Source: an uncultured Pseudomonadota bacterium (GTDB lineage Bacteria > Pseudomonadota > Gammaproteobacteria > Ga0077536). Taken from it: a stretch of 38,352 bases of DNA. The position numbers and the translations under genes were made by a program. Below, piece after piece: positions 1-38,352 of this stretch. The DNA lies in NCBI GenBank assembly GCA_913047675.1, contig CAJWTO010000009.1, forward strand, positions 1 through 38,352, read 5' to 3'. The notes under the pieces are model-generated. The model was not told the origin of the DNA. It saw only the letters and a list, made by a program, of their open reading frames with translations, and did not search any database. How positions within the stretch are numbered: position 1 is the stretch's first letter; every line of letters begins with the position of its first letter.

Positions 1-727
1 CTATTGAATTTCTCAGAGCAAGCGTTTCGACTGTGAATGCTTCGCCATATAGCTCCGTTAGTCTTTTGTCTGCATGGCTGTCTTTATCAATAAAAGCCCG
101 CCTCAGTTCGATATTGTTTACAAAAATATTTTTTTTCGACAGATTTTTTACGAGCTCTGTCATTGCAAGCTCGATTTTAGGACTGACCTTTAAACGAGGG
201 GCACGCTTTGATACCAAGCTGCTTTCTATTTCTATTCCCAGTTCAGTTATGCCAATGCGTCTAGCCGCGGAAACGGGAACCACTTTAACTCCGAGCTTGT
301 TTTCAAGCTCGGCTATGTCGATAGTTATGCCGCACGCTTCCAATCGATCTACCATGTTCAAGGCGACGATAACAGGTATTTCAGCTTCGAGTACTTGCGT
401 AGCTAAAAATAGATTACGCCTTAAATTAGTGGCATCGACTACGATGATCACTAGATCTGGACGAGGCAGGCCTGTTATATTGCCCTCCAAAACGTCGACA
501 GCAATTATCTCATCGGGCGATTGCGCAGTGAGAGAGTAGGTACCCGGGACGTCCACAAGAGTAACTTCAGTATGTCCAACTTTGGCAGCCCCAGAAACCT
601 GTTCGACTGTGACTCCAGGAAAATTACTCACTTGCTGACGCAAGCCGGTTAATGAATTAAATAAGGTGCTTTTTCCAGTGTTTGGGTTACCTATCGTTAC
701 AACGACGGGCTTAGTATCTTTGTTCAT
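1..727 (-). CDS. feoB: Ferrous iron transporter FeoB, N-terminal part (cut by window edge)
   Basis: Inner-membrane Fe(II) permease; the visible 242 codons are the cytosolic GTPase domain and the start of the helical (GDI-like) domain. My translation of the minus strand shows the G1 loop GNPNTGKST at about residues 13-21, the G3 motif DVPGTYSL near 62-69 and the G4 motif NMVD near 118-121, the order expected for FeoB. The start is the ATG at 727-725, 13 bases after the feoA stop. The membrane part lies beyond position 1. It forms an operon with two upstream FeoA-like genes. Identity is very secure; completeness cannot be judged. Confidence 0.95.
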   Translation of the reverse strand, partial: MNKDTKPVVVTIGNPNTGKSTLFNSLTGLRQQVSNFPGVTVEQVSGAAKVGHTEVTLVDVPGTYSLTAQSPDEIIAVDVLEGNITGLPRPDLVIIVVDATNLRRNLFLATQVLEAEIPVIVALNMVDRLEACGITIDIAELENKLGVKVVPVSAARRIGITELGIEIESSLVSKRAPRLKVSPKIELAMTELVKNLSKKNIFVNNIELRRAFIDKDSHADKRLTELYGEAFTVETLALRNSI

Positions 728-740
728 ATTATTGAGTCAA

Positions 741-968
741 TTAAAGTTGAATTACTACTATCTCAGCATCCGTCTTTCTCATGGATAACGCGTACCCAGC
801 GATATCTAATTCTATAGGGTCCCCGGATGGTGCAACTCGAATAACCTTGATCTCGACACCTTCTATAATGCCAAGCTGCATGAGTCTATCTGTCATATTA
901 TTTTCATACTTAAATCCCAGCACCACACCCGACTGGCCTACCGCCAACTCACTCAGCGGAGTACTCAT
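741..968 (-). CDS. feoA: FeoA-domain ferrous iron transport protein
   Basis: Small 75-residue cytosolic FeoA (SH3-like beta-barrel), a partner thought to modulate FeoB GTPase or transport activity. It shows the typical FeoA pattern: a leading 'L..L..GQSGVV' strand, RLMQLGIIEGVEI in the middle (the hallmark 'L..LGI..G' turn), and the final strand with 'ALSMRKTDAEIVVI'. Its start overlaps the stop of the preceding FeoA-like gene by 4 bases and feoB follows 13 bases after its stop, so the three genes are very likely translated from one mRNA. Length is normal for the family. Confidence 0.92.
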   Translation of the reverse strand: MSTPLSELAVGQSGVVLGFKYENNMTDRLMQLGIIEGVEIKVIRVAPSGDPIELDIAGYALSMRKTDAEIVVIQL

Positions 969-1222
969 GACCAGTTGAACAGGGATTTAAGTTTTGAGAC
1001 TGCACTACCGTCGCGTGTTACGTGTATACCAGACGCTTCTTGATCGCTGAGGGCCCATTCATCGTTGTTGGTAGTGATTAGGCATGGATTACCTTGGACC
1101 AATATGTTCACATGCGCCCCTGGAACGATCCCACGAGACGCAAGTTTCGCTAAGATTACATCTGTAGTATCAACTCGCGTAATTAAACCAGAATCGCCAC
1201 TTTTTAGTTGAGATAATGTCAC
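965..1222 (-). CDS. Second FeoA-domain protein, first gene of the feo operon
   Basis: An 85-residue FeoA-like protein. It has the same layout as the next gene ('L..LKSGDSGLI', then 'KLASRGIVPGAHVNIL', then a terminal strand 'WALSDQEASGIHV') but is clearly divergent, so this is a tandem pair of paralogues rather than a recent duplication. It starts with GTG at 1222 and overlaps the next gene by 4 bases. The Shine-Dalgarno is weak. A promoter-like element lies 33 bases upstream. Role by family and context: accessory or regulatory component of Fe(II) uptake; whether it works with FeoB directly or has another job is not known from sequence. Confidence 0.85.
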   Translation of the reverse strand: MTLSQLKSGDSGLITRVDTTDVILAKLASRGIVPGAHVNILVQGNPCLITTNNDEWALSDQEASGIHVTRDGSAVSKLKSLFNWS

Positions 1223-1254
1223 TTCGTAGTGCGCCCGTGTTGTCAGTACGACTG

Positions 1255-1283
1255 ATTGTAAGCTAAATAATAATAATTCGTAA
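1255..1283 (-). promoter_or_regulatory. Sigma70-like promoter of the feo operon with an AT-rich, possibly Fur-bound spacer
   Basis: On the minus strand a TTACGA element (1283-1278) is followed by exactly 17 bases and then TACAAT (1260-1255), close to the TTGACA-N17-TATAAT consensus. The spacer is made of ATTATTATTATTT, which resembles the repeated NAT(A/T)AT half-sites of Fur boxes. Fur control of feo is established in gammaproteobacteria; here it is an inference from a loose match. Transcription would start about 25 bases before the GTG of the first gene. Confidence 0.5.
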
Positions 1284-1326
1284 CTACGATACGGAAGAAA
1301 ATTGCTATTTTTACTACTCTCAGAGA

Positions 1327-3042
1327 CTATTTTCTAGATGTTAGTCTGTAGTACGGTGATATTTCTGGGGCAAGGTCGTTCATATGAAGAGATTTGATGT
1401 GATTCCAGAATTGGGTTGTGAAAATATCACCATGTTGATTTAAAAGGATTTCTTTTAGCTCTTTGTTGAGAGCTAAAAATTTTATAAATTCTTGCGGGAA
1501 TATATCGTCTGTATTAACGTGGAACCACGGCTTTCCTCGCAATTCGTCCTCATTGTTTCTTGCCTCAGGCAAAGATTTAAAATTACATGTAGTTAGAAGG
1601 CTGAGCTCATCATAGTCGTAAAAAATCACTCTTCCATGTCTGGACACCCCAAAGTTCTTTAGTAATAGATCTCCAGGGAAAATATTAGTAAGAGCTAGAT
1701 CTTTTATAGCCTGTCCATAGTCCAATATGGCATTTTCTACTAATTCAGGATCTCGATCTTTTACAAATAAGTTCAGAGGAATGAGTCGTCGCTCAGAGTA
1801 AAGATGATCTATGATTAATTTCTTTCCACTGATTTGTACGCTATTCGAGCAGTCGGTTAAAAGTTCATCTAAAATATCTGCGTCAAAATGTTTAAGTTGA
1901 AACTCGATATTACGAAATTCTTGTGAATCAATGAGCCTACCTGCTCGGTCATGTTCATAGACGAATTGGTACTTGTTCTTCACTTCCGCATGATTAATCG
2001 TTTTTGGATGGCCAAAGTTATCCCGCATTACCTTGAAAACTAAGTCATATGAAGGCATCGTAAATACAAGCATTACTAGGCCACGTTCGCCATCGGCGCG
2101 TGTGAAGAGATCGTTTTTCGATACAGTTTCCAGATGATTATAAAGTGACCTTGCTCTTTCGGTTTTGCCCTGTCTCGCTCTCCCTAGAATAGTGTGCAGT
2201 TCGTCGAGCGCTTTGTGAGGTATGAGTGAGCTAACAAATTGGATCGCACCCTCTACGGGCTCTACGTCAACCATGAAATATGATCTAGTGAAACCAAAAA
2301 GTACACTTATTTCATCTACTGTATTCAGCACGGCCTCGGTTCGCACCCCCTCTGGAGAGTTGGCTAGGGCAATCACAAATGGATGGGATAAAGTCTCAGA
2401 ATATACTTTCCCTACTAGAAAAGCCCTGCTTGATTGGTAGAAGACATCGGTCATAACATCGATTCGACTGAATACTTCATCGTTATTTATAGTTTCAGGG
2501 ATAACTTCATTAATCTTCTCGCAAATGAAAGAAATATCATCCTCAATATCAACGTATGGAGAATTGAACGCGAAAGCCTGGAACATTTGTTTTACGGTAT
2601 GCCGCATACCATCCCAGTTTAGATAACAGGAGAGCTTAGCGGGATATTTGTCGGGGACAGCTTGGGAAATTATTCCAGAAGTATCGGATACTTGCGTCGG
2701 GTCCAATCCATTTTCATGGAGTACACTGCGGTATACAGAGTTAAAAAAAGTTTTTGCAAAGCCCCCATCTGGGATATCGTCTACTCGCGACCAATATTGC
2801 TTCTTTAACGCGTCAAAGCCATGCAGTCCGTCTAGCGATGCGACATCACTTGAAGTTTTAAGAGCATTGACTGTACGTTCGACCGATTTCTCATAGAGGT
2901 CTATCCTCTCTTTAAGGTCGTCTCGGCTACCAGCCCAATCTAAGGTTTCGAATCGTTGCTTAGCTCTTTGCGTAATACGTCTAAAATTTTGATTATATTT
3001 TGCAAACTGCTCGTAGATCAGTCTTGCTTCAGTCTTGTTCAA
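1327..3042 (-). CDS. aceK: Isocitrate dehydrogenase kinase/phosphatase AceK
   Basis: Bifunctional cytosolic enzyme that phosphorylates and dephosphorylates isocitrate dehydrogenase, setting flux between the TCA cycle and the glyoxylate shunt. At 571 residues it is the usual family length. C-terminal kinase-fold signatures match E. coli AceK one residue out of register: VFKVMRD with the ATP-binding Lys near 337, the EHDRAGRL..SQEF segment near 363-375, NIFPGD with the catalytic Asp near 458, and FYDYDE with the metal-binding Asp near 476. The reading frame opens at a TTG (3042-3040) with a poor Shine-Dalgarno. It lies 52 bases downstream of icd on the same strand, its substrate gene. No malate synthase or isocitrate lyase gene is in the window, unlike the aceBAK operon of E. 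coli. Confidence 0.96.
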   Translation of the reverse strand: MNKTEARLIYEQFAKYNQNFRRITQRAKQRFETLDWAGSRDDLKERIDLYEKSVERTVNALKTSSDVASLDGLHGFDALKKQYWSRVDDIPDGGFAKTFFNSVYRSVLHENGLDPTQVSDTSGIISQAVPDKYPAKLSCYLNWDGMRHTVKQMFQAFAFNSPYVDIEDDISFICEKINEVIPETINNDEVFSRIDVMTDVFYQSSRAFLVGKVYSETLSHPFVIALANSPEGVRTEAVLNTVDEISVLFGFTRSYFMVDVEPVEGAIQFVSSLIPHKALDELHTILGRARQGKTERARSLYNHLETVSKNDLFTRADGERGLVMLVFTMPSYDLVFKVMRDNFGHPKTINHAEVKNKYQFVYEHDRAGRLIDSQEFRNIEFQLKHFDADILDELLTDCSNSVQISGKKLIIDHLYSERRLIPLNLFVKDRDPELVENAILDYGQAIKDLALTNIFPGDLLLKNFGVSRHGRVIFYDYDELSLLTTCNFKSLPEARNNEDELRGKPWFHVNTDDIFPQEFIKFLALNKELKEILLNQHGDIFTTQFWNHIKSLHMNDLAPEISPYYRLTSRK

Positions 3043-3094
3043 GTTACGAAAGTTGCGTACGAATTCTCTACCAAATCAGGACGAATCATAGCGT

Positions 3095-4390
3095 CTACAA
3101 GTTGGAAATAAGTGCATCAGCGAACTGGCTACATTTAACTTCAGTCGCACCATCCATCATTCTGGCAAAGTCATAGGTAACTATCTTTTGATCAATAGTT
3201 TTATCCATCGCCTTAATAACGAGATCTGCAGCCTCTGTCCATCCAAGGTAACGGAGCATCATTTCTCCAGAAAGTAATAAGGAGCCGGGGTTTACTTTAT
3301 CTTGGCCAGCGTACTTCGGCGCTGTACCGTGTGTGGCCTCAAAGATAGCATGTCCGGTATCGTAATTGATGTTACCTCCAGGAGCGATACCTATTCCACC
3401 TACCTGCGCGGCTAGAGCATCAGAAAGGTAATCGCCGTTTAGGTTCATCGTTGCTATTACATCAAATTCGCTAGGGCGAGTAAGTACTTGTTGCAGAGTT
3501 ATATCCGCAATAGCATCTTTTACTAGTATCTTTCCCTCGGAAAGGGCTTTGCTTTGTTCTGCATTCGCAGCATCCGCACCTTGATCCGCCGCGGTGCGAT
3601 CATATTGGTCCCAGGTATAGGTCGAGTTTTTAAATTCCCCTTCGGCTAGCTGATACCCCCAGTTGCGGAAAGCGCCTTCGGTATATTTCATAATATTTCC
3701 TTTATGAACGAAGGTCAGACTTTTCCTATCATTTTCTATTGCATACTTAATCGCGGCTCTAACGAGTCGTTCCGTTCCTTGTTGGGAAACTGGCTTGATT
3801 CCGATACCGGAGGTTTCTGGGAATCGGATTTTTTTGAACAGATCTGGAAAACTTTTAGAGAAAAGATCCATGAATTTTTCATTTTCGACGCTGCCGTTTT
3901 CAAACTCAATTCCAGCGTAAATGTCTTCGGTATTCTCTCGGAATATAACCATGTTTACATTTTCTGGGTTTCTAACGGGAGAAGGAACGCCATTAAACCA
4001 TCTCACTGGTCTGCAACAAACATAGAGATCTAGGATCTGCCGCAGGGCTACATTAAGTGAGCTTATTCCTCCGCCTATAGGAGTAGTTAAAGGTCCTTTG
4101 ATAGCGACTAGAAACTCTCGACAAGCATCTAGAGTTTGATCAGGAAGCCACGAACCGGTTTCATTGTTGGCCTTTTCTCCAGCCAGTACTTCCATCCAAC
4201 GTATTTTTTTATTATCCCCATAGGCTTTTCGCACAGCTGCGTCCAGAACCTTCTGACTAGCCGGCCACACGTCTACGCCAATTCCGTCTCCTTCTATAAA
4301 TGGGATGATCGGATTATCAGGAACCTCTAACACACTATTATTGATTGTAATTTTGGAACCATCGTTGGGGACATTAAAATATGCGGACAC
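3095..4390 (-). CDS. icd: NADP-dependent isocitrate dehydrogenase
   Basis: TCA-cycle enzyme converting isocitrate to 2-oxoglutarate with NADPH formation; homodimeric and cytosolic. At 431 residues it is close to the E. coli protein. Visible motifs: [13 protein letters not shown] near 32-44, the substrate/phosphorylation loop [13 protein letters not shown] with Ser111 aligned to E. coli Ser113 (the AceK target), [13 protein letters not shown], and [17 protein letters not shown], whose Lys-Tyr pair marks NADP specificity. It starts at GTG 4390-4388 with a good GGAG ribosome site at 4402-4399. aceK follows directly, and the conserved serine means regulation by phosphorylation is plausible. Confidence 0.98.
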
Positions 4391-4422
4391 TATTCTTTCT
4401 CCATTAATCGTAATTTCGAAAA

Positions 4423-4444
4423 ACTCATACCAAGATACTCATAC
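4423..4444. repeat. Two direct copies of ACTCATAC upstream of icd
   Basis: The word ACTCATAC occurs at 4423-4430 and 4437-4444, a 14-base period. It lies 33-54 bases upstream of the icd start codon and about 120 bases upstream of the divergent SDR-like gene. The repeat is seen directly; a role as a regulator-binding site is only an inference. Confidence 0.4.
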
Positions 4445-4562
4445 ACTTTGATAACCGACTCGAAAAATGACAAGCGGCGGAATTAGTATCTACACTCATT
4501 CACTATGTATTATAGTGCAAGTATATATTTTGGTAACCCTCAGTTGCAAAAGTTTTGAGTTA

Positions 4563-5453
4563 ATGAGTTGTAAAGAGACACTTACTGTCATTATTGGCAA
4601 TGGCTATTTATCCGGCTTTCTGATTCCTTTATTGATCCCTTCAGATGTCGTGGCGCTAAATCGGACCGGCTCACTTGACCCAAAGCTTAAATGTTTCAAG
4701 ACGGTCAAGCAGATAAAATGTGATATTTTTTCTGAGTCATCCTTATTACGCTTAGCAGATTTAATAGGAACTCGGTCAGTAAATATATACTGTCTACTAC
4801 CTCCCTCAGCCTATGGTAGTGAGGTAGGGGAAATGTCTTTAGAACCGCTTTTTAAAATACTAAGTAATTTTGATATCAATGGCTTAGTGGTCACTTCTAG
4901 TACAGCGGTATACGGTGACGAGGAGAGAGAGGTGTCTCGCTCAAGTTGTGTAGATACTAGAACGGAGAGGGCTTCATCTCTTTTGCAGATTGAAAATGTC
5001 TGGCGTTCTTTTTACTCCGCAACTCGAGTGGTTAGGCTCGCTGGCCTCTATGGCCCGGGGCGAATTATTGGGAGAACCACGGTTCAATCTAAAGAGTACA
5101 TCCGTGGCTCCGGCTCTGCTTGGTTAAATTTGGTACGCATAGAAGATGCTGCGTTAGCGGTCCATGCGACTATGTTGAGCGAGTCTCCAGAAAAAATTTT
5201 CCTTATAAGCGACGGGAATCCTATAATGCGGAGTGACTATTACGACTACTTGCATAGCCTCACCAACGAATCAGAAAACGCCGGAAGAACTCCTGTCTTT
5301 GAACAAAATAGTACCGGTGGCAAGAGATGTAATTCTCTAGATAGCTGGCAATGTATAGACCGTATGCCAAGCTTCCCAGACTACAAGACTAGTTTGTATG
5401 GCCTCATGAAACAGCAAACCATTAACATCGAACGAGTAGATGGAGACGCCTAA
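4563..5453 (+). CDS. NAD(P)-dependent epimerase/dehydratase-like protein (atypical SDR, YeeZ-like)
   Basis: Rossmann-fold protein of the extended or atypical short-chain dehydrogenase group, 296 residues from the start chosen here. It opens with VIIGNGYLSGFLIPLL, a degenerate nucleotide-binding GxGxxG; it has SSTAVYGD (Ser and the Tyr of the active-site region), RLAGLYGPGR and a C-terminal 'VRIEDAALAVHA', all typical of epimerase-like SDRs such as E. coli YeeZ. An in-frame ATG at 4467 would add 32 hydrophobic residues ahead of the Rossmann core; I prefer ATG 4563 because SDR domains begin at the binding loop. The substrate is unknown. It overlaps the following DUF192 gene by 14 bases. Confidence 0.75.
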   Translation: MSCKETLTVIIGNGYLSGFLIPLLIPSDVVALNRTGSLDPKLKCFKTVKQIKCDIFSESSLLRLADLIGTRSVNIYCLLPPSAYGSEVGEMSLEPLFKILSNFDINGLVVTSSTAVYGDEEREVSRSSCVDTRTERASSLLQIENVWRSFYSATRVVRLAGLYGPGRIIGRTTVQSKEYIRGSGSAWLNLVRIEDAALAVHATMLSESPEKIFLISDGNPIMRSDYYDYLHSLTNESENAGRTPVFEQNSTGGKRCNSLDSWQCIDRMPSFPDYKTSLYGLMKQQTINIERVDGDA

Positions 5454-5955
5454 ATTGGATAGGCTTCGTGCTTTCGCAAGGGTAATGACGTGCTCCTTAA
5501 TTTATAGCTGTTTTACCTCCGCCTTCGCAGATACTGCCGCGGTTCAGATCCAATTTTCAGGCTCTACTAATTCTGTTTTTGTCGCGGAGATAGCATCGGA
5601 TGACGAGTCTCGAGCCAAGGGGTTGATGCATAGAACTCATCTCCCAGATTGCAGCGGGATGTGGTTTGACTTTGGGAATCCAAAAGTTGTCGCGATGTGG
5701 ATGAGAGACACTTTTATTCCTTTAGATATTATTTTTGTTGGAAGTGACTTCCGAGTCCTCTCTATTTTTCAAAATGCGGATCCATTGTCTGACTCATTGA
5801 TAAAGTCGCCACAAGCCACTCAATATGTGTTAGAAATTAACGCTGGAGAAGCTGTTCAAAATAATCTAGCGGTTGGCCAACAGGTAACCACTGGACCTCG
5901 AGGACACCTAGCTAGTCTCACATCACGGTTGAAATGTAGCCCAACTGAGTTTTAG
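5440..5955 (+). CDS. Secreted DUF192 family protein
   Basis: A 171-residue exported protein. An N-terminal segment (about residues 14-30, ending SAFA-D) looks like a Sec signal peptide, followed by a DUF192 domain with the conserved 'E.A....SRAKGLMHRT', 'GMWFDFG', 'MWMRDTFIPLDIIFV' and 'YVLEINAG' blocks. The biochemical function of DUF192 is not established. It overlaps the preceding SDR-like gene by 14 bases, and its stop overlaps the stop of the convergent TrmO-like gene by 4 bases. Confidence 0.85.
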   Translation: METPKLDRLRAFARVMTCSLIYSCFTSAFADTAAVQIQFSGSTNSVFVAEIASDDESRAKGLMHRTHLPDCSGMWFDFGNPKVVAMWMRDTFIPLDIIFVGSDFRVLSIFQNADPLSDSLIKSPQATQYVLEINAGEAVQNNLAVGQQVTTGPRGHLASLTSRLKCSPTEF

Positions 5956-6407
5956 TTACGGGTACGACTTTTCTGTTTGAACCATTCGGGGACTCGTGGA
6001 TTTTGCACCACATCGTAGTCGTCGTATGGCTTTATATCTAAAACAGGTGTGCCATCGAATGCGTCTAGTCCTTTTACGGTAATTTCATTGCTTTCAGTCG
6101 ATAATAGTTGTACCACCGCAAGGCCTAAAGAGTTAGGATGATTTCTTCCACGAAGGGCAAAAGCGCCAACTTTGTCGAAAGCTGTATCACCGCGAGGATG
6201 AGTCACTAGTGGTAAATCTGTAACTCGATCCATCCAGAATATCACCATGAGGTGAGAATAAGCCTCTATACCGACTAAGCCTTCCCGGTATGGGGCGAAT
6301 ACTCTAATTGTGGTGATCATATCTTTACGATTCTTCGCAACGTGTGCGTCAGGTGTGTCAGTATGGCACACTGCGATTTGGTGCAGCGAAACGGCATTAG
6401 ATTTCAT
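5952..6407 (-). CDS. trmO: TrmO/TsaA-like tRNA methyltransferase domain protein
   Basis: A 151-residue protein of the TsaA/YaeB fold, whose E. coli member methylates N6-threonylcarbamoyladenosine-37 in tRNA using SAM. Supporting segments are 'GLVGIEAYSHLMVIFWMDRV', 'AFALRGRNHPNSLGLAVV' (the R..PN.LG core) and 'LDAFDGTPVLDIKPY'. It is shorter than E. coli TrmO (about 235 residues), lacking the C-terminal extension, like many short TsaA proteins. The N-terminal 'R' blocks are divergent, so substrate identity is less certain than the fold. It is convergent with the DUF192 gene. Confidence 0.8.
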   Translation of the reverse strand: MKSNAVSLHQIAVCHTDTPDAHVAKNRKDMITTIRVFAPYREGLVGIEAYSHLMVIFWMDRVTDLPLVTHPRGDTAFDKVGAFALRGRNHPNSLGLAVVQLLSTESNEITVKGLDAFDGTPVLDIKPYDDYDVVQNPRVPEWFKQKSRTRN

Positions 6408-6455
6408 CGGCTTTGCGTCCCATAAATCGCCAGATACTGCTCAGCAGCGTATTAG

Positions 6456-6773
6456 TCATCCTAGAACGGTGATAAAAAATGGTGTCCAGGAAGCAATGAG
6501 CAGGATGTAGACAATTGCTTCGAGCTTTAGGATACGTTTTAAGCGCCTTTTTTCGGCAGGTTCGGCATTCGTTATGAAGATCCTCGTCATTGTCATCTCC
6601 AACGGCAATGCGAATGCTAGCATCATCATAATTGAAGGTGCGAGGACCGAAGGAACTATTCTCCAGTCATGCATATATGTGGTGCCATCGGCAAAAACCG
6701 ACAGCATTATAACTAATAGAGTTATAGCGAGTAATCCAAGTCGGAGAGTCCCAAAATCAGTTAATTTCATCAT
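6456..6773 (-). CDS. Small integral membrane protein of unknown function
   Basis: I do not recognise the family. The frame gives 105 residues from ATG 6773 (an in-frame TTG at 6788 would add five). There are three likely membrane segments: about residues 12-28, 40-58 and 86-103, with a basic stretch 'EKRRLKRILK' between the second and third. That topology and length are typical of small conserved inner-membrane proteins. It sits 48 bases upstream of the TrmO-like gene on the same strand, so they may share a transcript. The function is not inferable. Confidence 0.6.
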   Translation of the reverse strand: MMKLTDFGTLRLGLLAITLLVIMLSVFADGTTYMHDWRIVPSVLAPSIMMMLAFALPLEMTMTRIFITNAEPAEKRRLKRILKLEAIVYILLIASWTPFFITVLG

Positions 6774-6849
6774 TATTTTGCTGCTCAATTGTGGCCAATC
6801 AGGCTTATTTTTAAAAACCGTATAAAAAACAGTTAGTTATAGAGGCAAA

Positions 6850-6918
6850 ATGGCCTTCAATGTAGTTGCTGTAGTCATGGTAGTAGCGTATCATCTCTAT
6901 TGTCTAAAAGGGAGTTAA
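6850..6918 (+). CDS. Possible 22-residue single-span membrane peptide
   Basis: A short frame starts at ATG 6850 with a well placed Shine-Dalgarno (GAGG at 6842-6845, five bases upstream) and ends at TAA 6916-6918. The predicted peptide begins MAFNVVAVVMVVAYH and ends CLKGS, so it is almost entirely hydrophobic with a basic C-terminal end, like known one-helix bacterial microproteins. It is not part of any longer gene and lies in the leader region of the 74-residue membrane protein that follows. It could instead be a chance frame. Confidence 0.3.
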   Translation: MAFNVVAVVMVVAYHLYCLKGS

Positions 6919-7006
6919 GTTAAACGATAGTTTACAGCACAGCGACCTCTTACCCAAGATGTAGTGGTGTTAAGACTATCATCCACAACATATACCCTTA
7001 CTAATA

Positions 7007-7014
7007 GGGGGGAG
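7007..7014 (+). promoter_or_regulatory. Strong purine-rich ribosome binding site for the 74-residue membrane protein
   Basis: Eight bases GGGGGGAG end eight bases before the ATG at 7023. This is a stronger ribosome site than most in the window and supports translation of this otherwise unrecognised short gene. Confidence 0.6.
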
Positions 7015-7022
7015 AATATTAA

Positions 7023-7247
7023 ATGTTAGATACAGCTAAAAGATTTTTACGGGAAGTAGTTGATATTGGTTTACTGTTGATCGCTGTAGCGGTCATACTG
7101 CAGGTCATATTTGGATCTGCGGTGCCCTTCGTGGGAGGAGATATAGTAGCCAATCTGCTAGGTATAGTGACTACACTTGGTGATGGCGGACTAGTCGGTT
7201 TGATTGCTGTAGGGATTATTCTCTATCTGATCAACAAAAATTCCTAG
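7023..7247 (+). CDS. Small two-helix membrane protein of unknown function
   Basis: A 74-residue protein with an amphipathic basic start (AKRFLREVVD), a hydrophobic segment near residues 15-31, a glycine-rich turn (PFVGGDIVANLLG), and a second hydrophobic segment near 55-70 ending LINKNS. It is not a family I can name. Evidence that it is real: a strong ribosome site, an isolated position with its own 230-base upstream region, and a canonical intrinsic terminator right after the stop, which together make it a monocistronic unit likely to be well expressed. Confidence 0.7.
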   Translation: MLDTAKRFLREVVDIGLLLIAVAVILQVIFGSAVPFVGGDIVANLLGIVTTLGDGGLVGLIAVGIILYLINKNS

Positions 7248-7269
7248 AAGCCATCCTTGACGACATGAG

Positions 7270-7297
7270 AGCCCCTGTTATTCAGGGGCTTTTTTTT
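7270..7297 (+). terminator. Rho-independent terminator after the 74-residue membrane protein
   Basis: An 8-bp perfect stem AGCCCCTG / CAGGGGCT (7270-7277 with 7283-7290), a 5-base loop TTATT, then a run of T through 7297. It lies 23 bases after the stop and 36 bases before avtA, separating the two units. Confidence 0.9.
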
Positions 7298-7333
7298 GGG
7301 CGACAAGTCGTGCGCTCATTTTAGGATTAACTG

Positions 7334-8587
7334 ATGAAAGATAGTTACTCGAAATTCTCGTCGCGGTTTTTGGGCGAGACGGGAACAAAACTCCTGATGG
7401 ATGATCTAGGCGAGGTCTCCACTAATCCGAGGTATATCAATCTTGGAGGAGGAAACCCTGCCCTAATTCCCGAGATGACGCGTCTCTTCCGAGAGTCAAT
7501 ACTTGAATTGGTCGATAGTGGAGAATTCGATAAGTTGATTTCTACCTACGAAAGTCCGCAGGGGAATGATTTGTTTATACGTTCTGTGCAGGAGTTTCTT
7601 GCAGACACGCTCGGATGGGATGTTAACGAAAGTAACATCGTTGTTACAAATGGGAGCCAGTCGAGCTTCTTTACGTTATTCAATCTTTTTGCGGGACTCT
7701 GCGTGGACGGAGTGAACAGAAGCATCCTACTTCCCATGACGCCGGAGTATATCAGCTACGGCGATCTTTTAGCCGGTGAAGATAGCCTTGTTTGTCATTT
7801 GCCCACAATAAATGATATCGATGACACTTTCTTCAAGTACAGTATAAATTTTGAAGATTTAAGGATCTCGTCAGAGATTGGAGCTATGTGCGTTAGCCGA
7901 CCGTCAAATCCCTCAGGAAACGTTATTACGGACTGTGAGATGAGCAAACTAATTGAACTGGCTGAAAATCACGAGATTCCGTTGATTATTGACAGCGCTT
8001 ACGGCCAGCCCTTCCCAGAAATTTTATTTAAAGATGTGTCACTACCGTTTTCTAAAGGAGCGATATACTGCTTTAGTCTCTCAAAACTCGGTCTCGCCGG
8101 TCTGAGAACAGGCATTGTTGTCGCTGAAAAACCAATAATAGACGCTATAAAGAGTATCAATGCGGTCACTAGTCTGTCAGTCAATGCAGTCGGTTCATTG
8201 TTAACTTTAAAGCTGATTACATCGCGCACAATTACGACTTTATCGCGGGATGTTGTGAAACCATTTTATCAAGCTCATCTAGCAGCAACGCTAGAGTTAT
8301 GCGGACAATATTTTAGAGATTTAGACGTGCGGATTCATAGACCTGATGGAGCCTTCTTTTTGTGGCTATGGATCCCAGATCTTCCCATCACATCAGGGGA
8401 ATTGTATCAGCGAATAAAAGCGCGGGGGGTGTTAGTCATACCAGGGAACTATTTTTTTCCGGGAGTATCAGATTCATGGGAGCATAAAAACCAATGCCTG
8501 CGACTATCGTATGCTCAAGATGTAGAATCTATTGAAAGAGGACTGAAAATAATCAGTCAAGAGATCCGCGCTGTGTTGAGGCGCTAA
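7334..8587 (+). CDS. avtA: Valine-pyruvate aminotransferase AvtA
   Basis: PLP-dependent class I aminotransferase interconverting valine/2-oxoisovalerate with alanine/pyruvate; cytosolic. The 417 residues match AvtA throughout: 'GGGNPALIPEM' near 38-48, 'YESPQGN' near 72-78, 'TNGSQSSFFTLFNLFAG' near 105-121, 'VSRPSNPSGNVITD' near 187-200, the PLP-binding Asp220 in 'LIIDSAYGQPFP', and the Schiff-base Lys251 in 'SLSKLGLAG'. The histone-deacetylase-like gene starts 8 bases after its stop, so the two are probably co-transcribed. Confidence 0.95.
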   Translation: MKDSYSKFSSRFLGETGTKLLMDDLGEVSTNPRYINLGGGNPALIPEMTRLFRESILELVDSGEFDKLISTYESPQGNDLFIRSVQEFLADTLGWDVNESNIVVTNGSQSSFFTLFNLFAGLCVDGVNRSILLPMTPEYISYGDLLAGEDSLVCHLPTINDIDDTFFKYSINFEDLRISSEIGAMCVSRPSNPSGNVITDCEMSKLIELAENHEIPLIIDSAYGQPFPEILFKDVSLPFSKGAIYCFSLSKLGLAGLRTGIVVAEKPIIDAIKSINAVTSLSVNAVGSLLTLKLITSRTITTLSRDVVKPFYQAHLAATLELCGQYFRDLDVRIHRPDGAFFLWLWIPDLPITSGELYQRIKARGVLVIPGNYFFPGVSDSWEHKNQCLRLSYAQDVESIERGLKIISQEIRAVLRR

Positions 8588-8595
8588 ACATAGAA

Positions 8596-9525
8596 ATGCA
8601 CATTTTTACCTCCGAGGAGTTTTCAGTGCCTCTTCCTCAGCAGCATCGTTTCCCTATGCAGAAATATCACATTTTGCGATCGTTGGTTGAGGAGAATTTG
8701 CTTGGGAGAGTCACTTTAGAATCTGCGAAACTGGCGAGTCTCAGCGATCTAGAGTTAGGACATAGCAAAGAGTATGTTGGAAAAATTTTGACCGGCAGTC
8801 TTACGAGGCGAGAAGTACAAAAAATGGGCTTTCCCTGGTCTGATAATTTAGTGTCCAGAGCGCGACAATCTGTTGGGGCTACACTGGCTGCAACACAATT
8901 TGCCAAAAAAGAGACTGTTTCGATCAGTCTAGCTGGAGGTACTCATCACGCTAGGTACGAACAAGCTTCAGGATTTTGCTTATTTAATGATGTTGCAATA
9001 GCGACAATCCGTGAGCTTGAAACAAACAGTAATTCTAGAGTTCTGGTTATAGATTGTGATGTACATCAAGGTGATGGCACGTCAGAGATCCTTCTTGACT
9101 ACGGGCGAGCCTATACATTATCGATCCATTCCGCTCGCAACTTTCCGCATAAGAAAGCCAATAGTGACTGCGACATAGAACTGCCAGACGGGACAGAAGA
9201 CGTCGAATATTTAGAAAAACTAAGTAATGGACTACGGAAGGTGAAAGAAGCGTTTGACCCATCCTTAGTATTTTTTAATGCGGGCGTAGATGTTCATGAA
9301 AACGACCGACTGGGTAGGCTTAAATTAAGTACAGAGGGTCTTCGCCAGCGAGACGCTATGGTCTACGATTTTGCCCGCGGTTGTTTGGCCAGTTTGGTCG
9401 CAGTAATGGGAGGAGGGTACAGTTCTTGTGCGACTCAGATCGCTGAGCTACATTATCAAACAGTGGCGGAAGCCTATCGGAGCTGGAAGTCAGTGAATAT
9501 GGATAGTGAGAAGCTAGCGAAATAA
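8596..9525 (+). CDS. Histone deacetylase family amidohydrolase (class IV-like)
   Basis: Zinc-dependent deacetylase-fold protein of 309 residues. The active site is intact: GGTHHA with the His117-His118 pair, GFCLFND near 126-132, DCDVHQGDG with zinc ligands Asp155 and His157, GVDVHENDRLG with the third ligand Asp232, and a late GGGYS loop with the catalytic Tyr. The start 'FPMQKYHILR' and the overall layout resemble the HDAC11-like (class IV) bacterial group. The natural substrate could be an acetylated or fatty-acylated lysine, polyamine or small amide; context does not decide. Co-directional 8 bases after avtA; its last 12 bases overlap the convergent sohB stop. Confidence 0.9.
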   Translation: MHIFTSEEFSVPLPQQHRFPMQKYHILRSLVEENLLGRVTLESAKLASLSDLELGHSKEYVGKILTGSLTRREVQKMGFPWSDNLVSRARQSVGATLAATQFAKKETVSISLAGGTHHARYEQASGFCLFNDVAIATIRELETNSNSRVLVIDCDVHQGDGTSEILLDYGRAYTLSIHSARNFPHKKANSDCDIELPDGTEDVEYLEKLSNGLRKVKEAFDPSLVFFNAGVDVHENDRLGRLKLSTEGLRQRDAMVYDFARGCLASLVAVMGGGYSSCATQIAELHYQTVAEAYRSWKSVNMDSEKLAK

Positions 9526-10497
9526 ATTTAATATGGATCTGACGCTAGGCTTTATTAGTCTCTCAAACGCGCTTTTCTTCCGTCCAGCTTTAATTTTATA
9601 AACGTCATGTGATAACACTCGCTGCATGATAACCTCATCGCTAGTAGCGATATCATCAACTAGGCCGAGTTCTCGTGCTTTAGTAGCAAACCAATGCTCT
9701 CCCGTGGCTATCCTATCAATATCAAGATTAGGACGAAACTTGATGACGAAATCTTTAAAAAGTTCGTGCGCTTCATCAATCTCCGATTGAAACTTAGTTC
9801 TACCCTCAAGAGTATTTTCTCCAAACATCGTCAGAGTGCGCTTATGTTCGCCTGCAGTGATCTGTTCATACTCTATATTCTTTTCTTTAAGTACTTTGTT
9901 AAAATTCGGGATTTGGGCGATTACACCGATAGAGCCAACAATAGCGAATGGCGCCGCGGACAACTTGTCGGCCACGCATGCCATCATGTAGCCGCCGCTC
10001 GCAGCAATACTATCGACACAAACCGTAAGCGTTATACCTTTATCACGTATTCTACTCAATTGAGATGCTGCTAGACCGTAGCCGTGGATAGTGCCGCCCG
10101 CACTGTTCAATATCACAATCACCTCATCATCAATTGATGCGACAAGTAGTATGGCAGTAATTTCCCGTCTTAACTGCTCCACTTGACTGGCCTTGATATC
10201 GCCTTCAAATTCGCAGATAAATACACGTTTTTGTTGCGTCGATTTGAATTTTTTTTTCCGAGAATTTTTGAGCTTTTTACGGTGTTTTGTTAACTCTTTC
10301 TTATCGGATAACACTGTCTCAAACGCGAGCTGAGAGTCTTCAAAGTTTGCGTTTATATGTTCTATAGTGATTCTATTGCCTTCGTTTTTATCACCACTTT
10401 TCCCTCTTATTATTAAAATGATCGGTAAAAAGAGTAGCAGAACAATTGTAAGTGTCTGGAGGGCAAAATAACTATAGTTCATCAAGTATTCAATCAT
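9514..10497 (-). CDS. sohB: SohB-like inner-membrane serine protease (peptidase S49)
   Basis: A 327-residue membrane-anchored S49 peptidase related to signal peptide peptidase SppA. A hydrophobic anchor covers about residues 12-31, followed by a charged linker very rich in lysine (about 66-90), then the ClpP-like protease domain with NSAGGTIHGYG near 131-141, the nucleophile Ser167 in DSIAASGGYMMACVAD, and the general base Lys219 in AGEHKRTLT. Length and layout fit SohB rather than the double-domain SppA. It overlaps the HDAC-like gene tail to tail by 12 bases. Confidence 0.93.
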   Translation of the reverse strand: MIEYLMNYSYFALQTLTIVLLLFLPIILIIRGKSGDKNEGNRITIEHINANFEDSQLAFETVLSDKKELTKHRKKLKNSRKKKFKSTQQKRVFICEFEGDIKASQVEQLRREITAILLVASIDDEVIVILNSAGGTIHGYGLAASQLSRIRDKGITLTVCVDSIAASGGYMMACVADKLSAAPFAIVGSIGVIAQIPNFNKVLKEKNIEYEQITAGEHKRTLTMFGENTLEGRTKFQSEIDEAHELFKDFVIKFRPNLDIDRIATGEHWFATKARELGLVDDIATSDEVIMQRVLSHDVYKIKAGRKKSAFERLIKPSVRSILNLFR

Positions 10498-10531
10498 TGG
10501 TTTGCCTTATGTTTTACCAGATATAACACGT

Positions 10532-11287
10532 TTAAAAGAAGAAAAGTTTCACAATAAGCGCTACAATAAAAATTCTAAACAGGGTCCTCACAGTTTGTTC
10601 CCCTTTTGAAATAGACAGCCTGGCGGAGAGCCAACTGCCGACCACAGATCCCGACGCCAATGTGAGCCCTGCTAACCAAAAGATTTGATTATGGATGTAG
10701 AAAATTCCTAGGCTACATAGCGATGCGGGTATTATCATCCGCATTTTATGCACGTTAGTTTGCAGAATATTTAATTTTCCGATTCCCAAGAGGGCGGCCA
10801 TTATCAGAAATCCGATCCCTATATGAATTACACCGCCGTAAAAACCAATAATAATTATTGCAATATATGTTAACGCTGGGTTTGATAACTTACCATCAGC
10901 TTGTTCAGGACCGTCGTGTTTGGCAAGCTTATTTTCGAGTTCTGTGGCCACCAGAACTAAGAGCATTACCGCGCCGAGTAATCGATTGAACCAAGCGCCG
11001 TCGATTTGTGTTCCCCAAATCGCACCTAAGATGCTTCCGGGAACGAGACAGAGCGAGAGAAGGATACTTTCACGAAAGTTTTTGGCCCCAGATTTTAAGA
11101 ATGCTATCGACGCGGTTAGCGACTGGATGACGATACTAATTCTATTAGTACCATTAGCAGCCGGCCCTTCAAATCCTAGGAAAAGAAGTGCGGGTACGGA
11201 TAACAGCGACCCGCCCCCAGCTATGACATTAATAAAACCTGCTGCTGCACCGGCGATAGCGAGCAAACAGTATTCGTAGGCTAGCAT
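10532..11287 (-). CDS. TSUP (TauE/SafE) family membrane transporter
   Basis: A 251-residue integral membrane protein with the TauE/SafE signature at its N-terminus (GAAAGFINVIAGGGSLLSVPALLFLG, read here as residues 13-36 in two hydrophobic halves), a second related half beginning near residue 136 (IAIIIIGFYGGVIHIGIG), and about eight membrane segments. TSUP proteins export or import sulfite, sulfoacetate or other organic anions; no neighbour identifies the substrate. It is 34 bases upstream of sohB on the same strand. Confidence 0.9.
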   Translation of the reverse strand: MLAYEYCLLAIAGAAAGFINVIAGGGSLLSVPALLFLGFEGPAANGTNRISIVIQSLTASIAFLKSGAKNFRESILLSLCLVPGSILGAIWGTQIDGAWFNRLLGAVMLLVLVATELENKLAKHDGPEQADGKLSNPALTYIAIIIIGFYGGVIHIGIGFLIMAALLGIGKLNILQTNVHKMRMIIPASLCSLGIFYIHNQIFWLAGLTLASGSVVGSWLSARLSISKGEQTVRTLFRIFIVALIVKLFFF

Positions 11288-11410
11288 TTAAAGTCCTAAA
11301 GGTTTTGATTTGTTGAAGTTGGATTGTATACGAAGTTAGTGTGTGTGGGCATATGTGAGTGCCGAATTTGATTTTAGGAAACTTTTTCGAACAACGAGTA
11401 CAATAAAGAT

Positions 11411-11767
11411 ATGGAAATTTTTGTTAAATTTGATTTTGCTGCGTCTCGTAGACTCACTAAACTCCCAGAGGCTCACCCGTGTAGCCGGGTACACGGACAC
11501 ACATTTGAAGTGCAAATAACTTTAGTTGGAGAGGTAGATCCAAGTACGGGATTTATGGTTGATTTCTCTTTTGTTGAGCAGAAACTAGATGACGTTAAAG
11601 CGGTTGTCGATCACCGATACTTAAATGATATTAATGGCTTGGAGAACCCCACGACTGAAATCTTAGCGCAATGGCTATGGCAATATTTGTCCCGTGATCT
11701 GTCAACTTTAACAACGATCAGTGTTCAGGAACATTATTCTCGAGGAGTGACTTATAGGGGCGACTAA
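11411..11767 (+). CDS. queD: 6-carboxytetrahydropterin synthase QueD homologue with a changed zinc ligand
   Basis: A 118-residue T-fold protein of the QueD/PTPS family, which makes 6-carboxytetrahydropterin for queuosine biosynthesis. It retains the catalytic Cys in HPCSRVHGH (near residue 25), the two HxH zinc ligands, DHRYLND with the Asp-His pair, GLENPTTE and the final VQEH.....YRGD. However, the first zinc ligand of canonical QueD (…AAHRL) is Arg13 here (FDFAASRRL). This may mark a variant subgroup or altered metal binding. No other queuosine gene is nearby. The stop is followed by the convergent SDR gene. Confidence 0.85.
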   Translation: MEIFVKFDFAASRRLTKLPEAHPCSRVHGHTFEVQITLVGEVDPSTGFMVDFSFVEQKLDDVKAVVDHRYLNDINGLENPTTEILAQWLWQYLSRDLSTLTTISVQEHYSRGVTYRGD

Positions 11768-11780
11768 GGCGGAATGCTAC

Positions 11781-12602
11781 TTAATTAGGCATTGGATGCC
11801 AGCCTGCGTCGGCCCATAATTGACCACTGACTGCTGAGTTTCTTATTAAAAACGATATAGCATCTGCTATCTCTTCCGGTCGGATTAGACGCTTGATTTG
11901 GGTTGCAGGAATTATTTCTGAATCGATATATTCGTTACCTAGCGCTCTGACCATTGGCGTATCGGTAAACCCCGGGTGTAGGACTGCACACCGAATACCG
12001 TAGAATATGGCTTCTTTCATTAAGGTTGAAGCCGCGCCTTCCAGTCCAACTTTTGTAGAAGCGTAAGCAATTTGACCCTTGTTGCCTTGCGACGATACTG
12101 AGCCAATAAATATTACTACTCCTTGCGTCCCCTCGTTAGGGGTCCATTTTTTTAATCCTCTGCTAAAGCGACTCTCAGCGAGTTGGGCAACCATTTCTAG
12201 TGCCCAATAGGTTGGGGCTATTAAGTTCACCTCAACTACTTGGCGAAAATTTTCAATTGGGTAAATATTCGCGGTGCCTTTTTCCTTATTTAGCTTTACA
12301 GCTAAGGCGTCTCTAGTTATCCCAGCGGCAGGAACACAGATGTTTACCGCGCCATAATTCTCTCGCATATGATTAAATACATGTTTTCTAAAATCATGAT
12401 CTGTCGCATCGCCTTGGAAAGGAATCGCTATTGTGTTTCCTCTCATCCTATTTAGCTCTTTCGCTAGCTCCACTATCCCATCGGATAAATCGACTAGCGC
12501 GATCGCCGCAATTTTATGTTTCTGGAGCTCAATTGCCGCAGCCCGACCAATGCCGCTGGCAGCGCCTGTAATAATTCCTATTTTACCTTCAATGTCCACC
12601 AA
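11781..12602 (-). CDS. Short-chain dehydrogenase/reductase, FabG-like
   Basis: A 273-residue classical SDR. The cofactor loop TGAASGIG lies at residues 12-19, an acidic VDLSD follows beta-2 (suggesting NAD(H) preference), the usual NNAG is CVPAAG near 89-94, and the catalytic Ser168, Tyr180 and Lys184 (YASTK) are present with the 'HPGFTDTPMV' post-catalytic loop. The relationship is to 3-oxoacyl-ACP reductase or hydroxyacyl-CoA dehydrogenase type SDRs; the exact substrate is undetermined. A small insertion with 'LNKEKGTANIYPIENF' (about 104-119) is present. It lies 75 bases downstream of the LolC/E gene on the same strand. Confidence 0.85.
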   Translation of the reverse strand: MVDIEGKIGIITGAASGIGRAAAIELQKHKIAAIALVDLSDGIVELAKELNRMRGNTIAIPFQGDATDHDFRKHVFNHMRENYGAVNICVPAAGITRDALAVKLNKEKGTANIYPIENFRQVVEVNLIAPTYWALEMVAQLAESRFSRGLKKWTPNEGTQGVVIFIGSVSSQGNKGQIAYASTKVGLEGAASTLMKEAIFYGIRCAVLHPGFTDTPMVRALGNEYIDSEIIPATQIKRLIRPEEIADAISFLIRNSAVSGQLWADAGWHPMPN

Positions 12603-12677
12603 TCACCCTATTTTGTTTCAAACTCAGACCGGCATTATAGTCTTAAGATTGTGCAGTGCAACGTAAATTAACAGTCG

Positions 12678-13931
12678 CTAGTTTTCCGACCCCATGACTT
12701 CCACCGGGCGTACTGATGAAGCCCGATAGGCGGGATAGAGAGATGCGATAATGGTGAGGAGCAAACATGACAGAAAAATTACCGCGACATCTGATACCCG
12801 TATCCAGGTAGGTAGGTGGTCTATCAGGTAAACGTCTGGGTTTATTAACTGCCGACCTAAGAGGGCGCCAAGTATCTCAACTATGCTATTTGCATGTAAG
12901 GAAAGCAGTAGCCCGAGAAAGACTCCAAGAAATGCTCCCAGGAGACCAATAATTATTCCGTGTAGTAAGAATACTAGAGCTACTCGTAATTTGGTTGCAC
13001 CCAAGCTTTTTAGAATACCGATAGCCCCTGCTTTTTTATGCACCGTGAGAAGAACATTGCTAGCGATACTGAATGACGAAATAGCTACTATCAGCATAAG
13101 GACCACAAATAGAATTCGTTTTTGTGATTGGATTGCCTGAAAGAATTGGTAGTTGTACTCAGTCCAATCGATGATAGAGAGGTCGGCAGATATAGATTGA
13201 GTGATTTGTCGCAGGATATCTGGAGCATTTTCAGCCGAGACTAATTTTACTCGGAAGCCTGAGATACCTTCTTTCGTTAAGAACAACCTTTGCGCCGTAT
13301 ATAAGCTGGTCATTAGAATGCGATTATCGTAATCCGCCATCCCAGTATCGATCAATCCTATTACTTGGAGCTTTTTAAATGCGGGCGATATAAAATTACC
13401 GCGCTCATCCCATCGAGGAATCATAATGGATAAGTCGTCTCCGATAGAAAGCTGCAGGTCTGAAGCGAGTCCCTCTCCGATTAACACCGTATCCTCTCTA
13501 TTATTAAGCGATTTGTACGCTCCGTTTCGTGAGAATTTTTCGATATTTGTAACGCGGTCCTCTAAGTTGGGAATGATACCTTCCACCATCACGCTTTTAA
13601 TTTTTCCGTTTGTGTTTACCATTGCCCCTTGACTAATGAAGGGTGAGGTTGCTCGAATCATCTTAGTTTTATCAATCTGCGTCTGAACTGATTCCCAGTT
13701 GTCTAGGTTACCTGTTCGATCAAATAGAATTCCGTGAGAGCTGATACCAATTGCGTAACGACGCACTTCTTTTTCAAAGCCATTCATAGTTGACATCACG
13801 ACAATTAGCGCGGCAACACCGAGCACTACACCAGAAATAGACATTAAAACGGTGAGAGAGACGAGGCCTTTTTTGTCCGGCCGAAGTAGGCCTATTGCGA
13901 TGAATACTACCGACTGAGCATTGCTATTCAT
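12678..13931 (-). CDS. LolC/LolE family lipoprotein-releasing ABC permease
   Basis: A 417-residue inner-membrane permease of the MacB/FtsX superfamily that, with the LolD ATPase, extracts lipoproteins from the inner membrane for transfer to LolA. An N-terminal membrane helix lies within about 24-47 and reads on into the conserved VMSTMNGFEKEVR; a periplasmic domain follows (about 50-265), then three C-terminal helices near 270-292, 315-345 and 375-400, the latter closing with 'SLYPAYRASSVRPVEVMGSE', a LolC/E hallmark. Whether it is LolC, LolE or the hybrid LolF type cannot be fixed. No LolD or second permease is adjacent, which is unusual. Confidence 0.88.
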   Translation of the reverse strand: MNSNAQSVVFIAIGLLRPDKKGLVSLTVLMSISGVVLGVAALIVVMSTMNGFEKEVRRYAIGISSHGILFDRTGNLDNWESVQTQIDKTKMIRATSPFISQGAMVNTNGKIKSVMVEGIIPNLEDRVTNIEKFSRNGAYKSLNNREDTVLIGEGLASDLQLSIGDDLSIMIPRWDERGNFISPAFKKLQVIGLIDTGMADYDNRILMTSLYTAQRLFLTKEGISGFRVKLVSAENAPDILRQITQSISADLSIIDWTEYNYQFFQAIQSQKRILFVVLMLIVAISSFSIASNVLLTVHKKAGAIGILKSLGATKLRVALVFLLHGIIIGLLGAFLGVFLGLLLSLHANSIVEILGALLGRQLINPDVYLIDHLPTWIRVSDVAVIFLSCLLLTIIASLYPAYRASSVRPVEVMGSEN

Positions 13932-13949
13932 ATTGACCGTTCTTTACGA

Positions 13950-14306
13950 CTACCTCGACGCATAGCGTTCTAAAGTTTCGAGGGGTACTAAGTCTAAGAC
14001 GGATTGATCAGTAGCCTCTAAATCTACGGTCACCATCAATCCCGCGTTTTTGGCCTCGATCCAGCGAGATAGACAAACACACCAGCGGTCACCAGGCAGC
14101 AATCCAGGGAAGCCAATTTGCAATTGGGGAGTGATGAGATCATTTCCACTTGCCTTTGAAAATAGTAAGAATTCTTCAGTCATTTCAACGCAGATGGTGT
14201 GTTCACCAAAGTCTTCGTCGCAGGCCTGGCAGCAGCCGTTTCTTAGGAATCCTGTAAGTGGATCGCTAGAGCATTTTTGAAGGGGCATCCCATAAATATT
14301 TAACAT
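13950..14306 (-). CDS. DUF2237 family protein
   Basis: A 118-residue soluble protein matching DUF2237: an N-terminal 'N.YG..LQ.CS..P.TGF.RNG.C' block, then 'CVEMTEEFLLFSKASGNDL.TP', 'FPGLLPGDRWCVCLSRW.EA' and 'LEATDQSVLDLVPLE'. It carries seven cysteines, several in the N-terminal third (C13, C25, C26, C29), suggestive of metal or redox chemistry, but the family has no established function. It is 18 bases upstream of the LolC/E gene on the same strand. Confidence 0.88.
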   Translation of the reverse strand: MLNIYGMPLQKCSSDPLTGFLRNGCCQACDEDFGEHTICVEMTEEFLLFSKASGNDLITPQLQIGFPGLLPGDRWCVCLSRWIEAKNAGLMVTVDLEATDQSVLDLVPLETLERYASR

Positions 14307-14450
14307 ATTACCCTCTGATCGAGCTTAAATTTGGTAACGCGATTATAGTCTATTTTTGAGGTATCATGTTTTACGATAACAAAATGCGCTTAAGCCTCGT
14401 AGAGGGGTCTGCGAATTTCAAATAAATATGACTATTATGAGGGATCTTTT

Positions 14451-15098
14451 GTGCCTAACGTACATTCAATTTCTAAATTTATTCCTAGTGAAACATTACC
14501 GGGTAGAGCCGATAAAATGAGATTAAACCCGCGACATCAGGTGCTAGACACGGATATATTACCCCCTTTCCCTAAAGCGATGTCCCTCATTTTATTTGGC
14601 ATGGGTTGTTTTTGGGGAGTGGAAAGGAAATTTTGGCTACTGCCGGGAATACATACTACCTCTGTCGGGTATGCAGGCGGCGTGACTCCCAATCCTACTT
14701 ATCAGGAAGTTTGCAGCGGACTAACTGGTCATACCGAAGTGGTGTGTGTGGTATACGATTCGAGTTCAGTATCTCATCATGAGTTGTTGAATATATTTTG
14801 GGAATGTCACGACCCCACACAAGGAATGAGACAAGGCAATGACAGAGGGTCTCAATACCGCTCAGCTATATATTGTGAAACTGAGGAGCAAGTCATTGCG
14901 GCATCCGATAGTAGGAACGATTACCAGGTTCGTTTGACTAGCGAGGGTTTTCCCACTATTACTACTGAAATATTGATCAATCAATCATATTATTATGCTG
15001 AGGAATATCATCAGCAATACTTAAAGAAGAATCCTAACGGTTACTGCGCTATGCAGGGCACTGGAGTCACCGTGCGCTCTGGAGATGACAGTTTGTGA
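14451..15098 (+). CDS. msrA: Peptide methionine-S-sulfoxide reductase MsrA
   Basis: Repairs oxidised methionine (S-sulfoxide) in proteins. The 215 residues match the long E. coli-type MsrA: an N-terminal extension, GMGCFWGVERKFWLLPG with the catalytic Cys53, VGYAGG..PNPTYQEVCSG, TGHTEVV, 'FWECHDPTQGMRQGNDRGSQYRS', and 'HQQYLKKNPNGYC' with the resolving Cys. It starts with GTG at 14451 behind a clear GAGGGA site (14439-14444). The downstream methyltransferase starts inside its stop (GTGA overlap), so they are translationally coupled. Confidence 0.96.
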   Translation: MPNVHSISKFIPSETLPGRADKMRLNPRHQVLDTDILPPFPKAMSLILFGMGCFWGVERKFWLLPGIHTTSVGYAGGVTPNPTYQEVCSGLTGHTEVVCVVYDSSSVSHHELLNIFWECHDPTQGMRQGNDRGSQYRSAIYCETEEQVIAASDSRNDYQVRLTSEGFPTITTEILINQSYYYAEEYHQQYLKKNPNGYCAMQGTGVTVRSGDDSL

Positions 15099-15844
15099 AT
15101 CAATCTTGGGATCCTAAATTATACTCTCGAGATGCTGCCTTTGTTTCTAATTACGGGACCGATCTTTTATCTATGCTTGACCCTGCAGAGGGACGAAGTC
15201 TTCTCGATTTAGGCTGCGGAGAGGGAGCGCTAACCGAAAAATTATTGTCGCTTGGTTGGAATGTTACCGGCGTTGACTCTAGTGAAGAGCAAGTGCGCGC
15301 TGCCTTAATGAGGGGCATCAGTGCAAAAGTAATGGATGGGGAGCATCTAAAATTTGACGAAACTTTTGATTATGTTTTTAGCAATGCGGCTTTGCACTGG
15401 ATGAAAAAACCTAAAAAAGTGTTGGACGGTGTTTGGAACGCTTTGAAGGCCGGAGGAAGCTTTGTTGGAGAAATGGGGGCGTGTGGGAACGTTGAAAGCG
15501 TAGTTCGCATAGCTAGTAATATTCTTATGGAAAAAGGATTTGATCCGAAAGAATTTAACCCATGGTACTTCCCCTCAGAAGACGAATATTCTGAGTTACT
15601 CATAGCTAGAGGGTTTAGCATCGAGAGTATCCAAACATTCAGGCGCCCAACTGAGCTTCCTGGAGACATCCTTGACTGGTTGACTATCTTTGCCCAGAGT
15701 TTTACATCCCCATTAAAAAATAGTCACAAGAAACAATTTTATTGTGAAATGAGGGAACGACTTAAAGGCCAGCTACTTTCAGACGAGGGAAAGTGGATCG
15801 TTGATTACGTTCGACTTCGTTTTAAGGCTTTTCGTTTAGTTTAG
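15095..15844 (+). CDS. Class I SAM-dependent methyltransferase
   Basis: A 249-residue methyltransferase with motif I LLDLGCGEGALTEKL near residues 36-50, an acidic residue ending beta-2 (VTGVDSSEEQV), and motif IV 'DYVFSNAALHWMKKPKKVL' near 90-108, the layout of trans-aconitate methyltransferase-like and related small-molecule enzymes. The substrate is unknown. It begins with GTG and overlaps the msrA stop by four bases; the enoyl-CoA hydratase follows 17 bases later, making a three-gene unit. Confidence 0.85.
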   Translation: MNQSWDPKLYSRDAAFVSNYGTDLLSMLDPAEGRSLLDLGCGEGALTEKLLSLGWNVTGVDSSEEQVRAALMRGISAKVMDGEHLKFDETFDYVFSNAALHWMKKPKKVLDGVWNALKAGGSFVGEMGACGNVESVVRIASNILMEKGFDPKEFNPWYFPSEDEYSELLIARGFSIESIQTFRRPTELPGDILDWLTIFAQSFTSPLKNSHKKQFYCEMRERLKGQLLSDEGKWIVDYVRLRFKAFRLV

Positions 15845-15861
15845 ATTTTGAGGGTAAGGAC

Positions 15862-16629
15862 ATGACTAACAGTAGGATATCTTGGGTGCAGAAAAAGTAT
15901 GCAGAGGGAGTGGTCGTTAATGCGAAGATGAGCGGAGATAAGACATTAAATTTGGTTGATCAATCCATACTAGAAACGATGACCTGTGAACTTAAAAAAA
16001 TCTTGGAGATTGACAATCTAAGATGCGTGTTTTTGTCTGGTTCCTCTGAGAAAGCGTTTATAGGGGGTGCAAACCTTAAATCATTAAATGCGCTAGAGGT
16101 CGCTACGGCCGAAAAATTCATCAGTTCGATTCATCATTTTTGCGAAACTATTCTACATGCACGGGTGCCAGTCATCGCGGTCCTAAAGGGGTATTGTCTA
16201 GGAGCGGGATTGGAAATTGCCGCGTCTTGTGATTTTAGGATAGGAGACTCGTCCGTTTTTTGCGGTATGCCCGAGGTTCGAGTGGGCGTCCCGTCTGTTG
16301 TAGAAGCGGTATTACTTCCAGAATTGGTCGGTTGGGGTAAGGCGAGGGAGTTGATGCTTCGAGGTAATATCATTGATGCGAAGGAGTGTCAGAGAATAGG
16401 TTTAATTGAACACTTAGAAGATGGTGAGAAGTTGGATGTACTTTTGAACGAGATCACAGCGGACATCTTAAGTGGTGGTCCCAAGGCGATCGCGAGTCAA
16501 AAACTGCTTTTTAGAGATTGGAAGGGCTCACAATATGGCAATGCGATTAGATCAGGTGTGGATGCATTTGTTAAAGCATACGAGACTGAGGAGCCTAAAA
16601 TAAAAATCAATAATTTCTTTAATAACTAG
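15862..16629 (+). CDS. Enoyl-CoA hydratase/isomerase family protein
   Basis: A 255-residue crotonase-fold protein. The oxyanion-hole segment AFIGGANLKSL lies near 65-75, the second one KGYCLGAGLEIAASCDF near 109-125 carries Glu118, and GMPEVRVGVPS near 135-145 carries Glu138; both acidic residues needed for hydration of enoyl-CoA are therefore present. The exact acyl-CoA substrate cannot be deduced. It ends the msrA-methyltransferase-hydratase run and is convergent with prc. Confidence 0.9.
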   Translation: MTNSRISWVQKKYAEGVVVNAKMSGDKTLNLVDQSILETMTCELKKILEIDNLRCVFLSGSSEKAFIGGANLKSLNALEVATAEKFISSIHHFCETILHARVPVIAVLKGYCLGAGLEIAASCDFRIGDSSVFCGMPEVRVGVPSVVEAVLLPELVGWGKARELMLRGNIIDAKECQRIGLIEHLEDGEKLDVLLNEITADILSGGPKAIASQKLLFRDWKGSQYGNAIRSGVDAFVKAYETEEPKIKINNFFNN

Positions 16630-16651
16630 AGTCAAGTTCTCACTTGTAGCT

Positions 16652-18754
16652 TTAATGCATTGTTAGTTTAGGTTTTGATTGAACATACCAATCGCTCAAA
16701 ATTTTGGCGGTTTCATTGAGTAGGATATCAAACTCAACTTCATCAGGATCGTCTGACGAGTTATCGGAATCTTCCTCTTTGGCCGCGCTAATATATGGTG
16801 GAAGTAGTTCTCGTCCCTGGGCCTTTCGGATTTTGTTTTCTAGTACACGCTGAGATCTTCGATTGACGTCGTATTCGTTTTTACGGCGTTCTTCCATAAG
16901 AGACAAAGTACTCTTGCTGTTAGCTGTGTCTACCAACTCATTTATCTCAACCAATGCCTGAAAGGCATCGTTTTCGGCAGTCCTTTTCTTATGACTTCTT
17001 ATTACTTCGTTCAAATCCAAAGCCTGGTCGCTATAATATTTGTATTTTGCAGCTTTGATTTTAGCCCAAGGTAGGGCGTTTTCTAACGAGCGCTCCCCGC
17101 GCTCATCACCGGTTGCAGAAATCTGGAATACAATGTCAGGTATTACTCCTCGGTGCTGTGTGCTTTCACCATTCACTCTGAAAAATTGGGCTATGGTAGT
17201 TTTAAGCTCTCCCAATTTCCCTTTCATTGATTGGTCAAATCTGTTTAGGTCGATCAAATTTTGCACTGTGCCCTTACCAAAGGTGGGCTCCCCAACGACA
17301 ATGCCGCGGTTATAATCTTGAATCGCACCTGCGAATATTTCAGAAGCTGACGCACTATTGCCGTCGACGAGCACTACTAATGGGCCATCGTAGGAAACAC
17401 CCTTGTCTTTATCGAATTCGAGCGAAACTCGACCAGTGGTATCCTTCACTTGTACAACTGGACCTGAATCTATAAACAATCCGGTTAATTGGGTTGCTTC
17501 TGAAAGTGAACCCCCACCGTTTGCTCGTAAATCGATTATTAGACCGATTATATCTTCGCTTACTAATTCACCAATTAGTCGTGTCACGTCTTTTGTAGTA
17601 CTTCTATAGTCACTATTGCCTTTCTTCTTACCATCAAAATCTAAATAAAAAGTAGGAATTGTGATCACACCGACCGAATGATTTTTACCGGGAGTCTCGA
17701 CATTTAATACTGCTTTTTTGGCCGCTTGGTCTTCAAGCTTTATTGTATTTCGCACGATAGAGACAACTTGGGTTGGACTACCGACTGGTAGACCTTTTTT
17801 CAATACTTCTAGTCGAACAGTCGTTCCTTTAGGTCCGCGTATTAAATCCACCACATTGTCCAAGCGCCATCCCACAACATCCAGTATTGGCTCCTCACCT
17901 TGGCCAATTCCAACAATTCTATCTTCGGCATCGACTTCACCAGTCAGATCCGCCGGTCCGCCTGACACAACTTCTTTGATCAGCGTCATATCGTCTTCAC
18001 TTTGCAGTATCGCGCCAATACCTTCCAGTGAAAGACTCATCCGAATTCTGAAATTCTCTGAGGTCCTTTGCGAAAAATATGAACTATGAGGATCGATGCT
18101 CATTGTGTACGCGTTTAAGATACCTTGAAAAATATCGTCACTATTAAGTTGTTGAGCCCGTCGAAGTAAACCAGAATAACGCTCAGATAGGGTATCAACG
18201 ATAGTACCCTCATCTTTACCAGCTAATTTCAAGGACAAGAAGTCGTTTTTTACTCGCCGCTTCCAAACTTCTTTCAGTTCAGCGATATCATTTGCCCAGT
18301 CGCTATCATCTCTATCTAGGATAATTGATTCTTCAATAGCGAAGTTAAAATCGTTCTTCAGCTCTTCAAGGGAATATTCCACACGTTCTTCGAGCCGTTG
18401 TCTGAACTTCTTAAAAATAGAGAACAAAGGCTCCACATTAGATTTCTTTAAGTAGTCGTCTATTTTGTCGGCGTGTCTTTCAAAACGTTTTACATCAGTG
18501 CTAACGAAATGTAGCTTTTGAGGGTCAAGCATATCTAGATATTGTCCAAGTATGGTTTTTGACAGCTCATTATCTAGAGGGGTTTTAGTATAGTGATAAT
18601 TATATAAAACATGAGTCACTATCTTTGCCGCGCGTTGGTGTTCGGGAAAAGGCACTAGTTCCTCATGCGGTACGAGCGGGACTGCCGCGTGAGCACTGCT
18701 GAGAACCATAGACTGAAAAAGTACTGAGTACAGAAAAATAAGGACTTTAGACAT
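16652..18754 (-). CDS. prc: Carboxy-terminal (tail-specific) protease Prc
   Basis: Periplasmic S41A protease that trims or degrades envelope proteins and, in E. coli, controls peptidoglycan hydrolases. It is 700 residues, the long Prc form. A signal peptide ends near AHA-A (residue 24); an N-terminal helical region follows; a PDZ domain covers about 238-322; the protease core contains 'LIIDLRANGGGSLSEATQLTGLF' (split near 405-427), the catalytic Ser469 in GNSASASEIFAGA and Lys494 in EPTFGKGTVQ, 25 residues apart as in known Prc enzymes. A charged helical C-terminal domain ends the protein. It is divergent from rnd across a 156-base region. Confidence 0.96.
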   Translation of the reverse strand: MSKVLIFLYSVLFQSMVLSSAHAAVPLVPHEELVPFPEHQRAAKIVTHVLYNYHYTKTPLDNELSKTILGQYLDMLDPQKLHFVSTDVKRFERHADKIDDYLKKSNVEPLFSIFKKFRQRLEERVEYSLEELKNDFNFAIEESIILDRDDSDWANDIAELKEVWKRRVKNDFLSLKLAGKDEGTIVDTLSERYSGLLRRAQQLNSDDIFQGILNAYTMSIDPHSSYFSQRTSENFRIRMSLSLEGIGAILQSEDDMTLIKEVVSGGPADLTGEVDAEDRIVGIGQGEEPILDVVGWRLDNVVDLIRGPKGTTVRLEVLKKGLPVGSPTQVVSIVRNTIKLEDQAAKKAVLNVETPGKNHSVGVITIPTFYLDFDGKKKGNSDYRSTTKDVTRLIGELVSEDIIGLIIDLRANGGGSLSEATQLTGLFIDSGPVVQVKDTTGRVSLEFDKDKGVSYDGPLVVLVDGNSASASEIFAGAIQDYNRGIVVGEPTFGKGTVQNLIDLNRFDQSMKGKLGELKTTIAQFFRVNGESTQHRGVIPDIVFQISATGDERGERSLENALPWAKIKAAKYKYYSDQALDLNEVIRSHKKRTAENDAFQALVEINELVDTANSKSTLSLMEERRKNEYDVNRRSQRVLENKIRKAQGRELLPPYISAAKEEDSDNSSDDPDEVEFDILLNETAKILSDWYVQSKPKLTMH

Positions 18755-18845
18755 TTTAAATAAATTCGATCTCTTTAAATTATTGCATTTAGCATTGGGG
18801 GTAAGTCTTGAACCTTCAAGTCTAGCCTATTAGCGGCAGTTTGGC

Positions 18846-18863
18846 TTGTTTGAATTCAAACAA
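18846..18863. promoter_or_regulatory. 18-bp perfect palindrome between prc and rnd
   Basis: TTGTTTGAATTCAAACAA reads identically on both strands with no mismatch. It lies 48 bases before the rnd start and 92 bases before the prc start, in the 156-base divergent region. Symmetric 9-bp half-sites are what a homodimeric repressor would recognise; no T-tract follows on either strand that would make it a terminator. The regulator is not identifiable. Confidence 0.45.
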
Positions 18864-18910
18864 AAAATATTGGGCCAAATTACTGCTAGAATAATGAGAT
18901 TGGTGCGCAT

Positions 18911-20023
18911 GTGACGAAATCTGGGAAACGACTGATTACTAAAAATATTAAAATCTATAGTATAACTACCTTGGATCAATTGAAGGAATGGTGTGAGAGC
19001 GCTTCGAGCAGTGATTTCCTGTCTATCGATACAGAATTTAAATGGGAAAAGACCTATTTGCCGCAATTATGTTTGATACAATTAGCGATCCCTGAATCAG
19101 TGGCCCTTATCGATACCTTGTCAATGACGGAACTAGAACCGTTGTCCTTGTTATTGGCCAATTCCGAGCGATTGAATCTCTTTCATGCAGCACAGCAAGA
19201 TCTAGAAGTTTTCGAGCTATCTGGCTTCGAAAAATTTTCCAATCTATTCGACTGCCAAATTGCCGCCGCATTGATTGGTCTGGATGAACAGATCGGATAT
19301 GGAGCGTTAGTTTCGAAATTATTAGATATTGATTTAGATAAATCACAAACACGTTCGGACTGGACGATACGACCATTATCTGCTGCCCAAACGGATTATG
19401 CTGTCAACGATGTCCGGTATTTGAAAGAATTATATGAATTAATGAAACACGAGTTGACGAACTTAAATCGATATCATTGGCTACAGGAAGACTGCAAGCG
19501 ACTACATTCTGCAGTGAGTCTTCAGCATCGGTGTATTATGGCTTGGAGGAAAGTAAAGGGGGTCACTAGCCTGCGAGATGAACACTTAAGGAATTTAGGT
19601 TCATTGGCGAACTGGCGAGAGCGACTAGCCCAAGAGAAAAATCTTCCGAGAGGTTGGGTGTTAAAAGACTCACAGCTTATCGAGTTAGCTAGTAATAAGC
19701 CGTCTGATTTATCTCGACTGGCGAAATTACTACCTGGGCGAGAGGCATTTTTGCGCCAACACGGGTCCTCGTTAATTGGCGCAATGGAGGCCGAGGCGAC
19801 AATTGACTGGTCTGATCTGAGCAGACCTGCTGCTCTCAGCCCCGAAGAACGAAAATGGATCAAGTCTAAGAAAATCGTGATTAAGGAGAGGGCAAAAGAA
19901 TTAAATTTGATCCCAAGCATTCTCTGCTCTAGTAGTGACTTGACCTCTATAGCGCGAGGGGAGATCCCTGCTCGGTTAAGTTCAGGCTGGCGAACACAAT
20001 TTTTGAGTGAAGTGTTAGATTGA
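18911..20023 (+). CDS. rnd: Ribonuclease D
   Basis: 3'-5' exoribonuclease involved in tRNA and small RNA 3' maturation. The 370 residues show the DEDDy set: Asp40 and Glu42 in SIDTEF, Asp97 in HAAQQDLEVF, Tyr163 and Asp167 in TDYAVNDVRYLKELYELM, followed by an HRDC domain near 205-290 (AWRKVKG...L..LA.WRE..A...N.PRGWVLKD). It starts with GTG 18911, as no upstream ATG is in frame; the Shine-Dalgarno is weak. It is convergent with the radical SAM gene. Confidence 0.95.
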   Translation: MTKSGKRLITKNIKIYSITTLDQLKEWCESASSSDFLSIDTEFKWEKTYLPQLCLIQLAIPESVALIDTLSMTELEPLSLLLANSERLNLFHAAQQDLEVFELSGFEKFSNLFDCQIAAALIGLDEQIGYGALVSKLLDIDLDKSQTRSDWTIRPLSAAQTDYAVNDVRYLKELYELMKHELTNLNRYHWLQEDCKRLHSAVSLQHRCIMAWRKVKGVTSLRDEHLRNLGSLANWRERLAQEKNLPRGWVLKDSQLIELASNKPSDLSRLAKLLPGREAFLRQHGSSLIGAMEAEATIDWSDLSRPAALSPEERKWIKSKKIVIKERAKELNLIPSILCSSSDLTSIARGEIPARLSSGWRTQFLSEVLD

Positions 20024-20048
20024 GTTGGTGATAGCCAGTAGTAATATA

Positions 20049-21044
20049 TTAGACCGTGGATCGTTGAATATAGACTGGCGTTACGGAATCAAGATTCTTG
20101 AGGGTGTTTTCGCACCATGAGATCAATTTTTTTTCAAGGTTTTCCTCATAGGCTATCTGTCCGTTTGTAAGGCTCAGACCATTTATTAATAACGGTTCGT
20201 CAGGGTAAAGTCGCTTCATATTTTTGTGGAAAATTTTTGGTAGTCGGAATGAACCAAGTGTGATGGAATGAATGGAACGGCTACCAAGCGCAGCATAGAT
20301 TTGATGGAAAAATTGTTTGTAAACGGTGTAAAAGTCGTCAACAAAAATAATGGGATCGAATCTGAGGGCAATATTCCATCCTGCGTCTCTGAGACTACTT
20401 ATGGCTGCTAGCCTTGCATTTAATGATGGTGTTTTTGCCTCATATTTACCGACAATTTCGTTTGGACTAAGACTAAATGCGCAAATGATGTTAGGAAGAG
20501 GCTCCATAGTAAGTAAGTTGCGTATTTGAGTGCTTTTAGTCCGCAATTCCAAAAAGGCGTGTTGGTAGGGTTTGAATAGGGGTATAAAATTGCGAGTAAA
20601 GTCTGTGATCGGGTCAAGGGCTAAGCTATCGCAGTCATAACCTGAATAAAAACAGATACTGTCTTCAGTGTTTTCGATATGACTTGTTAAATCTGTTTTG
20701 AAGTCGCTGTAGTTCACGAATATCACGTGACTGGCCGAGCGAAACATACCTTGTAGAAAACAGTAACGGCAGTCATACAAACAGTTCAACATATGAGAGA
20801 AATAAAAGTTATGTTTTGCGTCGATAGCGTACTCGCCTGGGATTGGAAGGATCCTTTTATTTTCTTTTCGAGCGATAATAAGTGTTGGCTCCTTTTTCTG
20901 CGTCCTGAAGTTCTGCTTCCGCCGGTTAAATAGCTCTCCGTAATGAGAACAGTCTACAATCGCCGCATTCTGATAGCGATTAAGTATCTCGATGGTTTGA
21001 GGCATATCCCGCACGGATTCTTCAACGTAAATTATGGAGTACAT
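20049..21044 (-). CDS. Spore photoproduct lyase family radical SAM protein
   Basis: A 331-residue radical SAM enzyme. The cluster motif CLYDCRYCF (CX3CX2C, about residues 89-96) followed by LQGMF and 'VIFVNYSDF' is the signature of the SPL family, which in Firmicutes reverses the spore photoproduct thymine dimer. Further matching blocks include 'LELRTKSTQIRNLL' and 'ALRFDPIIFVDDFYTVYKQFFHQIY'. The region aligned to the hydrogen-donor Cys of Bacillus SPL reads SGYDCDSLALD, where the cysteine appears shifted. Function in a non-sporulating proteobacterium is unknown. It is the last gene of a tight six-gene minus-strand run, 3 bases after the nucleosidase-like gene. Confidence 0.85.
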   Translation of the reverse strand: MYSIIYVEESVRDMPQTIEILNRYQNAAIVDCSHYGELFNRRKQNFRTQKKEPTLIIARKENKRILPIPGEYAIDAKHNFYFSHMLNCLYDCRYCFLQGMFRSASHVIFVNYSDFKTDLTSHIENTEDSICFYSGYDCDSLALDPITDFTRNFIPLFKPYQHAFLELRTKSTQIRNLLTMEPLPNIICAFSLSPNEIVGKYEAKTPSLNARLAAISSLRDAGWNIALRFDPIIFVDDFYTVYKQFFHQIYAALGSRSIHSITLGSFRLPKIFHKNMKRLYPDEPLLINGLSLTNGQIAYEENLEKKLISWCENTLKNLDSVTPVYIQRSTV

Positions 21045-21047
21045 TGG

Positions 21048-21848
21048 TTAAAGCTTTGGTGACAGCTGAGTTATCTGCAATCTAAGTTTAGCTAAGATAT
21101 CACTAGGTTTGTCGCGATTATTTAACTCAATGCTAGGCCATGCTTCTTCTGGACATAACGCGCAAAAAGACCTGTAAAGCTCGAGTAACTGATGAGTTTG
21201 CGTCACCGTAAAATGTTGTCCTTGGAACATTTTTTCTATACTAAACGGAAAGCTTTTGGGCTCAATGGATAAGTTCTCCTCTGCTGATTTAATATACGTA
21301 TTAATTAGTTCTATATTTTCTGCGACTAACTGTTTCATCAGGGCCTTAGTTAGGTTCCCGATACCCGAAGACGAGTTATCTGATATCAGTTTGAGCACGT
21401 GTATGTGTTCGCTAGATATGGCCTCCGATACTGCAGCCATAAATCCACTAGCTTCCATATCACATGAACTGTTAAGTGGATACTGACAGATTGGGGAATT
21501 ATATGTGCGCAATGCTTTGACATAACACTTAGGATGCTGTTTCACGTAAGGATACCAACTACGACCGGTATCATCCTCAGTGACTTTGCTAATACTCACT
21601 AACGAACCGACAGGTAGTGCGCTATCTCCAGCGACTCCAAAATTAACCCATAGTCCGTGGTGTGTCTCTCGATCTTCGAGCGCGAATTTCGTAGCTGCGT
21701 AGCTTGAGCTCTTTCCTACCCCGGATAAAATCACCCGCATATTCTGAGTCTGGTAAACTTTAAACGGTTGATGCACGACCAGTGTCAAATGATATCTTTT
21801 GATCAAATGGTATGCTTCGTTTTTTAGCGCCATAATAAAAGTATTCAT
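21048..21848 (-). CDS. MTA/SAH nucleosidase-like protein with a C-terminal extension
   Basis: Nucleoside phosphorylase/hydrolase superfamily. The first ~180 of 266 residues match the 5'-methylthioadenosine/S-adenosylhomocysteine nucleosidase fold with key positions retained: Glu11 in ALKNEA, Met131-Glu132 in DMEASGF, Asp157 in LISDNSSS, plus NFGVAGD near 69-75. After about residue 185 a predominantly helical ~80-residue tail is added that normal MTANs lack. The ligand is therefore likely a purine nucleoside or related molecule, but the reaction is not established. Its start overlaps the glycosyltransferase stop by 4 bases. Confidence 0.75.
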   Translation of the reverse strand: MNTFIMALKNEAYHLIKRYHLTLVVHQPFKVYQTQNMRVILSGVGKSSSYAATKFALEDRETHHGLWVNFGVAGDSALPVGSLVSISKVTEDDTGRSWYPYVKQHPKCYVKALRTYNSPICQYPLNSSCDMEASGFMAAVSEAISSEHIHVLKLISDNSSSGIGNLTKALMKQLVAENIELINTYIKSAEENLSIEPKSFPFSIEKMFQGQHFTVTQTHQLLELYRSFCALCPEEAWPSIELNNRDKPSDILAKLRLQITQLSPKL

Positions 21849-22699
21849 TCCGTGTACTTACGCCTGATAGACTCATAGTGAAAAATATCTCGGGTGTTGC
21901 CCCGTCGTATTGCTCCTTTGAGGTAAATTTCTAGTTTGGTTCTTAGGACACTGACCGCACTTTCAAGATGCGCTGGCTTTAAGTCGCCGTGGTCTATCAG
22001 TTTTTTTATCGCATGAATACGGTATTGATCTAACGCAGGTGTAGTTTTTGATAGTTGGTCGTCATGCCCGCCGTACTTAGTAACCAATGGACTATCAATG
22101 TATCCTATGATTTCTTGTGAAGTTATGCGTAGCCAAAGATCATAATCCTCACATGCCGGAAGATCCTCGTCGAAGCCGTCATATTTAGTTAGAAGTGTTC
22201 TTTTCATCATCACTGCAGAGGGAGAGATCATACATCTTAGTAACGATTGTTCAAACAAGTCTCCCCCAAATTTTTGGTGGTAAAGTTTTTGATTAAATTT
22301 CTTGTCATTTTTTATCCATATCTCATCGCAATGGTTTATGTTTACCTTTGGCTGCTGTTGGCAAAAATCAAGCTGCTTTTCTATTTTGGCTGGGTGCCAA
22401 GTATCGTCCGAGTCTAGGAATGCTAGATGACTGCCGGTAGCGCTACTTATTCCAAGATTTCTAGCGCTACTAACCCCTCGATTTGTTGGATTTGTTATTA
22501 TTTTTACTGCGGGATGCTGTTGACTAATAATTTTTTGCGTATCGTCCGTGGAGCCATCATCCACAACTAATATTTCGTGAACTGGTTGAGTTTGCGCCTC
22601 TATTGACTTCAACGCTCTACCAATGGAGTAGCCTCGATTATAGGTGGGGACTATTGCGGAGACTTTAGGTTCGCCATTTAGCTTATACTGCATTTTCAT
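21845..22699 (-). CDS. Family 2 glycosyltransferase
   Basis: A GT-A fold glycosyltransferase of about 284 residues. It shows VSAIVPTYNRGYSIGRAL near the start, ILVVDDGSTDDT, NLGISSATGSHLAFLDSDDTW (the DXD-type metal/nucleotide site) and a later 'CEDYDLWLRI' acceptor motif. I chose the ATG at 22699 because it places the GT domain immediately after a short lead; an upstream ATG at 22729 would overlap the DUF1285 gene by 47 bases. Sugar donor and acceptor are unknown; no polysaccharide cluster surrounds it, so it may act on a small molecule or a specific macromolecule together with its neighbours. Confidence 0.85.
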   Translation of the reverse strand: MKMQYKLNGEPKVSAIVPTYNRGYSIGRALKSIEAQTQPVHEILVVDDGSTDDTQKIISQQHPAVKIITNPTNRGVSSARNLGISSATGSHLAFLDSDDTWHPAKIEKQLDFCQQQPKVNINHCDEIWIKNDKKFNQKLYHQKFGGDLFEQSLLRCMISPSAVMMKRTLLTKYDGFDEDLPACEDYDLWLRITSQEIIGYIDSPLVTKYGGHDDQLSKTTPALDQYRIHAIKKLIDHGDLKPAHLESAVSVLRTKLEIYLKGAIRRGNTRDIFHYESIRRKYTE

Positions 22700-23246
22700 C
22701 GGTCGACGTTGGCTTTTGCTTGAAAGCATACTTGGCGATAATTTGATCTGTGCTAATACTTGTTATTTCTATCAGAGAGTCTAGGTACTTTAAGGTATTA
22801 AGCTCCGGGCCGCTTTCAGTCAAGAATGAGCTAAGAGCACTTAAGTCTCTATCATCAATCAGCCCTATTCCTAACGACGTTTCGATTAAAAGGTTCCCAT
22901 GCTCATCAGACATAGCATCAAGGATGTCATGAACAATTAAGTCACTGTGTGTAGAGAAGCCCGCGTGATGGTGGAATCGGTAAATCCAGGGAGTATATTC
23001 AAGATCCACAAATACTTGCTGTGGACCGTTTTGGACGTACGAGTAGCCGTCCGATGCGACCCGGTAGTTCGCCTTGAAAAATTCGATAGTTCTTTTGTGT
23101 GGGATCTTCTCACCCTTGATAAGCCATTCGCCTCTCCGACTTAGTTGCAGCCACCCGTAACACTTAGGTACGTTAGGCCATTTTTTTATCGCCTGATTGA
23201 CGTATTTATCAAAAGGTGTGTCTTTTATTGTTGATTTGTTAGGCAT
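22683..23246 (-). CDS. DUF1285 family protein
   Basis: A 187-residue cytosolic protein with the DUF1285 layout: 'LQLSRRGEWLIKGEKIPHKRTIEFFKANYRV' near 33-63 (read as two adjoining parts), 'SDGYSYVQNGPQQVFVDLEYTPWI' and a C-terminal beta-rich half with 'GNLLIETSLGIGLIDDRDL'. The family is widespread in proteobacteria and uncharacterised. It starts 3 bases after the bioA stop and overlaps the next gene, consistent with one transcript. Confidence 0.8.
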   Translation of the reverse strand: MPNKSTIKDTPFDKYVNQAIKKWPNVPKCYGWLQLSRRGEWLIKGEKIPHKRTIEFFKANYRVASDGYSYVQNGPQQVFVDLEYTPWIYRFHHHAGFSTHSDLIVHDILDAMSDEHGNLLIETSLGIGLIDDRDLSALSSFLTESGPELNTLKYLDSLIEITSISTDQIIAKYAFKQKPTSTDENAV

Positions 23247-23249
23247 ATA

Positions 23250-24542
23250 TTAATGTAGTTTACTAACCACCGCGCCGATCCCATCGACCAACCTGCCAAG
23301 CTCTAAATTATTTATACAAAAAGGTGGCATCACATAAACTAAAGTACCAAACGGCCTTACCCAGATGCCTTGCTTAATGAATTCAGTGCCGATTGAATGC
23401 ATATCAACAGGTCGATGTAGTTCCACGACACCGATTGCGCCTAAGACTCTCGTACTCTTTACCGATTTATGCCGATTCATAGTCTCTAATCCGATAGAAA
23501 GCTGGTTTTCTATTCTTGATACGTTAGCTTGCCAATTACTCTTCAGCAGAAGATCTATACTCGCATTAGCGCAAGCACAAGCTAACGGGTTCCCCATAAA
23601 CGTGGGGCCGTGCATAAAAAGACCAGGTTCGCCAGAGCTAATGCCAGAGGACACTCTCTCGTTACAGAGAGTCGCAGCTAACGACATGTAGCCACCGGTC
23701 AAGCTTTTCCCAACACAAAGAATATCGGGTGCTATACCAGCGTGCTCGCAAGCAAATAATTTGCCAGTACGACCAAAACCAGTTGCTATCTCATCCGCAA
23801 TAAGTAGTACGTCGTTCCTATCACAAGCTTCCCGAACTCTTTTAAGGTAGGTAGGATGATAAAAGTACATCCCCCCAGCCCCCTGCACGATTGGCTCGAG
23901 GATAACAGCGCAAATTTCGTGCTTTCTAGCGCTCAGCACCTTTTCAAATTGTTCGAAATCCGATTCGTGCCAGGTACCGTCAAATTGAGTCTCTGGTCGG
24001 TCTACAAAAATTTGTTGTGGCAAGACGGAGTGAAATAGCGAATGCATGCCTGTGATTGGGTCACAAACACTCATCGCACCAAATGTATCACCGTGATAAC
24101 CGCCTCGAATAGTTAATACTTTCTGTCGTGCCGAATTTCCATCGATACTACTCGAGTATTGCAATGCCATTTTTAGAGCCACTTCTACCGCGACCGAACC
24201 GGAATCGGACAGGAAGACGTAGTCCAAATGGTCAGGTGTTAGATTAATTAAATTTTGGGCTAGATCTACGGCCGGTCGATGGGTTAACCCACCAAACATT
24301 ACGTGAGCCATGGATTCTAACTGATTTTTTATCGCTTCGTTTAACTGAGGATGGTTGTATCCATGGATCGCCGACCACCAGGAGGCCATACCGTCGATGA
24401 GTATTTCACCCGTTTGTAATTCAATTGTACATCCGGACGCGCTTTTAACAGGGAAAGCAGGAGTTGGGTTATTTATATCCGTGTACGGGTGCCAAACGTG
24501 CCGAGTGTCATAGTCCACCCAACTAAGATCTGAGTCAGACAC
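23250..24542 (-). CDS. bioA: Adenosylmethionine-8-amino-7-oxononanoate aminotransferase BioA
   Basis: PLP-dependent class III aminotransferase of biotin synthesis, converting KAPA to DAPA with SAM as amino donor. The 430 residues show the BioA-specific N-terminus HVWHPYTD (15-22), MASWWSAIHGYNHP near 52-64, the PLP-phosphate SDSGSVAVEVALKMALQY near 112-129, IADEIATGFGRTG with the PLP Asp250, and the Schiff-base Lys279 in VGKSLTGGYMS. No other bio genes are in the window. It starts 3 bases after pyrC. Confidence 0.95.
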   Translation of the reverse strand: MSDSDLSWVDYDTRHVWHPYTDINNPTPAFPVKSASGCTIELQTGEILIDGMASWWSAIHGYNHPQLNEAIKNQLESMAHVMFGGLTHRPAVDLAQNLINLTPDHLDYVFLSDSGSVAVEVALKMALQYSSSIDGNSARQKVLTIRGGYHGDTFGAMSVCDPITGMHSLFHSVLPQQIFVDRPETQFDGTWHESDFEQFEKVLSARKHEICAVILEPIVQGAGGMYFYHPTYLKRVREACDRNDVLLIADEIATGFGRTGKLFACEHAGIAPDILCVGKSLTGGYMSLAATLCNERVSSGISSGEPGLFMHGPTFMGNPLACACANASIDLLLKSNWQANVSRIENQLSIGLETMNRHKSVKSTRVLGAIGVVELHRPVDMHSIGTEFIKQGIWVRPFGTLVYVMPPFCINNLELGRLVDGIGAVVSKLH

Positions 24543-24545
24543 TCT

Positions 24546-25592
24546 TTATTTCGCCGTCCAGAAGAGAGGGAAGGGCGGTTCGAAAGTCTTAACTCGACTG
24601 CTGCCGACCACTAAGTCATCAATCGATACAGGACTTGACCGCTTAACAAACTCTATCTCTTCAGTGTTTGGCTTTAGATTGTAAAATTCAGGTCCGTTTA
24701 ATGATGCAAAGCTATTTAGCTCATCTAGAGCATCATTTTTTTCAAATATGGCGATATATGTTTGTAGGGCATTAGGACTATTATAGACGCCGGCGCAACC
24801 GCACGAGCTTTCCTTTTCTTCGATCAAATGTGGCGCGGAGTCTGTCCCCAGGAAGAATCTTTTATTTCCCGAACAGGCCGCCTCGACTAGCGCGATCCGA
24901 TGTTGTTCTCTTTTGGGTATAGGCAGGCAGTAAAGATGCGGCCTTATTCCACCGGCAAAGAGGTCAGAGCGATTAACAGACAAATGATGGGGTGTTATTG
25001 TCGCGGCTAACTTGTCTGGTTGACCAGATCTAACGTAGTCAACCGCATTTTTAGTTGTGATGTGCTCGAAAACAATCTTCAAGTTAGGATGTCGACTTCT
25101 TAGCGGCTCCAAAATCAGTTCAATGAACTTATGTTCGCGGTCAAAAATATCAATTTTATGATCGACCACTTCGCCATGTATCAGCAGTGGCATGCCAGCG
25201 TCACTCATTGCAGAAAAAACAGAATCTAGGAGTAGGACGTTAGTTACGCCACTATCCGAGTTGGTGGTCGCTCCAGCGGGATAAAGTTTTGCGGCTGAGA
25301 ACACATCTGCCGTAAAGCCAGAGATTAAATCATCAGGGTCGGTTTCATCTGTTAAATAACAGGTCATCAACGGTGTGAAATCTGAGTTTTTCTCGAGAGC
25401 AGCTTCGATCTCTCGCCGGTAGAGCACCGCATCAGAGGTCGTCCTAATCGGAGGAGAGAGATTAGGCATCACAATAGCTCGATTGAAACTAGTAGCCGTG
25501 TCGCTTAATACTTTTGGTAGCATTTCGCCTGATCGTAGATGGACATGCCAATCATCTGGTTTAGTGAGTGCGAGCGATTTGGTTGGTTTCAT
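24546..25592 (-). CDS. pyrC: Dihydroorotase PyrC (class II)
   Basis: Cyclises carbamoyl-aspartate to dihydroorotate in pyrimidine synthesis. The 348 residues equal the E. coli enzyme length. Zinc ligands are seen as His16 and His18 (DDWHVHLR), the carboxylated Lys102 in AAKLYPAGATTNSDSGV, His in LLIHGEV near 140, His in FEHITT near 178, and the Asp in GTDSAPH. It heads the tight minus-strand run ending with the radical SAM gene and is divergent from the acyl-CoA ligase gene. Confidence 0.97.
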   Translation of the reverse strand: MKPTKSLALTKPDDWHVHLRSGEMLPKVLSDTATSFNRAIVMPNLSPPIRTTSDAVLYRREIEAALEKNSDFTPLMTCYLTDETDPDDLISGFTADVFSAAKLYPAGATTNSDSGVTNVLLLDSVFSAMSDAGMPLLIHGEVVDHKIDIFDREHKFIELILEPLRSRHPNLKIVFEHITTKNAVDYVRSGQPDKLAATITPHHLSVNRSDLFAGGIRPHLYCLPIPKREQHRIALVEAACSGNKRFFLGTDSAPHLIEEKESSCGCAGVYNSPNALQTYIAIFEKNDALDELNSFASLNGPEFYNLKPNTEEIEFVKRSSPVSIDDLVVGSSRVKTFEPPFPLFWTAK

Positions 25593-25641
25593 ACAGTTAA
25601 TTTAACATGGGCTGATAAGTTAACGGAAACACTAAATCTTA

Positions 25642-25653
25642 AATAACGTTATT
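25642..25653. promoter_or_regulatory. 12-bp perfect palindrome upstream of the acyl-CoA ligase gene
   Basis: AATAACGTTATT is fully symmetric and sits in the 130-base region between pyrC and the acyl-CoA ligase gene, 70 bases before the latter's ATG. A TATAAT hexamer follows at 25688-25693, though with no good -35 element. A role as an operator is an inference; short AT-rich palindromes are common by chance. Confidence 0.3.
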
Positions 25654-25722
25654 ATCATTCCTAAATATACGGTTTAATCTCAGTGTTTATAATAAATTCA
25701 TAAAAATTTGGAGCTATAGATA

Positions 25723-27363
25723 ATGTTTGGTTTGATGATGGACACGCCTCTGTTGATAAAAAATATTGCATTACATGCTGAGCGTAATCATGCGCGACAG
25801 GAGATAGTGTCAGTCACTTCTGATCTTGGGGTCCATCGCTATACATTTAGTGAAGCCATATCACGCTCTCGAAAAGTCACGAATGTTTTAGATAAGTTAG
25901 GGTGCTCGCCGGATGCGCGAATAGCGACTTTAGCTTGGAATGACTTTAGGCATCTGGAGCTGTATTACGGGGTGTCATGCAGTGGACGCGTGCTACATAC
26001 AATAAATCCGAGACTTTTTGCTGATCAGCTGATCTATATCATTAACCATTCTGAAGATGAAATAATATTTTTTGATACTGCATTTACGGAGTTACTTGAG
26101 TCGATTGCCGATAGATGTCCAACTGTTAAGGCTTATGTGGCAATGACGGCTAAGGATCACATGCCAACTAGTTCACTACCGAACATGTTGTGTTACGAAG
26201 AACTATTACATGTTGAATCATCTGAGTGTGATTGGCCTGACTTTGACGAGAGGACCGCGAGTTGCTTGTGCTATACCTCAGGGACTACAGGTAATCCTAA
26301 AGGAGTCCTTTACAGTCATCGAAGCACCGTAATTCATTCTTACGCGCTTTGTATGCCTGATGCTGCATCACTGTCAGCCCACGATGCAGTCCTGACCGTA
26401 GTCCCGATGTTTCACGTCAATGCTTGGGGTTACCCCTATTCGAGCCTTATGGTTGGAAGTAAGTTAGTGTTTCCGGGGCCAAAACTGGGTGATGCGGAAA
26501 CTCTCGTTAGTTTAATTAATGACGAAGGGGTTACAATCGCAGGAGGAGTCCCCACGGTGTGGTTACCATTACTCGAACACCTTAAAAAAACCGGACAGGG
26601 AGTTCCTACTTTAAATCGTACAGTTATTGGTGGTTCGGCCTGTCCTTTATCGATGATAGAAGAGTTTCGAGATGACTTCGGCGTGCAGGTCCTGCATGGT
26701 TGGGGAATGACAGAAATGAGTCCCCTTGGGACTGTCAATACGCATAACCCTCAGACGATTGAATATACTGGCGAGGCTATGCAGGAGCATTTGGTCAAAC
26801 AGGGTAGGGGACTGCCAGGAGTGGAGTTAAAGATAACTGACGAACAGGGGCAAGATCTCCCTTGGGACGGTGAAGCTTTCGGAACGTTGAAAGTCAGAGG
26901 GCCTTGGGTCTGCTCGGACTATTACAAATTATCAACCGCCTCATCTGCTCATGGTAGCGACGGCTGGTTTGATACTGGAGATGTTGCTAGCATTGATGCC
27001 AACGGCTACATGAAAATAACTGATCGAACCAAAGACGTTATTAAGTCAGGTGGTGAATGGATAAGTTCTATAGATTTAGAAAATGTGGCCATGTCTTTTC
27101 CCGGTGTCCGCGAGTGTGCCGTTGTGGGGATGCCTCACTCTAAGTGGCAGGAGCGTCCGCTGTTAGTTATTGTTAATAAAGATAACGATAACCCGATTGA
27201 AGTTTCCGAGGTTTTACGCTTTTTCGAAGGAAAGGTCGCAAAGTGGTGGATCCCGAGTGATGCGGTTTTTGTTGGAGAGCTGCCTCACACTGCGACAGGC
27301 AAGGTGAGTAAGTTAACTTTACGTGAAGAGTTGAAAGGTTATCAATTTCCGGATGACGGCTAG
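25723..27363 (+). CDS. Fatty acyl/short-to-long-chain acyl-CoA ligase (ANL superfamily)
   Basis: A 546-residue adenylate-forming enzyme activating a carboxylic acid to its CoA thioester with ATP. Motifs: [13 protein letters not shown] near 186-198 (P-loop), '[11 protein letters not shown]' near 228-238, GWGMTEMSP near 326-334, WFDTGDVA near 415-422, [15 protein letters not shown] near 432-446 and the C-terminal TGKVSK with the catalytic Lys. The N-terminus ([12 protein letters not shown]) and '[15 protein letters not shown]' block resemble the group containing DmdB-like 3-methylmercaptopropionyl-CoA ligases and medium/long-chain ligases, so substrate is open. The thiolase gene follows on the same strand. 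Confidence 0.9.
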
Positions 27364-27495
27364 GGAGCGAGTTTTAATATTACTGAGCGTGAATATCGCT
27401 GCCTAGTTCTTTAGGTATGATTTTCGCCAGAAAAATGTGCTTTAATATGTATATGTATTTCGAAATTATTACTACTGATTTGAGGAGATGAACTT

Positions 27496-28677
27496 ATGTC
27501 TGAATCAACGATTATCGCGGGACTCGCTAGAACACCGATGGGGGGTATGCAGGGTGACCTTTCCGAAGTTTCGGCGCCGGTCCTGGGCGAAACTGCCATA
27601 CGCGGAGCATTGAGTCGCGCGGGTGTTTCTCCGGATCAAGTTGACGAAACAATAATGGGGTGTGTGTTGCCTGGAGGACTAGGACAAGCTCCGGCGAGAC
27701 AAGCTTCTATCGGCGCAGGTATTCCTGAATCGACACCGTGCAGCACGGTTAACAAAATGTGCGGATCGGGGATGAAAACGGTAATGATGGCTCACGATGC
27801 TATTAACGCCGGCTCTGCCGAAGTTGTTGTCGCTGGGGGAATGGAAAGTATGACCAATGCACCGTACATTTTGCCTAAAGTACGTAGCGGAATGCGGCTT
27901 GGTCATGGGGAAGTTTTGGACCATATGTTTGTTGATGGTCTTGAGGACGCATTCGATAAAGGGAGGTTGATGGGTAGCTTTGCTGAAGACTGCGCTAGCA
28001 AGTACGACTTTTCGAGAGAAGCGCAAGATGCCTACGCTATCGAGTCATTGAAAAGAGCTAAAAATGCAATTGATAAGGGTTTGTTCACTGAAGAGATAGA
28101 ACCTGTGAAAATTTCTACACGAAAGGGTGATTTCGTTATTGATACTGATGAGCAGCCTGGTAAAGCGCAGCTGGACAAAATTCCAAATTTGAGACCTGCT
28201 TTTGCGAAAGACGGTACTGTAACGGCTGCAAATTCTAGCTCTATTTCTGATGGTGCTGCCGCTGTCGTTTTGTGTTCTGAATCCAAGGCTAGTGAACTAG
28301 GTCTGAAGCCTGTGGCACGTATTTTAGGTCACAGCTCTCACGCGCAGGCGCCTGGATGGTTTACTACTGCTCCTGTTGATGCGATTAAAAAGTTAATGAA
28401 GAAGCTGGAGTGGACTGTGCAGGATGTTGATCTTTTTGAGGTAAACGAAGCGTTTGCAGTTGTACCCATGGCGGCGATGCACGATGTAGGTATACCTCAT
28501 GAAAAATTAAATGTTCGAGGCGGAGCTTGCGCGTTAGGTCATCCTGTTGGGGCCTCTGGCGCACGTATTATTGTCACACTAGCTCAAGCACTGAAAGATT
28601 CAGGTGGCAAAAAAGGCGTAGCCAGTTTGTGTATAGGTGGTGGAGAAGCGACTGCAGTAGCGATCGAATTAGCATAA
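27496..28677 (+). CDS. Acetyl-CoA C-acyltransferase (thiolase)
   Basis: A 393-residue thiolase catalysing reversible condensation or thiolysis of 3-ketoacyl-CoA. The nucleophile Cys89 is in NKMCGSGMK, the C-terminal active site is NEAFAVVP near 315-322, GGACALGHPVGASGAR with the catalytic His near 350-365, and LCIGGGEA with the second Cys near 383. The length and 'CSTVNKMCGSG' pattern suit the acetyl-CoA acetyltransferase/degradative short-chain group. The ATG has a clear GAGGAG site at 27482-27487. It lies 132 bases after the acyl-CoA ligase gene, a pairing expected for acyl breakdown. Confidence 0.93.
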   Translation: MSESTIIAGLARTPMGGMQGDLSEVSAPVLGETAIRGALSRAGVSPDQVDETIMGCVLPGGLGQAPARQASIGAGIPESTPCSTVNKMCGSGMKTVMMAHDAINAGSAEVVVAGGMESMTNAPYILPKVRSGMRLGHGEVLDHMFVDGLEDAFDKGRLMGSFAEDCASKYDFSREAQDAYAIESLKRAKNAIDKGLFTEEIEPVKISTRKGDFVIDTDEQPGKAQLDKIPNLRPAFAKDGTVTAANSSSISDGAAAVVLCSESKASELGLKPVARILGHSSHAQAPGWFTTAPVDAIKKLMKKLEWTVQDVDLFEVNEAFAVVPMAAMHDVGIPHEKLNVRGGACALGHPVGASGARIIVTLAQALKDSGGKKGVASLCIGGGEATAVAIELA

Positions 28678-28758
28678 AGCACAATTCTAGCCGTATGATT
28701 TTTCGTTAGCTTTTTTTATTAATCTTAAAAAGTGATTCGCAACATAAAGAGTCAAACA

Positions 28759-29319
28759 ATGGTTCGATGTGATTGGGTAGATCTTTCTAAACCAGACTAT
28801 GTGGCGTATCACGATGAGGAGTGGGGAGTTCCTCAATTGGATGACAATAGGTTACTTGAGGCTCTGTGTCTTGAAGGGGCTCAGGCCGGTTTGAGTTGGT
28901 ACACTATTTTAAAAAAGAGGCAAGGTTATCGAGAAGCTTTTTCTCAGTTTAATTTGGTTGAGGTGACTTCCTATTCTGAGTCCGAGATAAATATGTTGTT
29001 GTCTGATTCGCGTATCGTGAGGCACGAGGGTAAGATTCGTTCTGTCGTAAGCAACGCGAAGGCAGCTCTGCGATGCGCGTCTGAATTAGGTTCATTTAGA
29101 AAATTTATTTGGACTACCTGGGCTGAGTGCTCGGGAGATCAGCGGTATAAGATTTTCAGCAAGCGAATGAAGAAGGCTGGTTTTAAATTTGTAGGACCGA
29201 AGACACTGGAGTCATTTGCGCAGGCTATAGGGCTTGTTAATGATCATTCACCGGAGTGTTTTAGGTATCCTATCATTAAGTCGCTGATAGAGAGGTCAAG
29301 TCCCACCCCCATTGGCTGA
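28759..29319 (+). CDS. tag: DNA-3-methyladenine glycosylase I
   Basis: Base-excision repair glycosylase removing 3-methyladenine. From ATG 28759 (ribosome site AAAGAG nearby) the protein has 186 residues and aligns with E. coli Tag from the first residue: MVRCDW, VAYHDEEWGVP, CLEGAQAGLSWYTILKKR with the catalytic-site Glu, IVRHEGKIRSVV, GFKFVGPKT and GLVNDHSPEC. The HhH fold zinc ligands Cys, His, His, Cys (in VRC, AYHD, NDH, PEC) are all present. An in-frame GTG at 28732 would add nine unconserved residues. Confidence 0.95.
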   Translation: MVRCDWVDLSKPDYVAYHDEEWGVPQLDDNRLLEALCLEGAQAGLSWYTILKKRQGYREAFSQFNLVEVTSYSESEINMLLSDSRIVRHEGKIRSVVSNAKAALRCASELGSFRKFIWTTWAECSGDQRYKIFSKRMKKAGFKFVGPKTLESFAQAIGLVNDHSPECFRYPIIKSLIERSSPTPIG

Positions 29320-29345
29320 TAGGGATGGGCAAACAATACGGTTAT

Positions 29346-30599
29346 TTATTTAAGCAAAGGCACTCTGGAAACCGACTCATTATCTACCAAGATAGCTGTG
29401 CCCCTTCCTCCGAGCACTAACAATTTTCCATTAGGCAGTTCAACCGGGGTTTTGATCCAAGATAGGAGCTTTAACTCAGTTCTGTCTGCAAGCGTCCATT
29501 CGTCGTCCTTTAATGTTCCAATAAGGCCAACTGCGCCTGAAATCACCGGAGTCCCGTCTTGAGTTAGAATAACTCCGAATATACCCTCACGTCCTGGTTT
29601 GGGATTGTCTTCCCAAGTTTCGCCGTTATCTAGGCTCTTTTGATTTACCCCTGCGGCCCCGGTGAGCCAAGCTTCATTCCCTCGTTGATAGCCAGCCATC
29701 CAGTATGCAGGCTCAGGTTCTCTGGGCACGATTTCAGTGTCGCGTCTTACCCAAGTTTCGCCACCATCATCACTTTGTAAAATCATACCAAATTCACCCG
29801 CGAGAGTGACTCTTCCTTGATTCAGCATTACGACATTCCAAGAAACGTCTCCTTTGCGGAAAGGAGGACCTGGTGCGAACTTAGTCGCGACTGTGGGGGC
29901 GGGTTCCATATCGAGCTCTTTTTGAAACTGAATGAATCCCTCATCAGGGTATAAAATATAATCTTCTTCCTCAACAGCGGGCTGCCCCCCAACACTAGCG
30001 GTAAACTTCAAAGTGTCGGTATCAAGGTTAGAAACTCCTAGATACCAATCAGCGGGGAAACTTCCAGGGAATTCTATGAGAGGGAGAGTAACTTCATCGA
30101 TCACGACTTCTTCGTAGTTAGCCATGTCTGTGCTGCGATATATCAAACCTCGCCCACCTACGACCCAAATACTGTTGCCGTCCGACGCAATATCAAGAAT
30201 CGGTTCCTCATACTCCGATAGCTGTGCGATCTCCGATACATTTTCTCCGTCAAATTTATATAGCATTCCAGTAGAACTTCCGAGGAGAGCTTCTTGATCT
30301 GAAATTGCGTGCAGACTGGTAAAGTCAACGTTCGGTACATTTTCGACAAGGGTCAGTAGGGCAGCGCTATCGGTCAATTCGACCAATCCGACCGTACCGT
30401 GCTGACCAGCGACTAGGATTCGCCCCATACCATTTAGGTAGTCTGCATCCATTACGTCGATGAATGTTGTGCTTGGCGCAGTTCCAGCATTAGTTGAACC
30501 AGCTCCATTAGACGCCGAGTCTTGCGCCAGAGTGTTAGCCCCGATATAACTTAATATTACGCAGGTAAATATTTGTGCGAATTTTGATTTACAGATCAT
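29346..30599 (-). CDS. Secreted YCF48/Hcf136-like beta-propeller protein
   Basis: A 417-residue exported protein. A signal peptide covers about residues 1-25 (ending TLA-Q), then repeated propeller blades with Asp-box-like turns such as SDDGGETWVRR and LDNGETWED, and repeated 'G..G.I'/'G..G.IGTL' strands; this is the YCF48/BNR layout known from photosystem II assembly factors. In non-photosynthetic gammaproteobacteria such proteins recur beside DUF1302, DUF1329 and RND genes, as here. The ATG at 30599 has an AGGAAA site about 7 bases upstream. The probable role is a periplasmic scaffold or chaperone of the neighbouring envelope system. Confidence 0.8.
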   Translation of the reverse strand: MICKSKFAQIFTCVILSYIGANTLAQDSASNGAGSTNAGTAPSTTFIDVMDADYLNGMGRILVAGQHGTVGLVELTDSAALLTLVENVPNVDFTSLHAISDQEALLGSSTGMLYKFDGENVSEIAQLSEYEEPILDIASDGNSIWVVGGRGLIYRSTDMANYEEVVIDEVTLPLIEFPGSFPADWYLGVSNLDTDTLKFTASVGGQPAVEEEDYILYPDEGFIQFQKELDMEPAPTVATKFAPGPPFRKGDVSWNVVMLNQGRVTLAGEFGMILQSDDGGETWVRRDTEIVPREPEPAYWMAGYQRGNEAWLTGAAGVNQKSLDNGETWEDNPKPGREGIFGVILTQDGTPVISGAVGLIGTLKDDEWTLADRTELKLLSWIKTPVELPNGKLLVLGGRGTAILVDNESVSRVPLLK

Positions 30600-30684
30600 G
30601 AAGAGTTTCCTGTTTTTATCCCAAAACGATAAAGTAAATTTTCGAAATGCTCACTGCCCGTAAGCTCCCGATATTCTTAAGAAA

Positions 30685-30706
30685 GGCCTATCGTGCCCTT
30701 CAGGCC
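30685..30706 (-). terminator. Weak hairpin downstream of the flavin reductase gene
   Basis: Reading the minus strand, GGCCT (30706-30702) pairs with AGGCC (30689-30685), followed by TTTCTT. The stem is only five base pairs with a 12-base loop, so it is at best a weak terminator between the flavin reductase and YCF48-like genes. Confidence 0.2.
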
Positions 30707-30743
30707 GTTAAAGTATCAGCAATTGCCATCGTCATACAACAGT

Positions 30744-31232
30744 TTAACGTTTAAATTCTTGATAGCCTCCGCGATAGTATAGTAGAGGGTCGTCGTCAGC
30801 ATCGTTGCTGGCCCAGCCTTTAACTAGGCCACATACAATTTGGTGATCACCACCCTCATATACATTATAGATCGAGCATTCTATCGATAAAAGTGCTCCG
30901 GAGATTAACGGAATTCCGAATTCTCCTAAGCACCAATCGATGTTGTCGAACTTGTCGACGCCTTTTTTAGCAAAGTTGTTAGAAATAGATTGTTGCGATG
31001 CGCACAGCATATTTATCCCAAATATCTGGGTTTCAAGCATGGGCCCTAAGGTATCAGAATTATTGTCTACACAGACAAGGAACATCGGAGGCTTCAGCGA
31101 GAGAGAGCTTACCGCGTTCATGGTCAGTCCAAAAGGGTTGCCGGCTTTGTCGATAGTTGTGACGATGGATACACCAGAAGCCCACAGCCCGCAGGCTTTT
31201 CTAAAGGCATCTGAATCAAATTTGTCGTTCAT
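30744..31232 (-). CDS. Flavin reductase domain protein (FMN-binding split barrel)
   Basis: A protein of about 162 residues from ATG 31232 (ATG 31262 would add ten). It matches the flavin reductase-like family: 'FRKACGLWASGVSIVTT', 'GLTMNAVSSLSLKPPMFLVCVD', 'FGINMLCASQQSISNNFAKK', 'IECSIYNVYEGGDHQIVCGLV' and the closing 'LLYYRGGYQEF'. Members supply reduced FMN/FAD to two-component monooxygenases. No monooxygenase gene is in the window, so the partner is unknown; the position next to the YCF48/RND/DUF1302 block makes a link to hydrophobic substrate oxidation possible. Confidence 0.88.
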   Translation of the reverse strand: MNDKFDSDAFRKACGLWASGVSIVTTIDKAGNPFGLTMNAVSSLSLKPPMFLVCVDNNSDTLGPMLETQIFGINMLCASQQSISNNFAKKGVDKFDNIDWCLGEFGIPLISGALLSIECSIYNVYEGGDHQIVCGLVKGWASNDADDDPLLYYRGGYQEFKR

Positions 31233-31541
31233 AGTTAATAACTTTGTAAATTGAGAGAGCATGTAATGTGCAACAAAAATACAGGTAGGTGCAAGTGAAA
31301 CAAATTTACCCAGGCCTAGTTTGTTAGTATGGCCCAGTTCCTCGCTGCCTCACTCGATTAATGGTACCAGAATAGTCGTGCCATGTAATTCTTAAACAAT
31401 TTAGCAATACGTTAGGTCTAAAAATTTCGATGCCAGGTGAACCAAATCTGGGGAGCTAGCAACGGTTTAGGGCGGGCTTTTAACCTCTCTATTATGTGTG
31501 GTTTAAAAGCAACGCAATTAATGTTTACCTTTTACCACAAA

Positions 31542-31561
31542 CGTGACAAAATCACGCGTGA
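31542..31561. promoter_or_regulatory. Overlapping inverted repeats CGTGA-N5-TCACGCGTGA
   Basis: Three half-sites CGTGA/TCACG/CGTGA occur in 20 bases: the first two form a 5-5-5 inverted repeat and the last two a perfect 10-bp palindrome. The element lies about 110 bases before the RND start codon. Such spaced symmetric half-sites suit a dimeric regulator, possibly in two alternative registers; this is inferred. Confidence 0.4.
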
Positions 31562-31657
31562 TGAATTAATTAACGCACAGATAATCTGTCGTTTGAGTTA
31601 AAAAGTTTGGTTATTTTAAAGCCACATCCGAATTTGTGGTCGATTAATATAATGTGC

Positions 31658-31665
31658 GGGAGGAG
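31658..31665 (+). promoter_or_regulatory. Ribosome binding site that fixes a TTG start for the RND gene
   Basis: GGGAGGAG ends six bases before TTG 31672. No ATG or GTG in frame is nearby, and translation from this TTG gives a normal RND N-terminus, so the rare start codon is well supported. Confidence 0.7.
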
Positions 31666-31671
31666 TAGACA

Positions 31672-34068
31672 TTGTCTGAGAACGGATTAACGAGAGGTCA
31701 GAGGATAGCGAACTGGATGTTGGATAACCGTATGACTACGGTACTTGGCATCATTATCCCCACACTACTGTTAGCTTGGTCATTGCCATCAATTGAGGTT
31801 TACTCGCGGTTTGCGGACCTGCTTCCTGCGAAGCACGATTACATCAAAAATTACAATCGAATGAAGCAAACGTTTGGCGGAGCCAACGTTGTCACCATGT
31901 CAATTGAGGTCGAGGGCGACCAGGATATTTTTACTAACGAGACGCTGAATCAAATCAAGTATGTGACCGATGAGGTCGATATGATTAAGGGTGTGAACCA
32001 TTATCAGGTCGCCAGTATCGCTCACCCCAAGATACGCAGGATTAGGACAACCGCTGGTGGACTGATCAAGTCTGAACCAGTTCTCCCTCGAGACATCCCC
32101 ACTGAGCCGGACAAGCTGAAGCAACTCCGAGAAGAATCTTTTAATAACGACATTGTATATGGAACTTACATATCAACAGATGGTAAAGCTGCCCTCATCC
32201 TCGCGGGGTTCGATGAAGAACGGCTAGACTACAACACAATTTTTACTCGCCTAAAAGAGCTGAAGGTAGAAATAGAAGAATCTGGGAACACCAAGTTGTA
32301 TATAGCTGGTGAGCCCATGCTGAAAGGCTGGATATACTACCATTCTGCAGAGCTAACGCTGATATTTGGTATTACTTTCGCCGTCATGGTGCTTTTGCTG
32401 TACCTGCATTTTGGTTCTCTTGCCGGGGTGTTCGTTCCACTATTGGGCACGGGTATGGCCTGTGTATGGGGCCTAGGCTTCGTTGGATGGATGGATTTCA
32501 ATTTAGATCCGCTTATTCTTGTTGTGCCTATCTTAATTTCAGCACGTACAGCCAGTCACTGTGTCCAAATGATGGAACGATTCCATGATGAGATCCGTAA
32601 GGGGGAATCTCGGGATTCTGCCGTCAGAACTAGTATGGGGGAATTGCTAGTTCCCGCCTCGATCGCTATATTTACCGACGCAGCGGGACTCTATGTGCTT
32701 ACCGTTTCCTCTATTCCGATTATTGCTAAGTTAGGTTATTTCTGTAGCTTTTGGTCCTTGAGTAATCTAGTTACGGTAACTGTCTTGGTGCCGATAGTGC
32801 TTTCCTACTTGCCGTCTCCTAAGGTAAGTCAAGACGAAGATAAGCATGTTTATTCAATGATTATGAGTAAGTGGTCTAACTTTTTAGTTTCTGATCGCGC
32901 GCCCAAGCCTATTTTTGGTCTAGCGCTAGTGTTGATAGGATTTGCGGTGTTTTACGCAAAAGATATGGTTGTTGGTGAGAATATGCCTGGTTCGCCAATA
33001 TTGTTTCCAGATTCAGAATATAACGTGGCAGCGAAAGCGATAGCTGATAAATTCGCGGGTGCGAATCAGTTCAGTATTTACTTTGAAGCTGATGAAGCCC
33101 ACAAGATGAAAGATCCAGAAGTAGTGGCGGTGATGGAGAAGTTTGGACTGTACATGGCCGATACTTTGGGCTACGGGGGGACTAGAACGATCCCTCACCT
33201 AGTTCGGTCGATAAACCGACTCTATCATTACGATGATCCTCGATGGTCGCTAGTTCCATCGAGCCAGCGTGATATTGGTAACACCTTGTTTATGTACGAA
33301 GCGGGCGCTGCGATACCTGGCGTCATTCTAGAGTATATGGATCTAGAAGGGCGAACCGCTAACTTCGTCGTATTTTACAAGGATGCTACTGGGCCAACAG
33401 TTACAGAAGCTGTCATTAAAGCGAAGGAATTTTTGGCTGAGCATCCGATGGACGGAGTAACTCCGAGGTTTGCCGGGGGAATTATAGGAACTACTGCTGC
33501 GGGGAACGAAGAAGTAGAGCAATCGGAACTAAATCAGACTATCCTGATTATGGTTGTGGTGATGGCTTCAGTGATAGCTACGTATAGATCAATCACGGCT
33601 GCACTTCTTGTGTTTGTGGTGCTCGCGATGGCAGTAGTCATTAATAGAGCGTACATGGGATTTAGAGGTATCGGCTTAAACATTAATACCTTGCCAGTAA
33701 CGGCGGTTGGTATTGGTATCGGGGTTGATTACGCAATTTATATGCTTGACAGGATCCGTGAGGAAGTACGTCATAGATCAATTGACGATGCAGTTAAAGT
33801 TGCGCTATCAACAACGGGTGCAGCCGTATTGTTTACTGCAGTGACGGTTGTGGCCGGCATAGCGTACTGGATATTTGGTTCATCGCTCCGATTTAACAGT
33901 GAGATGGCAATGCTATTATCACTGCTAATGGTGAGCAATATGATCGGGGCGATTTCTCTGTTGCCTCTGTTGGTTAAGGTGTTTAAACCAAGCTTTGTGA
34001 TGAAATCACAGGTGGATGAGTCATCCACTGGCGACGATTCTACAGAGCCTGCAAACACTGCCGCTTAG
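31672..34068 (+). CDS. RND/MMPL family exporter
   Basis: A 798-residue inner-membrane protein of the RND superfamily (HAE3/MMPL-like 'predicted exporter' group). It has one N-terminal helix near 18-35, a periplasmic loop, a helix cluster near 225-375, another loop (about 430-620), and a second cluster near 620-780, i.e. the duplicated half-structure. The second half has the typical 'GIGIGVDYAIYMLDRIREE' helix-4-like segment near 681-700 and 'STTGAAVLFTAVTVVAG'. HAE3 proteins move lipids, hopanoids, siderophores or other hydrophobic molecules toward the outer membrane. Adjacent DUF1302 and DUF1329 genes support an envelope role. The TTG start is discussed separately. Confidence 0.92.
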   Translation: MSENGLTRGQRIANWMLDNRMTTVLGIIIPTLLLAWSLPSIEVYSRFADLLPAKHDYIKNYNRMKQTFGGANVVTMSIEVEGDQDIFTNETLNQIKYVTDEVDMIKGVNHYQVASIAHPKIRRIRTTAGGLIKSEPVLPRDIPTEPDKLKQLREESFNNDIVYGTYISTDGKAALILAGFDEERLDYNTIFTRLKELKVEIEESGNTKLYIAGEPMLKGWIYYHSAELTLIFGITFAVMVLLLYLHFGSLAGVFVPLLGTGMACVWGLGFVGWMDFNLDPLILVVPILISARTASHCVQMMERFHDEIRKGESRDSAVRTSMGELLVPASIAIFTDAAGLYVLTVSSIPIIAKLGYFCSFWSLSNLVTVTVLVPIVLSYLPSPKVSQDEDKHVYSMIMSKWSNFLVSDRAPKPIFGLALVLIGFAVFYAKDMVVGENMPGSPILFPDSEYNVAAKAIADKFAGANQFSIYFEADEAHKMKDPEVVAVMEKFGLYMADTLGYGGTRTIPHLVRSINRLYHYDDPRWSLVPSSQRDIGNTLFMYEAGAAIPGVILEYMDLEGRTANFVVFYKDATGPTVTEAVIKAKEFLAEHPMDGVTPRFAGGIIGTTAAGNEEVEQSELNQTILIMVVVMASVIATYRSITAALLVFVVLAMAVVINRAYMGFRGIGLNINTLPVTAVGIGIGVDYAIYMLDRIREEVRHRSIDDAVKVALSTTGAAVLFTAVTVVAGIAYWIFGSSLRFNSEMAMLLSLLMVSNMIGAISLLPLLVKVFKPSFVMKSQVDESSTGDDSTEPANTAA

Positions 34069-34115
34069 CAGATAAACTGAGAAATCGTGAATAGAAAGCT
34101 TTAAAACATGTTAAA

Positions 34116-34126
34116 TGTGGTTTAAA
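34116..34126. repeat. Second copy of TGTGGTTTAAA, upstream of the DUF1302 gene
   Basis: The same 11-base word is found at 31497-31507 ahead of the RND gene and here 78 bases before the DUF1302 start codon, in the same orientation. Followed by GTGGTAA. It may be a shared regulator site for the two transcription units. Confidence 0.35.
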
Positions 34127-34193
34127 GTGGTAAAAAAGGGAGCTGTCGGGTGTCCGTTAGGATAGTCGAAAGCTAAACAATAAGAGGGGACAC

Positions 34194-36680
34194 ATGGGAG
34201 ATTTAACCATGAGACACTTAAAAGGCACTTTTAAAGTAGCTGCATTTGCGTTGGTACTGGCATTATTTGCTGGCCAGTCGCAAGCCCGCATAACAGTCGA
34301 CGCTTTTGGCGGCGAACTGGAAGTGGAAGGCTTTTTGAAGAGTGAGGTTCGTTCACGAGTATTGAACGGTAAGACTTATCTAGGCCAATGGATTAATCAG
34401 TTTCAAGTCGAAGCTGCATTAAACTATGTGGATGTCGGTATATTTGACGAATTAACATTCGTAGCGATAGCTCGACCTGAGTACGATATTGTGCAAGACA
34501 TGGGTGACCTGTCTAGCAACCATATCGGTGAAGGTACCACGGGCGTGTCCGTAAGTGACCGAGCAACATTCAATGAGCATAACGACCGGTTAGGTTGGGG
34601 CGGATTCGAATTTATCGGATTCGGTAAAACCACTACTGGTGGTATAGGTCAGCTACAGCGGCACGGTCAGAAAAATGATGATTGGTTTGCTACGAACTTT
34701 GAGGTTGCGTTTGGTACAGATGCGAATCTTACTAAAATTACCAACTCTGGTGTTTATGCACCATTAGACGCCAACGCAGGCGCTCTGTATCAAGGTGGTG
34801 GATTTCCACTCGTAGTTCAGAAATCATCTAACTTAAATCTTGACTGTAAAGGTTGTACTGATTTAAACATCGACAATATTGATGTCGCTACTGGTAACAC
34901 CGATTCCAATGGTCGACTGTATCCATTCCGCGAATTATACGCGGATGCGATTATAGGTGACTTTTGGATAAGATTAGGTAAGCAGCAGATTGTTTGGGGT
35001 AAAACTGACTTTTTCCGATTGCAGGATTTAATCAACCCGGTCGATTACGGGCGTCACTTTTTCTTCGACTCTTTTGAAGACATACGTATTCCACAGTGGA
35101 TGGCATCTATCCAGTGGAAAGCGGGATCCATCGGTCCTCTTACGGATAACGCAATACAAGTTGTTTGGAACTTCGACGAGTTTCAAGGCATAGGTCTCGG
35201 TAACCCATCGCAATTTTGGGCGCACCCGTTTTCAAAGGATATTAGTACATTTGCAATATATAACACCTACTTCTCTCCTGAGCCCTGTATGGCAGGACAG
35301 ACCATGGATATGGACTACTCGGCAAATGGTGGGCAAGGAACCTATGCTGGTAGAGCTGCAATTGACACTACTAAGCTTCGAGCTGAAGATCGCTGTGGAT
35401 ATTACGGTCCTAATGACAAGCGAACTCCTTCTGGGTTCGGTCAACCGGTTGGCCTAAGTGCGAACCTAAGACCTGATTGGGATATTAAAAATACTGAAGC
35501 AGGTTTCAGATGGGAATTCCGTCTAGCCGATTTCAGGTTTGCGGTATCGCACTGGTACGGTTGGAATGATGTGCCTGTCTTCAAGTTCCATTCAGTTAAC
35601 CTACCGACAAGACACTTGACGGCTGCCGGTATCGCGGCAAACGCGCCTACTGACGTCCTAATTGGTGACTTGGCGTGGGCTCGTTCAATAAACTCCACTA
35701 CTTCCGGAGTAGCAGGAGGTGCTGACTACTCAACAGGTGATCTGTTGGCGTTAGCTCAAACTGAAGCATCAACAAACAGCACTGCTAGTTTGGGAACCGG
35801 CACAGGTGGTTACAACGACCCGATAATCGTAACTGATCCGCTAAACGCGGCGCACATCCTGAATCAATACGCAACTTCGTCTGACATGAGAGCTGCGGCA
35901 GGAGCGGCGATCACCAATGGTCACTTTTCTAACCTTTGGGCGGCACTAGACGAAACATACTTCGGTGCGGGTTCAAACTGGCAGAATTGTGGAGCTAACG
36001 GTGGCGTGTTCTGTAGTCCTCTAGCAGGTGGGCAGACATCAATGGTCTATAAGCAGGCTCATACAGTCGGCTTAGCGATGGACTATTTTGAGTCATATTC
36101 CGGTGTTGTAATGCGTATTGAGTCGTCTTGGACATTTGATGAGCTATATAACAACACCATGCGATCTGACTGGGTTGACGAAGGAGACGTTATGCGTTTC
36201 TCACTCGGCTTTGACAGACCGACATTTATACCATTCTTGAACAAAGATCGTACGTTCTTCTTGTCATTGCAGATTTTTGATACCTGGTATCTAGATCATG
36301 AAGGTGACAAGAACACTGGTATGTTCGTAGATGAGCACAACTGGATAACTACTTTCTTCTTTATCGGTAACTATATGCGCGATAAAGTGAAACCAATCGG
36401 TTTCTATGTTTGGGAAGAAGCATCTAACTCACATGTTGCCGGTTTCAATGTTGAGTGGTTGATTGACAATCATTGGTCAATTAAATCTGGTTTCCACCTA
36501 ATTTGGGGTGGTGACAGAAACACTACACATGACACAGGACCATTCACAAACTACATCACTGAAGGCGCAAATGGCCTACAGAATCCTTTCGTAACATCAG
36601 TCTTCGGACCAGGACGACAGGGTATTGGTAGTGTGAGAAACTATGACGAAGTTACCTTTGAGCTGAAATACCAGTTCTAA
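34194..36680 (+). CDS. DUF1302 family outer-membrane beta-barrel protein
   Basis: An 828-residue exported protein. A signal peptide follows a basic start and ends near SQA-R (about residue 32). The rest is rich in alternating aromatic strands and ends with the barrel-type closing strand 'VTFELKYQF' (terminal Phe), as for outer-membrane proteins. Matching DUF1302 blocks include 'EGFLKSEVRSRV', 'FWIRLGKQQIVWGKTDFFRLQDLINPVDY' (in two parts near 251-280) and 'DNHWSIKSGFHLIWGGD'. It carries a large loop at about 465-615 and cysteine pairs (C218/C221 and others) that suggest disulfides in external loops. ATG 34194 and ATG 34209 both have usable ribosome sites. A terminator follows. Confidence 0.9.
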   Translation: MGDLTMRHLKGTFKVAAFALVLALFAGQSQARITVDAFGGELEVEGFLKSEVRSRVLNGKTYLGQWINQFQVEAALNYVDVGIFDELTFVAIARPEYDIVQDMGDLSSNHIGEGTTGVSVSDRATFNEHNDRLGWGGFEFIGFGKTTTGGIGQLQRHGQKNDDWFATNFEVAFGTDANLTKITNSGVYAPLDANAGALYQGGGFPLVVQKSSNLNLDCKGCTDLNIDNIDVATGNTDSNGRLYPFRELYADAIIGDFWIRLGKQQIVWGKTDFFRLQDLINPVDYGRHFFFDSFEDIRIPQWMASIQWKAGSIGPLTDNAIQVVWNFDEFQGIGLGNPSQFWAHPFSKDISTFAIYNTYFSPEPCMAGQTMDMDYSANGGQGTYAGRAAIDTTKLRAEDRCGYYGPNDKRTPSGFGQPVGLSANLRPDWDIKNTEAGFRWEFRLADFRFAVSHWYGWNDVPVFKFHSVNLPTRHLTAAGIAANAPTDVLIGDLAWARSINSTTSGVAGGADYSTGDLLALAQTEASTNSTASLGTGTGGYNDPIIVTDPLNAAHILNQYATSSDMRAAAGAAITNGHFSNLWAALDETYFGAGSNWQNCGANGGVFCSPLAGGQTSMVYKQAHTVGLAMDYFESYSGVVMRIESSWTFDELYNNTMRSDWVDEGDVMRFSLGFDRPTFIPFLNKDRTFFLSLQIFDTWYLDHEGDKNTGMFVDEHNWITTFFFIGNYMRDKVKPIGFYVWEEASNSHVAGFNVEWLIDNHWSIKSGFHLIWGGDRNTTHDTGPFTNYITEGANGLQNPFVTSVFGPGRQGIGSVRNYDEVTFELKYQF

Positions 36681-36709
36681 TATCACTCGTCTAAGTTGAT
36701 AAAATTAAG

Positions 36710-36742
36710 GGCGGAAGGCTAACACCTTCCGCCTTTTTTTTT
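36710..36742 (+). terminator. Rho-independent terminator after the DUF1302 gene
   Basis: A 9-bp perfect stem GGCGGAAGG / CCTTCCGCC (36710-36718 with 36725-36733), a six-base loop, then nine T (36734-36742). It ends DUF1302 transcription 30 bases after the stop, so the HEAT-repeat and DUF1329 genes need readthrough or their own promoter. Confidence 0.93.
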
Positions 36743-36814
36743 GTGTTAGTATTGAGCTATTCACCATACGTCGGTCGTATCTATAGTGTGCCCACGGTAA
36801 TTAAGGAAATATTA

Positions 36815-37987
36815 ATGTCGACGAAGTTAATCTTCAAACTACTGGCTGCTATTTTATTGGCCAGCGTGTTTATACCGGTCAATGCAGCATTGGAGGCTGG
36901 TGAGGCGAAGCTGATAGTTCGAGAAGCAATCCAGGTGGCAAAAGAATTACGAGCGAGTGAAAGCTACTACGACCAGTATGCTGGCGCAGGCATATTAGTA
37001 GATATAGGAGACAAAGATTCGCTCCAATTTCTAGTGGATGGTCTCGCAGATAATGATTGGGTTCTAATGAGGAGCGCAATTGACACGTTGTTGACAGTTC
37101 GGCATCCCTATGGTCTCGACGTGCTCTATCGATATGCTGAGCAAACGACAGATGCAATATTCATGAAATTTCTATCTGAGTCATTGGCAAGCCGACCGAG
37201 GGATGACCTTTCCGAATTTTTAATAAGATTAGTAGAGTCAGATGACGAATGGGTTAAAAAACACGCGATGCAGTCTCTGGCATCTAGTGAATATCCTGGT
37301 AAAGAGCGTCTAATGACTAATCTGGGAAATGATTACAATCAGGATCCATTGACGCGGGCGTATGGCTACTATGGTCTCATCGGGACGGAGTCCGAAAGTT
37401 ATGCTGTAGGGGAATTACTTTCCATTACGGATAATTGGGGCGTCGATGCTTTAGAGGTGCTTGCGGTAGCGTTGGGGCAGCACGACTCGCCTGAAACCCG
37501 GTCGCGGTTGAAAGAATTAAGGGCAGCCACTACCTATAAAGTCCAAATAGCGGCAATGGCGAGCCAAGCGGGGTTCGGAAATGAGGAAGCGACACAAACT
37601 TTAATATCCATTATCGCAAATGGTAAAGGTCTCGATCCGTCAGTCGCGGCGGCTAGTCTGCGAAGAATGAACCCGGAGTCAGTTAGTTCAATTACCGCAG
37701 AGCTTTTGCAGTGTTGTGAATTAACATCTGATACGGGTACCCGTCTTCTTGAATCATGGGAAAATATAGATGCGGATCCGAGTGCATTGTATAAATGGGG
37801 GTTCAATCACAAGAATCCTGACATAAAAATGCAGACAGTGTGGCTCGCGGGAGTCAGAGGAGACGGTGAATACGCCACTGCGATAGCAGACATGCTGGAT
37901 GATAAAGATTCAGGAATAAGGGCTATGGCATCTTGGGCTATCATACGTTTATATGGTGAAAAGTACGCACCAAGCCTGTCTGTTTAG
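36815..37987 (+). CDS. Periplasmic HEAT-repeat protein
   Basis: A 390-residue exported protein from ATG 36815 (ribosome site AAGGA at 36803-36807); the longer open frame beginning at 36743 starts inside the terminator and is unlikely. Residues 1-24 form a signal peptide (ending NA-ALEAG). The body is a series of paired helices with the HEAT/PBS-lyase pattern 'LV.gL.D.DW.LMRSAIDTLLTVRHP', 'WVKKHAMQSLAS', 'ADMLDDKDSGIRAMASWAIIRL', suggesting a protein-binding solenoid. It is a likely scaffold for the neighbouring outer-membrane and RND proteins. No catalytic motif is seen. Confidence 0.75.
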   Translation: MSTKLIFKLLAAILLASVFIPVNAALEAGEAKLIVREAIQVAKELRASESYYDQYAGAGILVDIGDKDSLQFLVDGLADNDWVLMRSAIDTLLTVRHPYGLDVLYRYAEQTTDAIFMKFLSESLASRPRDDLSEFLIRLVESDDEWVKKHAMQSLASSEYPGKERLMTNLGNDYNQDPLTRAYGYYGLIGTESESYAVGELLSITDNWGVDALEVLAVALGQHDSPETRSRLKELRAATTYKVQIAAMASQAGFGNEEATQTLISIIANGKGLDPSVAAASLRRMNPESVSSITAELLQCCELTSDTGTRLLESWENIDADPSALYKWGFNHKNPDIKMQTVWLAGVRGDGEYATAIADMLDDKDSGIRAMASWAIIRLYGEKYAPSLSV

Positions 37988-38018
37988 TTCTATAGTTCTA
38001 TGAAAAGTTAGGGGCAAT

Positions 38019-38034
38019 AGCGTTAAATAACGCT
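38019..38034. promoter_or_regulatory. Inverted repeat AGCGTTA-AA-TAACGCT before the DUF1329 gene
   Basis: Seven-base perfect arms separated by two bases, 20 bases before the DUF1329 ATG and 31 bases after the HEAT-repeat stop. No T-run follows, so it is more likely an operator or an mRNA hairpin near the ribosome site than a terminator. Confidence 0.35.
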
Positions 38035-38054
38035 TATAAGGGCGTGGAAGTGAT

Positions 38055-38352
38055 ATGAAAAAATACGGTGTTACAAGATATTCTCATTGCATTAGGTTAC
38101 TTATCTTTGCAGTCTCTATGCTCAGTTTTGTAGCTGCTGCGGACGAGTTTACCTTCGATATTGAAAATGCGATGGAGCTTAGTCCGCCCGCGGGTATGGT
38201 AGTTACTGCAAGCAATCTTGAGCAGGTCCGCCAGCTTCTGGATGAAGATTTAGCAGGCCTAATCGAGAAGGGTTGGCTCACGCTAACTGTTGGAAAGCCT
38301 CAGTCCTTTAGACCTCACTCCAATTATATAGCAGCGACCGAACGACATCGAG
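38055..38352 (+). CDS. DUF1329 family protein, N-terminal part (cut by window edge)
   Basis: Translating from ATG 38055 (GGAAG site just upstream) gives 99 codons open to the window end. Residues 1-29 are a signal peptide (basic start, hydrophobic core, ending AA-AD). The following text contains the DUF1329 N-terminal pattern: a helix 'NLEQVRQLLDEDLAGLIEKGW', then 'VGKPQSFRPHSNYIAATER', matching the family's '..sF.lHp.YieAT' element. DUF1329 proteins are exported and belong to the LolA/LolB-like lipid-binding fold set; they usually neighbour DUF1302. The rest of the gene lies outside, so the family call rests on this short region and context. Confidence 0.7.
   Translation, partial: MKKYGVTRYSHCIRLLIFAVSMLSFVAAADEFTFDIENAMELSPPAGMVVTASNLEQVRQLLDEDLAGLIEKGWLTLTVGKPQSFRPHSNYIAATERHR

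Follow-up and report, generated by a model that had tools for sequence, protein, structure and literature searches.

The AmeABCD proteins of Castellaniella defragrans comprise a DUF1302 protein (AmeA), a DUF1329 protein (AmeB), a COG4447/YCF48-like protein (AmeC), and an RND transporter (AmeD) whose lineage forms a distinct branch within the HAE3 group. The four genes are arranged as one contiguous cassette that is adjoined by catabolic genes (PMC6394551). Deletion of ameABCD reduced monoterpene tolerance and increased dye accumulation, and acetate rescued growth with limonene (PMC6394551). The same families recur in other settings. In Pseudomonas putida, PP_0765, PP_0766, PP_2018, and PP_2019, which are distributed over two loci, are essential for growth on Tween 20; the DUF1302, DUF1329, RND, and periplasmic proteins of this set act together, and contacts among them were predicted (PMC10866462). 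A betaproteobacterial COG4447-COG1033-PF07044-DUF1302 operon regulated by AphS/AphT/AphR and co-regulated with phenol degradation was proposed to function in toxic aromatics or solvent stress (PMC6449761). Finally, a “nanopod” gene cluster of Desulfobacterota was highly expressed in a methanogenic benzene-degrading culture (PMC13101534).

We analyzed a stretch of 38,352 nucleotides (the window) from an uncultured gammaproteobacterium in which DUF1302, DUF1329, YCF48-like, and HAE3 RND genes are clustered, the DUF1329 gene being completed on a second contig. The original prediction, made from this DNA alone, had presented these genes together with those encoding a HEAT-repeat protein and a flavin reductase as a candidate undescribed envelope system. 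For the four-gene core this is incorrect, because transport of a hydrophobic compound is already its published reading (PMC6394551, PMC6449761, PMC10866462, PMC13101534). The accompanying proposal of an envelope system for a lipid-like compound tied to its degradation fits the data well, but it is that same published reading. The novelty of the locus is the HEAT protein, for which we found no description in the literature. We conclude that the locus probably encodes one uncultured family’s own version of AmeABCD-type transenvelope transport, which would move a hydrophobic catabolic compound.

Results

Organization of the locus

ORF and profile searches of the window confirmed all six genes where they had been predicted. 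On the reverse strand lie the genes of an exported YCF48-like (COG4447/BNR) protein, the AmeC counterpart (29346–30599; Pfam PSII_BNR, 1.4e-7; signal-like N-terminal segment MICKSKFAQIFTCVILSYIGANTLAQ; adjacency in relatives), and of a flavin reductase of the HsaB/HpaC type (30744–31262; PF01613, 1.2e-39). The forward strand carries an HAE3-type RND/MMPL inner-membrane transporter gene with a TTG start, the AmeD counterpart (31672–34068; PF03176, 1.9e-36), followed by the gene of an 828-residue DUF1302 outer-membrane β-barrel, the AmeA counterpart (34194–36680). The HEAT protein gene (36815–37987) and the start of the DUF1329 gene (38055–38352), the AmeB counterpart, complete the forward-strand set. 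Upstream of the block on the forward strand are genes encoding two catabolic neighbors: an acyl-CoA ligase (25723–27363), which adjoins the block in the same-genus loci L072–L074 and in L109, and a thiolase (27496–28677), which is close to the block in several genera. An esterase-type hydrolase and β-oxidation genes flank the block.

The DUF1329 gene begins with an ATG at 38055 and is cut by the contig end after 99 codons, which encode a segment 79% identical to residues 6–104 of a relative’s DUF1329 protein. The remainder is supplied by contig G000:C83, whose first 55 bases repeat the window end exactly. The part encoded there is 353 residues long, is 98% identical to residues 87–439 of the relative’s protein, and passes the PF07044 gathering cut-off (172.9 bits, G000:C83:25-1044). 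The window DUF1329 groups with cassette DUF1329s. Three genera have an additional copy, DUF1329a, placed between the barrel and HEAT genes; DUF1329a has orthologues at other places in the genome of the window and was ruled out as the cassette-type DUF1329.

An intrinsic terminator (36707–36736, forward strand; 12-bp stem and T tract) lies in the gap between the barrel and HEAT genes. Among the 22 HEAT loci a terminator 5’ of HEAT was found by scan in 20, and hairpins are visible in the remaining two. In contrast, the same scan found none in the HEAT-DUF1329 gap (0/21 loci) or the DUF1329-hydrolase gap (0/12 loci). The conserved terminator directly upstream of HEAT indicates that there are probably at least three transcription units: flavin reductase-YCF48, RND-barrel, and HEAT-DUF1329-hydrolase-SDR. 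A single six-gene operon was ruled out by this terminator together with the two divergent strands.

Conservation of the block

Absence of conserved co-localization in relatives had been named beforehand as a possible refutation of the original prediction. Profile searches of 36 genomes of the uncultured gammaproteobacterial family showed that the block is kept in seven of its ten genera, a co-localization far above chance. Complete cassettes of the same four families were also found in four other gammaproteobacterial families (in a fifth the cassette is interrupted by a contig edge before YCF48) and on three plasmids, from Aromatoleum, Methylibium, and Vibrio. Homologous cassettes are located in or close to aromatic and terpene degradation clusters.

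Unlike AmeABCD, the window does not keep a single contiguous cassette order: the YCF48 gene is on the opposite strand with the flavin reductase gene, and the terminator and HEAT gene are inserted between those of the barrel and DUF1329. The locus is therefore an AmeABCD-type variant rather than a plain member. The families shared with the P. putida set are those given above, and in the family of the window the RND gene is likewise detached in some genera; a HEAT protein and a flavin reductase were not reported for P. putida (PMC10866462). The AphS/AphT/AphR-regulated operon consists of the same four families as the window core and lacks HEAT. The “nanopod” cluster shares DUF1329, YCF48-related, and MMPL genes plus a porin-like protein, but it contains a universal stress protein gene and no HEAT gene.

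The RND transporter and the barrel

The best NCBIfam model for the window RND was HAE3 TIGR00921, although the score (154.2 bits) was below the curated cut-off (351.9). Its motifs are SAR..SH in TM4 and GVDY in TM10, and SAR..SH plus G(V/I)DY are shared with the gammaproteobacterial cassette RNDs of the clade described next. In a phylogenetic tree, in which long branches were flagged and which was built from sequences other than AmeD and the P. putida proteins, the window RND and the cassette RNDs formed one 100/100 clade (19 rows), and four further RNDs encoded in the same genome fell outside it. In sequence, the window RND also weakly resembles HpnN and MmpL3. A tripartite HAE1 pump of the AcrAB-TolC type was rejected: a profile search of the block found neither a gene for a membrane fusion protein nor a TolC-like one, and the RND is MMPL/HAE3-like.

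This RND subfamily was present in 23 of the 25 family genomes with HEAT or barrel versus 2 of the 11 that lack both (Fisher test, p 2.8e-5, with no correction for phylogeny). Several genera carry the RND gene elsewhere in the genome, away from the other parts. The genes beside these detached RNDs (MFS, amidase, AMP-binding) have no evident envelope role, and so these loci reveal no second cassette.

Assignment of the barrel to DUF1302 came from a genome-wide profile search (PF06980, 42.4 bits versus a gathering cut-off of 23.2); hmmscan of the protein at E 0.01 gave no DUF1302 match. The C-terminus (..FELKYQF) is typical of outer-membrane barrels, and the structure model, of low confidence (pLDDT 52), has many long strands. 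A fold search with this model returned nothing at E 0.001, and a sequence search of the PDB found no relative. The top fold-search matches were outer-membrane barrels (TonB receptors, LptD, FadL, and porins), which gives weak support for a barrel fold.

The HEAT protein and the flavin reductase

The HEAT gene encodes an exported α-solenoid of 390 residues with a signal peptide (MSTKLIFKLLAAILLASVFIPVNA) that matches HEAT_2 (PF13646; 4.9e-20, 72.1 bits versus a gathering cut-off of 27.7). The listed ORF begins with a GTG at 36743; the ATG at 36815 is the likely true start. The AlphaFold2 (AF2) model consists of all-helical repeats (mean pLDDT 91), and its PDB matches were alphaRep and armadillo solenoids. 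The gene was found in 22 of the 36 family genomes, as one copy per genome and always at this locus; a search of 365 genomes sampled from other families of the same class did not find it. Contig breaks aside, barrel and HEAT are co-present or co-absent across the family.

The flavin reductase scored 136.7 bits against NCBIfam HsaB, under the cut-off of 230. In loci L097, L101, L102, and L106, which represent several genera, a luciferase-like monooxygenase gene adjoins that of the flavin reductase; in the window no such gene adjoins it. Given this neighbor in relatives, the flavin reductase probably serves as reductase to a two-component monooxygenase, a better reading than the envelope-system part first suggested.

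Discussion

In the scheme that we infer for complex formation, direction, substrate, and the role of the HEAT protein, the RND pump would handle the compound at the level of the inner membrane and would probably be proton-driven via the conserved TM10 Asp-Tyr pair. The LolA-like DUF1329 protein would shield the compound across the periplasm, the YCF48-like protein would dock onto the pump, and the outer-membrane channel would be formed by the DUF1302 barrel. The HEAT solenoid, apparently co-transcribed with DUF1329, most likely docks or scaffolds DUF1329. Degradation of the compound would be the task of the flanking hydrolase, SDR, MaoC, CoA-transferase, acyl-CoA dehydrogenase, and thiolase, joined by the flavin reductase and a luciferase-like monooxygenase.

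Export or tolerance is slightly favored over uptake as the direction of transport. Uptake is nevertheless a substantial contender, although we hold it to be somewhat short of an even chance. In this case a hydrophobic substrate, for instance an ester or terpenoid, would enter through the barrel, DUF1329 would carry it through the periplasm, and the RND would pass it on to the inner membrane, after which the flanking enzymes would degrade it; this is the preferred scheme with the direction alone changed. The growth defect of P. putida on Tween 20 (PMC10866462) and the flanking hydrolase and β-oxidation genes suit uptake, whereas the dye accumulation, reduced tolerance, and acetate rescue of the ameABCD deletion suit export (PMC6394551). 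That the RND instead exports a lipid to build an envelope component, as HpnN does hopanoids and MmpL3 mycolates, rather than handling a nutrient, is improbable. The weak similarity to those proteins and the fact that some flanking enzymes could also serve biosynthesis are consistent with lipid export, but homologous cassettes lie with aromatic and terpene degradation genes. Moreover, several family genomes that are nearly complete (G005, G016, G017, and G035) lack the barrel, HEAT, and this RND subfamily, a distribution that speaks against a basic part of the envelope.

As to the HEAT protein, the gene order and distribution suggest a lineage-specific partner of DUF1329, most likely in docking or scaffolding. 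It might be a fifth, periplasmic subunit that physically connects the DUF1302 barrel with both DUF1329 and the RND, an adaptor unlike classical membrane fusion proteins, but we consider this rather unlikely; the HEAT protein need not be a pump subunit because a terminator separates its unit from the RND-barrel unit. About equally doubtful is that it functions within the third unit (DUF1329, hydrolase, and SDR), for instance by acting in the periplasm as the chaperone or binding scaffold of an enzyme or of DUF1329 only, rather than with the pump. The terminator pattern (at least 20 of 22 loci 5’ of HEAT and none in the two downstream gaps) speaks for this arrangement, whereas HEAT presence tracks the barrel across the family and the partnering DUF1329 belongs to the pump-cassette type.

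Bacteria that degrade hydrocarbons, terpenes, and aromatics repeatedly carry the four-gene RND/DUF1302/DUF1329/YCF48 system. In this family the separate transcription units suggest that the pump and the periplasmic carrier are under separate regulation, and the dedicated solenoid gene that this lineage has added between those of the barrel and DUF1329 indicates where a periplasmic interaction may occur.

The block and its continuation

The six genes claimed by the original prediction were all found at 29346-38352. Those encoding the YCF48-like protein (29346-30599) and the flavin reductase (30744-31262) are on the minus strand and are followed on the plus strand by genes for an RND/MMPL transporter (31672-34068), a DUF1302 barrel (34194-36680), a HEAT-repeat protein (ORF 36743-37987) and a DUF1329 protein (from 38055), the last interrupted by the contig end. 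The HEAT protein likely starts at ATG 36815, a codon preceded by an AAGGAA motif and opening a clear signal peptide. The window is all of contig C9 (assembly of 2.15 Mb, 138 contigs, 88% complete). Contig C83 of the same genome starts with an exact copy of the final 55 bases of the window and completes the DUF1329 gene, which is followed by genes encoding an alpha/beta hydrolase and an SDR and, on the opposite strand beyond these, MaoC, a cyclase, a CoA-transferase, an acyl-CoA dehydrogenase and a second hydrolase. The gene order of the window plus C83 is also present in the same-genus genome behind stretches L032 and L092.

The acyl-CoA ligase at 25723-27363 scored 800.7 with the model for 3-methylthiopropionyl-CoA ligase, whose cut-off is 822, and a link to DMSP breakdown is possible. 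The genome carries about a dozen DUF1329 genes in 2.15 Mb (contigs C14, C20, C74, C83, C36, C125, C70, C2, C27, C15, C44 and C72), some of them close to luciferase-like monooxygenases; so many copies in a small genome suggest that the protein family has expanded.

The core belongs to a known type

The original prediction spoke of a candidate undescribed system, but the four-family set is already published (PMC6394551, PMC6449761, PMC10866462, PMC13101534) and the core is thus of a described kind. AmeABCD of Castellaniella defragrans comprises the same four families, and deletion of ameABCD decreased monoterpene tolerance and increased Nile Red accumulation (PMC6394551). A comparative study reported a COG4447, COG1033, PF07044 and DUF1302 operon controlled by AphS/AphT/AphR (PMC6449761). 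P. putida on Tween 20 requires DUF1302, DUF1329, a periplasmic protein and RND, with contacts predicted (PMC10866462), and a similar cluster was strongly expressed in a benzene-degrading culture (PMC13101534).

Four other gammaproteobacterial families include genomes with a complete YCF48-RND-barrel-DUF1329 cassette, and a fifth family has one interrupted by the edge of its contig. Plasmids from Aromatoleum aromaticum, Methylibium petroleiphilum and Vibrio alfacsensis carry complete cassettes too. A maximum-likelihood tree, in which long branches were flagged, placed the window RND and every cassette RND in one clade (support 100/100) and left four other RNDs of the window's genome outside. 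The TM4 motif SAR..SH is common to the window RND and the gammaproteobacterial cassette RNDs, whereas the four others differ; the TM10 motif G(V/I)DY is shared with all cassette RNDs. The window's DUF1329 likewise groups with cassette DUF1329s. A flavin reductase gene adjoins the V. alfacsensis cassette (L155, 545-1513). In another family's cassette (L147, 6088-8481) the RND gene is split into two ORFs, by either mutation or sequencing error.

The HEAT protein is restricted to one family

The uncultured family to which this genome belongs was the only one returned for its order. Profile search of 36 family genomes found the HEAT protein as a single copy in 22, spanning seven genera and 34-83% identical to that of the window; one further genome has a fragment of 56 residues where a contig ends. 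A conserved-neighbourhood check upheld the predicted co-localisation, since the gene lies within this block in all 22. A pattern scan of one genome per species (84,980 species) gave 19 HEAT loci, none outside the family; sources included a single-cell genome (AG-390-I23), TMED69, and Lake Baikal and groundwater assemblies. Class-wide profile search of 369 genomes matched three family members only, with no match in the 365 genomes sampled from other families.

A barrel of the window's type is also limited to the family, other groups having more distant DUF1302 relatives, and barrel and HEAT are present or absent together save where a contig ends within or beside them. The RND subfamily (62% identity or more) is linked to the block in some genera and located elsewhere in others. 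Its presence follows that of HEAT/barrel: 23 of 25 genomes with them versus 2 of 11 without (Fisher p 2.8e-5, which ignores phylogeny). Genus g6 has two such RND genes in tandem, apart from barrel and HEAT (L081, 7771-10338 and 10479-12902; also L082). In genera g2, g3 and g5 an additional DUF1329 gene separates the barrel from HEAT (L099, 8391-9761, and relatives); its orthologues, 66-73% identical, occupy other sites in the window's genome (L059, L060). Three MAGs (L095, L098, L104) are publicly titled 'Klebsiella pneumoniae', titles that look wrong as the contigs match the uncultured family.

An AlphaFold2 model of the HEAT protein is a confident alpha-solenoid (mean pLDDT 91, pTM 0.86). 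Foldseek matched it to generic alphaRep, HEAT and armadillo solenoids, matches that give a predicted fold rather than a function. Between the window and L032 identity is 83-84% for HEAT, 95% for the barrel and 99% for RND; by this comparison HEAT evolves faster than the neighbouring genes. Among the papers searched, none contained both 'HEAT repeat' and 'DUF1302'. The most likely role of the protein is to dock or scaffold DUF1329; that it is a true structural adaptor joining barrel, DUF1329 and pump is less likely.

HEAT seems to begin its own transcription unit

A strong intrinsic terminator (36707-36736) begins 27 bases past the barrel end and has the longest stem of the 19 terminator-like sites detected, more than in shuffles (mean 6.8). 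A uniform scan placed a terminator directly 5' of HEAT at 20 of the 22 loci (7/9 with the barrel preceding, 13/13 with DUF1329 preceding); at the two loci missed, both inspection by eye and the fold show hairpins. The position is kept although the stem sequence varies between genera. The same scan found none between RND and barrel (0/9 loci), HEAT and DUF1329 (0/21) or DUF1329 and hydrolase (0/12). HEAT therefore seems to begin its own unit with DUF1329, hydrolase and SDR, which corrects the original picture of a single six-gene system.

Proposed function

The system quite probably uses protons to drive transport of a hydrophobic compound that is catabolised. Evidence on its direction is divided: the published Castellaniella phenotype is one of export (PMC6394551), whereas the growth phenotype of P. 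putida suits uptake (PMC10866462). The flavin reductase is probably the partner of a luciferase-like monooxygenase, the gene for which adjoins it in four other stretches (L097, L101, L102, L106). We infer a substrate such as a terpenoid, cyclic ketone or ester, which steps of monooxygenation, ester hydrolysis, CoA activation and beta-oxidation together would suit. The block is real and conserved, and its new elements are the family-restricted exported HEAT protein and the conserved layout of separate transcription units.
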